Source of the DNA: Antarcticibacterium flavum | Lineage (GTDB): Bacteria; Bacteroidota; Bacteroidia; Flavobacteriales; Flavobacteriaceae | NCBI RefSeq assembly: GCF_006159205.1 | Contig: NZ_CP040812.1 | Coordinates: 3,968,001-4,032,000 of the forward strand | Direction of reading: 5' to 3' | DNA length: 64,000 nucleotides | Part shown: piece after piece, positions 1-64,000 of the stretch | Layout of the letters: each line of letters opens with the position of its first letter | How positions within the stretch are numbered: the stretch's first letter is position 1 | Position numbers and translations under genes: made by a program | Notes under the pieces: generated by a model | Database searches by the model: none | What the model saw: the letters and a program-made list of their open reading frames with translations, nothing else | Told to the model about the DNA's origin: nothing

Positions 1-366
1 TGCCACTTCCAGATATTGCTGTTGTATCTCGATATAGTCAGGATTCTCAAGGGTAATAAGCGGCTGGCCCTTTTTTACATCATCGCCCACCAACAGCGGG
101 TTTCTCTTAACGTAACCCCCAACAAAGGCATTTATCACCGCGCGATTCTCCGGTGGAACGTCTATTTCTCCTGTAGTTTGTACAATTTCAGGAAATTCCA
201 GGGTCTCAAATGTTCCAATTTTCATCCCACTGCTTTCAAACTGTTGCCGGGTGACAGTGATCTCATTGGTGTTTGAGGTTTCTTCCCCTGTACTTTCTGT
301 TTCCTCTTTACAGCCTATAAAAGAAAGTGAAAGGACCAATATGAGTTTATAATGTAAATTTTTCAT
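1..366 (-). CDS. RND efflux periplasmic adaptor, lipoprotein (partial)
   Basis: Only the N-terminal 122 codons are in the window; the gene runs off the left edge. It begins MKNLHYKLILVLSFSFIGC, a signal peptide ending in a lipobox (FIGC), so a lipid-anchored periplasmic protein is expected. The following residues (GEIDVPPENRAVINAF, then GGYV and KKGQPLITLENPDY) match the barrel-sandwich/biotinyl-like start of CusB/CzcB-type membrane-fusion proteins. Its ATG overlaps the TGA of the upstream RND pump by one base (TGATG), implying translational coupling. Inferred role: bridge between the pump and outer-membrane channel for metal efflux. The metal cannot be judged from this fragment. Confidence 0.85.
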   Translation of the reverse strand, partial: MKNLHYKLILVLSLSFIGCKEETESTGEETSNTNEITVTRQQFESSGMKIGTFETLEFPEIVQTTGEIDVPPENRAVINAFVGGYVKRNPLLVGDDVKKGQPLITLENPDYIEIQQQYLEVA

Positions 367-3300
367 CAATTTAAGATTAGGTAATTTATTGAAATGACCG
401 TTTGGTTATAAGAATTCAAACTTTCCAGATAATTAAGGATGATCTCATTAGCACTTTCCAGACTAAGGATATACTGGAAAAAATCCAGCTCACCATTCTG
501 GTAGCTTAAATTTGCTGTTTTAAGGATCTCTTCTGAAAGTTCCATGCCTTCTTCTTCAAAATAGGAGAGGGCTTCTTTATGTTTCCGCAATTCAGCCTGA
601 AGCCTTAGATACCTGGCCTGTAGATCAATTCTTATGTTATCAGCTTCTTCAGCAGCGCGATCCTCAGCTATGGTTGCAGCCTTTATCCGCGCAGATTTGG
701 CCGGAAATAAAAGCGGGATCTTTAAACCTAGCTGGTAACCATAGAGATTATAGTCCAGGCCGGAATTGCTTCCGCCGAAATAATCCAGGCTTATATCCGG
801 AAGCAGGCGGTTCCTGTTCAATTTTTTCTCAGCATTCTGCAGTGCTACAAGCGATTCAGCCAGATCCAGGATAACGTTATCCTGAAAGCCAATATTCTTT
901 ATCTCCAGTTTAGGCAGGGGTATTTTAAGAATATTTATTGGCATGGAAGCTTGCACCAGCCTCATTAATTCCTCGCGGGCAGCAACCACATCTTCACCCG
1001 CCTGCCGGTAGCGGGTTTGTAATTCCCTTTGTTTGGCCTGGGCAGTGATCTTCTCCAGGTAATTGGTTTCCCCCAGTTCAAATCTTCGGCGGGCAGAATA
1101 GGAGAACCTGTCATAAAGGCTGTCAAGGTAGGCATACACTTGCTCCCGCTCCATTTCATACTGTAATTGATAGTAAGCTGCAGCTACTGCACCTTCAAGT
1201 CTCAGGACCTCCAGGTTATTACGTAAGGTTTGCACCTCCAGGCCGGCTTTGTTCCTATTGAGGGCAGCAGTATAAACCGTGGGAAAGGCGAATTCCTGTT
1301 TGATCCCGAAAACCTCAACCGGCTGTTCATTGATTGCCAGGTTATTTTGATCATAATGATAATACACTTCAGTATTATCAAAATCAAAAGCCGTATTAAC
1401 CAAAGCCTTCGCTTCCTCCACCTCCAGGGCAGATGCTCTCAGGCTAGCATTATTTTCCAGTGCCAGGTTTCTTATTTCCTCAAAATTAAAAGGTTGTTCC
1501 TGCGAGAAGCCTGGAACTGCAAAGAGTAGCAGTATGAACAACAACGGCTTATTTTTATTTCTGAATTTTAATGCAGGTTTGCCCGTATCCCCAAAGATCG
1601 AATAAAGTACCGGGACTACCACCAGGGTTAACAGGGTAGCAGTTACCAGCCCTCCAATTACAACTGTAGCCAAAGGCCTTTGTACCTCGGCCCCGGCATT
1701 GGTAGAAACTGCCATAGGCAGGAATCCCAGTGCCGCCGCAGAGGCCGTAAGCAGCACGGCTCGAAGCCGGTCTTTTGCCCCTTTTCTTACCAGGTTATCA
1801 TTATGTTCCATACCATCCTTTTTAAGGTCTTTAAAATGTTCGATCAATACTATCCCGTTCAACACCGCTATACCAAACAGGGCTATAAAGCCCACCCCGG
1901 CAGAGATACTAAAGGGCATATCCCGTATCCACAACAATAATATTCCACCAACTGCAGCCAGGGGAATAGCAGAGTAGATAATTAGTGCTTCCTTAACCGA
2001 TTTGAAGGCGAAATATAGGAGAATAAAAATGAGTATAAGAGCCACCGGGACAGCAATTAATAAGCGCGCACGGGCACTTTGAAGATTTTCAAATTGTCCT
2101 CCATATGTAATACTGTAACCTACCGGTAGCTCGATGTTTTTATCAATAAGCTCCTGTACATCATCTACCACACTTTGGAGGTCACGGTTTCTCACATTAA
2201 TGCCCACCACGATCCTGCGCCGGGTGTCATCCCTGGAGATCTTTGCCGCACCGGTTTGATAGGTAATATCTGCCAGTTCCCGCAATGGTATCCTGCCGCC
2301 GGCCGGGAGGTCCACATAAAGATTTTGCAGGCTGGAAAGATCGCGACGTCCGGCTTCATTTAGCCTTACAACCAGATCAAATCTTTTTTCACCTTCGAAT
2401 ACACTGCCTACGGTCCTTCCTGCAAAGCCCATACTTATGAGTTCGTTGAGATCTGCAATGTTAAGTCCATAGCGAGCGATCTTACTTCTGTTGTATTTTA
2501 CGTTCATTTGAGGCAGCCCTTCTACCTTTTCCACCGTGATATCTGCAGCTCCTTCCACATCCCGTATGAGCCTCTCAATTTCATGTGCTTTGTTGCTTAG
2601 AATAGAAAGATCCTCCCCAAACACTTTGATAGCAATATCTGCCCTTACCCCGGTTATCAACTCATTAAACCTCATTTCTATTGGTTGGGTAAATTCCACT
2701 TCCATCCCGGGGATAACCGCCAGGGCTTCCTTGAATTTATCGGCCAGCTCATCTTTGCTTTCAGCACTTACCCATTCCCCTTGCGGTTTCAAGGTGATTA
2801 TCACATCGCTTTCCTCCATGGACATAGGGTCTGTAGGCACTTCCGCAGCACCAATTCGCGTTACCACCTGGTCTACCTCAGGGAATTTTTCCAGCAGGAT
2901 TGTTTCCATTTGGGTTGTGATCTTAATAGTCTCACTTAGGGAGGTCCCGGTTTTGAGAACAGGTTGTATTACAAAATCCCCTTCATCCAGTGTAGGTACA
3001 AATTCCCCGCCCATGGTCGTGAAAATGTAAATTGAAATGGCCAGTAATAAAGCAGATAATCCCAGGATCAATGTCTTAGCTGAAAGTGCAAACCTTATCA
3101 CAGGATCATAAGCCCGGGTCACCGCTCTCATTAGTCTTACTGAAATGTTTTTATCTGAAAGGTTAGAAGGTTTCAGGAACATGGAAGACATAACGGGAAC
3201 GTAGGTAAAACAAAGGATCATCGCCCCTATAAGTGCAAAACTGAAGGTGAGCGCCATGGGTTTGAACATCTTGCCTTCAACCCCGCTTAGGGAGAGGATA

Positions 3301-4697
3301 GGTATAAAAACTATCAAAATAATGAGCTGCCCAAATACGGCCGAATTCATCATTTTTGTCGCCCCTTCATAAGTGATCTTGTCCTGTACCAGCCTTTTTT
3401 CAGCTTTTCCAAGGTTTGCCAGCTCATCCTTTTGGGTTGTTATCCTAAAGGCGATAAACTCTACAATAATTACCGCCCCGTCTATTATGATACCAAAATC
3501 TATAGCACCCAGGCTCATAAGGTTGGCATCTATTCCAAAAATGTACATCATAGAAAGGGCAAACAATAGGCAAAGCGGAATGACAGAAGCCACCACCAGC
3601 CCAGACCGTAAGTTCCCCAGGAGCAGCACTACCACAAAGATCACTATGAGGCAGCCGAGCAGCAGGTTCTCTGTAATTGTAAAAGTGGTTTTCCCAATTA
3701 AAGTACTCCTGTCCAGGAAACCGTTGATGTAGACCCCTTCGGGCAGGCTTTGCGAAATGGAAGCAACACGTTCCTGTACAGCCTCAATTACTTTTTTACT
3801 ATTCCCATCCTTGATCATCATGACCTGTCCCAGGACCTTTTCGCCTTCACCATTCCCGGTAATAGCCCCATAGCGGGTGGCGTGGCCAAAACCGACTTCA
3901 GCAATGTCCCGAATGTAAACAGGATTAGCTCCTATATTGGTTACTACGATGTTCTCTATATCCTCCAGACTATTTACCAAACCTTCTCCACGAATGAAGT
4001 AGGCCTGGTTGATCCTTTCAATATAACCCCCGCCGGCAACGCTGTTATTTTTTTCCAGCGCAGTGAACACATCTGTTGTAGAGATATTCATGGCCATTAA
4101 CTTTTCAGTATTAATGGCTACTTCATATTGCTTTAATTTACCGCCCCAGCTGTTCACTTCAACAACGCCGGGGATACCTGAGAGTTGCCGCTTTACGATC
4201 CAGTCCTGTATAGTACGAAGTTCAGTGGCAGTGTATTTATCTTCATACCCGGGCTTGGTGTCCAGGATATATTGATAGATCTCACCCAATCCCGTGGTAA
4301 TAGGGCCCATCTCTGGCGTTCCGAAACCTTCCGGAATATTTTGTGATGCCGACTCAATTTTTTCAGCGATCAACTGCCGGGGCAGGTAGGTGCCCATCTT
4401 GTCTTCGAATACAATTGTGACTACAGATAGGCCGAACTTTGAGACAGAACGTATCTCCACCACCCCCGGTAAATTCGCCATTTCCAGCTCCACGGGATAA
4501 GTGATGAACTGCTCCATATCCTGGGTTGAAAGGTTCTGCGAGGTAGTGATAACCTGCACCTGGTTGTTGGTAATATCGGGTACAGCACCAATAGGGATTT
4601 GGGTGAGGGAATAGATCCCGTACCCAACCATAAAGCTGGTTAACAATAACACGATCAGCTTATTTTCTAAGCTGAATTTTATAATCCTTGAAAGCAT
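366..4697 (-). CDS. CzcA/CusA-family heavy-metal RND pump fused to a TolC-like outer membrane factor
   Basis: A 1443-aa protein, far longer than the about 1040 aa of an ordinary CzcA. Residues 1 to about 1035 are a complete HME-RND pump with twelve hydrophobic segments and two periplasmic loops. TM4 carries DFGIIIDGAVIIVEF, the D-F-G/D/E pattern of divalent-cation (Co/Zn/Cd/Ni) pumps rather than the Cu(I)/Ag(I) pattern. From about residue 1042 a new signal-like segment (KPLLFILLLFAVPGFSQ) leads into about 390 aa of TolC-type coiled-coil sequence (FEEIRNLALENNASL at its start, then heptad-rich helices and an NGELDFFQY motif). There is no Met at the junction, so this is a true fusion; such fusions are known in Flavobacteriia. 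It is coupled to the adaptor downstream and preceded by a His-rich secreted protein. Expected role: proton-driven export of divalent metal ions across the envelope. Confidence 0.93.
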   Translation of the reverse strand: MLSRIIKFSLENKLIVLLLTSFMVGYGIYSLTQIPIGAVPDITNNQVQVITTSQNLSTQDMEQFITYPVELEMANLPGVVEIRSVSKFGLSVVTIVFEDKMGTYLPRQLIAEKIESASQNIPEGFGTPEMGPITTGLGEIYQYILDTKPGYEDKYTATELRTIQDWIVKRQLSGIPGVVEVNSWGGKLKQYEVAINTEKLMAMNISTTDVFTALEKNNSVAGGGYIERINQAYFIRGEGLVNSLEDIENIVVTNIGANPVYIRDIAEVGFGHATRYGAITGNGEGEKVLGQVMMIKDGNSKKVIEAVQERVASISQSLPEGVYINGFLDRSTLIGKTTFTITENLLLGCLIVIFVVVLLLGNLRSGLVVASVIPLCLLFALSMMYIFGIDANLMSLGAIDFGIIIDGAVIIVEFIAFRITTQKDELANLGKAEKRLVQDKITYEGATKMMNSAVFGQLIILIVFIPILSLSGVEGKMFKPMALTFSFALIGAMILCFTYVPVMSSMFLKPSNLSDKNISVRLMRAVTRAYDPVIRFALSAKTLILGLSALLLAISIYIFTTMGGEFVPTLDEGDFVIQPVLKTGTSLSETIKITTQMETILLEKFPEVDQVVTRIGAAEVPTDPMSMEESDVIITLKPQGEWVSAESKDELADKFKEALAVIPGMEVEFTQPIEMRFNELITGVRADIAIKVFGEDLSILSNKAHEIERLIRDVEGAADITVEKVEGLPQMNVKYNRSKIARYGLNIADLNELISMGFAGRTVGSVFEGEKRFDLVVRLNEAGRRDLSSLQNLYVDLPAGGRIPLRELADITYQTGAAKISRDDTRRRIVVGINVRNRDLQSVVDDVQELIDKNIELPVGYSITYGGQFENLQSARARLLIAVPVALILIFILLYFAFKSVKEALIIYSAIPLAAVGGILLLWIRDMPFSISAGVGFIALFGIAVLNGIVLIEHFKDLKKDGMEHNDNLVRKGAKDRLRAVLLTASAAALGFLPMAVSTNAGAEVQRPLATVVIGGLVTATLLTLVVVPVLYSIFGDTGKPALKFRNKNKPLLFILLLFAVPGFSQEQPFNFEEIRNLALENNASLRASALEVEEAKALVNTAFDFDNTEVYYHYDQNNLAINEQPVEVFGIKQEFAFPTVYTAALNRNKAGLEVQTLRNNLEVLRLEGAVAAAYYQLQYEMEREQVYAYLDSLYDRFSYSARRRFELGETNYLEKITAQAKQRELQTRYRQAGEDVVAAREELMRLVQASMPINILKIPLPKLEIKNIGFQDNVILDLAESLVALQNAEKKLNRNRLLPDISLDYFGGSNSGLDYNLYGYQLGLKIPLLFPAKSARIKAATIAEDRAAEEADNIRIDLQARYLRLQAELRKHKEALSYFEEEGMELSEEILKTANLSYQNGELDFFQYILSLESANEIILNYLESLNSYNQTVISINYLILN

Positions 4698-4764
4698 AGA
4701 TAAGATTCAATTGTAAAAGGTTCACGTGGAGAAGTTCCCGTAATAGTCAATTAGGCTGAAATAT

Positions 4765-5163
4765 CTATGCTGTACGTGGTGGTTGGAAAATACCCGATTC
4801 TCCCGGGGAGGAGTAAGAATTTGTGTAGAAGAAATTTGGGGAGGTAACTAAAATTATTGCGAACTCTGGCGTCTCAAAATTCGAGTTGCTAATAACAAAA
4901 CCTGCAAAACTTGGTGCGCTTGCCTGGTGGTTAAAAGGCAGTTTTTCATGTTCCTTTTCCTCTTCCTGGTGTTCGCGGCTGTGTTGAGCTTTTAATTCCC
5001 CGTAATGTTTTGAAAGAAACACTGCAAAATTATCCCCATGTGTTTCAGCGTGAAATTTGGCATGTTCCAAAAGATCGCCGATCCTGATTAGATCTGGAAG
5101 ACCAAAATTAAAACCCTGGAGTAGTAAAATTGCTGAAAGCGATATGGAAATCAAAAATTTCAT
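4765..5163 (-). CDS. His-rich secreted protein of the metal efflux operon
   Basis: A 132-aa protein, taking the start at MKFLISISLSAILLLQG, a good signal peptide. The longer reading frame upstream (to 5283) is only translated heptamer repeat and is rejected. The mature part is rich in His and Glu (HAKFHAETHGDN, SKHYGELKAQHSREHQEEE, EKLPFNHQ) and ends FQPPRTA. It is 67 bp upstream of the CzcA-TolC gene on the same strand. I recognise it as a type of small protein that often heads czc operons in flavobacteria, but it has no established function. A periplasmic metal-binding or sensing role is inferred from composition and context only. Confidence 0.7.
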   Translation of the reverse strand: MKFLISISLSAILLLQGFNFGLPDLIRIGDLLEHAKFHAETHGDNFAVFLSKHYGELKAQHSREHQEEEKEHEKLPFNHQASAPSFAGFVISNSNFETPEFAIILVTSPNFFYTNSYSSPGESGIFQPPRTA

Positions 5164-5529
5164 TCTGCCATCAAAGTTATCAAAATAAATAAGATATAAG
5201 AAACAAGAAACAAGAAACAAGAAACAAGAAACAAGAAACCAGAAACAAGAAGCAAGAAACAAGAAACAAGAAGCAAGAAACAAGAGAAGAGAGAAAAGAA
5301 AAATGAATCTAGAGTCTGGAGGCTAGAGGCAAGACGAAGAGTCGGTTCCGGATTCGGATGGCCGGGTATGGTAGTTTCTAATTCTATAGCCGGCCTCTTT
5401 TTAGGAGTATTTAACCTTCTTGCAGGAGGTTTAAGAAAAGTTTAGAAAGCATAATTTTCTTTTTCAGCAAGCTGAAGTTAATTTTAGAAATCTCTCATTT
5501 TACAGGTAGAATTATAAAATATAAAAATT
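5164..5529. other. Intergenic region upstream of the metal efflux operon and the PAP2 gene
   Basis: It holds the heptamer array (5198-5281) and a GC-rich inverted repeat, GGCCGG at 5360-5365 with CCGGCC at 5390-5395, followed by a T-rich run that resembles a terminator pointing right although no gene ends there. On the minus strand TAACTTTG (5172-5179) matches the Bacteroidota -7 box but is only 8 bases from the His-rich ATG. No convincing gene is seen. Confidence 0.5.
5198..5281. repeat. Heptanucleotide tandem array (aagaaac, 12 units)
   Basis: Twelve consecutive 7-bp units, mostly aagaaac with single-base variants (aagaagc, cagaaac), followed by a looser purine tract to about 5301. It lies 35 bp upstream of the His-rich gene start (minus strand), over the place where an upstream promoter element could sit. 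Tandem heptamers can change copy number by slippage. Confidence 0.9.
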
Positions 5530-6138
5530 TTGGACCATCAATATTCAGAAATAAATACAACAAAAGTTAAGTCGCAGTATTTTAAAAACCTCTTTTTTCT
5601 TGTTTTCCTGTGGCTTTTTTTGCTGGCCCCAGAGGATTCACATAGCCAGTTCTTTAATAAGGAAGATTCTTTTATTGAGAATTCAGGAGACGCGGCAGTT
5701 ATATTACTTCCAGTTGCAGCAGGGACCACCACCTTGCTGCTTAAAGACAAGCAGGGTGCCTGGCAGTTCACAAAGAGTTTCCTGCTCAATTTGGCCGTGA
5801 CCGGGGCTGGGAAAGTTCTCATTAATAAACAGCGGCCGCTTGAGGGGGGTGATTATGCTTTTCCCTCAGGTCATACCTCTGTGGCTTTCCAGAGTGCATC
5901 CTTTTTCCACAGGAGATATGGCTTTAAATATAGTATTCCCGCTTACGTACTTGCAGGTTTTACTGCCTATAGCCGGTACAATGCAGCCCGGCATGACGGC
6001 TGGGATATCCTTGGAGGAGCAATTGTAGGAATAGGAAGCACTTATATTTTTACTACTCCCCGTGAAGACAGGAAGATGGAGCTTACTTTTTCCAGCGGGG
6101 AAGATGCGTATATGTTGGGCTTTAGGTATACGTTTTAG
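5530..6138 (+). CDS. PAP2-family phosphatase
   Basis: A 202-aa membrane/exported protein. It carries the three PAP2 signature blocks in order: KVLINKQRP (KxxxxxxRP type), FPSGHTS (PSGH), and SRYNAARHDGWD (SRxxxxxHxxxD), all catalytic residues present. The N-terminus has a hydrophobic segment (LFFLVFLWLFLLAPEDSHSQ) that looks like a signal peptide. No ATG is available; the start is the TTG at 5530, with an in-frame stop at 5515, so the exact start is uncertain. Family members dephosphorylate lipid phosphates or undecaprenyl pyrophosphate; the substrate cannot be told here. The C-terminal GFRYTF strand is reminiscent of an outer-membrane protein end. Confidence 0.88.
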   Translation: MDHQYSEINTTKVKSQYFKNLFFLVFLWLFLLAPEDSHSQFFNKEDSFIENSGDAAVILLPVAAGTTTLLLKDKQGAWQFTKSFLLNLAVTGAGKVLINKQRPLEGGDYAFPSGHTSVAFQSASFFHRRYGFKYSIPAYVLAGFTAYSRYNAARHDGWDILGGAIVGIGSTYIFTTPREDRKMELTFSSGEDAYMLGFRYTF

Positions 6139-6628
6139 TCGGTTTTCTGTTCTCTGTTTTCTGTTTTCCGTTTTCTGTTTTTTGTTTACCGTTTTCTGTT
6201 TTCTGTTCTATGTTTGAAGGAGTCCGGTGTAAATTTTGGTAATTGGAATTTGGTGCTTGGCTTTTGGAATTTTTTGGATTAGCCACGAATACACGAATAC
6301 ACGAATACACGAATATTCTGTTTTCTGTTTTCTGTTTTCTGTTTTCTGTTTTTCTGTTTTTTGTTTTCTGTTTACCGCTTAATTACCTGGATTAGGAGAA
6401 TTTTGGAATTCGGTCATGAAAAGCCACGAATGCACGAATATTTTAATCTGGTTTTATATCCAAATTGAGGGTTATGCTGAGAAAAACAAATACTGTTTTC
6501 CACACGCTCAAATTTTAGTGTATGTTCTGGATTCCAGCCGCGGAAATTTCTTCCTCACTTATTTTAAATTCTATAAAACAGATGGTTTTCAGTAAATTTA
6601 TAGAATTAAAACATTAACATTTTCAGCC
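6139..6628. repeat. Repeat-rich intergenic region: tttctg tracts and an 8-bp tandem array
   Basis: Contains two long tracts of ttttctg/ttttccg units (about 6139-6211 and 6317-6378), the reverse complement of the cagaaaac tracts seen between the permease genes. Between them is an 8-bp tandem array (ccacgaat then three acacgaat, 6283-6314) with a degenerate second copy near 6423-6439. No gene is seen; short open frames here only translate the repeats. Confidence 0.85.
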
Positions 6629-7531
6629 ATGAATTATTCCCATACCTTCATCTTAGCAATTTGCACAGGTCTATTTCTAAGTTTTTGTAGCCGGGCACAG
6701 GATCAAAGGATTATTGCTGAAGGAGCAGAGCTCACTGTGGTAAGCGATGATTTTGAATTCACTGAAGGCCCGGCTGCAGATAAGAATGGAGATGTTTATT
6801 TTACAGATCAGCCAAATAACAGGATCTTGAAATGGACCGCAAAGGATAACTCGGTTGCTGTTTTTATGGAAAAAGCCGGTAGGGCTAACGGACTTTATTT
6901 TGATGCTGAAGGAAACCTGGTTGCCTGCGCCGATGAGGATTCAGAATTATGGAAGATCAACGGGAATAAGGAGGTAGAGGTGCTGGTATCCGATTATAAG
7001 GGAAAAAGGCTTAATGGTCCCAACGATCTTTGGATTGATCCTAAAGGCGGAATCTATATTACAGATCCTTATTATCAAAGGCCTTACTGGGAGCGTACCG
7101 AAAAGGAGATCGCAGAGGAACGTGTCTATTACCTTGCTCCAGGAGCGACAGAATTAAAAATTGTGGCTAGTGATCTTGAAAAACCTAACGGGATCATTGG
7201 AACACCCGATGGAAAGAAATTATATGTTGCCGATATTGGTGCCGGGAAGACCTGGTCATACTCTGTTGCCGAAGATGGCAGCCTTACAAATAAGGAACTT
7301 TTCACTAACCTGGGCTCAGATGGAATGACAATAGATGAGAAGGGAAATATCTATTTAACAGGGGATGGGGTGACTGTTTTTAACCCTGAGGGGAAAAAAA
7401 TCGAACGCATAAAAATAGACCGCGACTGGACCGCCAATGTCACCTTTGGGGGAGAAGACCTTAAAACTTTATTCATTACAGCGATGAACTCAGTTTTCAT
7501 CCTGGAGATGGAGGTTAGAGGAGTACGGTAA
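6629..7531 (+). CDS. SMP-30/gluconolactonase/LRE family protein, secreted
   Basis: A 300-aa protein starting MNYSHTFILAICTGLFLSF with a signal peptide probably cleaved after SRAQ. The mature part is a six-bladed propeller of the SMP-30 family. The metal-site Glu lies in FTEGPAADKNGDVYFTD, the Asn in RLNGPNDLWIDPKGGIYITD, another NG in KPNGIIGTPDGKKLYVAD, and the Asp in GSDGMTIDEKGNIYLTG. Family members hydrolyse sugar lactones such as gluconolactone in the periplasm or cytosol; this one is likely periplasmic. It stands alone, between a repeat-rich spacer and a DNA repair gene. The exact substrate is unknown. Confidence 0.9.
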   Translation: MNYSHTFILAICTGLFLSFCSRAQDQRIIAEGAELTVVSDDFEFTEGPAADKNGDVYFTDQPNNRILKWTAKDNSVAVFMEKAGRANGLYFDAEGNLVACADEDSELWKINGNKEVEVLVSDYKGKRLNGPNDLWIDPKGGIYITDPYYQRPYWERTEKEIAEERVYYLAPGATELKIVASDLEKPNGIIGTPDGKKLYVADIGAGKTWSYSVAEDGSLTNKELFTNLGSDGMTIDEKGNIYLTGDGVTVFNPEGKKIERIKIDRDWTANVTFGGEDLKTLFITAMNSVFILEMEVRGVR

Positions 7532-7620
7532 CTTTTCAATAGAGGTTGCCATTTATCGACCAATTACTTTTACCTTATTTGTAGTTCAAGAGCGTAAATA
7601 ATTTTATAGAGATCACGATT

Positions 7621-8289
7621 ATGACAGCAAAAGAAGTGCTAGGAGAGCTTGAAGCCATGGGAGATGAAAAAGTCTATGCCCGCAACGAAAGGAATGGTGC
7701 CGGGAAGGAGCAATATGGTGTAAAGCTTGGTGATATTCGCAAACTTGCAAAGCGCATAAAACAAGACCATGAACTTGCGCTGGAACTTTGGAAAACAAAG
7801 AATCTTGAAGCCCGTTTGCTTGCCATCATCGTCATGAAGCCCGAAGTTCTCTCAACCACACAACTTGATGAAATGGTGAAAACCTTCGACGTGCCCCAAC
7901 TAGCCGACTGGTTTAATATGTATGTGCTGAAGGATCACCCTGAAAAAGATTCCTTGAGAGAGCAATGGATGAATTCTGAAAATGTCTGGGCAGCAAGGTC
8001 TGGTTGGAGCCTTACAGCCGGTAAGGTAGCACGGGATAATGAAAAGCTGGATTTGGACCGGCTACTGGATAGGATCGAAGCAGAAATGCCCCATGCTGCC
8101 CCGCAGGTTCAATGGACCATGAACACGGCTTTGGCTCAAATAGGGATCAAATCGGTTAATCATAGGGAAAGAGCTATAGCTATTGGGGAAAAACTCGGGA
8201 TCTATAAAGATTATCCGGTATCTAAAGGATGTACTTCCCCCTTCGCCCCGATATGGATCAATGAGATGGTAAGCAGGCAAAAAGACTGA
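7621..8289 (+). CDS. DNA alkylation repair protein (ALK/HEAT repeat, AlkD-like)
   Basis: A 222-aa, wholly helical, cytosolic protein. The motifs YGVKLGDIRKLAKRIKQDHELA, LWKTKNLEARLLAIIV and ADWFNMYVL are typical of the DNA alkylation repair family, a HEAT-like superhelix that in AlkD removes 3-methyl- and 7-methyl-purines without base flipping. The C-terminal half (GIKSVNHRERAIAIGEKLG, then KGCTSPFAPIWI) also matches. The length is usual. It is followed after 20 bp by the DUF4256 gene on the same strand, possibly co-transcribed. Whether it has true glycosylase activity cannot be judged. Confidence 0.9.
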   Translation: MTAKEVLGELEAMGDEKVYARNERNGAGKEQYGVKLGDIRKLAKRIKQDHELALELWKTKNLEARLLAIIVMKPEVLSTTQLDEMVKTFDVPQLADWFNMYVLKDHPEKDSLREQWMNSENVWAARSGWSLTAGKVARDNEKLDLDRLLDRIEAEMPHAAPQVQWTMNTALAQIGIKSVNHRERAIAIGEKLGIYKDYPVSKGCTSPFAPIWINEMVSRQKD

Positions 8290-8309
8290 TTAATTTGTTT
8301 TTCTATTAA

Positions 8310-8897
8310 ATGAAACTACTGAAGAAGATGAAAAATAAAGAGGAATTTACAAAAGAGCAGCAGGAGGATCTTCTTAAAGTTTTAAAGGCAAGGTTTGAAA
8401 AGAACATGCAACGCCATAAAGATATGGTATGGGCAGCAGTAGAGAATAGGCTGAAGGATATTTCTTCAGCAAAAGAATTTAAGGCGCTTCACCAAATGGA
8501 AATGACCGGGGGAGAGCCAGATGTGGTGGCGCAGGACAGGGAGACAGGAAAATATATTTTCTTTGATTGCACGGGAGAAAGTCCGAAGGGACGAAGAAGT
8601 TTGTGCTATGACCGTGAGGCACAGGAAACCAGGAAGGAGTATAAGCCAAAAGACAATGTAGTAGATCTGGCTGCAGCGATGGGTTTCGAACTATTGACCG
8701 AAGAAGACTATCGCTACCTGCAACAGTTGGGAGAATTTGACACCAAAACCTCGAGTTGGGTGCACACCCCTGCAGCTATAAGAAGCCTGGGGGGAGCACT
8801 TTTTTGCGATCGCCGGTATGGCCATGTTTTCACCTATCATAATGGAGCACAGTCTTATTATGCAGCACGTGGGTTTCGGGGAAAGCTGAAGGTTTGA
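8310..8897 (+). CDS. DUF4256 family protein
   Basis: A 195-aa cytosolic protein that I recognise as DUF4256 from EMTGGEPDVVAQDRETGKY, FFDCTGESPKGRRSLCYD and GGALFCDRRYGHVFTYHNGA. It may begin at the ATG at 8310 or at the second Met (8328, MKNKEEFT), which looks equally good. No biochemical function is established for the family. It follows the alkylation repair gene by 20 bp, and a terminator candidate lies 144 bp downstream. Confidence 0.85.
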   Translation: MKLLKKMKNKEEFTKEQQEDLLKVLKARFEKNMQRHKDMVWAAVENRLKDISSAKEFKALHQMEMTGGEPDVVAQDRETGKYIFFDCTGESPKGRRSLCYDREAQETRKEYKPKDNVVDLAAAMGFELLTEEDYRYLQQLGEFDTKTSSWVHTPAAIRSLGGALFCDRRYGHVFTYHNGAQSYYAARGFRGKLKV

Positions 8898-9040
8898 TTT
8901 TTTGAAAGAGTCAAGAGCCAAGAGCCAAGAGATAAGAGCCAAAAATCAAGAGGTAAGAGAAAAGAGTTTGGTGCCTGCACAAAAAACAGAGAACAGAGAA
9001 CAGAAATTCTTATCCATAGTCTACGCTTTTATTCCATTTT
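8898..9040. repeat. Purine-rich short repeats (agagccaag / acagagaac)
   Basis: Loose tandem copies of agagccaag-, agataag- and acagagaac-type units follow the DUF4256 stop. They belong to the same low-complexity family as the arrays at 5.2 kb and between the permease genes. The open frame across them (67 codons) is translated repeat and not a gene. Confidence 0.75.
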
Positions 9041-9075
9041 CCGGACTTCAGAAGACGCAGCAGTCCGGGTTTTTA
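9041..9075 (+). terminator. Rho-independent terminator candidate
   Basis: Perfect 7-bp arms CCGGACT (9041-9047) and AGTCCGG (9062-9068) with a 14-base loop, followed by gttttt. It is downstream of DUF4256 and just before the convergent porin gene end at 9122. Confidence 0.6.
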
Positions 9076-9121
9076 AAAGGCTTCGGAATGAGTGTACAAT
9101 TATGAGCGGCTGCAATTGCAT

Positions 9122-10450
9122 TTAAAACCTGGCCTGGTATTGCAGCAGGAACATACCTTTTCTATCATCAACAAAGTTTTCAAAAGCTGCCTGTTTAAAA
9201 AGTGGCCTGTTCTCATAGGCGAAAGAAATTTTCGAATTTTGGCCGGCTAAATAAAGATGTATGCCTGCATTGTAATTTATGGCAGGTACATCAAGGATTT
9301 CCAGTACTCCATATGTAAAGGATGCGAAAGGCTGCAGTTGTTTGGTGTTTTGGGTATTGACCGGCAAAAGGTAACCCGCCTGTAAAAATAGAATATCTCC
9401 TGTTCCCACTATTGGGGTACTAGTTCCCGGCCCGTTAATAAAATCATTGGGAAGTCCTGCAGCGGCCGGATTGTTGATCCCGAAGCTACGAATAAAATTT
9501 TGTCCGAGATCATGATGATGATAGGAGGCGTATAAAGTAACCGCACTGTTTTGGGGTAAAGGCTGCTCATAGAAGAGATCTACCGCCAGGGAAGTAAAAG
9601 GGTTGTACTGAATTTCATCGCCTAATAATTGCCAGGTGGTATTGGGTTGGTGCAGGAAGCCTGCACCAATATTGAGCACCTTTTTCCTTCCTAAATAGGT
9701 GCCGGGGGACCAGGCAGAAAGCTGTGATTCATGCTCAAAGAATTGATATTTGAAATAACCGGACAGCTGATAGTTGGGCCTTACATTTGCGAAGGTTGCC
9801 TGCCCCTCAAGAGGGATTTTATTCCGGGATCCCGGGTAAGAAGGGCGGGACAGTGAGAACCTGTAGTCAATTCTATCGATCTTCCCGCGGGCATAGATAC
9901 CCCATCTTCTTAAAATATCATCATATGCTACTACCAATGGGATTTGGTGGAAACTTATATCGTGAGCCAGGCTTTCACTAAAAGAAGGAGCGGCATACCT
10001 GGATAAGCCTGTCCATCCCTGTTTTCCAATTCCGGCAGCGAAATGTTCACTAAACCGGTAATCTATAAATGCTTCAAGAACTTTAACTTCAAATTCCCTA
10101 TAAGAATAATGGTTGATATTGTTATTGCCCAGAAGTAAATTGATGCGGAGATCTTGAGAAAATTTTCCAGCAAAATTAAGCCGGAACCGCCTTAGGGAAA
10201 GGTCTGCCAGGCTGCTACGTTCTTCACCGTTGACCAGCGACCCCGGGTTCATATCGGTATAGCGCAGCCAAACCTGGGCGCTGCCGCTTATTTGGATGTA
10301 TTGATCCTTTTCTTCATTTAGCATGAATTTAAAAGGGTCTTGTGCCATTCCATTGAAATACACCAGGAGCAGCAGAGCTCCCAGGAGGAAATTTTTAATA
10401 GAAAAAAGTAGGTGAGGTTGATCATCCATAACTAAGCCTATATTTTTCAC
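9122..10450 (-). CDS. Outer-membrane porin-like protein
   Basis: A 442-aa protein with a signal peptide (LLGALLLLVYFNGMAQ) and then alternating amphipathic beta strands to a C-terminal Phe (LQYQARF), typical of an outer-membrane barrel. The segment DLSLRRFRLNFAGKFSQDLRI resembles the opening of phosphate-selective porin O/P-like proteins of Bacteroidota. The start may be the first Met (10450) or MDDQPHLL (Met8). It is transcribed alone and convergent with the DUF4256 gene. The solute is unknown; a barrel porin is well supported, the phosphate link only by resemblance. Confidence 0.75.
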   Translation of the reverse strand: MKNIGLVMDDQPHLLFSIKNFLLGALLLLVYFNGMAQDPFKFMLNEEKDQYIQISGSAQVWLRYTDMNPGSLVNGEERSSLADLSLRRFRLNFAGKFSQDLRINLLLGNNNINHYSYREFEVKVLEAFIDYRFSEHFAAGIGKQGWTGLSRYAAPSFSESLAHDISFHQIPLVVAYDDILRRWGIYARGKIDRIDYRFSLSRPSYPGSRNKIPLEGQATFANVRPNYQLSGYFKYQFFEHESQLSAWSPGTYLGRKKVLNIGAGFLHQPNTTWQLLGDEIQYNPFTSLAVDLFYEQPLPQNSAVTLYASYHHHDLGQNFIRSFGINNPAAAGLPNDFINGPGTSTPIVGTGDILFLQAGYLLPVNTQNTKQLQPFASFTYGVLEILDVPAINYNAGIHLYLAGQNSKISFAYENRPLFKQAAFENFVDDRKGMFLLQYQARF

Positions 10451-10810
10451 ATACGTCCATATTTTGCTGTATAATCAATAGGGGAGAGGATTATCGTATA
10501 TGCAACAAAGCCTTTCAGCAGTAAAAATAAACAGGGAGAGTATTTTAAAATATGATGGGCGTCAAGGGTGAAGCCATTTGTATTTGATAAGTGTTAAACC
10601 TTCAGAAGAAAACCCAGGTAAGGGAATTGACTTTTTAAAATTCAGAAAGAAACTGATGGGGATTTTTGCTAACCTGTTCTGTAAGAGAGATTACCGTAGA
10701 GAAAGAAAATTGCGCAAGCCGGGGTAAAATCAAATTGTGAATAACCTTCCCTAAACATCTTTCCTCAGGCCTTTTTTTAATGATATTTTTGGCTCCCTAA
10801 ATAAAATATT
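10451..10810. other. Intergenic region between divergent porin and DUF4494 genes
   Basis: No strong gene. A 47-codon frame with a TTG start (10584-10727; contains DFLKFRKKLMGIFANLF and ends RKLRKPG) is protein-like but has no ATG and no context, so I do not call it. Promoters for both flanking genes should lie here. Confidence 0.4.
10784..10791 (+). promoter_or_regulatory. Candidate Bacteroidota -7 box for DUF4494
   Basis: TATTTTTG matches TAnnTTTG exactly and sits 19 bases before the ATG of the DUF4494 gene. No good -33 TTG is seen at the usual distance, so this is a weak call. Confidence 0.35.
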
Positions 10811-11311
10811 ATGAGTGTAACTTGGTATGAATGTAAGGTGAAATACAGAAAAACACACGAGACAGGAGAGCAAAAAGTAACCACCGACACTTATTTGCTT
10901 GATGCGGTATCTTTTACAGAGGCAGAGGCCAGGATCAATGAGGAAATGGCAGCGTACACCAGCGAGGAATTCAAAATAATGAATATAAAGGTTGCCAATT
11001 TCTCTGAAGTGCATCCCTTTGAAAATTCAGATCGTTGGTTTAAATCCAAGGTTTCCTTGATAGCGCTGGATGAAGAAAGCGGGAAGGAGAAAAAATCCAA
11101 TACCTATTTACTGGTGCAGGCCAATGACGTAAAGGAGGCTTTCGAGAATACTACCCAGGCCATGCAAAACACTAGGGGCGATTATACCATACCTTCTATA
11201 ACTGAATCACCAATCCTGGATGTATTTCCCTATTTTTCAGGCGATGAGGAAGAGATTGCCGGGCAGGAAACTGTGGAGAATAAAAAGGAACCTGCAGAAT
11301 TGATTGATTAA
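10811..11311 (+). CDS. DUF4494 family protein
   Basis: A 166-aa cytosolic protein beginning MSVTWYECKVKYRKTHETGE, the characteristic opening of DUF4494, followed by KVTTDTYLLDAVSFTEAEAR and NTYLLVQANDVKEAFENT. The C-terminus is acidic (SGDEEEIAGQETVENKKEP). The family is widespread and usually single-copy in Bacteroidota, with no known function. It has its own likely promoter and stands alone. Confidence 0.9.
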   Translation: MSVTWYECKVKYRKTHETGEQKVTTDTYLLDAVSFTEAEARINEEMAAYTSEEFKIMNIKVANFSEVHPFENSDRWFKSKVSLIALDEESGKEKKSNTYLLVQANDVKEAFENTTQAMQNTRGDYTIPSITESPILDVFPYFSGDEEEIAGQETVENKKEPAELID

Positions 11312-11379
11312 TTCAGGGTAAATTTATATCCAAAATAGTTAAGGAAAAACCAGACTTTTTAGAATTATATAAAGTGTTG

Positions 11380-11451
11380 ATTTCTATAGATGTAGATTTA
11401 GTCCAGGTCCTATTCTAGCAGCGGAAACGGTCCAGACTTTTTCATAGGACA
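11380..11451 (-). repeat. Dispersed repeat, copy 1 (inverted)
   Basis: On the minus strand this reads TGTCC, then AAAGTCTGGACCG, TTTCCGCTGCTAGAATA, then CTGGACTAAATCTAC. It aligns over about 65 bases with 12607-12680 on the plus strand. The two copies are in opposite orientation and flank the universal stress gene. Confidence 0.75.
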
Positions 11452-11468
11452 CCAATGGTTTAGAATTG

Positions 11469-11503
11469 AAAAGCACTTTCAGTAAATGGAGGTGCTTTTT
11501 TTT
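11469..11503 (+). terminator. Terminator-like hairpin
   Basis: AAAAGCAC (11469-11476) pairs with GTGCTTTT (11492-11499) and the T-run continues to 11503; the loop is 15 bases. Confidence 0.5.
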
Positions 11504-11707
11504 CTGCATGTCGAAGCGGTATCATACGGGAAATTAGATTCAGAACATTTTTTATAATATCTGGGCAAGAGCTCCTCTTGTAATATCCCATCAATATGTG
11601 CTGCCGGAAAAAGAATTTCAGCTCTTATACCTAAAATTTTCAAAACCTGAATTTTAATTTTATATCTTCAAAGAAAAATATATAATCCTTACTTCGGGTT
11701 TTTACCT

Positions 11708-12541
11708 ATGGAAAACCAAATATTGCTTATTACAGATTTTTCAAAGGCATCCTGGAATGCCCTGATCTACGGGATGGAGATCTATAAAACAACCAAAGCA
11801 AAATTTTTTATTCTGCATTGCTATAAAAAAGAACTGCTAAAGCAGGATAAAAAAGAGCAAAAAATAAAATCTGAAATAGGTTTGCAGCGAATTATGCAGG
11901 GAATAGGTTTTAGAAAGGAAAACCTCCCGCATGAATTCGAAACCATTTCTTCCTCGAAAAAAGTTCCCGATGCAGTCAGGGAAATTGTTGGTTCCTTCAA
12001 AATAGACTTAATCATCTTAGGTTCAAAAGGTGATTTTGCCGGTATTAATTATGCGTATCATAATTGGGTTTCAGAAATACTACAAAACCTTGAGAGCTGC
12101 ACCACACTTGTGATTCCTGAAACCAGTAAGTTTAACCCAAAGGAATTTAATGAAATGGTTTTTCCTACCCCTTTCAATAATAGCTATAGAAGCTCTGAGT
12201 TAAAAACATTTATAGCTTTAGCAAGACTTACAAATTCCACTATACGGGTATTGGAAATCCAGGAATCCAATGGGACATTAAACCAAAAGCAATTATCTAA
12301 TAAAGAAAATCTTAGGGATTTATTCCAGGGAGTAAATTTTACTTTCCATACCCTTACTCAAACCACTATTTCTACAGGAATCAGGCTTTTCATCCAAAGC
12401 CGGGACAGCAGTATGTTGAGTTTATACCGAAGAAAACAAGGTTTCTTTTCCCGTTTATTCAATCAAAGTATGGAAAAGGATATCGAATTTGACCCGTCTG
12501 TTCCTGTATTACTTATCCCGGAAATACCGGGTGCGGGATAG
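11708..12541 (+). CDS. Universal stress protein, tandem Usp domains
   Basis: A 277-aa cytosolic protein with two Usp (PF00582-type) halves. The first starts NQILLITDFSKASWNALIYG and ends DLIILGSKGDFAG with CTTLVIPE, the usual last strand. The second half (FNEMVFPTPFNNSY to VPVLLIPEIPG) is more diverged. The nucleotide-binding G-2x-G-9x-G(S/T) motif is not clear in either half. Two-domain Usp proteins of this length are common in flavobacteria. It is flanked by inverted copies of a dispersed repeat. The stress it answers is unknown. Confidence 0.85.
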   Translation: MENQILLITDFSKASWNALIYGMEIYKTTKAKFFILHCYKKELLKQDKKEQKIKSEIGLQRIMQGIGFRKENLPHEFETISSSKKVPDAVREIVGSFKIDLIILGSKGDFAGINYAYHNWVSEILQNLESCTTLVIPETSKFNPKEFNEMVFPTPFNNSYRSSELKTFIALARLTNSTIRVLEIQESNGTLNQKQLSNKENLRDLFQGVNFTFHTLTQTTISTGIRLFIQSRDSSMLSLYRRKQGFFSRLFNQSMEKDIEFDPSVPVLLIPEIPGAG

Positions 12542-13082
12542 GATTGGCGTATCGATTGGACGGTTGCAGGATTTAAATTTTAATTTCTAAATCGCAAATC
12601 AATGTTGTCCGGTAAAAGAGTCTAGACCGCTTCCGCTGCTAGAATATAGAAGCTAGACTAAAATCTACGTCAATTGAAAAACAGCGTTTTACCCAATTCT
12701 AAAAACCGGGGATTATCCTAAACTATTTTAGATTTAAAACCACCCCCATATTGAGGATGATATGACCTTTGGATAAACATAGCTAGGCTAAAAGGAAATT
12801 CAGATTATATTAATCGGACACTAAAGTTTCCAAATCCCAACACAAGGGGGAGTGAAAGAAAGAATGAGCGACTTAAAGTTTGAATGCGTCAAATCTACGA
12901 TTTCCTGAATCCATGTGAGAATTGGCTTGGTACAGATTGCGCGATGTAGGTATGAAGGGATTCGTTGAAGCGTCCGGCGACTTTGGGATATGAAGGAGAT
13001 AAAGACGCTTTGGGTAGCTCAAAGTCATAAGACTTAGCGCAGCGCGAGAGGATTCAGGAGTAAAAAAATCAATTCTAAGTAC
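12542..13082. other. Intergenic region with repeat copy 2 and an unexplained GC-richer stretch
   Basis: Contains dispersed repeat copy 2 (12607-12680). Around 12925-13060 the sequence becomes visibly G/C-richer and contains short dyads (GACTTTG with CAAAGTC; AAGTC-ataa-GACTT) but no gene, tRNA fold or terminator that I can identify. Confidence 0.45.
12607..12680 (+). repeat. Dispersed repeat, copy 2
   Basis: TGTCCGGTAAAAGAGTCTAG, then a core CTTCCGCTGCTAGAATA, then CTAGACTAAAATCTAC. Arms AGTCTAG and CTAGACT are perfectly complementary, so the unit can fold as a hairpin. It is related to copies at 11380-11451 (inverted) and 14873-14936. Confidence 0.75.
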
Positions 13083-13253
13083 ATGAAAAATTTTTTGAAA
13101 AGTGAAAAGCTGAAGAACCTGCTATGGATTTTCTTTGGGACTGTTGGCGGAATAAACTATTATTCCAGGGAGGAATATTGGATAAGTGGGATACTTTTTT
13201 TAGTCGGCATTCTGTACGCTTATCAACTGGTGAAACAAAACCCAGCTGCGTGA
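13083..13253 (+). CDS. Small two-TM membrane protein
   Basis: A 56-aa frame starting MKNFLKSEKLKNLLWIFFGT and continuing through NYYSREEYWISGILFLVGI to LVKQNPAA. A basic N-terminus is followed by two hydrophobic segments (LLWIFFGTVGGI and WISGILFLVGILYAYQL) joined by a short polar turn, a plausible hairpin membrane protein. The last codons run straight into a short direct repeat, so the original C-terminus may have been changed. I do not recognise a family. No strong ribosome binding site is visible, which is normal here. Confidence 0.5.
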   Translation: MKNFLKSEKLKNLLWIFFGTVGGINYYSREEYWISGILFLVGILYAYQLVKQNPAA

Positions 13254-13330
13254 AGTCTGTCGCTGCCTGAGATCTCCCAACTGCACGAAGTTTGTCGGTG
13301 CGTGAGGTCTCCAGGACCTCGCGCCTGTTA
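13246..13330 (+). repeat. 33-bp direct repeat pair plus hairpin
   Basis: Two units, 13246-13278 and 13281-13313, agree at about 26 of 33 positions (CTGC..GAAGT.TGTCG.TGC.TGAG.TCTCC). The second unit continues into GAGGTC-tccag-GACCTC, a hairpin, and CGCGCCTG. The last part recurs at 22426-22456. Confidence 0.7.
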
Positions 13331-13538
13331 AAATGTTGAAAGAAAGAACTAGAAATATCCCAATGTTTTAGGACGTTATCACCCATCACGATATTAATTG
13401 AAATCCTCACGAATTACAAAGAAAAATTCATAGAAAAATGTCATAAGACTTCCAGTAATTTTTTCTTAAAAAATTCTAAAAATTCCTGGCCTACCAATCA
13501 ACTTTTTACATAAATTCACCACATATTCATAAACCACT

Positions 13539-14114
13539 ATGAACAGTATTAAGCAACGTAAGATGTTTGAAACCAGGGCCTACAAGCTGGATCCGGGATC
13601 AGATTTTGTAGAAGTCGATTATAGATCTTCAAAGGAGAAATTAAAGTACAGGATCCACCTGTTGGAGGTAGGTACAGATATTCAATATGAAGCCGACAAT
13701 TTAATAGCAGGAAAGATTGTGATGGTCATTATGGCGATAATGAGTATTGCATCTGTGGTCTTTTATTTTATAAATAAACCTGAAGAACCTGGAATGTATA
13801 TTGCCAATGCGATTGTTTGGGGTGGAATGGTCATAATTGGAATACTTATTCCGAATAAGGATGACCTGATTATTGCCAATGGAAGCAAAGTAATCAGGCT
13901 CTTTCGCAATAAACCGGACGAAACTGAAGCACTTAATTTTGCCAATTTCTTAATTGAGAAATCCAATAAAAAAAAGAAAGAAACGCTCATCAACTTTGAG
14001 CTACCTGAAGACCAGTTCAATGCCAATATTCACTGGTTACAATCTATGAACCTTATCGATAAAGACGAACTGGCGCAGCTTCAGGCAGATTTCAGCATAA
14101 AGAAGTTGATATAG
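13539..14114 (+). CDS. Hypothetical membrane protein
   Basis: A 191-aa protein with a polar N-terminal domain (residues 1-60), two adjacent TM segments (about 62-80, KIVMVIMAIMSIASVVFYF; about 86-104, YIANAIVWGGMVIIGILI), then a polar cytosolic-type C-terminus ending in a small helical domain (LPEDQFNANIHWLQSMNLIDKDELAQLQ). No family recognised. The layout resembles SHOCT-like or small regulatory membrane proteins but no motif supports a function. It has no operon partner. Confidence 0.65.
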   Translation: MNSIKQRKMFETRAYKLDPGSDFVEVDYRSSKEKLKYRIHLLEVGTDIQYEADNLIAGKIVMVIMAIMSIASVVFYFINKPEEPGMYIANAIVWGGMVIIGILIPNKDDLIIANGSKVIRLFRNKPDETEALNFANFLIEKSNKKKKETLINFELPEDQFNANIHWLQSMNLIDKDELAQLQADFSIKKLI

Positions 14115-14243
14115 TCTTAATAATTTATCCACAGCCCCGGCTGGGCATTGTTTGACGCCGTGAGATATGACCTCAAGAATTTTTTATTTTGAAGTTTGAT
14201 GATATCCCTTTTACCAACATTAATAAATTTAATACCAACTAAA

Positions 14244-14882
14244 ATGAAAAATATACTATTAATAATAGCCGCTTGTTTGATCGGTTTTCCCGGTATTTCT
14301 CAGGAATCTTATCCCAAAGGAAGTTATATGACCCTGGAAGAGCTCAAGGCAAAGACTCCAGGTGAAAATTTTGAAGTTTCAATGGAGAGAAGAACAAAAA
14401 CTGACATTAAAATGAACGGCGGGAATGATTACAGGCTGGTTTCGGAAGATAAATCTGTAAAGAATAAAGTTTTAAAAAAGGAGATCCTTGCTTATTCCAC
14501 CGGGGATTCTCTATATATAAATGGATTGCCTTACAAATTACAAATATGGTACGCAAAAGTTCTAAGTGATGGAAAATATTATGTTTTCACAGCAGGAATT
14601 CCAATGGATAAGACCCTGCAAACAAAAAAAATGCAACAAGGGATGGCATTTGGAGCCATAGGCGGTGGAATTGCCGGTGCTTCCCTGGCAATGAAGAGAT
14701 ACCTTTATATCCTTGATAAAGAAACCAATAAAGTGAAAATGATAGATGCCGCTGTCCTGCATGAAATGTTAACCGCCTACCCCGAGTTATTGGAACAATT
14801 TAATTCAGAACCTGAAAAGGATGAGATCCCAACGCAGATTACATATTTAAAAAAGATAAACTCTATCACTACTGTCCGGTAA
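14244..14882 (+). CDS. Secreted hypothetical protein (possibly DUF6563-like)
   Basis: The start is placed at MKNILLIIAACLIGFPGISQ, a clean signal peptide; a longer frame from 14196 adds 16 residues with no signal logic. The mature protein begins ESYPKGSYMTLEELKAKTPG, which resembles the opening of DUF6563-type secreted proteins of Bacteroidota (uncertain). A Gly-rich hydrophobic stretch (GMAFGAIGGGIAGASLAM) sits mid-protein. The last three codons and the stop lie inside dispersed repeat copy 3, so the native C-terminus may have been replaced. Confidence 0.65.
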   Translation: MKNILLIIAACLIGFPGISQESYPKGSYMTLEELKAKTPGENFEVSMERRTKTDIKMNGGNDYRLVSEDKSVKNKVLKKEILAYSTGDSLYINGLPYKLQIWYAKVLSDGKYYVFTAGIPMDKTLQTKKMQQGMAFGAIGGGIAGASLAMKRYLYILDKETNKVKMIDAAVLHEMLTAYPELLEQFNSEPEKDEIPTQITYLKKINSITTVR

Positions 14883-14936
14883 AAGATTCCAGATCGCTGC
14901 TGGAATCTAGAATCCAGACCAAAATCCAAGTGTTTA
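14873..14936 (+). repeat. Dispersed repeat, copy 3
   Basis: It begins TGTCCGGTAAAAGA like copy 2 and contains GATTCCAG-atcgctg-CTGGAATC, a perfect 8-bp hairpin, then CTAGAATCCAGACC and AAAATC. It overlaps the stop codon of the preceding gene. Confidence 0.65.
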
Positions 14937-15156
14937 GGAAAAAGTTGTTTGCCATCACGTTACAATTGGTGTATGGGTGCGTACAATGTAGATAAGGCTA
15001 GCATACAATTAAAAATAATGCCTGTTATTACCCAACTTATTAGGTTTCTTGTTTTAATTCTATGGTTGTACCTCCTTTTACTTAATTAATTTTAAGCTTG
15101 ATAATGGAGGGTTTCCGCATTAGTCTATATAGATACCGGAATTCCTTAAAATTTAT

Positions 15157-15642
15157 TTATAATATCTCTGTGGCGTGCCACAGCATCATTTTCCAGGTAT
15201 CGTTTTCTTTTACCCATAGCTCCGTAAAGAGAACACGCAGGTCGTATTCGGTTCCGGAAGCATCTACCACAATATGAACCGTTCCTGAAACAACACCTGT
15301 AGTGCCATTTACACGTACCTGCAGGTCCTCATCGGTAAGTGTTTTATATAGCAACTTTTGAGATTCCAGGGCGTCAATAAATTGCTCCTTCTTCTCAACC
15401 ACTGCGTTCGCATGCTTAAAGGTGAGATCATCGGTCATCATGGAAGCAACCGTATTTGCATCTCCATTTAGTGTGGCGGTCCTGCGTTTCTCATGAGCTG
15501 CTAAAACCTCTTGCTGTGCATCGTTTGGTTGCTCATTATTTGTACATGACAATACGGCTCCCAGGCAAAGTAATGTTAGCACAAGCCTTGTAACCTGAAT
15601 TTTGAACTTGTCTTTCAAAATTTTTCTTTTAATAATATCCAT
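15157..15642 (-). CDS. SnoaL/DUF4440-like lipoprotein
   Basis: A 161-aa protein with signal peptide and lipobox (LGAVLSC). The rest has the cone-shaped alpha+beta NTF2-like pattern of DUF4440: AAHEKRRTATLNGDANTVAS, MMTDDLTFKHANA, KEQFIDALESQKL and a final LWVKENDTWKMMLWHATEIL. Such domains bind small hydrophobic molecules or act as isomerases; no catalytic residue can be assigned here. It is last of five genes in the minus-strand operon, 58 bp after the aldo/keto reductase. Confidence 0.82.
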   Translation of the reverse strand: MDIIKRKILKDKFKIQVTRLVLTLLCLGAVLSCTNNEQPNDAQQEVLAAHEKRRTATLNGDANTVASMMTDDLTFKHANAVVEKKEQFIDALESQKLLYKTLTDEDLQVRVNGTTGVVSGTVHIVVDASGTEYDLRVLFTELWVKENDTWKMMLWHATEIL

Positions 15643-15700
15643 ACCTCCTTCGTATTCAAATAACTATATCTTCAGTTTTTTTGTGCGACTAAACATAATG

Positions 15701-16906
<1,206 letters not shown>

Positions 16907-16945
16907 CTAATACCACGGCTTTCTAAAAAAGTAATGGTAAGGAAA

Positions 16946-17446
16946 CTACCTCGTACTGTTATACTGCTCATTGGTCACAGGCTCCAACCATTCTACGATA
17001 CCCTTTTCTGTATTGGGAATGATATACATTTGCTGTAAACCGGTTTCCGGTGCCGCTCCGTGCCAGTGAACCACGTTTGGAGGGCACTCTATCACATCTC
17101 CTTTTCTCATCGTTTGGCGTGCTTCGCCCCTTATTTGATGATAGCCCTCCCCGGCAGTGATTATAAGAATTTGTCCTGCAGGATGCCGGTGCCAGTTGCT
17201 CCTTGCGCCGGGTTCAAAGTACACGTTACCTATAAGTGTGTTGTAGGTAGAGTCATTTTCAACCAGGCTAGTTGCCCAGGCATTGCCGGTGAAAAGATCT
17301 GATGATCCTTTTTCCCCTTTAGGAAAAATGGCATCAACTTCATTTTTATCTGCCATCGCATTTTCTTGTTCTGCTCCCGTATTTGTGTTGCAGGATTGTC
17401 CGATGAACATTAATATTATAACTGATATTATAGCTAATTTTTTCAT
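16946..17446 (-). CDS. Cupin-domain lipoprotein
   Basis: A 166-aa protein with signal peptide and lipobox-like IGQSC (C19). One cupin barrel carries the metal ligands H86 and H88 in WHRHPAGQ, Q92 as third ligand of the first motif, and H127 in VVHWHGA of the second. The mid-protein segment FTGNAWATSLVENDSTYNT resembles cupins linked to carboxymuconolactone decarboxylase-type proteins. It lies 12 bp after the cyclophilin-like gene. An envelope-located small-molecule binding or oxidising role is inferred. Confidence 0.88.
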   Translation of the reverse strand: MKKLAIISVIILMFIGQSCNTNTGAEQENAMADKNEVDAIFPKGEKGSSDLFTGNAWATSLVENDSTYNTLIGNVYFEPGARSNWHRHPAGQILIITAGEGYHQIRGEARQTMRKGDVIECPPNVVHWHGAAPETGLQQMYIIPNTEKGIVEWLEPVTNEQYNSTR

Positions 17447-17458
17447 TTTTATAATTGT

Positions 17459-17935
17459 TTATTTTGTTTTAAAAGTTACAGCAACCTCGCCCGAACCCAA
17501 CGCATGCGCCAAACCTTCCGGGTCATTAATCCTTCCAATTCTGGTGTAGTTATATGAAGTGGCAAATGATTTATAAAAAAGCACCAAGGTGTTTGAACCG
17601 TAAAGCATCAAATCCCCATTTCGTATCGTGCCGGGATTAGATGCATTAGCAGGTAAACCTTCTGTCAAATCAAAATACTTTTCATTATTGTTTAAGTCAA
17701 TCATAGTAAGCGTCAATGGCAAGCGGTCAATAAAAGCCTGTGCTGTGGCATTGATTTTAAGTTCAGCTGAAAAAGAAGATGGTCCTATAAGAATTTGTAT
17801 TTCCATTATCTCCGAATTTTCCATTTCATTTTGATTATTATCAGGCTGAATGTTGTTTTCCTGTATACAGGCATTTAACTGAAAACAGAAAAGGCCCGAT
17901 AAAAGAAAAATCTTTACTTTCATTACGCTATTCAT
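17459..17935 (-). CDS. Cyclophilin-like-fold lipoprotein
   Basis: A 158-aa protein; signal peptide and lipobox (QLNAC) place it on the envelope. The C-terminal 110 residues, from IQILIGPSSFSAELKINATA through SNPGTIRNGDLMLYGSNTLVLFYKSF to RIGRINDPEGLAHALGSGEV, match the cyclophilin-like domain family (Cyclophil_like2). These domains have the fold but not the isomerase catalytic residues. The first Met (17935) overlaps the upstream acetyltransferase stop as TAATG; Met5 is an alternative start. Function unknown. Confidence 0.85.
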   Translation of the reverse strand: MNSVMKVKIFLLSGLFCFQLNACIQENNIQPDNNQNEMENSEIMEIQILIGPSSFSAELKINATAQAFIDRLPLTLTMIDLNNNEKYFDLTEGLPANASNPGTIRNGDLMLYGSNTLVLFYKSFATSYNYTRIGRINDPEGLAHALGSGEVAVTFKTK

Positions 17936-18504
17936 TACTCAATCTTTTTAATGACTTTTGCGGGAATACCACCAACGATAGTATTATCAGGTACATCTTT
18001 ATTCACAACCGCCCCGGCAGCAACTATAGAATTTTCACCTACAGTAACACCTGGTAAGATTGTGGCGTTGGCACTTATCCAGCAATTTTTTTTGAGCCGG
18101 ATGGGTTTCGGAACTAAGGATTCTCTTTGGCGCGGATCTCCAGGATGCCCTTCTGAAAGCAATTTTACACCCGGCGCCAGCAGCACATTGTCTTCAATAA
18201 TGATCCCTCCCAAATCCAAAAAAGTACAGCCGAAGTTGATAAATACGTTTTTACCTATTTTGGTGTTCTTACCGTAATTGATGTATAAAGGAGGAAATAA
18301 TGCCGTGGATTCATCAATTTTAGAATTAGTGATCTTGCCTAGAAAATCCTTTATTTCATCCGGATCGGCAGAAAGGTTCATCTGCTGGACCAGTTTCATG
18401 GTTGCATAGGATGCCTCTACCAATTGCCCGCGATGAGGATCATTTGCAGCAATAGTTTCCCCTTGTCTCAATCTATCGAAAATACTATTGTGGGTTGAAT
18501 CCAT
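17935..18504 (-). CDS. Sugar/maltose O-acetyltransferase (left-handed beta-helix)
   Basis: The start is placed at MDSTHNSIFDRLRQGE (18504), which matches the N-terminal helical domain of the family; a longer frame to 18561 is unlikely. The protein of about 189 aa has hexapeptide repeats (NTKIGKNVFINFGCTFLD, GGIIIEDNVLLAPGV, then ILPGVTVGENSIVAAGAVV) and the acetyl-CoA site NCWISANATILPG. The catalytic His lies in SEGHPGDP. It is first in the minus-strand operon, divergent from the AraC gene. Family members acetylate sugars with acetyl-CoA; its role with envelope lipoproteins is unclear. Confidence 0.88.
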   Translation of the reverse strand: MDSTHNSIFDRLRQGETIAANDPHRGQLVEASYATMKLVQQMNLSADPDEIKDFLGKITNSKIDESTALFPPLYINYGKNTKIGKNVFINFGCTFLDLGGIIIEDNVLLAPGVKLLSEGHPGDPRQRESLVPKPIRLKKNCWISANATILPGVTVGENSIVAAGAVVNKDVPDNTIVGGIPAKVIKKIE

Positions 18505-18611
18505 TTCTATCACGTTTAAACTACAAAATAAGCTGAAAACCACTTCTCGTATGTTACACATTATTCGGTAATAATGTCATAAAACACTTATCTTAGCAGA
18601 AAGGTAATGAA

Positions 18612-19442
18612 ATGACAGCTAAAAAAATACCTGAAGTTATTTTGCTGAATATCAATATTGAAGAAAATTTTCCAGATAGATTCGTTGAATTTTATCACAC
18701 ACATTTGTACTGTCACAAAGGATCTATAAACTTTCTTTTTGATGACCGGCAAATGCAGTGTAAAAAGGATGAATTTTTGTTCTGGTTCTCCGGCAGCAAG
18801 CTGGAAGAAATACAATTTTCAAAAAGCTTCAAAGCAACTGTGGTGTTGGTAGAAAGAGACTTTTTGAACAATAACATTCCGGACCAGGGCTGGAGTATCA
18901 ATGCGCTCCTGCATTCCAGGGTGTATCCCGTAAAATCCATACACGACAAGAAAGACAGACAAAAGATCCTTTCCAATTTTCATTGGCTAAATGACAGGTT
19001 TCTTGAGGTTGGTCATCGGTTTTATGATGCTGTCCTAAGCTTGCAAATGCAGGTATTTATATTTGAAATGTGGAATATTTTTGCCAGGGAGTATGAGAGG
19101 AGAAAACACAGCTTACAAACCGGAACCCTATATGAGCGCTTTATGCAGTTGGCGCAGGAGCATTGTATGACAAAGCGGGAGGTGCAGTTTTACAGCAATG
19201 AACTCAATATCACCTCTAAATATTTGAACCAAATCTGTAAAAATTCCTCGGGTGTCACCGCTTCGCATTGGATACAGCGGTACGCCCGGGAGCGTATTCT
19301 ATTACTTTTGCAGAATAAAAATCTTACTATTTCTGAAATTGCCGATGAAATGGAGTTTAGCAGCAGGTCCTTTTTCACCCGTTATGTAAAAAAATTATTG
19401 GGCGTGACTCCCAGGGAATATCGCAACAGGTTGGGTTTTTAA
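18612..19442 (+). CDS. AraC-family transcriptional regulator
   Basis: A 276-aa cytosolic protein. Residues 1-165 form a cupin-like sensor region (YHTHLYCHKGSINFLFDD, then QCKKDEFLFWFSGSK). Residues about 175-275 hold two helix-turn-helix units: LNITSKYLNQICKNSSGVTA and LTISEIADEMEFSSRSFFTR, followed by KKLLGVTPREYRNRLGF. It is divergent from the five-gene operon and separated by about 107 bp, so it most likely controls that operon. A clear terminator follows. The effector is unknown. Confidence 0.92.
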   Translation: MTAKKIPEVILLNINIEENFPDRFVEFYHTHLYCHKGSINFLFDDRQMQCKKDEFLFWFSGSKLEEIQFSKSFKATVVLVERDFLNNNIPDQGWSINALLHSRVYPVKSIHDKKDRQKILSNFHWLNDRFLEVGHRFYDAVLSLQMQVFIFEMWNIFAREYERRKHSLQTGTLYERFMQLAQEHCMTKREVQFYSNELNITSKYLNQICKNSSGVTASHWIQRYARERILLLLQNKNLTISEIADEMEFSSRSFFTRYVKKLLGVTPREYRNRLGF

Positions 19443-19880
19443 TTTCTCCTGAAGTTAGCATGAATCGCTTTAGCACATCAATCGTGCATACCGGCTGGAT
19501 AATATCTAATTCCTTTGCTTATGTTCCAAAAAACAAGAAAAGTGATGCTCTCGCATCACTTTTTGTGCTTGGTCGGGATGACAGAACGAACTGTCATTTC
19601 ATAATCAATTAATTTTCAAACTTTTAGCTAGTGATTTCGCGATGAGGTAACCGTTTAGGTAACCTCTACTATAATTTGATCATTCTTTCATAATAAAAAT
19701 AATAAATAATTTTATATCATACAATATGATAAGATTTTAAATGACCTGTATTGTGAACACCCTGAAGAAATAGCGGAGATCACAATAATTCAGAATATAA
19801 TCTGGATGCGGAACTTTTTTCTTATGAATTAAGGTTAACCATCCAATGTTTTCGCTCAATAAATTGCCAGCCGAAATATT
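19443..19880. other. Intergenic region between convergent genes
   Basis: It holds the terminator at 19538-19565 and a short dyad with two aggtaacc units near 19630-19655. No further gene seen. Confidence 0.5.
19538..19565 (+). terminator. Rho-independent terminator
   Basis: A perfect 11-bp stem AAAAGTGATGC / GCATCACTTTT around loop tctc, followed by T residues. The A-run on the left also allows function in the other direction for the ALDH transcript. Confidence 0.85.
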
Positions 19881-21272
19881 TTACCTTTTCATGATACCTT
19901 TGATGTTTACGAATTCTTTCAATCCGAATCCACCGTGTTCCCGGCCATAGCCCGAATTTTTCACACCACCGAATGGAATGGCTGGATCGGCCAGGCCGAA
20001 GGAATTAATAAACACCATTCCGGTATCAAAGTGCTTCTCTGCAATTTCGAAGGCAGCGTCTTCATCTTTGGAGAAGATTCCTCCACCCAGTCCAAATCGG
20101 CTGTCGTTAGCGATTCGCATGGCATCTTCGTTATCCCTGGCCTTAATCAATGAAGCTACAGGGCCAAAAAGTTCATCTTCGTATGCAGGTTGTCCTGGCT
20201 GTACATTTTCCAATACGGTGGCAGGATAGAAAAATCCCTCCCCATCCGGAATTTCCCCCCCGCAAGCAATCCTGGCTCCTTTCTCAACGCTTTTCACTAC
20301 TTGTTCGTGAAGATCATCGCGGAGATCTTTACGAGCTAGGGGACCCAATTGAGTGCTTTCCTTATTAGGGTCACCCATTTTGACTTCACTCATAGTTTTC
20401 ACGAATTTCTCCCGAAACTCTTCGTATACTTTTTCGGTAACGATGAAGCGCTTCGCCGCAATACATGTTTCACCATTGTTGTAAATACGACCTTTCACAC
20501 ATTCTTCTACTGCTATGTCAATATCCGCATCTTCAAAAACCAAATAAGCATCATTGGCACCTAATTCCAGGACCGTTTTTTTCAACTCAGCGGTGGCTTT
20601 CTGTCCGATGTTTCTTCCCGCGTCAGGACTCCCAGTGAGCGTTACTCCCCGTACCAATTTATTTTTTATAACCTCATCAGATTGATCGTGATTAATCATT
20701 AAAGTGGTAAACAAGCCATCCGGTATTTCAGCCTCGTTGTAAATACGCTCCAGCAGTTTCCCAGAACCGGTCACGTTTGAGGCGTGCTTTAATAAAACCC
20801 CGTTACCTGCCATAAGGCTGGCTATCGAGTAACGCACTACTTGGTAGCACGGGTAATTCCAGGGTTGGATGCCATATACTATCCCAATGGGAGCATAAGA
20901 AACGCGGCCTTTTTGTCCATTTACCATATTCCGTTCCTCGGTTTTCAACTCCTTCGGTCCGATTTCAGCGGTATATTCACAAATGGCAACGCATAAATCC
21001 ACCTCTTGTTTACTTTGCTCTAAAGTCTTTCCCATCTCATCGGTCATCAATTGCGCTAACTCTGTTTTGGCCTTTGTTAATGCTTTTCCGATGCCTTTGA
21101 TGACTTCAGCCCGGTCTTCGGGAGAGACATCCCTCCACTTCTCAAATGCTTTTTGGCATTTTGAAATGGCCGCCTTTACCTCTTCGTTCGTCATGTAATC
21201 GTAGCGATCCAGCGTCTTACCCGTTGCGGGGTTGATCGTCTCTATTGCTTCTCTCGTTCCTGCTTCACTCAT
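19881..21272 (-). CDS. NAD(P)-dependent aldehyde dehydrogenase (succinate-semialdehyde type)
   Basis: A 463-aa cytosolic enzyme. Catalytic residues are present: N139 (QPWNYP), E236 (LELGAND) and nucleophile C270 (NNGETCIAAKR). FINSFGLADPAIPFGGVKNS and the start ETINPATGKTLDRYDYM fit the GabD/YneI-like succinate-semialdehyde group, though LELGANDAYLV differs from the commoner GGSDP. It follows the SDR gene by 31 bp in a two-gene operon. It oxidises an aldehyde to the acid; the natural aldehyde cannot be decided. It could act on aldehydes from the decarboxylase at 27.4 kb, but that is only inference. Confidence 0.92.
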   Translation of the reverse strand: MSEAGTREAIETINPATGKTLDRYDYMTNEEVKAAISKCQKAFEKWRDVSPEDRAEVIKGIGKALTKAKTELAQLMTDEMGKTLEQSKQEVDLCVAICEYTAEIGPKELKTEERNMVNGQKGRVSYAPIGIVYGIQPWNYPCYQVVRYSIASLMAGNGVLLKHASNVTGSGKLLERIYNEAEIPDGLFTTLMINHDQSDEVIKNKLVRGVTLTGSPDAGRNIGQKATAELKKTVLELGANDAYLVFEDADIDIAVEECVKGRIYNNGETCIAAKRFIVTEKVYEEFREKFVKTMSEVKMGDPNKESTQLGPLARKDLRDDLHEQVVKSVEKGARIACGGEIPDGEGFFYPATVLENVQPGQPAYEDELFGPVASLIKARDNEDAMRIANDSRFGLGGGIFSKDEDAAFEIAEKHFDTGMVFINSFGLADPAIPFGGVKNSGYGREHGGFGLKEFVNIKGIMKR

Positions 21273-21303
21273 TTTATTTAGATTTTTTCGGTGTTATTAA
21301 TGA

Positions 21304-22044
21304 TTATCCTTGTTCTGTTGGCATGATGTACACATCATTGATGTTTACCCTTTTTGGCTGAATTAAGGCGTAGAAAATGGCATTAGCGATATCTTCTGAT
21401 TCCAGTGTGGTCATCCCTTTCATGCCTTTCAGTTTCTCCTTAATGTCCTCGTCGGTAATGGTTTCAAACAGGCTTGTATCCACTGCACCCGGCTCTATGG
21501 ATGTGACGTTTATTCCATATTGCGGTGCCAATTCTTTTCTTAATCCTTCAGAAAACATTTTCACGGCTATCTTGGTTGCGCAATACACCGCCCCACCGGG
21601 GAAGTAATTGTGGGCTGCCGAGGACGATATATTTATAATGTGTCCGCTTTTATTCTTACGCATTGTGGGCAATACGGCCGCCACTCCATTGAGTACGCCT
21701 TTGATGTTGACATCAACCATTTTCTCCCACTCATCGGTCTTGAGTTTTTCGATGTAGGAGAGGGGCATGAGTCCTGCGTTATTGATAAGGACATCGATGG
21801 TCCCGTATTTTACAAGGGTTTGAGAAATAGCATTTTCAAAATCGGCAGGTTTCGTTACATCCGTTTTTACAACCAATGCCTTTCCGCCATCGTTTTCTAT
21901 TGCATTCTTTATTTTCTTTAGTTCATCTTCACTTCTGGCACACAACACCACAGAGGCCCCTTCACTAGCCAATTTCATTGCCGTTGCCTTTCCTATTCCA
22001 CTGGAAGCTCCGGTTATTATTACTACTTTGTTTTTTAAGTCCAT
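21304..22044 (-). CDS. SDR-family NAD(P)-dependent oxidoreductase
   Basis: A 246-aa classical short-chain dehydrogenase: TGASSGIG cofactor motif at residues 11-18, NNAG at 88-91, N113, Ser in NISSSAAH, Y154 and K158 in YCATK. SVVLCARSEDEL suggests NADP(H) preference (Arg after the second strand). The C-terminus (QPKRVNINDVYIMPTEQG) is typical of the YdfG/clavaldehyde-reductase-like group. First gene of an operon with the aldehyde dehydrogenase. Substrate unknown. Confidence 0.92.
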   Translation of the reverse strand: MDLKNKVVIITGASSGIGKATAMKLASEGASVVLCARSEDELKKIKNAIENDGGKALVVKTDVTKPADFENAISQTLVKYGTIDVLINNAGLMPLSYIEKLKTDEWEKMVDVNIKGVLNGVAAVLPTMRKNKSGHIINISSSAAHNYFPGGAVYCATKIAVKMFSEGLRKELAPQYGINVTSIEPGAVDTSLFETITDEDIKEKLKGMKGMTTLESEDIANAIFYALIQPKRVNINDVYIMPTEQG

Positions 22045-22425
22045 CTTATGTTTTTTTATTCTGTTACTGAATTTATTTTAAGCGTGGTTCTAAAATTTAA
22101 TGTTTTTTAGTTGAAAATTTTTTAAGAATGTAGAATTGAAATTCTAACATTTGTTGTTAATTCAAGGGTTTTTAAAAACCTTAATTTTTTTTTCATATCC
22201 TCAAAGTAATTCATTTACAAGAGAATGGAACATGGATATTCCTTATTGTCTTTATTTTAATATTTGTCTAATAACAAATTTTCAAATCTTACAAACTCAT
22301 TAGTGTGATCTTCAAGAAAAACTATAAGAGATACTGAAACTTAAATAAGTAAATTAGAAGATTACGAAGCTTTTTTTGTATGCGGTAACTTACCACACCA
22401 ATAAGATCCTTATTAATTACCCAAC

Positions 22426-22456
22426 GCTGCGTGAGGTCTCCCGACCTGGCGCCTGC
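22426..22456 (+). repeat. Second copy of the 13.3-kb repeat
   Basis: GCTGCGTGAGGTCTCC, then GACCTGGCGCCTGC matches 13297-13330 with few differences; both are followed by a short run and tgaaagaaa. Confidence 0.6.
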
Positions 22457-22620
22457 TTTATTAATGAAAGAAACAAGAATTTTGTTGAAGTCTCCTTACT
22501 TCCTATTAATTTGCCCAGAACTGGCCGGTAGTTTCCGGTACTGCACAATTCGTTTCAACATCTGGAGACGTTGGATCTGAAAGTTACAAGGTTTTTTACT
22601 GCGGCAATTTTCTACTTGAT

Positions 22621-22750
22621 ACAGCAATAGAGAACTGTTGATAAATAAGGGTTACAGCCCGATGGTACAAAAAGGTAAAAAAAGCAATACAGCAATATAG
22701 AAATGAGTATACATAGGGGTTATAGAATGACGGTACAAAAAGGTACAAAA
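22621..22750 (+). repeat. 62-bp tandem direct repeat
   Basis: Units 22621-22682 and 22689-22750 align without gaps; both start ACAGCAATA and end GGTACAAAAAGGTA. A third, short start (agcgacacgg) follows. Confidence 0.75.
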
Positions 22751-23140
22751 AGCGACACGGAAATTAGAATTGTTTTTTTTAATTAATTTGTAAGGGGGAG
22801 TTCGCCGGTGAGCTCACCAAAAAAAATAAAATATTACCAGATTTTAAATCTATGATTTTTGGATCCTAACAGTTCCCATTTTGTAAAAACCGAAAAAAGG
22901 AGGCTTCCCTACAAGAAAGCTAACACAAAAAACTTTTCTGAAAAAATTGTCAGAGTTAAAAACCAATATAGCTGATTTTTGTGAATGGATTTTTGCTCAA
23001 AAGAAACATGATGTTATTAAGTTTTTAGAAAAAGCAAAATCGCTTTTTGGGAATGATCTCTCAAAATTGGTTAATTCAGATGATTTTAAAAACGATAAGT
23101 ATAGAATCTCAGATAGTTTAATTGTTGCAAACATTGTAAG

Positions 23141-23148
23141 ACCTAAAC
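23141..23148. repeat. IS66 target-site duplication, left
   Basis: ACCTAAAC immediately before the left inverted repeat; identical to 25499-25506. Eight bp is the usual duplication size for IS66. Confidence 0.9.
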
Positions 23149-23223
23149 GTATCCGGCCCACCAACTGCATCTTTTAACTTAGCATGATTTTATTTACAGG
23201 ATGCTCTTTTTGGTAAATTTGAT

Positions 23224-24732
23224 TTATCCTTGCTGTAATTTCTTGTAATTCTGCGGGTACAGATTCCGGATGTCTTTATGGTTGATGGACATAATATTCT
23301 CCAGGGTGTACTTGAGCCATTCATATGGGTTTACCTCGTGTTTTTTGCAGATCGCAAAGAAGGAGTACATTATTGCACCACGTTGAGCTGCATCATCAGA
23401 ACCTGCAAACAGGTAGTTTTTTCGGCCTAGTGCCAGTTTTCTAATGGCATTTTCAATAAGGTTGTTATCTATTTCCAGGATTCCATCATAGAGGTAAGCG
23501 CTGAGCTGATCCCAGCGATCCATGGAATATCGGAAGGCTTTTCCGATAGGACTCTTGGGAAGAATCAACTGATGCTTCATCTGTTGGAACATCCATTTGG
23601 CAAATTCATTAATAATGGGTAATGCATTTTCCAGGCGCAGGGATTTACGCTGTTCCGGGCTTAAGTTGTGTTCTCGCGCTTGAGCTTCCACCGCGTAGAG
23701 TTTTTGGATGAAGCTCAGGGCTATTTCGGCACGTTCCCTGTCATTATCCTTTGCTTTATCAAATTCTCTTCTGGCATGGGCCCAGCAGTTCAGGTGGGTA
23801 ACCCCCTCCCGCTTGCCAATCTTGTCATAGGCAGCATAGCCATCACTTTGGAGGTAGCCTTTAAAATCAGCCAGTACATGGTCGGCAGCCTCTCGGCTTC
23901 GTCCCCGGTGATAATCAAAGAGTACGCTTCCATCCATAGGGTTATGGTACACCCAATAGTAGCCCTGGTGGGTGGTGCCTTTTTTATTCTTGTCGATTAC
24001 TTTTATCGGGGACTCATCCGCCTGGAGGTACCCCATTGACCTGGTGTCCTCCAATAGATGTTGATAAAGGATATCTAATATTTTAAGACTTTGCCTGGTC
24101 CAGCCTTCTAAAGTGGAAGAGGCAATGGGGATATCTGCTCTTTTAAAGCGTTGCAGTTGCCGGTAAAGCGGGAGATGATCCTCATACTTATCGACCAGAA
24201 TGGAAGCCAGGAGTCCGGCTCCCGGAATGCCTTTTTCAATCACCCGCTCGGGCAATTCTCCAATGATTACTCCTTCTTTATTTTTAGGAGCATACTTATA
24301 GCGGATGTAACGTTTGATGTAGTATTTAGCTGGCTCGTATTCCAGCTCATTGGTCACTTCCTTGCCGATACAGATCATATCGGTGATATCTTCCTGGGGA
24401 TAGATTTCAATTTCTTCTACCGGAAGATGCTCAGGCAGGGCCATTCGCCCTTTATGGACGGAAGTTCTTTTGCGACGCTCATAGCTGAGCTTCTCTTTTA
24501 ACTCGGCTTCTTGTTTTTCCGCTTTTTCCGGCTCCATCTCAAAGGGAAGACTCATCTGGTTTTTATCCCCTTCGAAGCGTTCCCTTTTTTGACCAAAAGC
24601 CAGGCGCTTATAATAAGCTAATTGGAATTTAAGATCGATATTTTCTTTTTCTGCTTTCGCCCTTCTCTCAGTCTCCTTATCAAGGAGTGCCAAAAGCTCA
24701 TCTTTAGTAAGATTTTCTATGGGTTTTTGCAT
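23224..24732 (-). CDS. tnpC: IS66 transposase TnpC
   Basis: A 502-aa DDE transposase. The N-terminal coiled coil and leucine-zipper-like region (ENLTKDELLALLDKETERR) is followed by a zinc-finger-like region and the catalytic core: first Asp in GYLQADESPIKV, second in YLQSDGYAAYD, Glu in DNNLIENAIRKLALGRKNYL. The C-terminal tail (SFFAICKKHEVNPYEWLKYT) is the IS66 C-terminal domain. Length is typical and the frame is intact. It is the main transposase of the element. Confidence 0.97.
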   Translation of the reverse strand: MQKPIENLTKDELLALLDKETERRAKAEKENIDLKFQLAYYKRLAFGQKRERFEGDKNQMSLPFEMEPEKAEKQEAELKEKLSYERRKRTSVHKGRMALPEHLPVEEIEIYPQEDITDMICIGKEVTNELEYEPAKYYIKRYIRYKYAPKNKEGVIIGELPERVIEKGIPGAGLLASILVDKYEDHLPLYRQLQRFKRADIPIASSTLEGWTRQSLKILDILYQHLLEDTRSMGYLQADESPIKVIDKNKKGTTHQGYYWVYHNPMDGSVLFDYHRGRSREAADHVLADFKGYLQSDGYAAYDKIGKREGVTHLNCWAHARREFDKAKDNDRERAEIALSFIQKLYAVEAQAREHNLSPEQRKSLRLENALPIINEFAKWMFQQMKHQLILPKSPIGKAFRYSMDRWDQLSAYLYDGILEIDNNLIENAIRKLALGRKNYLFAGSDDAAQRGAIMYSFFAICKKHEVNPYEWLKYTLENIMSINHKDIRNLYPQNYKKLQQG

Positions 24733-24805
24733 GGGTTAAAGATACGAAAACCACACTTTTAAACCTATTGTCAACCCTTGTTTTTACTGGGTTTTTGTTA
24801 CTTTT

Positions 24806-25147
24806 TTATCTGGGATACCTCAGTTTCTGATGGGCTTTTTTTACCTGCAGGCCTTCCACCATAAGCACCAGTTCTGACCAGGTCATACCATGGTTATTTC
24901 CTTTAAAAACCGGCGGGGTAAAACTGCCCTGTTCCAAGCGTTTGTAGTACAATACAAAACCCCCGGCTTCCCAGTGCAGGAGTTTAAGGTGCGTGCGGTT
25001 ACGGTTCAAAAAAATAAACACATCGCCACTGGTTGGTTCCCTGCCAAGTTCATTTTTTACCAGTCCGCTCAGGCCATTAAAAGATTTTCGCATATCACAG
25101 GCTTTGGGATAAAAGTGATATTTATGGAACGAGCTTAGGGCAAACAT
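24806..25147 (-). CDS. tnpB: IS66 accessory protein TnpB
   Basis: A 113-aa protein of the IS66 Orf2 family: CDMRKSFNGLSGLVKNELG, DVFIFLNRNRTHLKLLHWE, GGFVLYYKRLEQGSF. It is needed for transposition with TnpA and TnpC in characterised IS66 elements. Its ATG overlaps the tnpA stop as TAATG. Confidence 0.96.
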   Translation of the reverse strand: MFALSSFHKYHFYPKACDMRKSFNGLSGLVKNELGREPTSGDVFIFLNRNRTHLKLLHWEAGGFVLYYKRLEQGSFTPPVFKGNNHGMTWSELVLMVEGLQVKKAHQKLRYPR

Positions 25148-25428
25148 TAATAAAGCCTGAGAAGTTTACTGATCAGTGGAAGTTGTGAGACCTCAAGTAT
25201 TAGCCGGATCCCATTAGGATAAATAAGTTCCAGGTTTCCATCCTTAACAGTGTTAGGACTGATAACTATAAATCCTCCACTCCCGGGTGATTCATTGCGG
25301 GCTTTCTTTTTTTTCCAGTAATAAAATGTGGAGAGTACCAACCCTTTAGTTTCACAAAATTCTCTCCCGTTTAGAGAACCACTTTCAAATTCATCGATCA
25401 AGGCAAACATTTCTTGTTCTTTACTCAT
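25147..25428 (-). CDS. tnpA: IS66 accessory protein TnpA
   Basis: A 93-aa small protein at the promoter end of the element. It has the helix-turn-helix-like opening EMFALIDEFESGSLNGREFC with KGLVLSTFYYWKKK, then NGIRLILE, as in IS66 Orf1. It is translationally coupled to tnpB. Confidence 0.9.
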   Translation of the reverse strand: MSKEQEMFALIDEFESGSLNGREFCETKGLVLSTFYYWKKKKARNESPGSGGFIVISPNTVKDGNLELIYPNGIRLILEVSQLPLISKLLRLY

Positions 25429-25498
25429 TTTATTTGTTTTTGAGCAAAGCTATATTCAGGCTAGGTTTTTAGCAATATGCACTTTGTGGGGTGGATAC

Positions 25499-25506
25499 AC
25501 CTAAAC
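25499..25506. repeat. IS66 target-site duplication, right
   Basis: ACCTAAAC directly after the right inverted repeat, identical to 23141-23148. Confidence 0.9.
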
Positions 25507-25915
25507 CAAATGGATTGCGTAGTGAATTAATGAATGGAAGGCGCGCTTTTTTTTTCTTGAATATTTGGCTAATGAAGGTATAGAAAATTCTGATTCAAAA
25601 AATATCCGGACTGTTTTAAAGGCAACCATTTTATTACCGGGTGCACTATTTCCCATCCCCACAAATAATAAAGAATTACGAAAAAATAATTAATCTGCAC
25701 TAAAATACCGTAATATTCGGCAGAAAATGGAAAGCATTTCTCCGTAGTTGTTTCCTGAACGCCAACAATACTGGATTATTCTTTTCCAACTTTTTTATAA
25801 TATCAGATTTGGTAGATTTAACGGGTATGAAATAATAAAAACACAAAATGTTAAAAAAAATTACTTATTTTTATTTAAATTAACATTTACCCCGAGTGGC
25901 AAATCACACAAAAAT

Positions 25916-27439
25916 ATGAGGCAATATAGCGAACAGACCAAGCAGAGAATTAGAGCTATTTTTACGGAGAAGCCAAATAAAATAAGTTTTCAGAACAAAG
26001 AAAAACTAGCAGCGTTTGGTCCCGTTTTAAAAAAAAATAAGGTAATTATTATAGGTGCAGGTATATCAGGATTATGCTCGGCGTACGAGCTTGAGAAAAA
26101 AGGTTATAATGTAACTATTTTGGAAGCACAAGAAGATCACATTGGTGGCAGAATAAGAACTTTTAGGCACGGAAATATTTATTCGGAATTTGGGGCGATG
26201 AGAATTCCAGAAGAACATGATTTAACCCTCAAATATATTTCTGAATTGGGTTTGTCTAACAAACTTAGACCCTTTATCCAAGAAAGTAAGGATACTTTTG
26301 CCTATATCCGAGGAACAAGAGTAAACAGAACAGATGAAGGTAAAGAAACCCTCAAAAAAAAATTTAAATTAAGTGAAAGGGAACTACAAATGTCTGTTGA
26401 TGATATTTGGATGGAATCTGTAATTCGAACTTTAACCAATCTTTCAAAGTCCGAAAAAGAACAACTTTACTCCAAACATTTATCCGCTAAAAACTTGATT
26501 TCCTTAGACCAGAATTCTTTGTATAACAATCTAAAAAATTCCAATTTGAGTAGAGCAGCAATAGAATTCGTTTCATCAATATACGGTGTTACAACTTATC
26601 TCGAAACTGCACTACTAGAACATTTAAGAGAAGAGCTAGAGGGTGTTTGGTTAAATAAATTCTGGGAAATTGAAGGAGGAATGGATATAATTGTAAAAAA
26701 ATTCTTAAGTGCTATTAAAGCTAATCTTTTAACTGGAGCTGTTGTAAAGAAAATTATTAATCATGAAAAACAGGCAGAAGTTGTTTATAGTTATAAGGAA
26801 CAAGACTGCAAATTGTCAGCTGATTGGGTAATTTGTACAATACCTTTAGGAGTGCTAACGAGATTAGAAATTGATAAGGCATTTTCAAAGGATAAAATTA
26901 ATGCCATACGTAACGTAAATTATGATTCTTCTACAAAAATCATTACTCGTTGCGAAAACCGTTTTTGGGAATTGAATGACAATATATTTGGAGGAGGTAG
27001 TGTTTGGGATGGTGGACTTGGACATACCTGGTATCCTTCCGACAATAATATTTCCAAAAATATAAATATTTCCAATTCTGAAAGTATGTTAATATCCTCA
27101 TATACCTGGGGAATGCATGCACGACGAATTGATAGTATTCCTGAAAATGATATTAATAATTATGTAAAGAATGAACTAAAAAAAATTCATTTAAAAATGA
27201 ATGCGTCTGAATTAATTGAATCTAAAAGATGGAGCTGGGATAACCATGAATGGAGTTCTGGTGCATTTGCTTTCTTTAATCCCGGAGATCAAACAGATTT
27301 ATATAAGGAACTTGTGAATCATGAGAAAAAAGTATTGCTTGCGGGTGAACATTGCTCTTTTTCCCATTCTTGGATCCAGGGAGCTTTGGAATCAGCACTG
27401 GAAGTATGCAATCATATAGTAAACCGCCGTAATGAATGA
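25916..27439 (+). CDS. L-amino-acid-oxidase-like flavoenzyme (amine oxidase family)
   Basis: Start chosen at MRQYSEQTKQRIRAIF (25916); the frame is open to 25748 but that part reads like untranslated A/T-rich sequence. The 507-aa protein has the FAD dinucleotide-binding motif VIIIGAGISGLCSAYELEKK with GGRIRTF, then FGAMRIPEEHD, a motif typical of L-amino-acid oxidases, and the C-terminal FAD/substrate block VLLAGEHCSFSHSWIQGALE. No signal peptide, so cytosolic. Expected reaction: oxidative deamination of an L-amino acid to the 2-keto acid with NH3 and H2O2. It overlaps the decarboxylase by ATGA. Base composition is clearly A/T-richer than the flanking core genes, suggesting transfer. Amino acid specificity unknown. 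Confidence 0.87.
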   Translation: MRQYSEQTKQRIRAIFTEKPNKISFQNKEKLAAFGPVLKKNKVIIIGAGISGLCSAYELEKKGYNVTILEAQEDHIGGRIRTFRHGNIYSEFGAMRIPEEHDLTLKYISELGLSNKLRPFIQESKDTFAYIRGTRVNRTDEGKETLKKKFKLSERELQMSVDDIWMESVIRTLTNLSKSEKEQLYSKHLSAKNLISLDQNSLYNNLKNSNLSRAAIEFVSSIYGVTTYLETALLEHLREELEGVWLNKFWEIEGGMDIIVKKFLSAIKANLLTGAVVKKIINHEKQAEVVYSYKEQDCKLSADWVICTIPLGVLTRLEIDKAFSKDKINAIRNVNYDSSTKIITRCENRFWELNDNIFGGGSVWDGGLGHTWYPSDNNISKNINISNSESMLISSYTWGMHARRIDSIPENDINNYVKNELKKIHLKMNASELIESKRWSWDNHEWSSGAFAFFNPGDQTDLYKELVNHEKKVLLAGEHCSFSHSWIQGALESALEVCNHIVNRRNE

Positions 27440-29052
27440 AAATCTCTGAATACATTTTATATAAATTGAAACAAAATGGATGTTACTGGGTGGCCGGTAT
27501 ACCAGGGACTTCTTGTGCGGATTTTTTTGATGCAATAGATCGTGATTCTGATATAGAATATATCATTACCACGAACGAACTTGAGGCAGGATATATTGCT
27601 GACGGATATGGTCGAAAAGGTGGAATTGGAGCTGTTTGTGTTTCGTATGGAGTTGGAACATTAAGTTTAGTTAATGCTGTGGCCAGTGCATTTACAGAGC
27701 GAGTACCCCTTATTGTTATCAATGGTGGACCTTCAAAGGAGGATCTTAGGATTGAACTTGAATTAGGTTGCTTATTTTCTCACTCGACAGGATCACCCCA
27801 AACTGATCTCAACATTTTTAAATCTATTACCGTATATTCAGAAATAATATCTCAACCTCAAAATGCTCAGAAAATTATAGATGAAGCATTTAGAATGGCC
27901 ATTTTTTTTAATAGGCCAGTTTATATAGAAATTCCGCAAGATAATTGGGATAAGGTAATAGAACTAATCCCTACCATAGCTCCTCCGGCGCAAGTTTTTA
28001 TTAATGATGATTTTATTACTTCAGCAAGATCTAAGTTAGAAACAGCTAAATCCCCTGTTCTTATAATTGGGGTTGAAGTTGTGCGTAAAAAATTAAAAGA
28101 TAAAGTTTTGCAATTAATTGATAAATGGAACATCCCATTTGTTACCACAGCTTTAGCAAAGTCAGTTTTACCTGAGTCTCATCCCAATTTTGTGGGTTGT
28201 TATGATAGTGATCTTTTCCATAATAAGGCAGTTTTTGAAATTATTGATAATTCTGATTGTCCAATCGGATTAGGTTGCATTTGGGGTATTGATCATCGTT
28301 CCTTCATAATTAATCAGTTTAATAAGATGATTGAGGTGAAGTTTGATTCTGCACGTGTTACCGAAAATTTATATAAACAAACTGATTTAGAAACAGCAAT
28401 AGACGAATTTTTAAAATGGGAGCTAAAATTTCAAAATGTGATTCCGGAATTTGTTAGGCTGAATGGTCTAACTGATTCAGGTTATTTTGGTCATAACCAA
28501 ATATTTTGTGTGTTAAATAAATTCATAAAGGATTGTAATGATGTTCAAGTTGTAATGGATACTTGTCTCGGAAGCTTTTTAGGTGCTGATCTTTTTATGG
28601 GCAATACAGATATGTATCTAGCAAATCCAATTTGGCTATCCATAGGACAAGGAACTCCTGCTGCAATTGGAGCCTATCTCAAAAATGGAAAAATACCTAT
28701 TATTATCACAGGAGACGGAGGTTTTCAAATGGTTGCGCAATCTTTTTCTACTATGATAAAATATCAAATTCCTGCTTTAATTATTGTATTGGATAATAGT
28801 CTTTATGCTATAGAACAGTATTTAATTGATGGTACTTACTTTGAATTAGATACAGATCCACTTAAATACGTGGAACTTCATCGGTGGGCTTATGAAGAAT
28901 TTCCTAAGATATTTAAAGGCGGATTTGGAGAACGTGTTCATTCAGCGGAAGGTTTAATTAAAGTTCTTAACAAATGGGAAAAGGAAACTAAAAAAGAACC
29001 ATGGATCATTGCTTGTGAATTTTCAAAGAAAGATTTACCCCGGATAACATAA
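27436..29052 (+). CDS. ThDP-dependent 2-keto acid decarboxylase (PDC/IPDC-like)
   Basis: A 538-aa cytosolic enzyme with the three ThDP-enzyme domains: Pyr (1-170, activating Glu48 in TTNELEAGYIADGYGR), central (190-330), PP (350-538, ThDP motif GDGGF at 426-430 and DN at 453-454 in place of NN). The PDC-type residues differ: where pyruvate decarboxylases have GxPGDxNL it has GIPGTSCADFF, and the HH pair is reduced to FSHSTG (His116). It could thus be a variant decarboxylase, or a carboligase. Coupling to the oxidase suggests it takes the keto acid made there to an aldehyde plus CO2. If the substrate is tryptophan the product would be indole-3-acetaldehyde; this is speculation. Confidence 0.87.
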   Translation: MKISEYILYKLKQNGCYWVAGIPGTSCADFFDAIDRDSDIEYIITTNELEAGYIADGYGRKGGIGAVCVSYGVGTLSLVNAVASAFTERVPLIVINGGPSKEDLRIELELGCLFSHSTGSPQTDLNIFKSITVYSEIISQPQNAQKIIDEAFRMAIFFNRPVYIEIPQDNWDKVIELIPTIAPPAQVFINDDFITSARSKLETAKSPVLIIGVEVVRKKLKDKVLQLIDKWNIPFVTTALAKSVLPESHPNFVGCYDSDLFHNKAVFEIIDNSDCPIGLGCIWGIDHRSFIINQFNKMIEVKFDSARVTENLYKQTDLETAIDEFLKWELKFQNVIPEFVRLNGLTDSGYFGHNQIFCVLNKFIKDCNDVQVVMDTCLGSFLGADLFMGNTDMYLANPIWLSIGQGTPAAIGAYLKNGKIPIIITGDGGFQMVAQSFSTMIKYQIPALIIVLDNSLYAIEQYLIDGTYFELDTDPLKYVELHRWAYEEFPKIFKGGFGERVHSAEGLIKVLNKWEKETKKEPWIIACEFSKKDLPRIT

Positions 29053-29559
29053 ATAAAACTATCCTCCCCAGGGAAGAACAACTCATCAAGGATTTTAAAT
29101 TGAAAAGATTAAAAAGGATTATTTTAAAGTAGGCTTAAGTTTCAAATTTAATTACATCTTGGGAAAAATTATCTATTAAAAATGCTTTAAAGGATGTCCT
29201 TCACTTAAATAGTCAACTACCAATATTTTCCTCTGAGAAACTGATCCTAATCTGAAGAAGTAAAGTATTAGTTTTTAGAGCATTCCTTTGAAGGCAATAG
29301 AGAAATCATCATTCCTTAAAATACCGGGGTTTCCAGATTTTGAGGTGTAACCGGTGTACAAACCTAATCATAGATCTTTTTGCTTATTTTTCTGCAATGA
29401 TGATCATATTGATTTAATGAAAAAATCCTGTAGTGAAGGTCGAAAAAATCCTTTTTAATAATTAAAATCACAACCCATTTAAATAAATAATGTGAGGCAG
29501 GGGGAGGTGAGGTTTTCCTGTATATCGATAGACCGTAATAAAGGCCCTTACAGATTGGG
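29053..29559. other. Intergenic region at the right edge of the island
   Basis: About 500 bp, A/T-rich, between the decarboxylase and the convergent LytTR gene. No gene, clear terminator or repeat recognised. Confidence 0.5.
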
Positions 29560-30285
29560 TTAATCCATCGCCCATTTCTCGAGTTTCTCCAGTACTGCAG
29601 ATTTATAGCTTCTGCTTATTGGAATGGCTTGTCCTGCTATTTCCGCATATTCATTTGTATAAGATTCCAGGGCAGCCAGGGAGATAATAAATGACCGGTG
29701 AACCCGCAGGAATTCTAAATTTGGGAGCTGTTGTTCAATGTTGGAGATTGTCTCTCTTATTACAATGGTATTTGTTTGGGTGTGGATCTTCAGGTAATCA
29801 CTTAAACTTTCTATATAACAAATATCATCAAAATTGACCCTGATCATCTTCCGGTCTGCGCGCACGAACATAAAATCCTGTTGTACTTCTTTTTCTGGAG
29901 AAAATTGCTGAGCCCCTTCTTTAAAATTATTGGTGGAAAAAGTATTTACAGCCCTTAATAGACGTTCGAAAGAGATAGGCTTCAGCAGGTAATCCACTGC
30001 CTGTAGATCAAACCCATCTGCGGCATATTCCCTGTAGGCGGTGGTGAAAATGACCTTTATTTCCGGATTAATAGACCGGGCGAAGGACAAACCGGAAATC
30101 TCAGGCATATTGATGTCCAGAAAAATAAGGTCTATTTTATGCGTATTTATCAACCTAAAAGCTGTTGCGGCACTTTTACAGGAACCAAGGACCTCCACTT
30201 GTTGGATCCTCGCCAAATGCGCGGCTATGACCTCCCTTGCCGTGGGCTCGTCGTCTACTATGATACAGGAAATTTTATTAGCCAT
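29560..30285 (-). CDS. LytTR-family response regulator
   Basis: A 241-aa protein. A receiver domain at residues 1-120 (IIVDDEPTARE, phospho-acceptor Asp in LIFLDINMPEISG, Lys in YLLKPISFERLL) is followed by a LytTR DNA-binding domain (FVRADRKMIRVNFDDICYIE, FLRVHRSFIISLAALES, IPISRSYKSAVLEKL). Its start overlaps the kinase end by 8 bp, so the two form an operon. Targets unknown; such systems often autoregulate. Confidence 0.95.
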   Translation of the reverse strand: MANKISCIIVDDEPTAREVIAAHLARIQQVEVLGSCKSAATAFRLINTHKIDLIFLDINMPEISGLSFARSINPEIKVIFTTAYREYAADGFDLQAVDYLLKPISFERLLRAVNTFSTNNFKEGAQQFSPEKEVQQDFMFVRADRKMIRVNFDDICYIESLSDYLKIHTQTNTIVIRETISNIEQQLPNLEFLRVHRSFIISLAALESYTNEYAEIAGQAIPISRSYKSAVLEKLEKWAMD

Positions 30286-31372
30286 GCAGGTACACTTTAG
30301 AATGGATTAAGGAGAGATGAGCTTCAAAGCTATTGCCGATTTTCTCTGCGGAAAAGCTATGCGTGTCCGGATACAACAACTGCAGTCGTTTTTTGAGGTT
30401 TTTCAGTCCAAGTCCGTTCTGGGTTTCACTTTGCTGATCATCTTTCACAGAATTTTTTATTGTAAACTGAAGGTGTTCCTTATCTGCTTGCAGGCGTATG
30501 GAGATCTTAAGTTTTCCATCCACCGCCTGCCCGTGTTTAAAGCTGTTCTCTACAAACGGAATAAGTAGCATAGGCGGGATCTCAATATTTTCAGTAGCAG
30601 CGGGGAGGTCAAGGTCTACCAGTAAATTATCACGAAATCTTATTTGTTCCAGGGAAATATAATCTTTTATATGCTCAATTTCGCTGCTTAGGCTTACCAG
30701 GGGCTTATCGGCCTGGTACAACAGGTAATCGAGCAGGTTGGAAAGCTTCAGGATCATATCTGGTGTTTCTATACTTTTTTTGAGCGCGTGGCCGTAGAGG
30801 GTGTTGAGGGTATTGAACAGGAAGTGGGGATGCACCTGCAATTTAAGGTAATGCAGCTCCTGTTCCTTCAGCTTTAACTGCGCTTCCAGGAACTTGTTCT
30901 CCAGTGCCCGGTTTTCAGCAATAGAGGAATAATTCTGCTTCAGGAGTATAAAGGCGCTCACCAGTATCACGACGAGATATACCAGTACCATCATAGACAA
31001 CAGGCTTCGGCCGGGAGCAGGCATTCCGTGGTAATCCATATTCAGCATAAAAACAAATCCGTAGAAAATGGAGATCACAATGGCAAAAGCAGAGAGTACC
31101 AGGGTATAAAAACTATAAAGGCTAAAGAGCAGGTACTTCTTTTTCAGCAAAAATCCCGGGAGGAGGTAATAGATGGTGGTGTAGGTGGTGGCCATGGTTA
31201 CCGGCAGGAGGAAGGCCGCGAAGGAGCCGGAATAGAAAAGGTTCTCATTAGGCGCGCCAAGGAAATAGGAGAAAAAACTGAGCACGAGAAACCAGAAAAT
31301 GCTGTGCAGCGCAATTTTCCTCCAAAAGATATATGCAAGTGTGCCGGCGGTCATAGAGGTTACAATATCCAA
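30278..31372 (-). CDS. LytS-like sensor histidine kinase (His_kinase family)
   Basis: A 364-aa membrane protein. About four TM helices fill residues 8-150 (IFWFLVLSFFSYFLG, LLPVTMATTYTTIYYLLPG, FYTLVLSAFAIVISIFY, MMVLVYLVVILVSAFILL), with no large extracellular sensor. A coiled coil leads into the PF06580-type kinase core, with the phospho-His in LKLQVHPHFLFNTLNTL and ATPase motifs LIPFVENSFKHG and NGLGLKNLKKRLQLLY. Met7 is an alternative start. It pairs with the LytTR regulator. Confidence 0.94.
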   Translation of the reverse strand: MDIVTSMTAGTLAYIFWRKIALHSIFWFLVLSFFSYFLGAPNENLFYSGSFAAFLLPVTMATTYTTIYYLLPGFLLKKKYLLFSLYSFYTLVLSAFAIVISIFYGFVFMLNMDYHGMPAPGRSLLSMMVLVYLVVILVSAFILLKQNYSSIAENRALENKFLEAQLKLKEQELHYLKLQVHPHFLFNTLNTLYGHALKKSIETPDMILKLSNLLDYLLYQADKPLVSLSSEIEHIKDYISLEQIRFRDNLLVDLDLPAATENIEIPPMLLIPFVENSFKHGQAVDGKLKISIRLQADKEHLQFTIKNSVKDDQQSETQNGLGLKNLKKRLQLLYPDTHSFSAEKIGNSFEAHLSLIHSKVYLHG

Positions 31373-31569
31373 TTAATTTCAGAAAGTTTTCACCACTTGC
31401 GATGAATAACCGATTTTTTGCCTGATTTAACCCGGCTGACTGAAGTCCCAACAAAAACGAGTACAGAATCTGCTGAAAAAGGGCGGAAACCGGTAATTGG
31501 TATCTTTAAAATATTAGCGCCGGGAATAAGCAGTAGATTTGGCTATAGACATTTGAAAAAACTGAAATT

Positions 31570-31980
31570 ATGCTATTCACGCTACAACAACAGGCGCAAA
31601 GAGGATTTGTTGAAACCATAGGGCAGCGATTTGAGGAAGGCGGCTTTTTTATAATGATGTTCATCTTTATTGTTTTGATCATCGGGATCTTTCTCCTGGT
31701 GAGAGGGATTTATTTCGCAAGGAAAAAAGACCCCAAAATTGCCAGAACTATTCTTCTGCTCAATTCCATCGGACTCTTTGCACTGGTGCTGGGAGTGTTC
31801 GGGCAATTAATAAGCCTCATTGAAATCCTGGACTACTTGAGTTCCTTTGAAGATACCACCCCACGGGATTTCGCCGACGGACTTAAAATGACCATGCTGC
31901 CCACGCTTTTTGGCGCGTTCGTTTTCCTGTGTACCCGCTTTTCAACAATTGCCCTCAACTGGGTGAGGCCGGTTCAATAA
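31570..31980 (+). CDS. Small MotA/TolQ/ExbB-like membrane protein
   Basis: A 136-aa protein with three TM segments: GGFFIMMFIFIVLIIGIFLL, LLNSIGLFALVLGVFGQLI and MTMLPTLFGAFVFLCTRFS. The ordering, and the last helix with TMLPTLFGAFVF, resemble the C-terminal helices of ExbB/TolQ/MotA proton channels, but it is shorter than usual and has no ExbD-type partner next to it. It is divergent from the LytS gene and followed after 50 bp by the hydrolase. A channel function is inference. Confidence 0.65.
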   Translation: MLFTLQQQAQRGFVETIGQRFEEGGFFIMMFIFIVLIIGIFLLVRGIYFARKKDPKIARTILLLNSIGLFALVLGVFGQLISLIEILDYLSSFEDTTPRDFADGLKMTMLPTLFGAFVFLCTRFSTIALNWVRPVQ

Positions 31981-32030
31981 GACCGGAAAAACTTCAGAAA
32001 AAAATTAAATCATTCTAACCAATAACTCTC

Positions 32031-33353
32031 ATGAAAAACTTCATCACACTACTGTTCCTGGTTTCAGGTATACTGCTCCACGCGCAAACACAGGAACAAA
32101 ACAAAAAACTTGACAGTTTGTTCGACAGGATCGACGCCAAGGACCTGGCAATGGGAAGTATCTCCATCTTCTCCAATGGAAAGGAGGCGTACACGCGCAG
32201 CATCGGGTACCTGGACTTAGCGAACCAAACCCCCGCAAACAGCAACACCGCTTATAGAATTGGATCTGTTACAAAAACCTTTACAGCGGTGGTGATAATG
32301 CAGCTTATAGAAGAAGGGAAGCTTGAGGCTGGGACGAGACTTTCAGCATATTTCCCGCAGGTGCCAAATTCAGATAAGATCACCGTGGAACATTTGCTGA
32401 GGCACCAGAGCGGACTCTTTAATATCACAGATGATGAAGATTTCAGGCAGTGGATGTTATCGCCGCAATCCAGGGAAGCAATGCTGAAGCGTATGCTGAA
32501 GAACGGCACTCTTTTTATGCCTGCGGAAAAAACCGAATATTCCAACACCAATTATTTGCTGCTTTCTTACATAGCTGAAGGAATTGAAGTTAAACGCTAT
32601 GCTGAAATAGTAAAGCAAAGGATCATCGATAAGCTAGCTTTGAAGAACACCTTTTACGGCGGAAAAATTGTTCCTGAAAAGAACCAGGCCAGGTCCTACG
32701 CACATACCGAAAACGGTTGGGAACTCACTCCCGAAACAGATATGAGTGTACCCATAGGAGCAGGCGCAATGGTTTCAACGCCAGCAGATCTTAACAAGTT
32801 TTACTGGAATTTATTCGAGGGGAATCTTCTCTCCCGTGCCTCACTGGACAAGATGAAAACAATCGAAGATGGGATGGGAATAGGATTGATGAAATTACCG
32901 CTGGAGGAATATGAAGTATATGGCCACGGTGGCGGGATAGATGGTTTTTCCTCTGTAGTCGTTCATTTTCCTCAAGAGAAGATCACAGCAGCTTTTACTT
33001 CCAATGGATCATTTTATCAAATCCATAACCTTTTAATTGGCACATTAAAAATAATAATGGGCCAGGATTACGAACTACCTGAAACTTCACCAACCATAGA
33101 ATTACAACCAGAAGCCCTGGAAAAATATCTGGGCACCTACAGCAGCCCCGACCTTCCAATGAAGATCAATATCTACCGTGAAGATTTAACATTAATAGCC
33201 AAGGCGACAGGGCAGTCCCCCATACACCTCAATGCCGTAGGAGAGGATATCTTTAAAGAAGAACAACTCATGTTAAAACTCACCTTCTTCCCGGCTGAAG
33301 ATAAGATGCTGTTGGAACAGGGAGGGCAAAAGGCGGAGTTGAGAAGGGAGTGA
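32031..33353 (+). CDS. Serine hydrolase, class C beta-lactamase fold
   Basis: A 440-aa exported protein with signal peptide MKNFITLLFLVSGILLHAQ. The catalytic motifs are complete: S79-V-T-K82 (SxxK), Y170-S-N172 (YxN) and H299-G-G301 (HxG, in place of KTG). Residues about 350-440 are a lipocalin-like C-terminal domain (ALEKYLGTYSSPDLPMKI) common in these proteins. Family members include D-aminopeptidases, esterases and cell-wall peptidases; true beta-lactamase activity is not implied. Confidence 0.92.
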   Translation: MKNFITLLFLVSGILLHAQTQEQNKKLDSLFDRIDAKDLAMGSISIFSNGKEAYTRSIGYLDLANQTPANSNTAYRIGSVTKTFTAVVIMQLIEEGKLEAGTRLSAYFPQVPNSDKITVEHLLRHQSGLFNITDDEDFRQWMLSPQSREAMLKRMLKNGTLFMPAEKTEYSNTNYLLLSYIAEGIEVKRYAEIVKQRIIDKLALKNTFYGGKIVPEKNQARSYAHTENGWELTPETDMSVPIGAGAMVSTPADLNKFYWNLFEGNLLSRASLDKMKTIEDGMGIGLMKLPLEEYEVYGHGGGIDGFSSVVVHFPQEKITAAFTSNGSFYQIHNLLIGTLKIIMGQDYELPETSPTIELQPEALEKYLGTYSSPDLPMKINIYREDLTLIAKATGQSPIHLNAVGEDIFKEEQLMLKLTFFPAEDKMLLEQGGQKAELRRE

Positions 33354-33657
33354 TCTCAACAAATCAGGACTATATTCTAAAAATAGAAGCCGGACCCTGG
33401 GAGGAGGAGCAGGAAATAAAAACGTGTAATATTTTAGGATCAGGTTCTTAATTTATAGGGGGCAATGTGCAGGTAAAAGTTTATTTTGATTATACATTCA
33501 TCGATCTAAAGCCATTTAAGCCCCATTTATACCATAACTTACCTGCGCCGGATACTGTGCTGTTTTTATAGCGTAAGGGAAGTTAAGCCTTAAGTAAAAC
33601 AGCATAGGGCGCATCCTACTGCTTCCATTGACCCGGGCCTTTAACGCAATTTACAGT
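33354..33657. other. Intergenic region between convergent genes with a long hairpin
   Basis: The main structure is the nested inverted repeat at 33558-33604. No gene. Confidence 0.55.
33558..33604. terminator. Nested inverted repeat, possible bidirectional terminator
   Basis: Outer arms TGCTGTTTT (33558-33566) and AAAACAGCA (33596-33604) are perfectly complementary, with an inner TAAGG/CCTTA pair. It lies between the convergent hydrolase and kinase genes. Confidence 0.5.
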
Positions 33658-35001
33658 TTAAAAACTCAGACTTACTATAGTACCTTTTTCAGCCTCACTG
33701 TTTACCTGTATTTTCCCTTTGTGAAGCATCATAATTTCCTTGCTAAGGCTAAGGCCTATGCCGCTACCGTTCTTTTTTGTGGTAAAGAAAGGGATGAAGA
33801 TACTGTCTATAATTTCTGAAGGGATACCTTTCCCATTGTCCTGCACCCGTATAATGGCATTCCCGTTGACATTCTGTTTTGCTGAAACCATGATCCTGCC
33901 TTGCTCCACGTTTTTAACCGCGTCTATGGCATTCAGCAACAAGTTGATCAATACCTGTTCTATTAAGTAAGCATCGATATTTATTTCCAGGTCGGTATTC
34001 TCCACTTTAAACTCAAGATGCACATCCTTTACTTTCAGGCCAGGCTGCATCAGGTTGTGAAGATTTTTAAAAAGATCGGCTACCTTTACCTTTTCGAGAT
34101 TAAGATGAGTTACCTTATTAAGGCTTCTATAGGTTTTTGCAAATTTCATTAATCCCTCGCTGCGTTTTTTGATGCTGGCAATCCCCGCATCCAGATCGTC
34201 CAGTTCGAGGAGGTTGGTTTCAGGATCATTGGCTGCAGCTTTGATTTGAGTTTGCAGGGTATCTGCCAGGGAAGATATAGGCGCAATAGAATTCATAATC
34301 TCATGGGTCATTACGCTTAATAATTTCTTCCAGGCCTCGCTTTCGTTTTGATTAAGGGTTTCTTCGATATTGTGCAAAACCAGGAGGCGAAAGGAATCTT
34401 CCTGCACCCTGAAAGTGGTTTCAGAAATTAACACCTTTAACTTCTCGCTTTTTACGTCCAGGATTGTGGAGGAATTACCGCTGTGATTAACTTCAAAAAC
34501 ATCATTATAAAGCAGCGGCTTCCGGCTTTTTACAAAGCTGATATTTTTAAAGGAAGGGGAATCTATAGTACGAAGAAAGGATTCATTGGACCAAAGAACC
34601 CTGCCGGTATTAATGTTGTACGCAAAGATCCCAATATCAACCATTTCCAAAATCTTTTGAAGGTATACATACTGGGCATCTTTTTCACTGTTTATCTCCC
34701 GAATCGTCCTGTTTACCTCGTTAAAACCCACATGTAATTTCCTTATATCCTGTGGTCCCTTATCTTCCACGAACCATCTGGAAAAATCTCTGTATCGCAC
34801 AGATTCAAAAAAATCATCCATTTCAAGGAAACGCCGGGTGGTAAACCGGTACAGATTGTACATAAAATAAAGCGAAAGTATAGTGGCGCCTGCAGCAATA
34901 TAAGTGTTGCTATAGCTTATGGAAAAGGCAAGAACGGTTAGTAATCCAAATAGGATAACCAGCCTTATTAATAAAAAACGCCTGTAGTTTTTATAGATCA
35001 T
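33658..35001 (-). CDS. NtrB-like sensor histidine kinase
   Basis: A 447-aa protein with two TM helices near the N-terminus (LIRLVILFGLLTVLAFSI; TYIAAGATILSLYFMYNLY), no large periplasmic domain, then a PAS-like region (residues about 110-215, KILEMVDIGIFAYNINTGRV) and the kinase core: H-box LLSVMTHEIMNSIAPIS, N-box LLLNAIDAVKN, G1 DNGKGIP, F-box FFTTKK, G2 GSGIGLSLSK. It overlaps the response regulator by 11 bp. With the NtrC-like protein it forms the two-component system expected to switch on the divergent exporter operon. Confidence 0.94.
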   Translation of the reverse strand: MIYKNYRRFLLIRLVILFGLLTVLAFSISYSNTYIAAGATILSLYFMYNLYRFTTRRFLEMDDFFESVRYRDFSRWFVEDKGPQDIRKLHVGFNEVNRTIREINSEKDAQYVYLQKILEMVDIGIFAYNINTGRVLWSNESFLRTIDSPSFKNISFVKSRKPLLYNDVFEVNHSGNSSTILDVKSEKLKVLISETTFRVQEDSFRLLVLHNIEETLNQNESEAWKKLLSVMTHEIMNSIAPISSLADTLQTQIKAAANDPETNLLELDDLDAGIASIKKRSEGLMKFAKTYRSLNKVTHLNLEKVKVADLFKNLHNLMQPGLKVKDVHLEFKVENTDLEINIDAYLIEQVLINLLLNAIDAVKNVEQGRIMVSAKQNVNGNAIIRVQDNGKGIPSEIIDSIFIPFFTTKKNGSGIGLSLSKEIMMLHKGKIQVNSEAEKGTIVSLSF

Positions 35002-36337
35002 ACTTTTCCAGCCTGCGATAAAGGGCCGTGCGGGTTATCCCTAATTCCCTGGCCGATTTGGATATGTTCCCATTATTTTTTTCAATAACAGTGAGAATAG
35101 CCTTTTTTTCAATCGTGTCCAGTTTCATATCGTTGAACGCAAAGGTGTCTGCAGGTTTTTCAATGGCTGAAAAGACAAGGTCCTTCTCTGTTAGCATATC
35201 ATCTTCAGTCATAATAACCGCCCGTTCAATCACATATTGCAGTTCCCTCACATTTCCTGGAAAGGAATGTGCTTTCATTTTTAAAATGAAACTTTTGTCA
35301 AGGGTAAAAGGCCCTTTTGAATATTTTTCAGCATATACCTCCACGAAATGCCTGGCTAGTAATGTGATATCTGATCCCCTTGCCCTTAATGGAGGAACGG
35401 TGATGTCTACGGTATTTATTCGATATATAAGATCTCTGCGAAATTTATTCTCGTCTGCCAGCTGGGAGATCTCCAGGTTTGTCGCACAAATCAACCTAAT
35501 GTCTACAGGTATGGATTCATTGGATCCCAATGGGGTTATCTGCCGGTTTTGCAATACTGTGAGAAGTCTGGCTTGTTGTTGAATGCTAATATTCCCAATT
35601 TCATCAAGGAACAGGGTTCCTCCACTGGCAGCCTCAAAACGTCCCCTTCTATCTTCCCGGGCATCTGTGAACGCTCCTTTTTTATAACCAAAGAGTTCAC
35701 TTTCAAATAAGCTGGAGGTGAGGGCACCCACATCTACCTTTACAAAGGGCTTATTTTTTCTGTGAGAATTATCGTGAAGGGCTTTTGCAATAAGATCTTT
35801 TCCTGTGCCGTTTTCACCTAGGATCAAAATATTAGCTTCAGTAGGTGCTACTTTTTTCAGCTTAAAAAAGACCTCCTGCATCACCTCGCTTTCTCCCAGC
35901 AACTTATTTCCTGCTACAAAAGGTTGTTGTCTTTCCGTTCGTTTTTTCTTTTTCCTGCCCATTAGATCCTCCAGGCAACTCACAAGCTTGTCGTTCTTCC
36001 AGGGTTTTACAAGAAAGTCTGCAGCACCTTCTTTGAGCGAACGGATGGCGAGATCTATATCCCCATAGGCGGTAATAAGGATCACATCTACAGCAGGATT
36101 GGTTTCCTTTATTTTATTCAGCCAGAAGATCCCTTCGTTCCCGGTATTAACCAGCCCATTAAAATTCATGTCCAGGATAATAATATCAAAATTGTTATTT
36201 TGGACCAGGGAAACAATATTATGAGGCCTTTTTTCTATTACAACCTCTTTTACCAGCGATTTTAAAAGTAAACGCAGGGCTGTGAGGACATCCTCATCAT
36301 CATCAATGACCAGTATTTTCGCATCTTTTAATTGCAT
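34991..36337 (-). CDS. NtrC-family sigma-54-dependent response regulator
   Basis: A 448-aa protein: receiver (1-125; VIDDDEDVLTALRLLLKS, Asp in IIILDMNF, Lys in FLVKPWK), AAA+ domain (about 145-380; Walker A GENGTGKD, sigma-54 contact loop GAFTDA in place of GAFTGA, Walker B GGTLFLDEIGN), and a Fis-type HTH at the C-terminus (GNISKSARELGITRTALYRR). It activates sigma-54 promoters when phosphorylated. It is divergent from the adaptor gene at 36546, before which a -24/-12-like element lies. Confidence 0.95.
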   Translation of the reverse strand: MQLKDAKILVIDDDEDVLTALRLLLKSLVKEVVIEKRPHNIVSLVQNNNFDIIILDMNFNGLVNTGNEGIFWLNKIKETNPAVDVILITAYGDIDLAIRSLKEGAADFLVKPWKNDKLVSCLEDLMGRKKKKRTERQQPFVAGNKLLGESEVMQEVFFKLKKVAPTEANILILGENGTGKDLIAKALHDNSHRKNKPFVKVDVGALTSSLFESELFGYKKGAFTDAREDRRGRFEAASGGTLFLDEIGNISIQQQARLLTVLQNRQITPLGSNESIPVDIRLICATNLEISQLADENKFRRDLIYRINTVDITVPPLRARGSDITLLARHFVEVYAEKYSKGPFTLDKSFILKMKAHSFPGNVRELQYVIERAVIMTEDDMLTEKDLVFSAIEKPADTFAFNDMKLDTIEKKAILTVIEKNNGNISKSARELGITRTALYRRLEKYDL

Positions 36338-36408
36338 ACCTACAATATTACAATTTTATTTTATCCCTGTACCTGCCTGAAAACGTATAAATTTAGTGGC
36401 TGTAAAAG

Positions 36409-36448
36409 TGTTTTGAATTCGAACACCGGGTGTATCAAAACCGAACAC
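36409..36448. promoter_or_regulatory. Cluster of GTGTT/AACAC half-sites, candidate activator sites
   Basis: GTGTT (36409-36413) and CGAACACC (36420-36427) form an inverted pair; GGTGTA (36429-36434) and CCGAACAC (36441-36448) add two more half-sites. A dyad of the same type (CGAACA-aagg-TGTTCG) is found at 49194-49209. The position about 50-90 bp upstream of the -24 element suits an NtrC-type enhancer. Confidence 0.4.
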
Positions 36449-36500
36449 TTATATATTTATAATCAGCTGTAATTATTTGATATATAGAAGGTTAAGTTTT

Positions 36501-36516
36501 TGGCACAAAATTGCTT
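36501..36516 (+). promoter_or_regulatory. Sigma-54-like -24/-12 element
   Basis: TTTGGCACAAAATTGCTTT (centred here) matches TGGCAC-N-TTGCT. The GG-to-GC spacing is 9 rather than the standard 10, so function is uncertain. It lies about 30 bp upstream of the adaptor ATG and next to the NtrC-type regulator gene. Confidence 0.5.
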
Positions 36517-36545
36517 TACAATCTAAGTGTAACAAATAGATTTTC

Positions 36546-37796
36546 ATGGATATACCTCTTAAAAAGAAGCGGTTTACAACTAAAAAGGTAAGTATTATAA
36601 TAGGCGTTGTTTTGCTGCTAAGCTTAATAGCCTTTGCTTTTATTTCTTCTGGCGGAGCATCAAAATTAAATGTAAATGAGGAGAGACTGTCTGTCGATAC
36701 TGTTCAGGAGGGGATATTCCAGGAAAATATCCCGGTTAATGGGGTTGTACTACCCATAAGCACCATTTACCTGGATGCTATTGAGGGAGGTAGGGTAGAG
36801 GAGATCTTTGTAGAGGACGGCGAGATTATGAAAGCGGGGGAACCTGTATTGCGACTTTCCAATACAGATCTTGAACTAAGTTTGGTAAATCAGGAAACGC
36901 AGGTATACAACCTGCTAACACAAATGCAGATCTCGCAGAATGCAGCAAGGCAAAATACTATAAACAGGTTAAACCAATTAACAGATGTTGAAAACAGTCT
37001 TATAGAAGCAGAAAGAGTCTATAACCTAAATCAAAGGCTTTATAAGAAAGATGCGATAGGCCGGCAGGATTTGCTGGAGTCTGAAAATAACTATAAGTAC
37101 CAGAAGCAGCGTATGGATCTTGCCAGGGAAGTTTTGGCGCAGGATTCCATCTCGACGCAACAGGAAATGGGACAGGCCCAGAATTCCTATGGCAGGACAC
37201 AGAAAGCCCTTGAGTTAATGCGGAAGAAAGTGGAGGATCTTATTGTAAGGGCTCCGGTAGACGGGCAATTAACCTCGCTGGATGCCGAGATTGGCCAGTC
37301 CAAGACCAAGGGAGAAAGACTGGGGCAGGTAGATGTTGTTACCGGATATAAGGTACGTGTGGATATTGACGAACATTATATCTCCAGGATTTATGCCGGG
37401 CAGCAGGGAAGCTTTAAGATCAACGGAAGGGATTTTACCCTGGAGATCAAAAAAGTCTACACTCAGGTGACCAACGGTAGGTTCCAGGTGGATATGTTTT
37501 TTGAAGGAGAGGTTCCTGAAGGGATTCGTCGGGGCCAAACCCTGCAAATTCGACTGGCGTTAAGCCAGGAAAAAGAGGCGCTTCTGGTCTCAAAGGGCGG
37601 ATTTTTTCAGCAAACCGGCGGGAACTGGATATTTAAGCTGAGTGAGGATGGAAAAACAGCTTATAAAGTTGACATACAACTTGGCAGCCAGAATACCGAA
37701 TATTATGAAGTACTGCAGGGGTTACAACCGGGTGACCGGGTTATTACCTCAAGCTATGACAACTTTGGAAATATTGAAGAGCTCATTTTAAATTAG
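36546..37796 (+). CDS. MacA/HlyD-like periplasmic adaptor
   Basis: A 416-aa protein: basic N-terminus, one TM anchor (VSIIIGVVLLLSLIAFAFI), then a membrane-fusion protein layout of barrel-sandwich half motif (LDAIEGGRVEEIFVEDGEIM), a long coiled-coil hairpin (about residues 115-220), second half motif (KVEDLIVRAPVDGQLTSLDA) and beta-barrel (YKVRVDIDEHYISRIYAGQQ). It should join the inner-membrane permeases to TolC. First gene of the exporter operon, divergent from the NtrBC pair and behind the -24/-12-like element. Confidence 0.92.
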   Translation: MDIPLKKKRFTTKKVSIIIGVVLLLSLIAFAFISSGGASKLNVNEERLSVDTVQEGIFQENIPVNGVVLPISTIYLDAIEGGRVEEIFVEDGEIMKAGEPVLRLSNTDLELSLVNQETQVYNLLTQMQISQNAARQNTINRLNQLTDVENSLIEAERVYNLNQRLYKKDAIGRQDLLESENNYKYQKQRMDLAREVLAQDSISTQQEMGQAQNSYGRTQKALELMRKKVEDLIVRAPVDGQLTSLDAEIGQSKTKGERLGQVDVVTGYKVRVDIDEHYISRIYAGQQGSFKINGRDFTLEIKKVYTQVTNGRFQVDMFFEGEVPEGIRRGQTLQIRLALSQEKEALLVSKGGFFQQTGGNWIFKLSEDGKTAYKVDIQLGSQNTEYYEVLQGLQPGDRVITSSYDNFGNIEELILN

Positions 37797-37825
37797 AAAG
37801 TTAATTAGTTAGCAGGAAATCCTAT

Positions 37826-37843
37826 GCTCCCTGCAAAGGGAGC
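37826..37843 (+). repeat. Hairpin between adaptor and ATPase genes
   Basis: GCTCCCT-gcaa-AGGGAGC, a perfect 7-bp stem without a T-run, so probably not a strong terminator. It is of the same kind as the C5/G5 hairpins in the permease spacers. Confidence 0.6.
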
Positions 37844-37927
37844 GGGGGATTTTCATAAAAAACGGAACCCCTACCTAAGAGATGGGGAAATAAAGACAAA
37901 AACATACAAACAATAATTAACCAGCCA

Positions 37928-38611
37928 ATGATTAAAATTTCCAATCTTGAGAAATATTACCGGACAGAAGAGGTCCAAACCATCGCCCTTAACAAACTTT
38001 CATTTGAAGTGAAAGAAGGAGAATTTGTAGCTATTATGGGGCCTTCGGGCTGCGGGAAATCAACTCTGCTCAATATCCTTGGGTTACTCGATGACCCAGA
38101 TGGAGGTAGCTTTTTATTCGACGGAATTGAAGTAGCGGGATATAATGAACGCAAACGCTCTCAATTGCGCAAGCACAATATTGGTTTCGTATTCCAGAGT
38201 TTTAACCTCATTGATGAACTTACCGTTTTTGAGAATGTGGAACTTCCCTTGATCTACACCGGGGTTAAACCAGCTGAGAGGAAAGCGCGGGTACACGAGG
38301 TGCTGGAAAAAATGCAGATCATGCACCGCCGCAAGCATTTCCCGCAGCAACTCTCCGGAGGGCAACAGCAAAGAGTGGCCGTAGCCAGGGCAGTAGTGAA
38401 CAATCCAAAACTTATCCTGGCAGATGAGCCTACAGGAAACCTGGACAGCAGCAATGGGAACGAGGTAATGGACCTGCTCACAGAATTAAACGAAGCCGGA
38501 ACCACCATCATCATGGTAACCCACAGTGAACACGACGCAAAATTCAGCCACCGTATCATCAGGATGCTGGATGGGGAGAAAGTGACAGAAAATGTTCTTG
38601 TAAACGCCTAA
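37928..38611 (+). CDS. ABC transporter ATP-binding protein (LolD/MacB-NBD type), first
   Basis: A 227-aa nucleotide-binding protein: Walker A GPSGCGKST, Q-loop VFQSFNLIDEL, signature LSGGQQQR, Walker B LILADEPTGNLDS, H-loop VTHSEHDA. The layout and length are those of NBDs serving FtsX/MacB-type permeases (mechanotransmission ABC transporters). It lies between the adaptor and the first permease and probably energises one or several of the six permeases. Confidence 0.95.
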   Translation: MIKISNLEKYYRTEEVQTIALNKLSFEVKEGEFVAIMGPSGCGKSTLLNILGLLDDPDGGSFLFDGIEVAGYNERKRSQLRKHNIGFVFQSFNLIDELTVFENVELPLIYTGVKPAERKARVHEVLEKMQIMHRRKHFPQQLSGGQQQRVAVARAVVNNPKLILADEPTGNLDSSNGNEVMDLLTELNEAGTTIIMVTHSEHDAKFSHRIIRMLDGEKVTENVLVNA

Positions 38612-38649
38612 AAAAACACCATCATCATCAATCAAAAAACGGAGCAGTT

Positions 38650-41118
38650 ATGATAAGGAATTACATCAAAATAGCGCTAAGAAACATCCTAAGGTATAAA
38701 GCCAGCAGCATGATCAATGTTTCCGGCCTGGCGATTGGTCTTTGCAGTGTGATCCTTATTGCTCTTTTCATTCAGGATGAACTGCAGTATGACCAATTCT
38801 TTGAAGATTCGGCGCAAATCTTCAGAGTTAATGTTGAAGGTAAGATGGGTGAAAATGAGTTCTACGCAGGCTATACTCCGCCTCCTGCCGGTGCTAAGCT
38901 TGTAAATAATTTTCCGGAAATAGAGAGTTATACCCGAATCTTCAGGCCGGGTGTGAATGTGCTTCAAAACAGTGATGACCAAGAGAAGCAATTCAATGAG
39001 GATAACATTTTCGCGGTAGATGCCAACTTCCTGGAACTATTAAGTTATCCGCTGGCCAAGGGAGATCCTAAAACCTGCCTTGCCGAAACGAATAGTATTG
39101 TTATTACGCCACAGGTGGCAAAGAAATATTTTGGAGAAGCAGATCCTATGGGAAAGATCCTGTTGTACGGAGAAGATAAAAGCCCGATGAAAGTGACCGG
39201 CGTGTTACATGATCTTGAGGATCTTCCTGCTTCTGTAAAGTTTGATATTTTAGTGCCGGTTGAAAACTTTGGGGTCGTAAATTATTTTAACTGGAGCTGG
39301 GTTTGGCTCAATATGGTAACCTATGTTAAGGTAACTGAGCAGGCAGCTGCAAATCCGGGATTAGTTCAACACCTGGAATCTCAATTCTCCGAGATGCTGC
39401 GCGTGCAGGCGGCAGATGCTTTTAAAAGGATAGGCCAGCCATATGAAGAATTCCTGGAGAAGGGTAATAAGTGGGATTTTCATATGCAGCCACTGGCAGA
39501 TATCCACTTACATTCCGGGGACATTGTCTCTTCGATTACAGAGCATAACAATATCAAAAACCTGTATATTTTCGGGATCATCGCGCTCTTCATTATAATC
39601 CTGGCCTGTGTAAACTTTATGAACCTGGCCACAGCTCAGTCATCCAGGCGCACCAAAGAGATTGGGATAAGAAAAGTATTGGGATCTGCAAGGTCACAGT
39701 TAATAAGACAATTTCTTACTGAGGCAGCGCTCTTCAGCTTTATAGCGACTATGTTAGCAGTGTTACTTACTATTTTATTTCTGCCCGTCTTTAATGAAAT
39801 AGCCGGGAAAAGCATTGGGCTGCAAAATCTAATCGCGCCTGAAATCTGGATGCTCATCCTTGGTTTGGCTCTTGTTACCGCTGTCCTGGCGGGAGTGTAT
39901 CCGGCTTTTTATCTCACCTCATTTGCACCGGTTAATATTTTAAAAGGCGGTATCGGTAAAAACTTTAAAAGCAGGTTCATCAGGAATGAGTTAGTGGTAT
40001 TTCAATTCATCATCGCAATCGCTCTCATAATTTCCACTATAATAGTTTACACCCAGCTTGATTATGCCAACAGCCGCGATCTTGGATATGACAGGGAGAA
40101 TATTATTATTTTAAACAATACTGAAAAGTTAGGTGCTGCAGAGGAAGCCTTTCGCCAGGAGATTGCCGCCCTCCCGCAAATTAAGAGCACTACGATCTCA
40201 TCAAATGTATTCACTAAAGGTGCTTTTGGAGATTTTTATGTGCCTGAAACCAATGAGCCCGGGGAAACTGTCTCACAGGATCTTGCCCTTAGCTCTTACC
40301 TTGTAGATGACCGATTTATAGAAACGCTTGACCTGAAGCTGAAAGAAGGTCGTGGTTTTGAGCGCAGGTTCAACGATTCACTTTCTGTAGTAATAAATGA
40401 AACCGCGGCTAGGCAAATTGGCTGGGAAAATCCTCTGGGTAAAACCATAAGATATCCGGGAGGGCAGCAGGAATCCTATACCGTCGTGGGAGTCCTAAAG
40501 GATTTCAATGTGCAATCCCTGCATACCCCCATTGAACCTTTTGCCTTGTTCTCAAAAAGCTCACAAAGCTATACTTCCCCAACTTCCTACATAACAGTAA
40601 AACTGAACCCGGGAAATCCCCAAAGAACCATCCAGGCCATAGAAGCGAAATGGCAGGAATTCCAGGCGAATGTTCCGTTCGAATATTCTTTTCTGGACGA
40701 AGATCTTGCAGCCGCCTATGTAACCGACCGGCGCCTGGCGAAACTCTTTGGGATATTTACCTCCCTGGCCATTTTTGTTGCCTGTTTGGGTTTATTTGGC
40801 CTTGTGGCTTTTACAGCACAACAGCGCACAAAGGAAATTGGAATACGAAAAGTAGTAGGAGCTGGGGTAACAGATATTGTGCGCCTGCTTTCCGTGGATT
40901 TCATAAAATTGGTTTGTATTGCTGTGATCATCGCCTCACCTCTGGCCTGGTATGGAATGAGCCGGTGGCTTCAGGATTTCGCTTATAGAATTGATATTGC
41001 ATGGTGGATGTTTGCCCTTGCAGGTTCCTTTGCCCTTATGATAGCGCTTCTCACAGTGAGTTTCCAGGCAGTTAAAGCGGCAGTGGCAAACCCGGTAAAA
41101 AGTTTAAGAACAGAGTAA
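38650..41118 (+). CDS. FtsX/MacB-type ABC permease, paralogue 1
   Basis: An 822-aa protein with two copies of a MacB periplasmic-core plus FtsX module. TM1 about 20-42 (MINVSGLAIGLCSVILIALF); periplasmic domain to about 300; TM2-4 about 306-326, 358-380, 400-420; TM5 about 448-468; second periplasmic domain; TM6-8 about 700-720, 750-768, 783-803. Each FtsX module carries the hallmark KEIGIRKVLG/KEIGIRKVVG. It ends NPVKSLRTE, shared by nearly all paralogues here. No NBD is fused; it relies on the adjacent ATPases. First of six in tandem. Confidence 0.94.
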   Translation: MIRNYIKIALRNILRYKASSMINVSGLAIGLCSVILIALFIQDELQYDQFFEDSAQIFRVNVEGKMGENEFYAGYTPPPAGAKLVNNFPEIESYTRIFRPGVNVLQNSDDQEKQFNEDNIFAVDANFLELLSYPLAKGDPKTCLAETNSIVITPQVAKKYFGEADPMGKILLYGEDKSPMKVTGVLHDLEDLPASVKFDILVPVENFGVVNYFNWSWVWLNMVTYVKVTEQAAANPGLVQHLESQFSEMLRVQAADAFKRIGQPYEEFLEKGNKWDFHMQPLADIHLHSGDIVSSITEHNNIKNLYIFGIIALFIIILACVNFMNLATAQSSRRTKEIGIRKVLGSARSQLIRQFLTEAALFSFIATMLAVLLTILFLPVFNEIAGKSIGLQNLIAPEIWMLILGLALVTAVLAGVYPAFYLTSFAPVNILKGGIGKNFKSRFIRNELVVFQFIIAIALIISTIIVYTQLDYANSRDLGYDRENIIILNNTEKLGAAEEAFRQEIAALPQIKSTTISSNVFTKGAFGDFYVPETNEPGETVSQDLALSSYLVDDRFIETLDLKLKEGRGFERRFNDSLSVVINETAARQIGWENPLGKTIRYPGGQQESYTVVGVLKDFNVQSLHTPIEPFALFSKSSQSYTSPTSYITVKLNPGNPQRTIQAIEAKWQEFQANVPFEYSFLDEDLAAAYVTDRRLAKLFGIFTSLAIFVACLGLFGLVAFTAQQRTKEIGIRKVVGAGVTDIVRLLSVDFIKLVCIAVIIASPLAWYGMSRWLQDFAYRIDIAWWMFALAGSFALMIALLTVSFQAVKAAVANPVKSLRTE

Positions 41119-41313
41119 AAATAGAAGCAAGTGACAAGAAACAAGAAACAAGAGAAGAGAAGCCCCCTGGCCCCCAAAGGGGGAATTTAGTTTAGAAAGA
41201 AGGAGAATTTATCTAAATAACCAATCCTAACAGTAAACCGTAAACAGCAAACCGACAACCGACAACTGACAACCGACAACCGACAACCGACAACTGATAA
41301 CCGACAACAAATT
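41119..41313. repeat. Permease spacer 1: composite repeat
   Basis: Order: purine tract with acaagaa units (about 41126-41160); hairpin of CCCCC and GGGGG around 41163-41184; block ggaatttagtttagaaag and aaggagaatttatc; then A/C-rich cgacaac units (about 41237-41310) reaching almost to the next ATG. The block is shared with spacer 3. Confidence 0.8.
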
Positions 41314-43743
41314 ATGATTAAAAACTATTTAAAAATGGCCTGGCGCACAATCCTTAAGAACAGGGTTTATTCCTTTATTAATGTTCTTGGCCTCACCATA
41401 GGGATATGGGCTTGTATGAGTATGGCGACAGTTGTGATCGACGATCTTTCTTATGACACCAAGTGGAAAAATGCAGATGACCTTTACAGGATTGTTACGG
41501 TCAAAACTACCGGCAGCCAGGAACAAAAAAGGATGGCAGCTTCTTTTGCAGGACTTAACCCGGTTTTAATGAATGATTTCCCTCAAGTGGAAGCAGTTTC
41601 AAAATTCAACACACATCCCATTCATTTTAAATTTTCCAATTCAGAAACAGAAAAGGTTGAAGTGAACCTTTTAAATGCAGATACTACAGTCTGGAAAATG
41701 CTGGATTTTAAAATAATTGCAGGTGATCCCAAAAACTTCATTCATGATAAAAAGAACCTGATCATTACCAGAAATCTTAAAGACCGATTTTTTCCATATG
41801 AAGATCCTGTTGGAAAAATTATTTCTGATGTTCCATCTTTTAAAGCAGAACCAGATTCCTATGTAATTACAGGAGTGATCGAAAATATTCCTTCCAATAC
41901 ACATTTGCGGGCAGAAGCGATCCTGGTTCAAAAAGGGAGGTTGGAAGTTCTTAATAAGGAGCAATTTGGAACCTTCAGTCAAAACTATGTTCAGTTAAAG
42001 CAAGGAACAGATCCAGATAAATTTGCTCAACAACTAAGTAACTGGTATGCCGATTTTGTTGGATCAAAAAATGCCGATTCCTTCGAGTTTCAGCCTATTA
42101 CTGATATTTATTTACATTCAGAATTTGCCGAATACCAGGATGTAAAGGGAAGTTTAAATAACATATTTATCCTTACAGGGGTAGCCCTGCTTCTTCTAAT
42201 AATTGCCTGCGTGAATTTCATTAACCTTAGTACTGCAAGAGCAATAAAACGAATGCAGGAAATAGGGATGAGAAAGATCCTGGGGGCCAATCGCCGGCAA
42301 CTTATATTTCAGTTTCTTACAGAAGCTGTGCTGTTCTTTTTGATCTCAACATTTATAGCCAGTTTAATATATTTGGGAACTATTCCCCTTATTGAAAAAT
42401 TTCTGGGACATGCCCTGGAGCAGACTTTCGTTTCCGGATTGTATCTTTTTGGGATTACGGTTTTAATTCTTCTTTTAATAAGTCTCTTAGCCGGTGGCTA
42501 TCCTGCGCTTATAATGTCGGGCTATAATCCTGCCAAAACCATAAAAGGTAATTTCTATACAGGAAATTTAAGCAGTCAAAATACGGTGCGCAAAAGCCTC
42601 GTGGTGCTTCAGTTCTCAATTTCCATCATTGTCCTTATCGCCCTCCTTGTGGTACAGCAGCAGGTTACCTTCTTGAAAACCATGGACATTGGGTTCAATA
42701 AGGATGCGCTATTAAGCATAGGCTCTGTGAGCTGGGACGGGAAAGGGGATGCCTTTAAAAATGAGGTATTGAAGAATCCCAATATTGAAAAAGTTAGTTT
42801 TTCCACCTGGTTACCCACCAGAGGAGCCGGTTATATGTCTAAGCGTATCTCTGATCCCGCAGCTCCAGATAAAAGTTTTGAAGTTTTCTTTATCAATGCC
42901 GATCTTGATTTCGCCGAGACTCTGGGCCTTACCTTGCAGAAGGGGCGCTTTTTGAATGAAAAATATCCTTCAGATATAAAGACGGGAAACCCAACGGGTA
43001 TCATAAGCTTTGACGAGGAAGAAAAAGCCGGGAGTCGTGCCTCCATTTTTACTGTACACACTGCAGGAATTCTTCAAGCCAACAATTTAAATCAGGATAT
43101 TGCAGATGTTAAAGCGATTCCTGTTGGGATTGTGGAAGATTTCAATACAGAATCGCTCAAAGTCAATCTTAAACCTACTATCATAACTGCAGAAAGTCCG
43201 CTTCCTTATTCCGGTATGCTTATAAGGACAAGGCCTGGTGCAGAGCAGCAGGTTATAGAACAGCTGCAAAGAACCTGGCAAGAATTTTATCCTGATAAGC
43301 TCCTCGAGGTAAACCGGGTAGATGAACAGATTGCAGCGCAGTATGAAGCTGAAAGCAAGTTACAGCAATTGTTTGCATTCTTCAGCGGACTTAGCATGTT
43401 CCTGGCAGCGATGGGAATTTTTGGATTAATTGTCCAGATAACGCAACAGCACGTAAAGGAGATTGGCATAAGAAAGGTTTTAGGAGCTTCGATCAACTCT
43501 ATTGTGATGCTCTATTCCAAATCCTTTTTCAAAATAGTAGTAGTCGCAATACTCATCGCATCCCCTATTGCGTGGTATGCGATGCAAAATTACCTGGAAG
43601 ATTTCGCATATCGAATAGCTCTGGAGTGGTGGATGTTTGCACTCGCAGGTTTTATGGCCATATTCATCGCTCTGGTAACGGTAAGTTTACAGGCGGTTAA
43701 AGCCGCAGTTGTGAACCCGGTAAAAAGTTTAAGAACGGAATAA
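41314..43743 (+). CDS. FtsX/MacB-type ABC permease, paralogue 2
   Basis: An 809-aa two-module permease like paralogue 1. N-terminus MIKNYLKMAWRTILKNRVYS then TM1 (FINVLGLTIGIWACMSMATV). FtsX hallmarks: MQEIGMRKILGANRRQL in module 1, KEIGIRKVLGASINSI in module 2. It ends NPVKSLRTE. Its second periplasmic domain has diverged (KNPNIEKVSFSTWLPTRGAG), as expected if the permeases recognise different substrates or regions. Translation starts a few bases after the cgacaac repeats. Confidence 0.93.
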   Translation: MIKNYLKMAWRTILKNRVYSFINVLGLTIGIWACMSMATVVIDDLSYDTKWKNADDLYRIVTVKTTGSQEQKRMAASFAGLNPVLMNDFPQVEAVSKFNTHPIHFKFSNSETEKVEVNLLNADTTVWKMLDFKIIAGDPKNFIHDKKNLIITRNLKDRFFPYEDPVGKIISDVPSFKAEPDSYVITGVIENIPSNTHLRAEAILVQKGRLEVLNKEQFGTFSQNYVQLKQGTDPDKFAQQLSNWYADFVGSKNADSFEFQPITDIYLHSEFAEYQDVKGSLNNIFILTGVALLLLIIACVNFINLSTARAIKRMQEIGMRKILGANRRQLIFQFLTEAVLFFLISTFIASLIYLGTIPLIEKFLGHALEQTFVSGLYLFGITVLILLLISLLAGGYPALIMSGYNPAKTIKGNFYTGNLSSQNTVRKSLVVLQFSISIIVLIALLVVQQQVTFLKTMDIGFNKDALLSIGSVSWDGKGDAFKNEVLKNPNIEKVSFSTWLPTRGAGYMSKRISDPAAPDKSFEVFFINADLDFAETLGLTLQKGRFLNEKYPSDIKTGNPTGIISFDEEEKAGSRASIFTVHTAGILQANNLNQDIADVKAIPVGIVEDFNTESLKVNLKPTIITAESPLPYSGMLIRTRPGAEQQVIEQLQRTWQEFYPDKLLEVNRVDEQIAAQYEAESKLQQLFAFFSGLSMFLAAMGIFGLIVQITQQHVKEIGIRKVLGASINSIVMLYSKSFFKIVVVAILIASPIAWYAMQNYLEDFAYRIALEWWMFALAGFMAIFIALVTVSLQAVKAAVVNPVKSLRTE

Positions 43744-43906
43744 ATATAGAAACAAGAGACAAGAACCAAGAAACAAGAGAAGCCCCCTAACCCCAAAGGG
43801 GGAATTAATGGAAATAAAAGAAGTCTTTGACGAGAAAAATAAAATTGAGAACAAAAAACTGATAACCGACAATCTATAACTGACAACCGACAACTGTTAA
43901 CTAATT
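43744..43906. repeat. Permease spacer 2: composite repeat
   Basis: Purine tract (acaagagacaagaacc type, about 43748-43778), hairpin CCCC/GGGG around 43781-43803, then gacaacc-type units to the next ATG. Confidence 0.75.
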
Positions 43907-46255
43907 ATGATAAAGAACTATTTTAAAATCGCGTGGAGGAGTCTTTGGAAGAATAAGCTGTTTTCCCTGATAAATATCCTGAGTTTTGGGTTGGCCATAC
44001 CTTTTGCGCTGCTTTCATTAATGCAGGTTCAAAGTGCTTTTGAAGTTGATAATTTCCATCTGGAACCAAATAGAATTCACAGGGTAATTACAAATGTAGA
44101 GGACGGGAATGGTAATATAACACCCTACGCATCTTCCCCGGGTTCAATAGCAGATGATATACAAACACGAATCCCATTTGTGGATAAATCCACCATCACA
44201 AAAAGAGCTTTTAACTGGGAATTGACAAATAAGATAAAGACTATTAGAGTTAACAGCCTTTATGTGGATCCTGCCTTTTTCGAAATTTTCAACTTTCCTT
44301 TGGAACAGGGAAGTTATCCTATTTTACCAAACACCGTTGTTATCTCCCGGGAAATGGCTAAGGTGTTCTTTGGGGACACTAATCCTGTAAACCAAACACT
44401 TTCACATCATGACTATGGAAACTTTACCGTAACAGGTGTGCTAAAGCCCCATAAAGCTAACACCCATTTTAGAAGCGATGTGATGGTTTCCATGGCAACT
44501 TTCAGCAAATTTAATGAAACAGCCCCTACTGATGCACTTTCGGGTTTTACATATGTAAAACTTCACGAGCAGGCAAACAAACAGGATCTGGATGAGGCGC
44601 TCGTTCAAATTTCTAAAAGTTATGCAGGTGATAATCCGCTTTTAAAGGAAAAATATGGTTTCAGAAGTCAGAAACTATCACAAATATCACCAGATTTTGA
44701 AGCGCTGGAAAATAACCCGTATGCAGATTCTTTAGCAGATCTTTCTGTGAATTTTCTAATGGCCCTGGCAATTATTCTTCTTGCAGGCTTTAACTACACG
44801 AATCTTACCCTGGCCAAGTCTTTAAATAGGGCAAAAGAAGTGGGGGTAAGAAAAGTATCTGGAGCTTCCCGAAGCCAGTTATTTACTCAATTTATTTGCG
44901 AAGCCGTGTTGGTGGCGTTTATAGGATTGGCCACAGGATACCTTTTTCTGAAAATAATGGAACAACATCTTAGCCTTAACTGGATCATCTGGGAAGTGGA
45001 TAATTACTTTGTTCTTTGGTCCATTTTTATTGGCTTTGCCATAATTATGGGAGTTCTGGCAGGAATCATACCCGCAAAGATCCTTTCTTCCTTTACCCCT
45101 TCCAGGGTTTTAAAGGGTGATATAAATCCCGCATCCTTTGGAAAAATTGGATTTAGGAAAAGCCTGGTGGTTATACAGTTTGTAGTAACCGCCTGTTTCA
45201 TCTTTCTTATCACAAATATGTATAGCCAGTTTAAATATCAGGCTACAGATAATGAGAATTATAACCGAAAGAACATCTACAATATTGCCATACACGGAGA
45301 TCATGAATTATTGCGAAATGAAATTGCCGCTCATAAGGATGTGGAAAATATTGGGTTAGCCTCATCCCCATTTGGCGGGACTTCCCATAATGGTAATATT
45401 AAAACTGAGAAATTGGAGGAAAATGTAAAGGCTAGTTTTTATGCCGTAAATGCCGGTTTTTTAGAAAATATGAACCTCACATTCCTGGCCGGTGAAAATC
45501 TCCCAGAGGTAGCGGGTGCCACACCATCCCCCTTCGTAGTTGTGAATGAGCAAACATTATTTGCACTTAATCTTGGTACCCCGGCGGAAGCTGTTGGTAA
45601 GACAATTTATTTAAATGATCAACAGCAGGTTAGGATCACGGGGGTAGTTCAGGATTTTAATTACCACGTTTATCAATTTCCTACCCGCCCATTGGTGATG
45701 CAGTATGACCCATTAAAGTTCAGTATTCTGAACATTAAGATGAAGGGAGACGTAAATGATAAGGTTTTCAAAGCTGACATAGAAGCTCTGCACAAAAAGT
45801 ATTTCCCCGGGGAAGAGCTGGCATTTTCCAATTATGAAGAAGAATTATATGACAGGTATTTTCAGGGGGAGGACATGAAGTTTCTGGTCATGGTTTGTTT
45901 TACAATTTTCACCATTGCCATTATGGGACTTTTGGGAATTGTTACTTACACAACAGAGAAGCGATTGAAGGAAATAGGGATACGCAAAGTTTTGGGTGCA
46001 TCAGTCTCGGCAATCGTGAGAGAGTTGTCTTCAGGATTTCTAAAATTACTTTTGATCTCTGCGGCAATATGTCTTCCATTAGGCTATCTCATATCATTCT
46101 TTTTCGTCAATATTTTCGCCTACAATAACGGTGTTGCCTTAGGACTTATGCTATTGTTATATCTATCTATTTTGTGTTTCGCTTTATTAACGATTGGGAT
46201 CCAGGCGGCCAGAGCAGCAATGGCTAACCCTGTTTCAATTTTAAGAACAGAATAA
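43907..46255 (+). CDS. FtsX/MacB-type ABC permease, paralogue 3
   Basis: The shortest of the six, 782 aa. N-terminus MIKNYFKIAWRSLWKNKLFS, TM1 LINILSFGLAIPFALLSLM. Module 1 hallmark is KEVGVRKVSGASRSQL (Ser where others have Leu); module 2 KEIGIRKVLGASVSAIV. The C-terminus is NPVSILRTE rather than NPVKSLRTE, and the last TM pair (MLLLYLSILCFALLTIG) differs from the other paralogues, so this is the most diverged member. Two-module, eight-TM layout retained. Confidence 0.92.
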   Translation: MIKNYFKIAWRSLWKNKLFSLINILSFGLAIPFALLSLMQVQSAFEVDNFHLEPNRIHRVITNVEDGNGNITPYASSPGSIADDIQTRIPFVDKSTITKRAFNWELTNKIKTIRVNSLYVDPAFFEIFNFPLEQGSYPILPNTVVISREMAKVFFGDTNPVNQTLSHHDYGNFTVTGVLKPHKANTHFRSDVMVSMATFSKFNETAPTDALSGFTYVKLHEQANKQDLDEALVQISKSYAGDNPLLKEKYGFRSQKLSQISPDFEALENNPYADSLADLSVNFLMALAIILLAGFNYTNLTLAKSLNRAKEVGVRKVSGASRSQLFTQFICEAVLVAFIGLATGYLFLKIMEQHLSLNWIIWEVDNYFVLWSIFIGFAIIMGVLAGIIPAKILSSFTPSRVLKGDINPASFGKIGFRKSLVVIQFVVTACFIFLITNMYSQFKYQATDNENYNRKNIYNIAIHGDHELLRNEIAAHKDVENIGLASSPFGGTSHNGNIKTEKLEENVKASFYAVNAGFLENMNLTFLAGENLPEVAGATPSPFVVVNEQTLFALNLGTPAEAVGKTIYLNDQQQVRITGVVQDFNYHVYQFPTRPLVMQYDPLKFSILNIKMKGDVNDKVFKADIEALHKKYFPGEELAFSNYEEELYDRYFQGEDMKFLVMVCFTIFTIAIMGLLGIVTYTTEKRLKEIGIRKVLGASVSAIVRELSSGFLKLLLISAAICLPLGYLISFFFVNIFAYNNGVALGLMLLLYLSILCFALLTIGIQAARAAMANPVSILRTE

Positions 46256-46544
46256 GCCCTCTATCCCCCTCTTTGCCGGCAGAGAGAGGCCAGTAGGAGG
46301 AACTGAAGATGTGAAAAGAATTTAGAATAAAGTTACAACAGCCAAAAGAGATAAGAGAAGCCACTGGCCCCCAAAGGAGGAATTTAATTTAGGAAGAAGG
46401 AGAATTTATCCAAATAAATAATACAAACGATAACACTAAACGGTAAACAGAAAACTGAAAACAGAGAACTGAAAACATAGAACTGATACCGACAACCTAT
46501 AACAGACAAAAAACTATCAACCGACAACCGACAACCGACAACCA
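46256..46544. repeat. Permease spacer 3: composite repeat
   Basis: Contains a CCCTCT/AGAGAG inverted repeat (about 46257-46290), a degenerate C/G hairpin near 46358-46378, a block ggaatttaatttaggaag and aaggagaatttatcc closely matching spacer 1, and cagaaaac- then cgacaac-type units to the next ATG. Confidence 0.8.
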
Positions 46545-48965
46545 ATGATCAAAAACTATTTCAAAATCGCCTGGAGGAACCTTTGGAAGAACCGCACGTT
46601 CACCTTCCTCAACGTGTTGGGATTAACCGTGGCTTTCAGCATCGCCATCCTTTTGAGTATGTATGCGGTGTTTGAACTATCGTATGACAGGTTTCATGAG
46701 AACCTGGGAAAAATTTACCAGGTGTATTCTACAGAGCAGCTACCTGATGGGCCGCAGGCCAGCACCTCCAAATCTGTACCCTTTGCCGGGACCTTAAAGG
46801 AGGAGGTGCCCGGAGTGGAAAAGATCACCCGCTATAACGGGAAAGGGGTTTTGGTGCTGTACGGGGATAAGGAACTGCAAATGAGTGCCGCTTATGTGGA
46901 TCCCGATTTCTTCTCCATCTTTTCGTTTCCTGTTGTGAAAGGAGAAAAGGAAAACCCTATAGGTGAAAAATCTGCAGTAGCGATTTCCGAATACGCAGCC
47001 AATCGAATTTTTGGAAGCGCTGAGGTTATTGGAGAGACAATCACTGTCATTACTGAAGGTAGGGAAAGCAGGTTTACAGTTTCTGCGATCATAGAAGATA
47101 TGCCGGAGCAAAGCAGCCTTAGATTTGATCTCGCCCTGGATTTCACCAATCAGGCAGATTTTTCCTATGCCGATAATATTGACCGCTGGGATAAGGAAAA
47201 CCATGAGGTATATATGCAGCTTGCCGGGGGAATAAGTCCCCGGCAATTCGAACGATCTACAGACGCTTTTACGGTAGCGCATTACTCAGCAGCTATGGCA
47301 GAGGCTAAACGAGACGGTGCCCGGCCAAATCAATATGGTACCTACAAGCAAATTAGGCTACTTCCGTTTTCCGATGTTTATTTAGCCGGTTTCAAAGACG
47401 GGATCGCCGAAGCTAAACGGACCCTGCCTTTGCTTGTACTGGGTATTGCATTTCTTATTATTTTTATAGCCGGTGTGAATTTTATTAATATGAGCATCGC
47501 GAGGAGCGCGCAGCGCCTTCGGGAAATAGGAATGCGAAAAACATTAGGCGCAGGGAAAGCTCAGCTTTTCTTTCAGTTTTGGGGAGAAAGCCTGCTGGTA
47601 TTTCTTTTTTCTGTGGCTTTAGGAATTCTTGCCGCTACCGCCCTGTTGGAACCATTTAAAACCCTGTTTAGCACCAGGGCCGGCTTTGCATCGGTTTTGA
47701 GCGTTGAGATCCTGCTGGTATCTATAGGTTGCCTGCTCCTTATTACATTAATTGCAGGAGGTTATCCCGCGTTGATCCTAAGCAAACTGGGAACTCTAAA
47801 AGCCCTCAAAGGTAAACTGGAAGTTAGCGGAAGGAACCGGGTGCGCGACTCTTTAATGGTATTACAGTTTGGCATTGCGATCCTGCTCATTAGCGGTACC
47901 CTGGTGCTGCAAAATCAGCTGGAATATCTGCGCACCAAAGACCTGGGATTCAATAAGGATCACGTGGTGACTTTCGCCCTTACGGGAAAACAGGATAAAA
48001 TTCAAACCATGCAATTGATAAGGGAAGAACTGGAGGACAAGCCTGGGATCTTAAAGGTAAGTGCGGCAAACACAAATCTGGGCCTGGGGCGTGATGGCAA
48101 CCGTTCTACAAATATTATGGGGTTTGAACATAAGGGCAGGAATGTTTACACCAATATTCAATTCGTTGATTATGATTATATCGAGACGCTTGGCCTGGAA
48201 CTGGTGAATGGCCGTTCCTTTGACAAAGCACGTGGGGCAGATAGTCTTGCGGTGGTGATCAATGAGGCCATGGCGCGTAATTTACAGGAGGAGGAGATAT
48301 TGAATTCCAGGATACAGATCGATGAATCTTTAATCTTTGACATTATAGGTGTAGTGAAGGATTACAACTTCCAGGACCTGGATAGGTCTATTGAGCCTAT
48401 GACCCTTTTTTTAAATCCGGAACGAGCTACACGCTATGCTTACGTGAAAGTAGCGCCTCAAAATGCTGCAGGTTCCTTTGAGCAAATAAAAGCAGCCTGG
48501 CACAAAATTGAACCCAATGCCCCCTTCACCGGCTCTTTCCTTGAGGAGAATATAGACCGCACACTAAAACGGGAACACACGATGACCACTATGATCACCA
48601 GCGGGGCCGTTATAGCCATTGTTCTTAGTTGTATTGGTTTATTTGCTATTTCTCTACTCATTGTGGCGCAGCGTCGCAAGGAAATAGGAATACGAAAAGT
48701 AGTGGGCGCCAGTGTTCCCGGCATTACTCTAATGCTCACAAAAGATTTCCTGAAACTGGTAGGCATAAGTTTTCTTATCGCAGCACCAATCGGCTGGTGG
48801 TTTATGAGCAACTGGCTGCAGGAATACCCTTATAAGATCGAGCTTAATATCTGGATATTCCTCACGGCAGGTTTGATAGCCACCGGTGTGGCGGTGTTCA
48901 CCATTAGTTTTAAGACTATCACAGCAGCAATGCAAAATCCCGTGAAGAGCTTACGAACGGAGTAA
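46545..48965 (+). CDS. FtsX/MacB-type ABC permease, paralogue 4
   Basis: An 806-aa two-module permease. N-terminus MIKNYFKIAWRNLWKNRTFT, TM1 LNVLGLTVAFSIAILLSMYA. Hallmarks LREIGMRKTLGAGKAQL and KEIGIRKVVGASVPGI. The second periplasmic domain contains VDYDYIETLGLELVNGRSF and VVINEAMARN, the conserved MacB core pattern seen in all paralogues. Ends NPVKSLRTE. G/C somewhat higher than in paralogues 2 and 3. Confidence 0.93.
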   Translation: MIKNYFKIAWRNLWKNRTFTFLNVLGLTVAFSIAILLSMYAVFELSYDRFHENLGKIYQVYSTEQLPDGPQASTSKSVPFAGTLKEEVPGVEKITRYNGKGVLVLYGDKELQMSAAYVDPDFFSIFSFPVVKGEKENPIGEKSAVAISEYAANRIFGSAEVIGETITVITEGRESRFTVSAIIEDMPEQSSLRFDLALDFTNQADFSYADNIDRWDKENHEVYMQLAGGISPRQFERSTDAFTVAHYSAAMAEAKRDGARPNQYGTYKQIRLLPFSDVYLAGFKDGIAEAKRTLPLLVLGIAFLIIFIAGVNFINMSIARSAQRLREIGMRKTLGAGKAQLFFQFWGESLLVFLFSVALGILAATALLEPFKTLFSTRAGFASVLSVEILLVSIGCLLLITLIAGGYPALILSKLGTLKALKGKLEVSGRNRVRDSLMVLQFGIAILLISGTLVLQNQLEYLRTKDLGFNKDHVVTFALTGKQDKIQTMQLIREELEDKPGILKVSAANTNLGLGRDGNRSTNIMGFEHKGRNVYTNIQFVDYDYIETLGLELVNGRSFDKARGADSLAVVINEAMARNLQEEEILNSRIQIDESLIFDIIGVVKDYNFQDLDRSIEPMTLFLNPERATRYAYVKVAPQNAAGSFEQIKAAWHKIEPNAPFTGSFLEENIDRTLKREHTMTTMITSGAVIAIVLSCIGLFAISLLIVAQRRKEIGIRKVVGASVPGITLMLTKDFLKLVGISFLIAAPIGWWFMSNWLQEYPYKIELNIWIFLTAGLIATGVAVFTISFKTITAAMQNPVKSLRTE

Positions 48966-49342
48966 GCCTTGAAACAAGAAACAAGGACCAAGAACCAAGA
49001 AATAAGAGAAGAGAGAAGAGAGAAGAGAAGCCCCGAAGGGGGAACAGTAATAAGGGAAAAAGGAGAGTTTTCTTAATAGCTATACAACAGAAAACAGAAA
49101 ACAGAAAACAGAAAACGGAAAACGGAAAACAGAAAACGGAAACCGAAAACCAAAAATTCCCGGGAAAAGATTTTTATAGGAGTGTATTAAAATCGAACAA
49201 AGGTGTTCGGCAACGTACACCATTCAATGGCAGGAGAATTAATAATTAACTGGAAACCAATTAAATAAATTGTCGGCACGGTTTTAATATTGAAATAGAG
49301 GTGGAAGCTGAGAAATGAACAGGAGAAAAAGATTTAAAAAAT
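48966..49342. repeat. Permease spacer 4: composite repeat with a possible operator
   Basis: Purine tract (about 48970-49030), GCCCC/GGGGG hairpin near 49030-49042, block cagtaat..ggaaaaaggaga and atagctat, then cagaaaac units (about 49085-49150). Unlike other spacers it has about 190 bp of non-repeat sequence before the ATG, including the dyad at 49194-49209, so an internal promoter is possible here. Confidence 0.75.
49194..49221. promoter_or_regulatory. Dyad CGAACA-N4-TGTTCG with a further ACACC half-site
   Basis: Perfect 6-bp inverted repeat (49194-49199, 49204-49209) plus GTACACC ending at 49221. The same half-sites occur upstream of the adaptor (36409-36448). Candidate binding site for the NtrC-like regulator or another exporter regulator. 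Confidence 0.4.
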
Positions 49343-51754
49343 ATGATACGCAATTACTTTAAAATCGCCTGGAGGAATATTCTTAAGAACAAGGGAATAT
49401 TTTCTATAAATATTGCCGGGCTCGCCATTGGGATTGCTTCCTGTCTCCTCATCCTCCTTTTTGTGGTAGATGAACTGAGTTATGACCGGTTCAATGAAAA
49501 GGCAGATGAAATTGTTAGGGTGGTATTCCGCGCCAATGTAAATGGAGAAGAGATGAAAGAGGCCGTGGTGATGGCTCCTGTCGCTCAGGCTTTAAAGGAT
49601 GAATTTCCGGAAGTGGTGGAAGCTACCAGGTTAACGAATTTATACAATCCCAAGATCACCTATAAGAATACTTCTTTTCGCGATAGCAAATTTGCGTATG
49701 TAGATCCCAATTTCTTTGAGATCTTCACCCTGCCTGTAATTAAGGGGGATGAGGTTACCCCACTTAAAGAGCCAAATTCAGTAGTACTCACCGAAAAGGA
49801 AGCAAAAAAATATTTTGGCAATGAGGATCCTATAGGGAAAATATTGACACTGGAGGAGAAGGACCGGCAGTATAAAGTCACGGCTATTATTGAGGAAGTA
49901 CCAAAAAACTCCCATTTCCGTTTTGATATTTTTGCATCTACAGTAGGTTATCTTCCCGCACAGGGTACCTCCTGGATGAATTCAGATTTCCATACTTATT
50001 TATTGCTGAAGGAAGGTACTTCTGCTGAAGGTCTTGAAGCAAAATTGCCGGCTGTTGTAGAGAAATATATGGGACCGCAGATGAAGGGGGAAATGGGTAT
50101 GACTTTTTCTGAATTTAAGAAGGACAATGAGATTGGTTTATTCCTGCAGCCTCTTACAGATATTCATTTGAAGTCAGATTTTATAGCTTCTACAGAACTG
50201 CAGCAGGGTGGCGATATAAAATACATTTACATCTTTAGTGCTGTAGCCTTGTTTATGCTTTTGATCGCCTGTATCAACTTTACCAACCTTGCTACTGCCG
50301 CAGCTTCAAAAAGAGCTAAGGAAGTGGGAATTCGAAAAGTGCTGGGTTCCAACAAAAAGCAGCTTATTTACCAGTTTCTGGCAGAGTCGTTCATAGCTAC
50401 CGCTGCTGCAATGATCCTGGCCCTTATTCTTTTTTCTTTAGCATTGCCTGTTTTCAATGATCTCGCAGGTAAGGAACTGCCGCTGGAATATTTGTTTCAG
50501 CCGGGAGTGGTGCTGTTAATGATTGTCTTGCTTTTCATTATCGGATTTTTTGCAGGGGGCTATCCCGCCTTTTTCCTCTCGTCCTTTAAGCCCATCGCGG
50601 CACTTAAGAATAAATTCTCCTCTTCAGGAAAAAGTAATGGCATTCGCAGCGGCCTGGTGGTCTTTCAGTTTGCTATTTCAGCAGGGTTGATATTCGCAAC
50701 TCTCATAGTCTATGAGCAAATGGATTTTATTCAAAATAAAAAGCTGGGCTATGAAAAGGACCAGATGCTGGTGTTGCGAGAATCCTATTTGCTTGGAGAG
50801 AAGCAGGATGCCTTTAAAAACAGGATAACTAACGATCCCCGGGTTACAAGTGTTACCCAATCTGCCTTTATACCTGCCGGCCCATCAGATAATAGTATGT
50901 CCGGTGTTTTTCTTCAGCAGGAATTCAAGAGAAGAATGTTTGTTTATAATGTAGATGAGCAGTATATCCCAACATTGGGAATGGAACTACTTGAAGGGCG
51001 AAATTTTTCATCTTCTTTCGGGACAGATTCCACCAACGTGATCATAAATGAACGGGCTGCAGAGATCCTGGGTTTTAAGAAGGATCCTATAGGAAAAACC
51101 CTGATAAGAGATACGAATGATGGAGGCCGGGTGCTTACAGTTATTGGAGTGGTAAAAGATTTTCATTTTAAGTCGCTTCACAAGAATATCGATCCACTCA
51201 TCATGCTTTACAACCCATATGGTGGCTTGATCGTGAGAACCAACACAGCAAATATGTCGGCACTTATTGAAGACCTGCATACCTCCTGGAACATCTTTAA
51301 CGAGCAGGAGCCCTTTAGTTATTCTATTCTGGACGATGCGTATAATGAGACTTACCGCGCAGAACAAAAGATGGGCAGCATTTTAAGCATCTTTACCTTT
51401 CTAACAATTTTTGTTGCCTGCCTGGGGCTTTTTGGCCTGGTGACCTACACTGCCGAACAGCGAATTAAGGAAATAGGAATACGAAAAGTACTGGGATCAA
51501 GTATCCCGCAAATTGTAGCATTGCTTTCCAAAGATTTCCTGAAGCTGGTGTTTGTCTCATTTTTATTCGCATTTCCACTGGGCTATTACCTAATGAATAC
51601 CTGGTTACAGGATTTTGCCTATCGCATCGAAGTGGGGTGGCAGGTGTTCGTTTTGGCCGCTATTATTACTATCGCTGTTGCGTTTCTAACCATTAGCTTT
51701 AAAACCATCAAAGCAGCAATGCAAAATCCCGTGGATAGTTTGAGGACAGAGTAG
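49343..51754 (+). CDS. FtsX/MacB-type ABC permease, paralogue 5
   Basis: An 803-aa two-module permease. N-terminus MIRNYFKIAWRNILKNKGIF, TM1 INIAGLAIGIASCLLILLFV. Hallmarks KEVGIRKVLGSNKKQL and KEIGIRKVLGSSIPQI. Ends NPVDSLRTE, like paralogue 6. It has the longest and least repetitive upstream spacer, so transcription may restart here. Confidence 0.94.
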   Translation: MIRNYFKIAWRNILKNKGIFSINIAGLAIGIASCLLILLFVVDELSYDRFNEKADEIVRVVFRANVNGEEMKEAVVMAPVAQALKDEFPEVVEATRLTNLYNPKITYKNTSFRDSKFAYVDPNFFEIFTLPVIKGDEVTPLKEPNSVVLTEKEAKKYFGNEDPIGKILTLEEKDRQYKVTAIIEEVPKNSHFRFDIFASTVGYLPAQGTSWMNSDFHTYLLLKEGTSAEGLEAKLPAVVEKYMGPQMKGEMGMTFSEFKKDNEIGLFLQPLTDIHLKSDFIASTELQQGGDIKYIYIFSAVALFMLLIACINFTNLATAAASKRAKEVGIRKVLGSNKKQLIYQFLAESFIATAAAMILALILFSLALPVFNDLAGKELPLEYLFQPGVVLLMIVLLFIIGFFAGGYPAFFLSSFKPIAALKNKFSSSGKSNGIRSGLVVFQFAISAGLIFATLIVYEQMDFIQNKKLGYEKDQMLVLRESYLLGEKQDAFKNRITNDPRVTSVTQSAFIPAGPSDNSMSGVFLQQEFKRRMFVYNVDEQYIPTLGMELLEGRNFSSSFGTDSTNVIINERAAEILGFKKDPIGKTLIRDTNDGGRVLTVIGVVKDFHFKSLHKNIDPLIMLYNPYGGLIVRTNTANMSALIEDLHTSWNIFNEQEPFSYSILDDAYNETYRAEQKMGSILSIFTFLTIFVACLGLFGLVTYTAEQRIKEIGIRKVLGSSIPQIVALLSKDFLKLVFVSFLFAFPLGYYLMNTWLQDFAYRIEVGWQVFVLAAIITIAVAFLTISFKTIKAAMQNPVDSLRTE

Positions 51755-52019
51755 CCCCCTAACCCCCAAAGGGGGAACTCTAAAAATCAATAGAACCAAA
51801 AAACAAGAAACAAGAAACAAGAGACAAGAGACAAGAGACAAGAGACAAGAGACAAGAGACAAGAGACAAGAATCTGGACACAATAGAAGCCCACTAACCC
51901 CCTGAGGGGGAACAGTAATCGGGAAAAAGGAGAAGGTTTACTAAATAGCTATTACAACAGAAAACAGAAAACAGAAAACCGACAACCTATAACAAACTAA
52001 CGACTAACGACTAACAAAA
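51755..52019. repeat. Permease spacer 5: composite repeat
   Basis: CCCCC/GGGGG hairpin directly after the stop (51755-51777), agacaag units (about 51797-51872), a second C/G hairpin near 51896-51911, block cagtaatcgggaaaaagg and atagctatta as in spacer 4, then cagaaaac and ctaacga units to the next start. Confidence 0.82.
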
Positions 52020-54401
52020 GTGAAAAACAACTTTAAAATCGCATGGAGAAGCCTTGGAAAGAGCAAGGCCTATACTGCTATTAACATCCTGGGACTGGCT
52101 GCGGGGATGGCCGGTTTTATTATTGTTTTAATGGTGCTAAACTTTGAAATGAGTTATGATAAATGGGACCCGGAACTGCAGCAGGTGCATAGGATCTCAA
52201 TGAGGGTACAGGATGATATCATGGAAGCCACACCGGCACCACTTGCCTCTTTTTTAGCTGAAAAACATCCCGGGATTGAAGCTGCAACCTCAATGCAGGG
52301 TGCAGGGGAATACGAGGTCCTCATAAGCAATGAGCATAAAAGTATTTATTACAAGGGATTCACATCTGCCGATTCTCTTTTCCTGCAGGTCTTTCCCTAT
52401 GAGCTATCAAGCGGGAACAGGGCTACCGCACTGGATGCTCCAAATGCAGTGATCATAAGTGAAGAATTGTCTAAAGTTCTTTTTGGGTCCAGGAACCCTA
52501 TGGGTGAAACTGTCAAAATTTTTAATGCCATGGAAGGGGTGATTACGGGGGTGATCAAAAAACCGACAACACCTTCGCACCGTACAGTGCACTTGGTAAT
52601 GAGAGATCCCTATGCAAACCAGAATTTTTTCTGGAATAATTTTTCTTATGACACCTACATTAAATTAAAAGAACCCGTGGAGGAGGCTGCTCTTGATGTG
52701 GGACTAAACCGCATCTTTTTTGAGGAGCGTATAAAAGGGGATGAACAGCAAATGGCAGCATATAAGGCTGGCAACAGCCCTGTGCTATTTAGCGATGCTG
52801 TTCCCAATATTCAAAATTTCTCCAAATTTGGCAACAGTAATATGAAAACAGTTTCTATTCTGTTCATCCTGGCTGTCCTGCTATTATTTACAGGTGCCAT
52901 AAATTTTAGTAACCTTACTGTGGCGAAATCCATAAGCAGGGCAAAGGAGGTAGGAATTCGAAAAACCCTGGGGTCTGGTCGGCAAAAGCTCATTTTCCAA
53001 TTTATGAGTGAGACGGGTCTTCAGTGTACAATCAGCTTAATAATAGCTATCCTGGTGGTGTTGATTGGTTTGCCATATCTCAACTCTTCCCTCAACCTTC
53101 AGCTTAGTTTTATGGGGCAGAATTCTTGGGACCTTTTGATGCAACTGGGAATTTGCCTGTTAGTCATCACACTCTTATCGGGTATTTATCCTGCTTTATA
53201 CCTGTCCAGGTTAAACCCGGTAAAGGTTTTAAAGGGCAATTTTTCCGGAGGAAAAAAAGGACTTGGGTTTCGAAATGTATTGTTGACATTTCAATTCATT
53301 GTCACCGGCTTTTTTATTGTAGCCATTATTGGTGTGAACCGGCAGCTGGATTTTATGCAGAATATGGATAAGGGATTTACAGATGAGCAGGTGTTGCGCA
53401 TTGAAACGACTCAAGCCACCCGGGAACAGGGATTTGATCAAACCCGCCTGGCCCTGTTATCCATTCCGGGGGTAAGTAGTGTAGCCAAGACCACCACAGT
53501 ACCCGGTGATAAAATAGCCGACTCCTCAACCTACAATTTCAATTATAAAGCACAACAGGTTCGAATGGGATCGGTCAAAGTGAGTACAGATTATTTTAAG
53601 ACGCTGGAGGTGCCGCTGGTATCGGGTAGGTATTTCAACGAAAGTGTGGCCGATCAAAATACCCGCAGCGCCATTATCAATGAAGCTGCAGCAAGGAAGT
53701 TACCGGTGGATGATCCTATAGGCGAAACCATCTCTTTTGGAGGGTGTGATGAGGGCGACGTACAAATTGTGGGAGTGGTTAAGGATATAAACGTGCATGG
53801 ATTTGAATTTACAGTAAAACCTGCGGTTTATACTATTGAAAATAAAGCCTGTATGTATCAAAGTGGTGGGGCTATTTTGGTAAAGCTCAGGTCCAATCAA
53901 ATCCAGGGTACTGTAGCGGCAATTGAGCAGGAATGGAAATCTATTGAACCCAATTTCCCAATTCGTTATTCCTTTCTGGATACCAATTTTCAGCAGCTGT
54001 TCAGTTCTTACTACAGGCTACAAAAGATACTCAGTTTTTTTGGTGGTATCGCAATCCTCATTTCTATTATGGGATTATTTGCCTTGACAGCTTTCATCAT
54101 TAAGCAACGCACCCGCGAAATAGGAATAAGGAAATTGCTGGGAGCAAATTTGAAAACCATAACAACACTTATCGGCAGGGACTTTTTGCTGCTGGTATTC
54201 CTGGCTACCCTTATTTCAATTCCTATAAGCTGGTGGGCTGTGAACCAATGGCTTCAGGATTTCGCTTATAAAGCCAGCCTTGATTGGTGGATATACGCTT
54301 CCGCAGGGATTATTGTTTTAATTATAGCTATTGTTACCGTAAGCTTCCAAACCGTCAAAGCAGCAATGCAAAATCCCGTGGATAGTTTAAGGACAGAGTA
54401 G
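52020..54401 (+). CDS. FtsX/MacB-type ABC permease, paralogue 6
   Basis: A 793-aa two-module permease with a GTG start (52020), the only one of the six not starting with ATG. Opening KNNFKIAWRSLGKSKAYTAI, TM1 INILGLAAGMAGFIIVLMVL. Hallmarks KEVGIRKTLGSGRQKL and REIGIRKLLGANLKTI. Ends NPVDSLRTE. It directly precedes the second ATPase. Confidence 0.94.
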   Translation: MKNNFKIAWRSLGKSKAYTAINILGLAAGMAGFIIVLMVLNFEMSYDKWDPELQQVHRISMRVQDDIMEATPAPLASFLAEKHPGIEAATSMQGAGEYEVLISNEHKSIYYKGFTSADSLFLQVFPYELSSGNRATALDAPNAVIISEELSKVLFGSRNPMGETVKIFNAMEGVITGVIKKPTTPSHRTVHLVMRDPYANQNFFWNNFSYDTYIKLKEPVEEAALDVGLNRIFFEERIKGDEQQMAAYKAGNSPVLFSDAVPNIQNFSKFGNSNMKTVSILFILAVLLLFTGAINFSNLTVAKSISRAKEVGIRKTLGSGRQKLIFQFMSETGLQCTISLIIAILVVLIGLPYLNSSLNLQLSFMGQNSWDLLMQLGICLLVITLLSGIYPALYLSRLNPVKVLKGNFSGGKKGLGFRNVLLTFQFIVTGFFIVAIIGVNRQLDFMQNMDKGFTDEQVLRIETTQATREQGFDQTRLALLSIPGVSSVAKTTTVPGDKIADSSTYNFNYKAQQVRMGSVKVSTDYFKTLEVPLVSGRYFNESVADQNTRSAIINEAAARKLPVDDPIGETISFGGCDEGDVQIVGVVKDINVHGFEFTVKPAVYTIENKACMYQSGGAILVKLRSNQIQGTVAAIEQEWKSIEPNFPIRYSFLDTNFQQLFSSYYRLQKILSFFGGIAILISIMGLFALTAFIIKQRTREIGIRKLLGANLKTITTLIGRDFLLLVFLATLISIPISWWAVNQWLQDFAYKASLDWWIYASAGIIVLIIAIVTVSFQTVKAAMQNPVDSLRTE

Positions 54402-54612
54402 GCCCCCAACCCCCAAAGGGGGAGTATATAAACGAAACAGAACCAGGAAACAAGAACCAAGAACCAGGAACCAAGAGCAAGAAACAAGAGAAGCCCTCTA
54501 GGGGAATACTAATCAGGAAAAAAGGAGGGGTTAGCTCAAAAGAATTTTTACCAAAAAACTGATAACTGATAACCGATAACTGACAACCGATAATAAACTA
54601 AAGACTAAAAAA
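54402..54612. repeat. Permease spacer 6: composite repeat
   Basis: CCCCC/GGGGG hairpin around 54402-54422, purine tract of caagaacc units (about 54437-54490), short CCCTCTAGGGG hairpin, block atactaatcaggaaaaaagg, then ctgataac/cgataac units before the ATPase ATG. Confidence 0.78.
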
Positions 54613-55293
54613 ATGCTACAACTAGACCACATCTACAAATACGTAAAACAGGGGGGGAGACGAATATTCCTGCTGAACGATCTAAGCTTAAAAGTTGAAG
54701 AAGGGGAGTTCTTTTCGGTAATGGGGCCTTCGGGTTCGGGGAAATCTACGCTGCTCAATATAATTGGAATGCTGGATGGCTTTGAGGAGGGAGAGTATTT
54801 TTTTATGAACGAGCCGGTGCATAAATTAAAGGAAAAGGATCGTACAAAGCTGTTTCATCACAATGTAGGTTTTATATTCCAGGCATATCACCTGCTGGAT
54901 GAGCTTACGGTTTATGAAAATATAGAGACCCCACTACTTTATAAAAACGTAAGATCATCAGAGCGAAAAGCGATGGTGGCCGATATGCTGGACAAATTCA
55001 ATATTGTTGGCAAGAAAGACTTGTTCCCTGCCCAGCTTAGCGGGGGGCAGCAGCAATTGGTGGGAATCGCCAGGGCACTAATTACCAGGCCAAAGTTAAT
55101 CCTGGCAGATGAGCCTACCGGAAACCTCAATTCCAAACAGGGAGACGAAATTATGCAAGTGTTTAAGGAGCTTAATGAGGAGGGGGTGACCATCATCCAG
55201 GCCACGCATTCTGAAAGTAATGCGACCTATGGCAGCAGAACCTTACATTTAATGGACGGTACAATCGTAAGACACAAATCTGAAATCCTATAG
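54613..55293 (+). CDS. ABC transporter ATP-binding protein (MacB-NBD type), second
   Basis: A 226-aa NBD: Walker A GPSGSGKST, Q-loop IFQAYHLLDEL, signature LSGGQQQL, Walker B LILADEPTGNLNS, H-loop ATHSESNA. The residue after LSGGQQQ is Leu where the family nearly always has Arg (compare LSGGQQQR in the first ATPase). It lies after the six permeases and 2 bp before the TolC gene, and is clearly a paralogue of the first NBD rather than a copy of recent date. Confidence 0.94.
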   Translation: MLQLDHIYKYVKQGGRRIFLLNDLSLKVEEGEFFSVMGPSGSGKSTLLNIIGMLDGFEEGEYFFMNEPVHKLKEKDRTKLFHHNVGFIFQAYHLLDELTVYENIETPLLYKNVRSSERKAMVADMLDKFNIVGKKDLFPAQLSGGQQQLVGIARALITRPKLILADEPTGNLNSKQGDEIMQVFKELNEEGVTIIQATHSESNATYGSRTLHLMDGTIVRHKSEIL

Positions 55294-55295
55294 AA

Positions 55296-56708
55296 ATGCT
55301 TCGAACACTTTTATGTATTATTTTTCTGTTGGGAGCAGGGAGTTCCTTTTGTCAAACCGATACGCTTAGATTAAACCTGGACGAGTGTATCAAAATTGCA
55401 CTGGAAAATAACCTGGAGCTTCGAAGGGCCGACTTAAGAGCAGAAACTTCTGAAAGAAATTTGAGTAATTCCCGGGCGAACCTTCTTCCAAGCCTTAATG
55501 CCCGTATTAACGGTGGGGTAAACAACGGGCGGAGTATAGATCCTTTTACCAACACTTATATTGAGGAACAACTTTCATTTTCCAATGTAGGATTAAGCCT
55601 GGGAGCTACTGTTTTTAATGGGCTAAGGTTAAGGAATAGTATTTTAAGGGACAGGTATAACCTGCAGGCATCAGAAATGGAGGTGGAGGAGGCCAGGCAA
55701 AATTTGATCCTGGATGTAACCCTGGCATACCTGCAGGCATTGAACAACAGGGACCTCGTAAGGCTGGCAGAGGTAAGGCTGGAAACTACATCCAGGCAAC
55801 TGGACCGCCTTCAGGATCTCTATGAAGAGGGATCTGGGAATCCTGCTGCGTATACAGATATACTCGGGCAAATAGCCAATGACAGGACAGCCGTGGTGCG
55901 AGCTGGAAACGCCCTTACCAATGCGATCCTCACCCTTTCCCAGCTCCTTAATGTGGAGCAGCCGGTGGTACCGGAAACCCTTGCCCGGGAAGAGATTATT
56001 GTCGATTATACTTTCTCTCCTGAAGAGGTGTATGAACAGGCACTGGAAGGTTTTCCATCTATAAAGGCAAGGGAATTGAGGATTGAAGCAGCAAAAAAGA
56101 ATATCAATGTTGCCAGAGCATTCTATTTTCCTGAAATCTCTTTCTTCGCACAGCTTAATACAAATTTCTCCAGTGCCGCCAGGTTCTTTACAGAAACAGG
56201 TACAAGAGTTACGGAGACCGGTGGGTTTGTAAACCTGGGAGACGGTACGCTACCTGTTTTTACCAATGAGACTATTTTTGAGAGACAGGAAATAGGGGTC
56301 TATGACCAGTTCAGCAATAACCTTAACTCGGTTGTAGGGGTAGCGGTAGACATTCCTTTGTTCAACGGCTTCAGGGCCCGCAATAACACGGCACTTCAAA
56401 AGATAGTACTGGAAGAATCGAAAGTGGAACTGGAAAACACGCGGCTCATTTTCAGGCAATCCATACAGCAGGCACATGCGGATATGCAGGCGGCATACAG
56501 GGAATTCCACATTCTGCAGGAGCAACTTGAAGCATACCGCGAATCCTTCCGCATAAATGAAATAAGGTTTAACAGCGGGGTTTCCAATATTGTAGAATTT
56601 ATAATTAGCAAAAACAATCTGGATATGGCAGAGATCAACCTGGCAAATGCCAAATATGAATACCTGTTAAGAGTGCAGGTGCTGGACTATTTCAGGGGGA
56701 AGGATTAA
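55296..56708 (+). CDS. TolC-family outer membrane efflux protein
   Basis: A 470-aa protein with signal peptide MLRTLLCIIFLLGAGSSFCQ. Two OEP repeats: first from LNLDECIKIALENNLELRRA, second from EQALEGFPSIKARELRIEAA, with the beta segments NARINGGVNNGRS and EISFFAQLNTNFS and the VAVDIPLFNGFRARN strand. It ends in FNSGVSNIVEFIISKNNLDM. The gene starts 2 bp after the ATPase stop, so it is co-transcribed. It provides the outer-membrane channel for the permease system and may also serve the C39 exporter downstream, which lacks its own TolC in the window. Confidence 0.95.
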   Translation: MLRTLLCIIFLLGAGSSFCQTDTLRLNLDECIKIALENNLELRRADLRAETSERNLSNSRANLLPSLNARINGGVNNGRSIDPFTNTYIEEQLSFSNVGLSLGATVFNGLRLRNSILRDRYNLQASEMEVEEARQNLILDVTLAYLQALNNRDLVRLAEVRLETTSRQLDRLQDLYEEGSGNPAAYTDILGQIANDRTAVVRAGNALTNAILTLSQLLNVEQPVVPETLAREEIIVDYTFSPEEVYEQALEGFPSIKARELRIEAAKKNINVARAFYFPEISFFAQLNTNFSSAARFFTETGTRVTETGGFVNLGDGTLPVFTNETIFERQEIGVYDQFSNNLNSVVGVAVDIPLFNGFRARNNTALQKIVLEESKVELENTRLIFRQSIQQAHADMQAAYREFHILQEQLEAYRESFRINEIRFNSGVSNIVEFIISKNNLDMAEINLANAKYEYLLRVQVLDYFRGKD

Positions 56709-57057
56709 CTATTTAATGAAGTAAGCATAGCCATTCAATGAAAAAATTAATAGCTATCTGGCACTTTCGTTTTTTTTCGACCAAAATCAATTAAATCCGA
56801 TAAAAAAAATTCAACCAATTCTTTTTTTTCCTAAATTCAAATTAGGTAATACCTGCTCCCCCTAATAAGTTTTTCTTCAATAGTTTAAAGTTTTTTGGGA
56901 TTGATCCTTCTAAAAAGTTTTTATCCCTGGATGTGATGTGTGGCTGTCATTTCTAAATGACGGGTGTGGTAGGCCAATGATTTATGAATCCCCGGTAAAG
57001 GAATTCAATTCTTATTAGTTTCCTAATTAAATTTAATCTCAAATAGTTGAAATTGAG
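56709..57057. other. Intergenic region upstream of the peptide export operon
   Basis: A/T-rich, with a palindrome GTCATTT-ct-AAATGAC (56946-56961) about 100 bp before the C39 exporter, possibly an operator. No gene longer than about 18 codons is convincing. Confidence 0.5.
56946..56961. promoter_or_regulatory. Palindrome, candidate operator
   Basis: Perfect 7-bp arms GTCATTT and AAATGAC separated by two bases; no T-run follows. It is the only strong dyad between the TolC gene and the peptide export operon. Confidence 0.4.
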
Positions 57058-59241
57058 ATGTTCAGGATAGCAGAATTTCCGGGATACAGACAACTGGACC
57101 AAATGGATTGCGGGCCTACCTGTCTTAAAATGATAACTGAATTTTTCGGGAGGGACTTCCATTTAGATTACCTCAGGAAAATTTCTGGTCTTCAAAAAAG
57201 CGGGGCTTCCTTTGCGGGATTATCTACAGCGCTTGAAGAGTTAGGGATAGATTCAATTGGTGTAAAGGCAGAAATGGAAGAATTAATAAATGAAGTTCCT
57301 CTTCCTGCTATTGCCCACTGGAACTCAAATCACTTTGTGGTGGTTTATAAGACTAACCGTAAGTACATCTTTATATCAGATCCTGCAGTAGGGAGGGTAA
57401 AATATAAACATTCCGAATTTCGTGAAAAATGGGCAGGAGGTTCTGCAAAAGGTGTTCTGCTTTTAGTAGAACCTACAGAACATTACCTGGAACAGGAGTC
57501 GCCTGAAATGAAAAGCAAGAGCAGTTTCCAATTTTTAATCGACTACCTCTTGCCTTACCGAAAATATTTGAATCAGGTGCTCATAGGTCTTTTTTTGGCC
57601 ACTGTAATCCAATTGATCTTGCCGTTTTTAACCCAAAGCCTGGTGGACTATGGGATCAATTTTCAGAACATAGGGTTTATTCATCTCATTGTGATTGCCC
57701 AACTTTTTCTATTCCTCTCCCGGTCAGCAACGGAAGTGATTAGAGACTGGCTATTACTTTATATAAGTACAAGAGTGAATATAGAGATGATCTCAGATTT
57801 TCTGGATAAACTACTCAAACTGCCCATATCATATTTTGATTCTAAGACAACAGGAGATTTCCTGCAAAGAATCTATGATCACCAAAGAGTTGATGAATTT
57901 CTTAGCGGAAGGGCTTTAACTATCCCATTTGATATATTTTATATTATTGTTTTTGCTGTAGTGCTCTACTTTTTTGATCCCACCATTACCTTCATCTTCA
58001 TTTTGGGCACAGGCTTGTTTTTGGGGTGGTCCCTATTATTTATGAAAAAGAAGGAATTTCTGGATCATCAACTTTTCGAATTGAACCGAAAGGATCAATC
58101 GTTATTTCTTCAAATTTTGTTGGCAGTAACCGAAATTAAATTAAATAATTCTGAAGCCAGGCGCAAACAGGAATGGAAGAATAACCAATTTTCCTTATTT
58201 GGTATACACACCAGAATTCTAAAGGTAGATCAGGCTCAAATTAATGGCGGGAGATTTCTAAATGAACTTACCAGTATCCTGATTGTTTTTTGGTCTGCAA
58301 AAGCTGTAATAGCAGGGGAGATAACATTAGGTACTATGTTGGCTATTCAGTTTATAATTGGCAGCCTTTCTTTACCCGTTTCGAACACTATTGATTTTCT
58401 GGTGGGGTATCAAAGAGCGATGCTTTCATTAGTAAGGCTTTCCGAAGTACATAATCAAACCCTGGAAAATAGCAAGGAAAAGAAGGAGACTAAAATCAAA
58501 TCAGATGATATAGAATTAAAGAAAGTAAGTTTTAGGTATGGGGAACCTTCCACTCCTTTGATTCTTAAAGAACTTGATATAATTATTCCTCAGGGTAAAA
58601 CCACTGCAATAGTTGGTGCCAGTGGTTCAGGAAAAACCACCTTGCTTAAATTGTTGGCCAGAATTTATAATCCTACAGAAGGTAAAATAATGGTTGGGAA
58701 TGTTAATCTCGAGGAGGTTCATTCCAATTCTTGGCGAAGAAAGTGCGGGATTGTACTACAGGACGGAATTCTTTTCCATGATACCATTGAACGTAATATA
58801 ACCGAATCGAATTCCAATGATCCCACTGATAGAGATTTGATGAAGAAGGCCGTTGAGCTTTCCAATTTGGATGAGATGATTGATAAACTTCCTCTGGGAT
58901 ATCAAACTAAGGTAGGGGAACAGGGACAGCTCTTGAGTGGAGGAGAAAAACAAAGATTGCTAATTGCCAGGGCATTATATAAAAATCCGGATTATTTATT
59001 TTTCGATGAGGCAACCAGTTCACTTGATTCACAAAACGAAAAAGCTATAACTGAAAATTTATCTTCTTTTTATAGAAACAAAACCGTGGTGGTGATTGCT
59101 CATCGGCTTTCAACCGTAAAGCATGCAGATCAAATTCTGGTGATGAACGATGGTAAGATTGTGGAGAAAGGAAACCACCAGGAATTAATCTCTTTACAAG
59201 GGTTTTATTATGATCTAATCGTAAATCAATTGGGAGCTTAA
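57058..59241 (+). CDS. C39-peptidase-containing ABC exporter (bacteriocin/peptide type)
   Basis: A 727-aa protein. Residues 1-150 are a C39 peptidase: Q12 and catalytic C18 (RQLDQMDCGPTCL), H92 (NSNHFVVVYK), D108 (FISDPAVG). Six TM helices fill about 165-440, then an NBD with Walker A VGASGSGKTT, signature LLSGGEKQR, Walker B YLFFDEATSSLD and H-loop IAHRLSTV. All active residues are present. Such proteins cleave leaders after Gly-Gly while exporting the core peptide. The 41-aa GG peptide at 62331 is the obvious substrate. One base separates it from the adaptor start. Confidence 0.96.
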   Translation: MFRIAEFPGYRQLDQMDCGPTCLKMITEFFGRDFHLDYLRKISGLQKSGASFAGLSTALEELGIDSIGVKAEMEELINEVPLPAIAHWNSNHFVVVYKTNRKYIFISDPAVGRVKYKHSEFREKWAGGSAKGVLLLVEPTEHYLEQESPEMKSKSSFQFLIDYLLPYRKYLNQVLIGLFLATVIQLILPFLTQSLVDYGINFQNIGFIHLIVIAQLFLFLSRSATEVIRDWLLLYISTRVNIEMISDFLDKLLKLPISYFDSKTTGDFLQRIYDHQRVDEFLSGRALTIPFDIFYIIVFAVVLYFFDPTITFIFILGTGLFLGWSLLFMKKKEFLDHQLFELNRKDQSLFLQILLAVTEIKLNNSEARRKQEWKNNQFSLFGIHTRILKVDQAQINGGRFLNELTSILIVFWSAKAVIAGEITLGTMLAIQFIIGSLSLPVSNTIDFLVGYQRAMLSLVRLSEVHNQTLENSKEKKETKIKSDDIELKKVSFRYGEPSTPLILKELDIIIPQGKTTAIVGASGSGKTTLLKLLARIYNPTEGKIMVGNVNLEEVHSNSWRRKCGIVLQDGILFHDTIERNITESNSNDPTDRDLMKKAVELSNLDEMIDKLPLGYQTKVGEQGQLLSGGEKQRLLIARALYKNPDYLFFDEATSSLDSQNEKAITENLSSFYRNKTVVVIAHRLSTVKHADQILVMNDGKIVEKGNHQELISLQGFYYDLIVNQLGA

Positions 59242-59242
59242 T

Positions 59243-60529
59243 ATGGACAGGAAGTATATTAATAAGAAGATGATGAGACCAGATGCCGAGCCAAATTGGA
59301 TTTTACGGCGGGGGCAGAATATTGTGGTTCTGGTCTTCATATTAGCTGTAGTTCTTGCCAGTTTTTTTTCCTTTAATGAAATCATAATAGGAAAGGTTAA
59401 GGTGACCTCTAAATTTCCCCCAGTAGAAATAATAGCTAAACAGCAAGGAAAACTGATGGAACTACATTTCCAGCCCGGTGATATGGTAAAAGCGGGAGCA
59501 GTTTTAGCAATGATTGAAAATTCTGCAAATGCCGGAGATGTCAATTATTTAAAGGAAAAATTGACCAATAGGGTTTTCTTTGAAACAATAGATTCCTTAA
59601 AATTAGTTTTTCCCACTGATCTTAGGTTAGGGAATTTGATACAGCCATCATACCAATATTTTTTATCCAATTATCAGGAGGTCATTTTGGAAAAAATATT
59701 AAAAAACAATGAGCTTATTCAGTTTCAGTTGAAGGATGAGGTTAAAAGCCAGAAACGCATTGCAGAAAATAAAAATAAAGAACTTCTGCTGGCGGATAGG
59801 TCCTTTGAATTGCAGGAAAGAAATTTGGAAAGACACAGGGAGTTATTGAAAAAGGGAGTAATATCTCATCACGATTTGGAAAAAGTGGAGAATGAATTTT
59901 TAGAAGCCCAACAGAAGTATGAAATTATTACTCAACAAATTGAGCAAGTAAAGATTGACCTAAGCACTTTGGAGAAGGATAGAAAACTGGCAGAAAGCTC
60001 ACATTTTAGGACTTCATCTACAGGAGCTGTGAAACTTGAAGCAGCCAGAGAAGCTTTATTAAGCAATATCCTGAACTGGGAGGAAAAATACCTACTCGTT
60101 AGCCCAATTGATGGTAAGCTTTCTTTTAATAATGTTTGGGGAAATTTTCAGAATGTAGAGGAAGGGGAATTGGTTTTTGTTATTATGCCTTTGAATAGTA
60201 ACAGCGTGGTTGGAAGATGTAAAGTTCCGGTGAGGAATTCGGGCAAAATATTGGAAGGACAATCGGCATACCTGAAGCTGGACAATTATCCTTACAGAGA
60301 ATGGGGGATTTTAAAAGGTAAGGTGGAGTCAATTTCTGATATTCCCGGCGCGGGCAGTGAAGATTATCTAGTCTTTCTGAGTATAGATAGTTTGACTACT
60401 TCTTATGGGAGAGAGCTAAAATTTAATAGGGAGTTAATTGGGGATGTGGAAATCATTTTAGAAGAGACAAGTGTTATAGAAAGGATCTTTTATGAATTTA
60501 GGCATCTATGGTCGTTGAAGGAATACTAG
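59243..60529 (+). CDS. HlyD-family secretion adaptor
   Basis: A 428-aa protein with one TM segment (NIVVLVFILAVVLASFFSF, about 28-47), barrel-sandwich half motif (GKLMELHFQPGDMVKAGAVL), a long coiled coil (about 130-260: SQKRIAENKNKELLLADRS, LERHRELLKKGVISHHDLEK), second half motif (WEEKYLLVSPIDGKLSF) and beta-barrel (KILEGQSAYLKLDNYPYREW). The typical partner of a C39 ABC exporter. Co-transcribed with the exporter and the regulator gene. Confidence 0.94.
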   Translation: MDRKYINKKMMRPDAEPNWILRRGQNIVVLVFILAVVLASFFSFNEIIIGKVKVTSKFPPVEIIAKQQGKLMELHFQPGDMVKAGAVLAMIENSANAGDVNYLKEKLTNRVFFETIDSLKLVFPTDLRLGNLIQPSYQYFLSNYQEVILEKILKNNELIQFQLKDEVKSQKRIAENKNKELLLADRSFELQERNLERHRELLKKGVISHHDLEKVENEFLEAQQKYEIITQQIEQVKIDLSTLEKDRKLAESSHFRTSSTGAVKLEAAREALLSNILNWEEKYLLVSPIDGKLSFNNVWGNFQNVEEGELVFVIMPLNSNSVVGRCKVPVRNSGKILEGQSAYLKLDNYPYREWGILKGKVESISDIPGAGSEDYLVFLSIDSLTTSYGRELKFNRELIGDVEIILEETSVIERIFYEFRHLWSLKEY

Positions 60530-60535
60530 GTGAAG

Positions 60536-62245
60536 ATGGAAAAACAGATTTTTAAATATTCGCTCATTATACAGCTTTTCTTTTCAATTGGTATTGTAAA
60601 GGTCAATGCACAGGGAAAAAGTTACCATCAAGTGCATTTGAAGGATCCTTCCTATCAGGAAATTCAGGAACAGGAATTTGAAGCCTTGGATATGGAGGAT
60701 TGGCAGAAACTTTCTGAACTAGTAGACTTTCACATCTCAAAGGCAAAAGCTGAGAATAATAGTATTGAAATTGCCAGAGCATTCTATTTCAAGACAGATA
60801 TGGAAGAGCCTCTTGTTGCCTTACAATATGCAGATTCTATTATATACTATACCAGAGGCAGTGACCATCATAATTATCCAACTACAGGTTATGAATTAAA
60901 AGGGCATTTATACTTTCAACTGGGGAATTTTCCTATGGCTTTGGAAAATTATCTCACTGCCTATAACCTGGCCCTGGAAAAAGATAACCTTGAACAACAA
61001 AGAGAAATTTCTTTGGCTATTGCTGCAATAAGAAATATTAATGGACAGCATTATGCGGCGGCTGAACTCTATAAAAGATCCTTAAGACTTTTAAAATCCC
61101 AACCCGATTTTCAGAACCAGCATTATGAAGATTATTTGCTCCTTGTCTATAACCTTGCTCTTACTCATCTTCGTTTACAAGAGGTAGATTCTGCGGGTAT
61201 ATACGCGAAAAAGGGAATAGAGCAGACTATTACGCATAAAGACACAAGTAATTATATAGATTTTGTATTGTTGGATGCACAAATTAATTATTACCAAAAT
61301 GAGCACGGGATAGCAAAGGATACACTCCTGAAATATTTAGATTTATTTGATGGTACAAGTAAGGCTATAAAGCTTTATTATCTCGGAAAAATAGAAGAGA
61401 GAAGCGAAAACAGGGAACTGGCTATAAAATACTTTAGAGATATTGATTCAATAATTTCAATAACCAAAGATCCTTTTCCTGAGGCTAAGGATGTCTATCA
61501 GCAGTTAATTATGAACTCTCTTACAGAAAATGATAAAAGAAAGCACGTAGAATACATTGGAAAGTTGATCCATTATGATAGTATTCTATCTACCGGTAAG
61601 GAAAATGTACTTAATATGGCGGTCGCTTCATATGATTTACCCTATCTAAAGTTTCAAAAGGAAAAAACTGAGGAACAGTTAAGAACGAAAGAGAGATTTG
61701 TTCTTTTTGCTAGTTTTTTAGCGGGTATTGGGTCTTTATCCGGTGTATATTTTTATATACGTACACGCAGAATGAAATTGAAATTAAAAACTCTTCTGCA
61801 AGACGGAATTAAGAAATCAAATCAAACAAGAACTTCTACTGATGGAAAAATTCCCCACCCACCTTCTGTACCTGAAGATATACGAAATGATCTTTTAAGT
61901 AAACTACAAAGGTTTGAAGAGTCAGAGAGATTTTTGTGTAAAGATCTGGACATGGCAACTCTTGCGGAGGAGCTGGGCACTAATACCAGCTACCTTTCTG
62001 TGGTCATTAACCACTATAAGCAAATGAATTTCCCGAATTACCTGAAAGAATTAAGAATTTCCACGGCAGTTAGACGGTTGCCGGAAGAACCAATGCTTTT
62101 AAAATATAGTAACCAGGGTCTTGCAGATACTTTCGGGTTTAAAACAGGAGAAACCTTTTCCAAGGCTTTTTATAAAAGCACAGGAGTGTATCCTTCAAAA
62201 TTTATAAATGAGTTAAAATCGAGAAATTTAGAAGGCCATTTATAA
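60536..62245 (+). CDS. TPR-containing, membrane-anchored AraC-type regulator
   Basis: About 569 aa from the ATG at 60536 (a GTG at 60530 directly after the adaptor stop is the alternative). N-terminal signal/anchor KYSLIIQLFFSIGIVKVNAQ; residues about 50-370 are TPR-like helical pairs (GYELKGHLYFQLGNFPMALE, HYAAAELYKRSLRLLK, LALTHLRLQEVDSAGIYAKK); a TM helix near 393-412 (FASFLAGIGSLSGVYFYI); then an AraC-type DNA-binding domain (LGTNTSYLSVVINHY, LADTFGFKTGETFSKAFYKS, VYPSKFINELK). Sensor outside, DNA-binding part inside: a one-component regulator. Being in the exporter operon, it may sense the exported peptide; this is inference. Confidence 0.88.
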   Translation: MEKQIFKYSLIIQLFFSIGIVKVNAQGKSYHQVHLKDPSYQEIQEQEFEALDMEDWQKLSELVDFHISKAKAENNSIEIARAFYFKTDMEEPLVALQYADSIIYYTRGSDHHNYPTTGYELKGHLYFQLGNFPMALENYLTAYNLALEKDNLEQQREISLAIAAIRNINGQHYAAAELYKRSLRLLKSQPDFQNQHYEDYLLLVYNLALTHLRLQEVDSAGIYAKKGIEQTITHKDTSNYIDFVLLDAQINYYQNEHGIAKDTLLKYLDLFDGTSKAIKLYYLGKIEERSENRELAIKYFRDIDSIISITKDPFPEAKDVYQQLIMNSLTENDKRKHVEYIGKLIHYDSILSTGKENVLNMAVASYDLPYLKFQKEKTEEQLRTKERFVLFASFLAGIGSLSGVYFYIRTRRMKLKLKTLLQDGIKKSNQTRTSTDGKIPHPPSVPEDIRNDLLSKLQRFEESERFLCKDLDMATLAEELGTNTSYLSVVINHYKQMNFPNYLKELRISTAVRRLPEEPMLLKYSNQGLADTFGFKTGETFSKAFYKSTGVYPSKFINELKSRNLEGHL

Positions 62246-62330
62246 ATGACGGTTCCAGCATCTTTTATTTTGAGTAAGGATATGTTTATTTAGTACGAAG
62301 TTTATTATTAACCATTTAAATTTATAGATC
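62246..62330. promoter_or_regulatory. Leader region of the GG-peptide gene
   Basis: 85 bp between the regulator stop and the peptide ATG, A/T-rich with TATGTTTA (62281-62288), one base off the TAnnTTTG consensus. A separate promoter for the peptide is plausible but not proven. Confidence 0.3.
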
Positions 62331-62456
62331 ATGAAAAAATCATTGCAAGATTTCAAACCACGCGCCTTGAAAAATCTGGAAAAGATTAAAGGAGGAACTG
62401 GAGGGGGAGGGGCTATTGATAGGGACAAGGTTAGACGTCCCAAGCAGGGTAAATAA
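62331..62456 (+). CDS. Double-glycine leader peptide (bacteriocin/RiPP or signal precursor)
   Basis: A 41-codon gene below usual ORF length limits. The leader, residues 1-22, starts MKKSLQDFKPRALKNLEKIK and ends GG, with hydrophobic residues L-x-x-L-x-x-I before the cleavage site as in GG leaders read by C39 peptidases. The core (residues 23-41) is TGGGGAIDRDKVRRPKQGK: Gly-rich, basic, no Cys, Ser or aromatic residue and only the first Thr as a hydroxyl. It therefore cannot be a lanthipeptide or disulfide bacteriocin; an unmodified bacteriocin or a signalling peptide is more likely. It follows the C39 exporter, adaptor and regulator, and is closed by a terminator. Confidence 0.82.
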   Translation: MKKSLQDFKPRALKNLEKIKGGTGGGGAIDRDKVRRPKQGK

Positions 62457-62479
62457 GGTTTCCCCATTTGTAGAACCAA

Positions 62480-62512
62480 ATTCCGGTCCTTCACCGGGGC
62501 CGGGATTTTTTT
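62480..62512 (+). terminator. Rho-independent terminator after the peptide gene
   Basis: ATTCCGGTCC (62480-62489) pairs with GGGCCGGGAT (62497-62506), a 10-bp stem with two G-U pairs, loop ttcaccg, then seven T. It lies 23 bp after the peptide stop and 12 bp before the next gene; being strong, it should separate the peptide transcript from the peptidase. Confidence 0.8.
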
Positions 62513-62524
62513 AGAATGCTAATA

Positions 62525-64000
62525 ATGAAAAGAACAACAGTTATTTTATCAATTATTTTCCTTTTAGGAAATGATTTCAGCTCCTGGGGTCAGCAGGAGA
62601 AATTTATTTCCAAATATCCTGAAGTTCAGGAACAGGAGAAAACAGAAATTATTTTTGATAAGAAGGTGAAAGATAATTTTCCTGTTTTAAATGATCTTGA
62701 AAACGTTGAGGTCCGGGAGTGGTTTGCTGCCCAGGACTCCCTCGCCGAAAAATATTTTTCTGATAATCCAATTATGAAAGCCTACCTGAAAAGATTTACT
62801 GAGCTACAGGATATTCAAAAGGAAAGAATAAGCCTGATTAAAGTGAATGAACAGGGGAATTACTTTTATTTAAAATATAATGATTCAACAAAAATTGATA
62901 AACTCTTTTATAAACAGGACCTTTCGGCAGCTGAGGTTGAACTTTTGGATCCTGCTGCTATACCTGAACAAGTTGGAGATATTACTTACTTAAGTCCTTC
63001 TTTTGATGGAAAAAAAATTGCCGTTGGCTTCAAGGTAAATGAAGAGGATTTTGATTCCCAGGTGATCATCCTGGATATAGAAAACACAAAAATTTTAAAA
63101 GACAAAATAAACCATATTAACCCTGACTTTGGAGGGATTGAATGGCTGCCAGATAGTTCAGGGTTTATTTATTTATATTTCCCGGTAGTAGATCGCAGCT
63201 CGCCGGGATATAAGAAAGATTCTTATTCCGTGATTCATTTTTTAGGTCAGGATCCGGAAGAGCGAAATAGGATTTTTGGGAACAATGAGAATGTATCAAT
63301 TCCAGCGGACTATTATCCTAAAGTAAAAATAGGCTCCAGTATTGATGATTACCTCATTGGATATTCCGCGACTTCGAATGACTATTATGATGGCTATATC
63401 GCTTCTATGGAAGGTATCCTTAATCGTAAACCTGTATGGAAGCCATTTTTTAAAGCAAATGATAAAGTGTTTTTTACTGAAGGAGAAGTTAGGAATAACG
63501 AATTTATCTTTCGTCAGGGTACTGATCAAGGGAACAGGATTGCAAAGGTTGAAATAAAAGATCCACATTTTAATAACGTAACTGTATTGGCTGAAGGAAC
63601 ACAGGATAACCCCATAACCAGATTGGAAGTGACTAAGGATAACATCTATTTTTCACGGTCAAAATTTGGGGTAGAGGTTTCTGTATTTTCACTTAATAGG
63701 AATGAGGAATTAAAAGAATTGGAAACTCCTTTTAAAGCAGGTTTTCTCAGCTTCTTTGGTGCCAGTATAACCGAAAATTCTATTGGAGTTGAACTGGATG
63801 GCTGGACATCAGATTATACCAGGTATTTAATAAATGACAGGGGAGTATTTCAGGAGGAAGGTTTGAAAAAAAATGCTGATTACCCGGGATTTGATAAACT
63901 TGTTTCTGAACAAATAATGATTTCCTCTCATGATGGGATAGAGGTACCGCTTTCTCTGGTATACCATAAAGATCTCGAAATGGATGTGGAGAAAGAAGTT
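62525..64000 (+). CDS. Prolyl-oligopeptidase-type S9 peptidase (partial, 3' end outside window)
   Basis: 492 codons are present; the gene continues past the window. The start is taken at the second ATG (62525, MKRTTVILSIIFLLG), a signal peptide; the first ATG (62516) is 3 codons upstream. The visible part is the seven-bladed propeller of S9 enzymes: KYFSDNPIMKAYLKRF, YLSPSFDGKKIAVGFKV, IEWLPDSSGFIYLYFP, then the switch to the catalytic domain at MISSHDGIEVPLSLVYHKDL. The catalytic Ser, Asp and His lie outside. Exported S9 peptidases next to a peptide gene could process or degrade the peptide; that is inference. Confidence 0.85.
   Translation, partial: MKRTTVILSIIFLLGNDFSSWGQQEKFISKYPEVQEQEKTEIIFDKKVKDNFPVLNDLENVEVREWFAAQDSLAEKYFSDNPIMKAYLKRFTELQDIQKERISLIKVNEQGNYFYLKYNDSTKIDKLFYKQDLSAAEVELLDPAAIPEQVGDITYLSPSFDGKKIAVGFKVNEEDFDSQVIILDIENTKILKDKINHINPDFGGIEWLPDSSGFIYLYFPVVDRSSPGYKKDSYSVIHFLGQDPEERNRIFGNNENVSIPADYYPKVKIGSSIDDYLIGYSATSNDYYDGYIASMEGILNRKPVWKPFFKANDKVFFTEGEVRNNEFIFRQGTDQGNRIAKVEIKDPHFNNVTVLAEGTQDNPITRLEVTKDNIYFSRSKFGVEVSVFSLNRNEELKELETPFKAGFLSFFGASITENSIGVELDGWTSDYTRYLINDRGVFQEEGLKKNADYPGFDKLVSEQIMISSHDGIEVPLSLVYHKDLEMDVEKEV

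Follow-up and report, generated by a model that had tools for sequence, protein, structure and literature searches.

What does a 41-codon open reading frame beside a C39 exporter encode, and what would its product do? In the window, by which we mean the whole 64,000-nucleotide stretch of DNA analysed, a sequence-only reading had described a double-glycine (GG) peptide with a 22-residue leader and a 19-residue core free of Cys, Ser and aromatic residues, placed it in an island with a C39 exporter carrying all catalytic residues, an adaptor and a membrane-anchored regulator, and proposed either an unmodified bacteriocin or a cell-cell signal. The features on which our analysis turns are the following.

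56946..56961, no strand assigned: palindromic operator candidate before the exporter gene, GTCATTTCTAAATGAC (11/12 core positions; 0 of 200 dinucleotide shuffles reach the score)
57058..59241, + strand: C39 peptidase-containing ABC exporter, 727 aa (Pfam Peptidase_C39 4e-36, ABC_membrane, ABC_tran)
59243..60529, + strand: HlyD-family periplasmic adaptor, 428 aa (Pfam HlyD_3 2.6e-13)
60536..62245, + strand: candidate receptor, a TPR/TM/HTH_18 regulator (Pfam, hydropathy, AlphaFold2 model, fold searches)
62235..62250, no strand assigned: palindromic operator candidate before the peptide gene, GCCATTTATAAATGAC (12/12 core positions; 0 of 200 shuffles)
62331..62456, + strand: GG-leader peptide, 41 aa, ATG to TAA (leader 62331-62396, core 62397-62453)
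62480..62512, + strand: terminator-like hairpin followed by a T-run, between the peptide and S9 genes (-16.5 kcal/mol)
62525..64000 (window end), + strand: secreted S9 prolyl-oligopeptidase family enzyme (Peptidase_S9 8.5e-35, Peptidase_S9_N)

The 41-aa double-glycine peptide is the product of a real, conserved gene. Its leader is MKKSLQDFKPRALKNLEKIKGG and its core TGGGGAIDRDKVRRPKQGK, the latter without Cys, Ser or aromatic residues, as described, and with a single Thr. A single-sequence search of 5.8 billion proteins recovered ten homologues at E<1e-6 in addition to the peptide itself, and a 24-row profile brought the family to 101 proteins (E<=1, of 989 candidates), with the source names Zunongwangia, Salegentibacter, Arenibacter, Christiangramia, Leeuwenhoekiella, Autumnicola, Dokdonia, Jejuia, Mariniflexile and Kordia. 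Substitutions among six homologous peptide genes number 158, 142 and 303 at codon positions 1, 2 and 3 (summed over 15 pairs); this third-position excess and the homologue counts together place the open reading frame beyond chance.

We located the core motif with the pattern [IVL][DRN][RKTQSEND][DRNE]K, and a GG cut before the motif is possible in 96 of the 101 proteins; those left out of the core set are three with IERDK, one with IDRDK and no GG, and one ending before the motif. Nearly all family cores carry a motif like IDRDK, with Ile or Val at the first position in 95, Asp at the second in 93 and Asp at the fourth in 95 of the 96, a conservation that is partly by construction because the search pattern itself demands the Lys. 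The leader is 22 aa long in 75/96 proteins and the cores average 19 residues (range 14-36). Pro occurs in 91 cores; it immediately precedes the motif in 52, the other 44 having V, G, A, T, I or M there, and it follows DK in 82. The sequence-only reading had taken a core without modifiable residues to argue against lanthipeptide-type products; this argument is weaker for the family, since Ser occurs in 32, Thr in 47, an aromatic residue in 10 and Cys in 1 of the 96 cores.

The rest of the island was also correctly described, as far as the exporter, adaptor and regulator go, and the S9 gene from 62525 and the mobile-element genes beyond the window had been missed. The exporter has QLDQMDCGPTC from residue 12 (Gln/Cys), HFVVV from residue 92 (His) and SDPAVG from residue 107 (Asp), which we take to be the catalytic motifs of C39, and also carries ABC signatures, so that the two marks of a C39-exported GG peptide, a GG leader and a C39 exporter with catalytic residues, are both present at the locus. 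Pfam and NCBIfam scans of the cassette genes found no RiPP-modifying enzyme, in line with the earlier claim, and leave room for an unlinked one. The sequence-only reading had also staked its case on the small open reading frame being kept where the exporter occurs, and it is: exporter matches of at least 59% identity occur in 7/16 genomes of the genus, and exporter and peptide occur together in six. The seventh peptide genome (G405) has the C-terminal end of the exporter at a contig edge, and the seventh exporter genome (G407) matches residues 1-448 of the exporter alone, with no peptide match.

The peptide itself is sparsely distributed, being present in 6/397 genomes sampled from the family (E<=0.001) and in 7/16 of the genus (E<=0.01). 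An order-wide search matched 31/395 genomes, of which three are clear members; the other 28 matches, which are weak and mostly leader-covering, we took as a group to be other GG-leader peptides. In all of these genome searches only the top candidates of an initial pass are scored, so that members may have been missed.

We compared 16 peptide loci: that in the window, 11 found with the peptide profile (L055-L065) and four found through the regulator (L120, L121, L124, L125). In 16/16 the peptide is flanked by the regulator and the S9 gene, in the last four of which it was sought between those two genes. Exporter and adaptor lie within the stretch in 14/16 (absent from L124 and L125), and gene order or strand deviates in L058, L059, L120, L121 and L124. 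A hairpin of -8.5 kcal/mol or lower precedes a T-run after the peptide stop in 12/16 loci, as the best of many windows and without a shuffle control. A cassette of exporter, adaptor, sensor, peptide and peptidase is thus conserved, and it resides on mobile elements. Two copies show breaks that may reflect decay or sequencing error: in L060 (G406) the exporter gene is frame-broken beside an intact peptide, and so is the ATPase gene, and in L064 (G399) the S9 gene is frame-broken.

Neighbouring genes and distant relatives do not extend the cassette. A MacB-like permease, an ABC ATPase and TolC-like genes lie immediately upstream, at 52020-56708; such genes stand beside the cassette in 0/11 loci, apart from one 51-residue TolC piece in L065. 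PADLOC matches are confined to the exporter and an ATPase, and we rejected a defence system. The nearest named relatives of the exporter, in Croceitalea (L004) and Cellulophaga (L005), are 46-47% identical and are preceded by Cys-bearing GG-leader peptides of another family (L004:9751-9924 and L005:9749-9928); because of these peptides and the lack of an S9 or TPR/HTH match in the stretch, we regard them as a different system.

The regulator, also confirmed as membrane-anchored, is a protein of 569 aa with a hydrophobic N-terminal segment (residues 5-23) and a transmembrane segment at 388-406 by hydropathy, a layout that is predicted to place the TPR domain in the periplasm and HTH_18 in the cytoplasm. 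Its AlphaFold2 model has a mean pLDDT of 87.8; the structure alignment comprised 29 rows, leaving out L060 (broken), L062, L064, L065 and two of the seven L122 genes. In fold searches the TPR domain aligns with Rap structures and resembles the Rap/NprR pheromone receptors among other TPR proteins, and eukaryotic TPR proteins outrank the pheromone receptors. The regulator family is much more widespread than the peptide (58 vs 6 of 397 genomes). Among 16 further regulator regions, fetched from 14 new genomes of the 58 matched and including a second place in the genome of the window, 12 have neither an S9 gene of the cassette kind nor a peptide of the family. That second place (L118, G000:C1:2929129-2931746) holds a regulator 54% identical to the first, followed directly by a second rteC, without peptide, exporter or S9 and with tra genes 18-29 kb off. 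L119 (G212:C44) is a compact element whose integrase, regulator, rteC module and tra genes all share a strand; 19 kb of it gave no match to peptide, exporter or S9. Elsewhere, seven tandem genes of the TPR/TM/HTH_18 family occur in one genome (G077, L122:5540-17715), and at L130:7926-10425 a regulator of the same family stands between two GG-leader peptides that are longer and different in sequence.

The S9 gene is intact on the contig past the window, encoding 722 aa from the ATG at 62525 to the window-equivalent position 64693, with an alternative start at 62516. Ser577, Asp661 and His696 are invariant and Arg663 nearly so in 15 aligned sequences, and the enzyme has both the Ser-Asp-His triad and the beta-propeller domain of prolyl oligopeptidases; its closest solved chains are prolyl endopeptidases, 2bkl being nearest. 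By a crude pattern, 6/13 S9 proteins have a lipobox-like Cys, and the rest have other signal-like starts. S9 oligopeptidases of the prolyl-endopeptidase class act on short peptides, and cores of about 19 aa with frequent Pro would be natural substrates for this one, which may either mature or destroy a signal.

Beyond S9, the contig continues with rteC and then with genes for an HTH_17 protein and for a 222-aa protein that has no Pfam match. The next two products match weakly, the one to ATPases and the other to the endonuclease/exonuclease/phosphatase family. rteC lies in the fetched stretch of 13/16 peptide loci, the others being L059, L125 and L063, whose contig is only 6.6 kb. Conjugative-transposon genes occur in 4/14 loci searched (all but L058 and L059), with unequal flanks: TraG P-loop, Transposon_TraM and DUF4138 matches appeared in G257, G406 and G399 when 20 kb more was fetched, and the fourth locus is L124. 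Tyrosine-integrase genes stand upstream of the exporter in L055, L060, L062 and L064, and in L055, L060 and L064 a tRNA lies just outside; in L120 such a gene follows the adaptor. Four genomes (G398, G399, G402, G409) share 8.0-11.6 kb at 93-97% identity; upstream of this block G398 and G399 carry unrelated-looking integrases, G402 has no match, and the G409 contig starts at the exporter. On such sequence comparisons the cassette appears to be mobile. No convincing direct repeat of a neighbouring tRNA was found at L055, L060, L064 and L057, nor in G257, G406 and G399 with 20 kb more, beyond a single 14-mer in G406. The genes flanking the cassette are not common to the genus (they match in two and six of its 16 genomes), which precludes an empty-site comparison within it.

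In the genome of the window, similarity searches found no tra gene or integrase in the window or in the 14 kb after it. The second regulator-rteC pair of that genome (L118, 2.929-2.932 Mb) lies elsewhere, 18-29 kb from tra genes with an HTH_17/ATPase module (2.950-2.961 Mb); pair and tra genes may belong to one element.

A palindrome is common to the peptide genes, the rteC genes and, in part, the exporter genes. The peptide-side copy overlaps the last codons of the regulator, and across the 4.35-Mb genome sequences with at most one mismatch to GTCATTTATAAATGAC occur at two places only, before the exporter and before the peptide. At up to two mismatches there are four places per strand, as many as for the reversed pattern (4), so that only the location of the two best sites is informative. 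The core CATTTATAAATG lies about 92-111 nt upstream of the peptide start in 11/11 loci scored, reaching at least 11/12 in each, a score attained by 0 of 200 dinucleotide shuffles. The scoring left out L063, L059 and L125, and L121 and L124 gave no peptide match in it; by eye the palindrome is also seen in L063, L121 and, changed, in L124. It is absent from L059 and L125, which have the peptide and no rteC nearby, and it thus tracks the regulator together with rteC. On the exporter side, 11 loci fall into three groups: 11-12/12 in the genome of the window, L061, L062 and L064 (0 of 200 shuffles), 10/12 in L055, L056, L057 and L060 (12-19 of 200), and 8/12 in L058, L120 and L121, where the exporter stands after S9.

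Before rteC, the palindrome scores at least 10/12 in 14/15 loci with regulator and rteC vs 0/17 rteC loci without the regulator, where the best score is 8 or 9/12; the scores come from the very loci that had revealed the site, and the cut-off of 10 was set after scoring. The controls were 20 regions, mostly best matches, one of which (L137) was unused as an extension of L119; two of the 19 used (L147, L149) have no rteC match, and in one of the other 17 (L136) a weak match to part of the regulator, at 25% identity, lies some 4.7 kb from rteC. Single rteC-side sites are strong in 5/15 loci (L056, L057, L060, L061, L119; 0-2 of 200 shuffles), in nine others the score is reached by 9-35 of 200 shuffles, and the sites in the genome of the window are weak (8/12, reached by 197/200). 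Two copies 20-22 bp apart precede rteC in 11/15 loci, or in 12 if that weak pair is counted. With these sites at 8/12 only and no tra gene or integrase around the cassette, the copy in the window may be a remnant. RteC is not favoured as the protein that binds the palindrome, since the 17 rteC loci without the regulator lack it; a shared factor other than the regulator may do so.

On balance, we lean toward the view that the peptide is an exported pheromone of a conjugative element, sensed by the periplasmic TPR regulator, which would drive both its own system's production and rteC, and hence transfer. Judging from their families, the C39 exporter would cut the 22-aa leader after GG and export the core of about 19 aa, and the adjacent secreted S9 enzyme, whose class cleaves short peptides on the C-terminal side of Pro, would trim or destroy it. 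The fold of the TPR domain and the adjacency of the genes suggest that the core binds there, upon which HTH_18 would bind the palindrome that we observe before peptide, exporter and rteC and that co-occurs with the regulator, presumably as an activator. If the regulator does act on the palindromes before peptide and exporter, both would be self-inducing. In CTnDOT, RteC starts excision and transfer, downstream of RteB, and by homology RteC would do so here. Export, cleavage, TPR sensing, operator binding and transfer control are all steps that we infer. Against the pheromone reading stand a core common to several genera, which is unusual for a strain-specific signal, the weak rteC sites in the genome of the window, the occurrence of regulator without peptide in L118 and L119, a regulator far commoner than the peptide, and the eukaryotic TPR proteins that outrank the pheromone receptors in the fold searches.

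Other readings account for parts of these data. A peptide gene with a C39 exporter and a regulator is a common bacteriocin layout, and the peptide might be an unmodified bacteriocin carried as element cargo, its core killing competitors while S9 protects the producer by periplasmic degradation and the TPR/HTH protein merely controls production. One family member, from Mariniflexile, is labelled 'Bacteriocin-like protein' by its source, and bacteroidetocins are described as C39-linked peptide toxins in Bacteroidota (PMC6671954). Yet the core is short and hydrophilic, has a strongly kept motif and lacks the Cys pairs of bacteroidetocins, the peptide-side palindrome also stands before rteC in 14/15 loci, and the sensor adjoins the peptide in 16/16 loci and the exporter in 14, all of which makes cargo of this kind rather improbable in our view. 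Of the bacteriocin and the signal proposed from the sequence alone, it is the signal that the shared palindrome, the S9 gene and the rteC/conjugation module favour.

The role of S9 bears on what the active molecule would be. As a maturase cutting after Pro (perhaps Ala), it would free a piece around IDRDKxRRP, with a signalling or other role, and the C39-cut core would be a mere intermediate, an arrangement compatible with a pheromone. The invariant triad residues, the prolyl endopeptidases among the closest solved chains and the placement of Pro on both sides of the motif fit such processing, which we nonetheless think somewhat unlikely: five cores have no Pro, the pre-motif residue is not Pro in 44/96, and degradation would leave the same Pro pattern. 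It is also conceivable that the operator-rteC link is real and the peptide is not the ligand, the regulator sensing another cue and the peptide being an effector made on induction, such as a surface or mating-aid factor. Regulator-rteC pairs without a peptide (L118, L119) and the 12/16 further regulator regions without S9 or peptide speak for this, but the regulator adjoins the peptide in 16/16 loci, the peptide has a palindrome to itself in 11/11 scored and the TPR fold is of a peptide-binding kind, and we consider it unlikely.

Firmicutes are known to use peptide signals in the control of conjugation, and RRNPP peptides are re-imported. Among the systems closest to the proposed pheromone is Rap-Phr of the RRNPP family (RapI-PhrI of ICEBs1, Rap-Phr* of pLS20), which likewise pairs a TPR protein with an adjacent small propeptide on a mobile element and is linked to conjugation control; a propeptide gene next to a TPR receptor gene is found here in 16/16 loci. 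RRNPP receptors are known as intracellular proteins of Firmicutes, and searches look for them at 250-500 aa (PMC10075063), whereas the present regulator has 569 aa and a transmembrane segment. In addition, its TPR domain is predicted to be periplasmic and joined via that helix to HTH_18, and the system includes a C39 exporter and a linked S9 enzyme. Compared with conjugation control by Rap-Phr or PrgX, the working that we propose is similar, and receptor, exporter and host phylum differ. RteA-RteB-RteC of CTnDOT, likewise a Bacteroidota conjugative element with a sensor and transcription factor upstream of rteC, uses a two-component system made on tetracycline exposure (PMC1976400); the present regulator is instead a single-component TPR/TM/HTH protein that comes with an exported peptide. 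Bacteroidetocins share the GG leader, C39-type exporter and phylum, and their description (PMC6671954) gives them leaders of 15-16 aa, a 42-aa core with four Cys in the first two described, and a gene for a TM protein, mostly with one for a thiol oxidoreductase. None of these traits is found at the present cassette, whose core, being without Cys, also lacks the paired Cys of bacteroidetocin and class IIa-like peptides. Bacteroidales RiPP clusters with PCAT exporters similarly combine GG leader, C39 exporter, adaptor and sometimes TPR genes, but the described ones carry modifying enzymes (PMC10352776), of which the present cassette has none.

The open-access literature searched, with most subscription papers outside it, held no Bacteroidota conjugation-controlling peptide signal and no account of the present system. 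The cassette could represent a new class of Bacteroidota pheromone, with a C39-exported IDRDK-like peptide, a TPR-TM-HTH_18 receptor that reads it outside the inner membrane, S9 processing or turnover and rteC control, in which receptor-only elements may eavesdrop; this broader proposal we put forward tentatively, as falling slightly short of probable. If true, it would offer a peptide, receptor and operator that lend themselves to experiment, in a phylum whose conjugative elements move many genes from species to species, account for a conserved cassette of unnamed small genes, and suggest that the position before rteC is a slot in which different membrane sensors are exchanged.

Finally, in nine control elements (L138, L139, L141-L146, L151) rteC is preceded by genes for an asparaginase-like protein of about 161 aa and a membrane protein of about 305 aa, the latter bearing a LuxR-type HTH in L144; the two are possibly another sensor pair.
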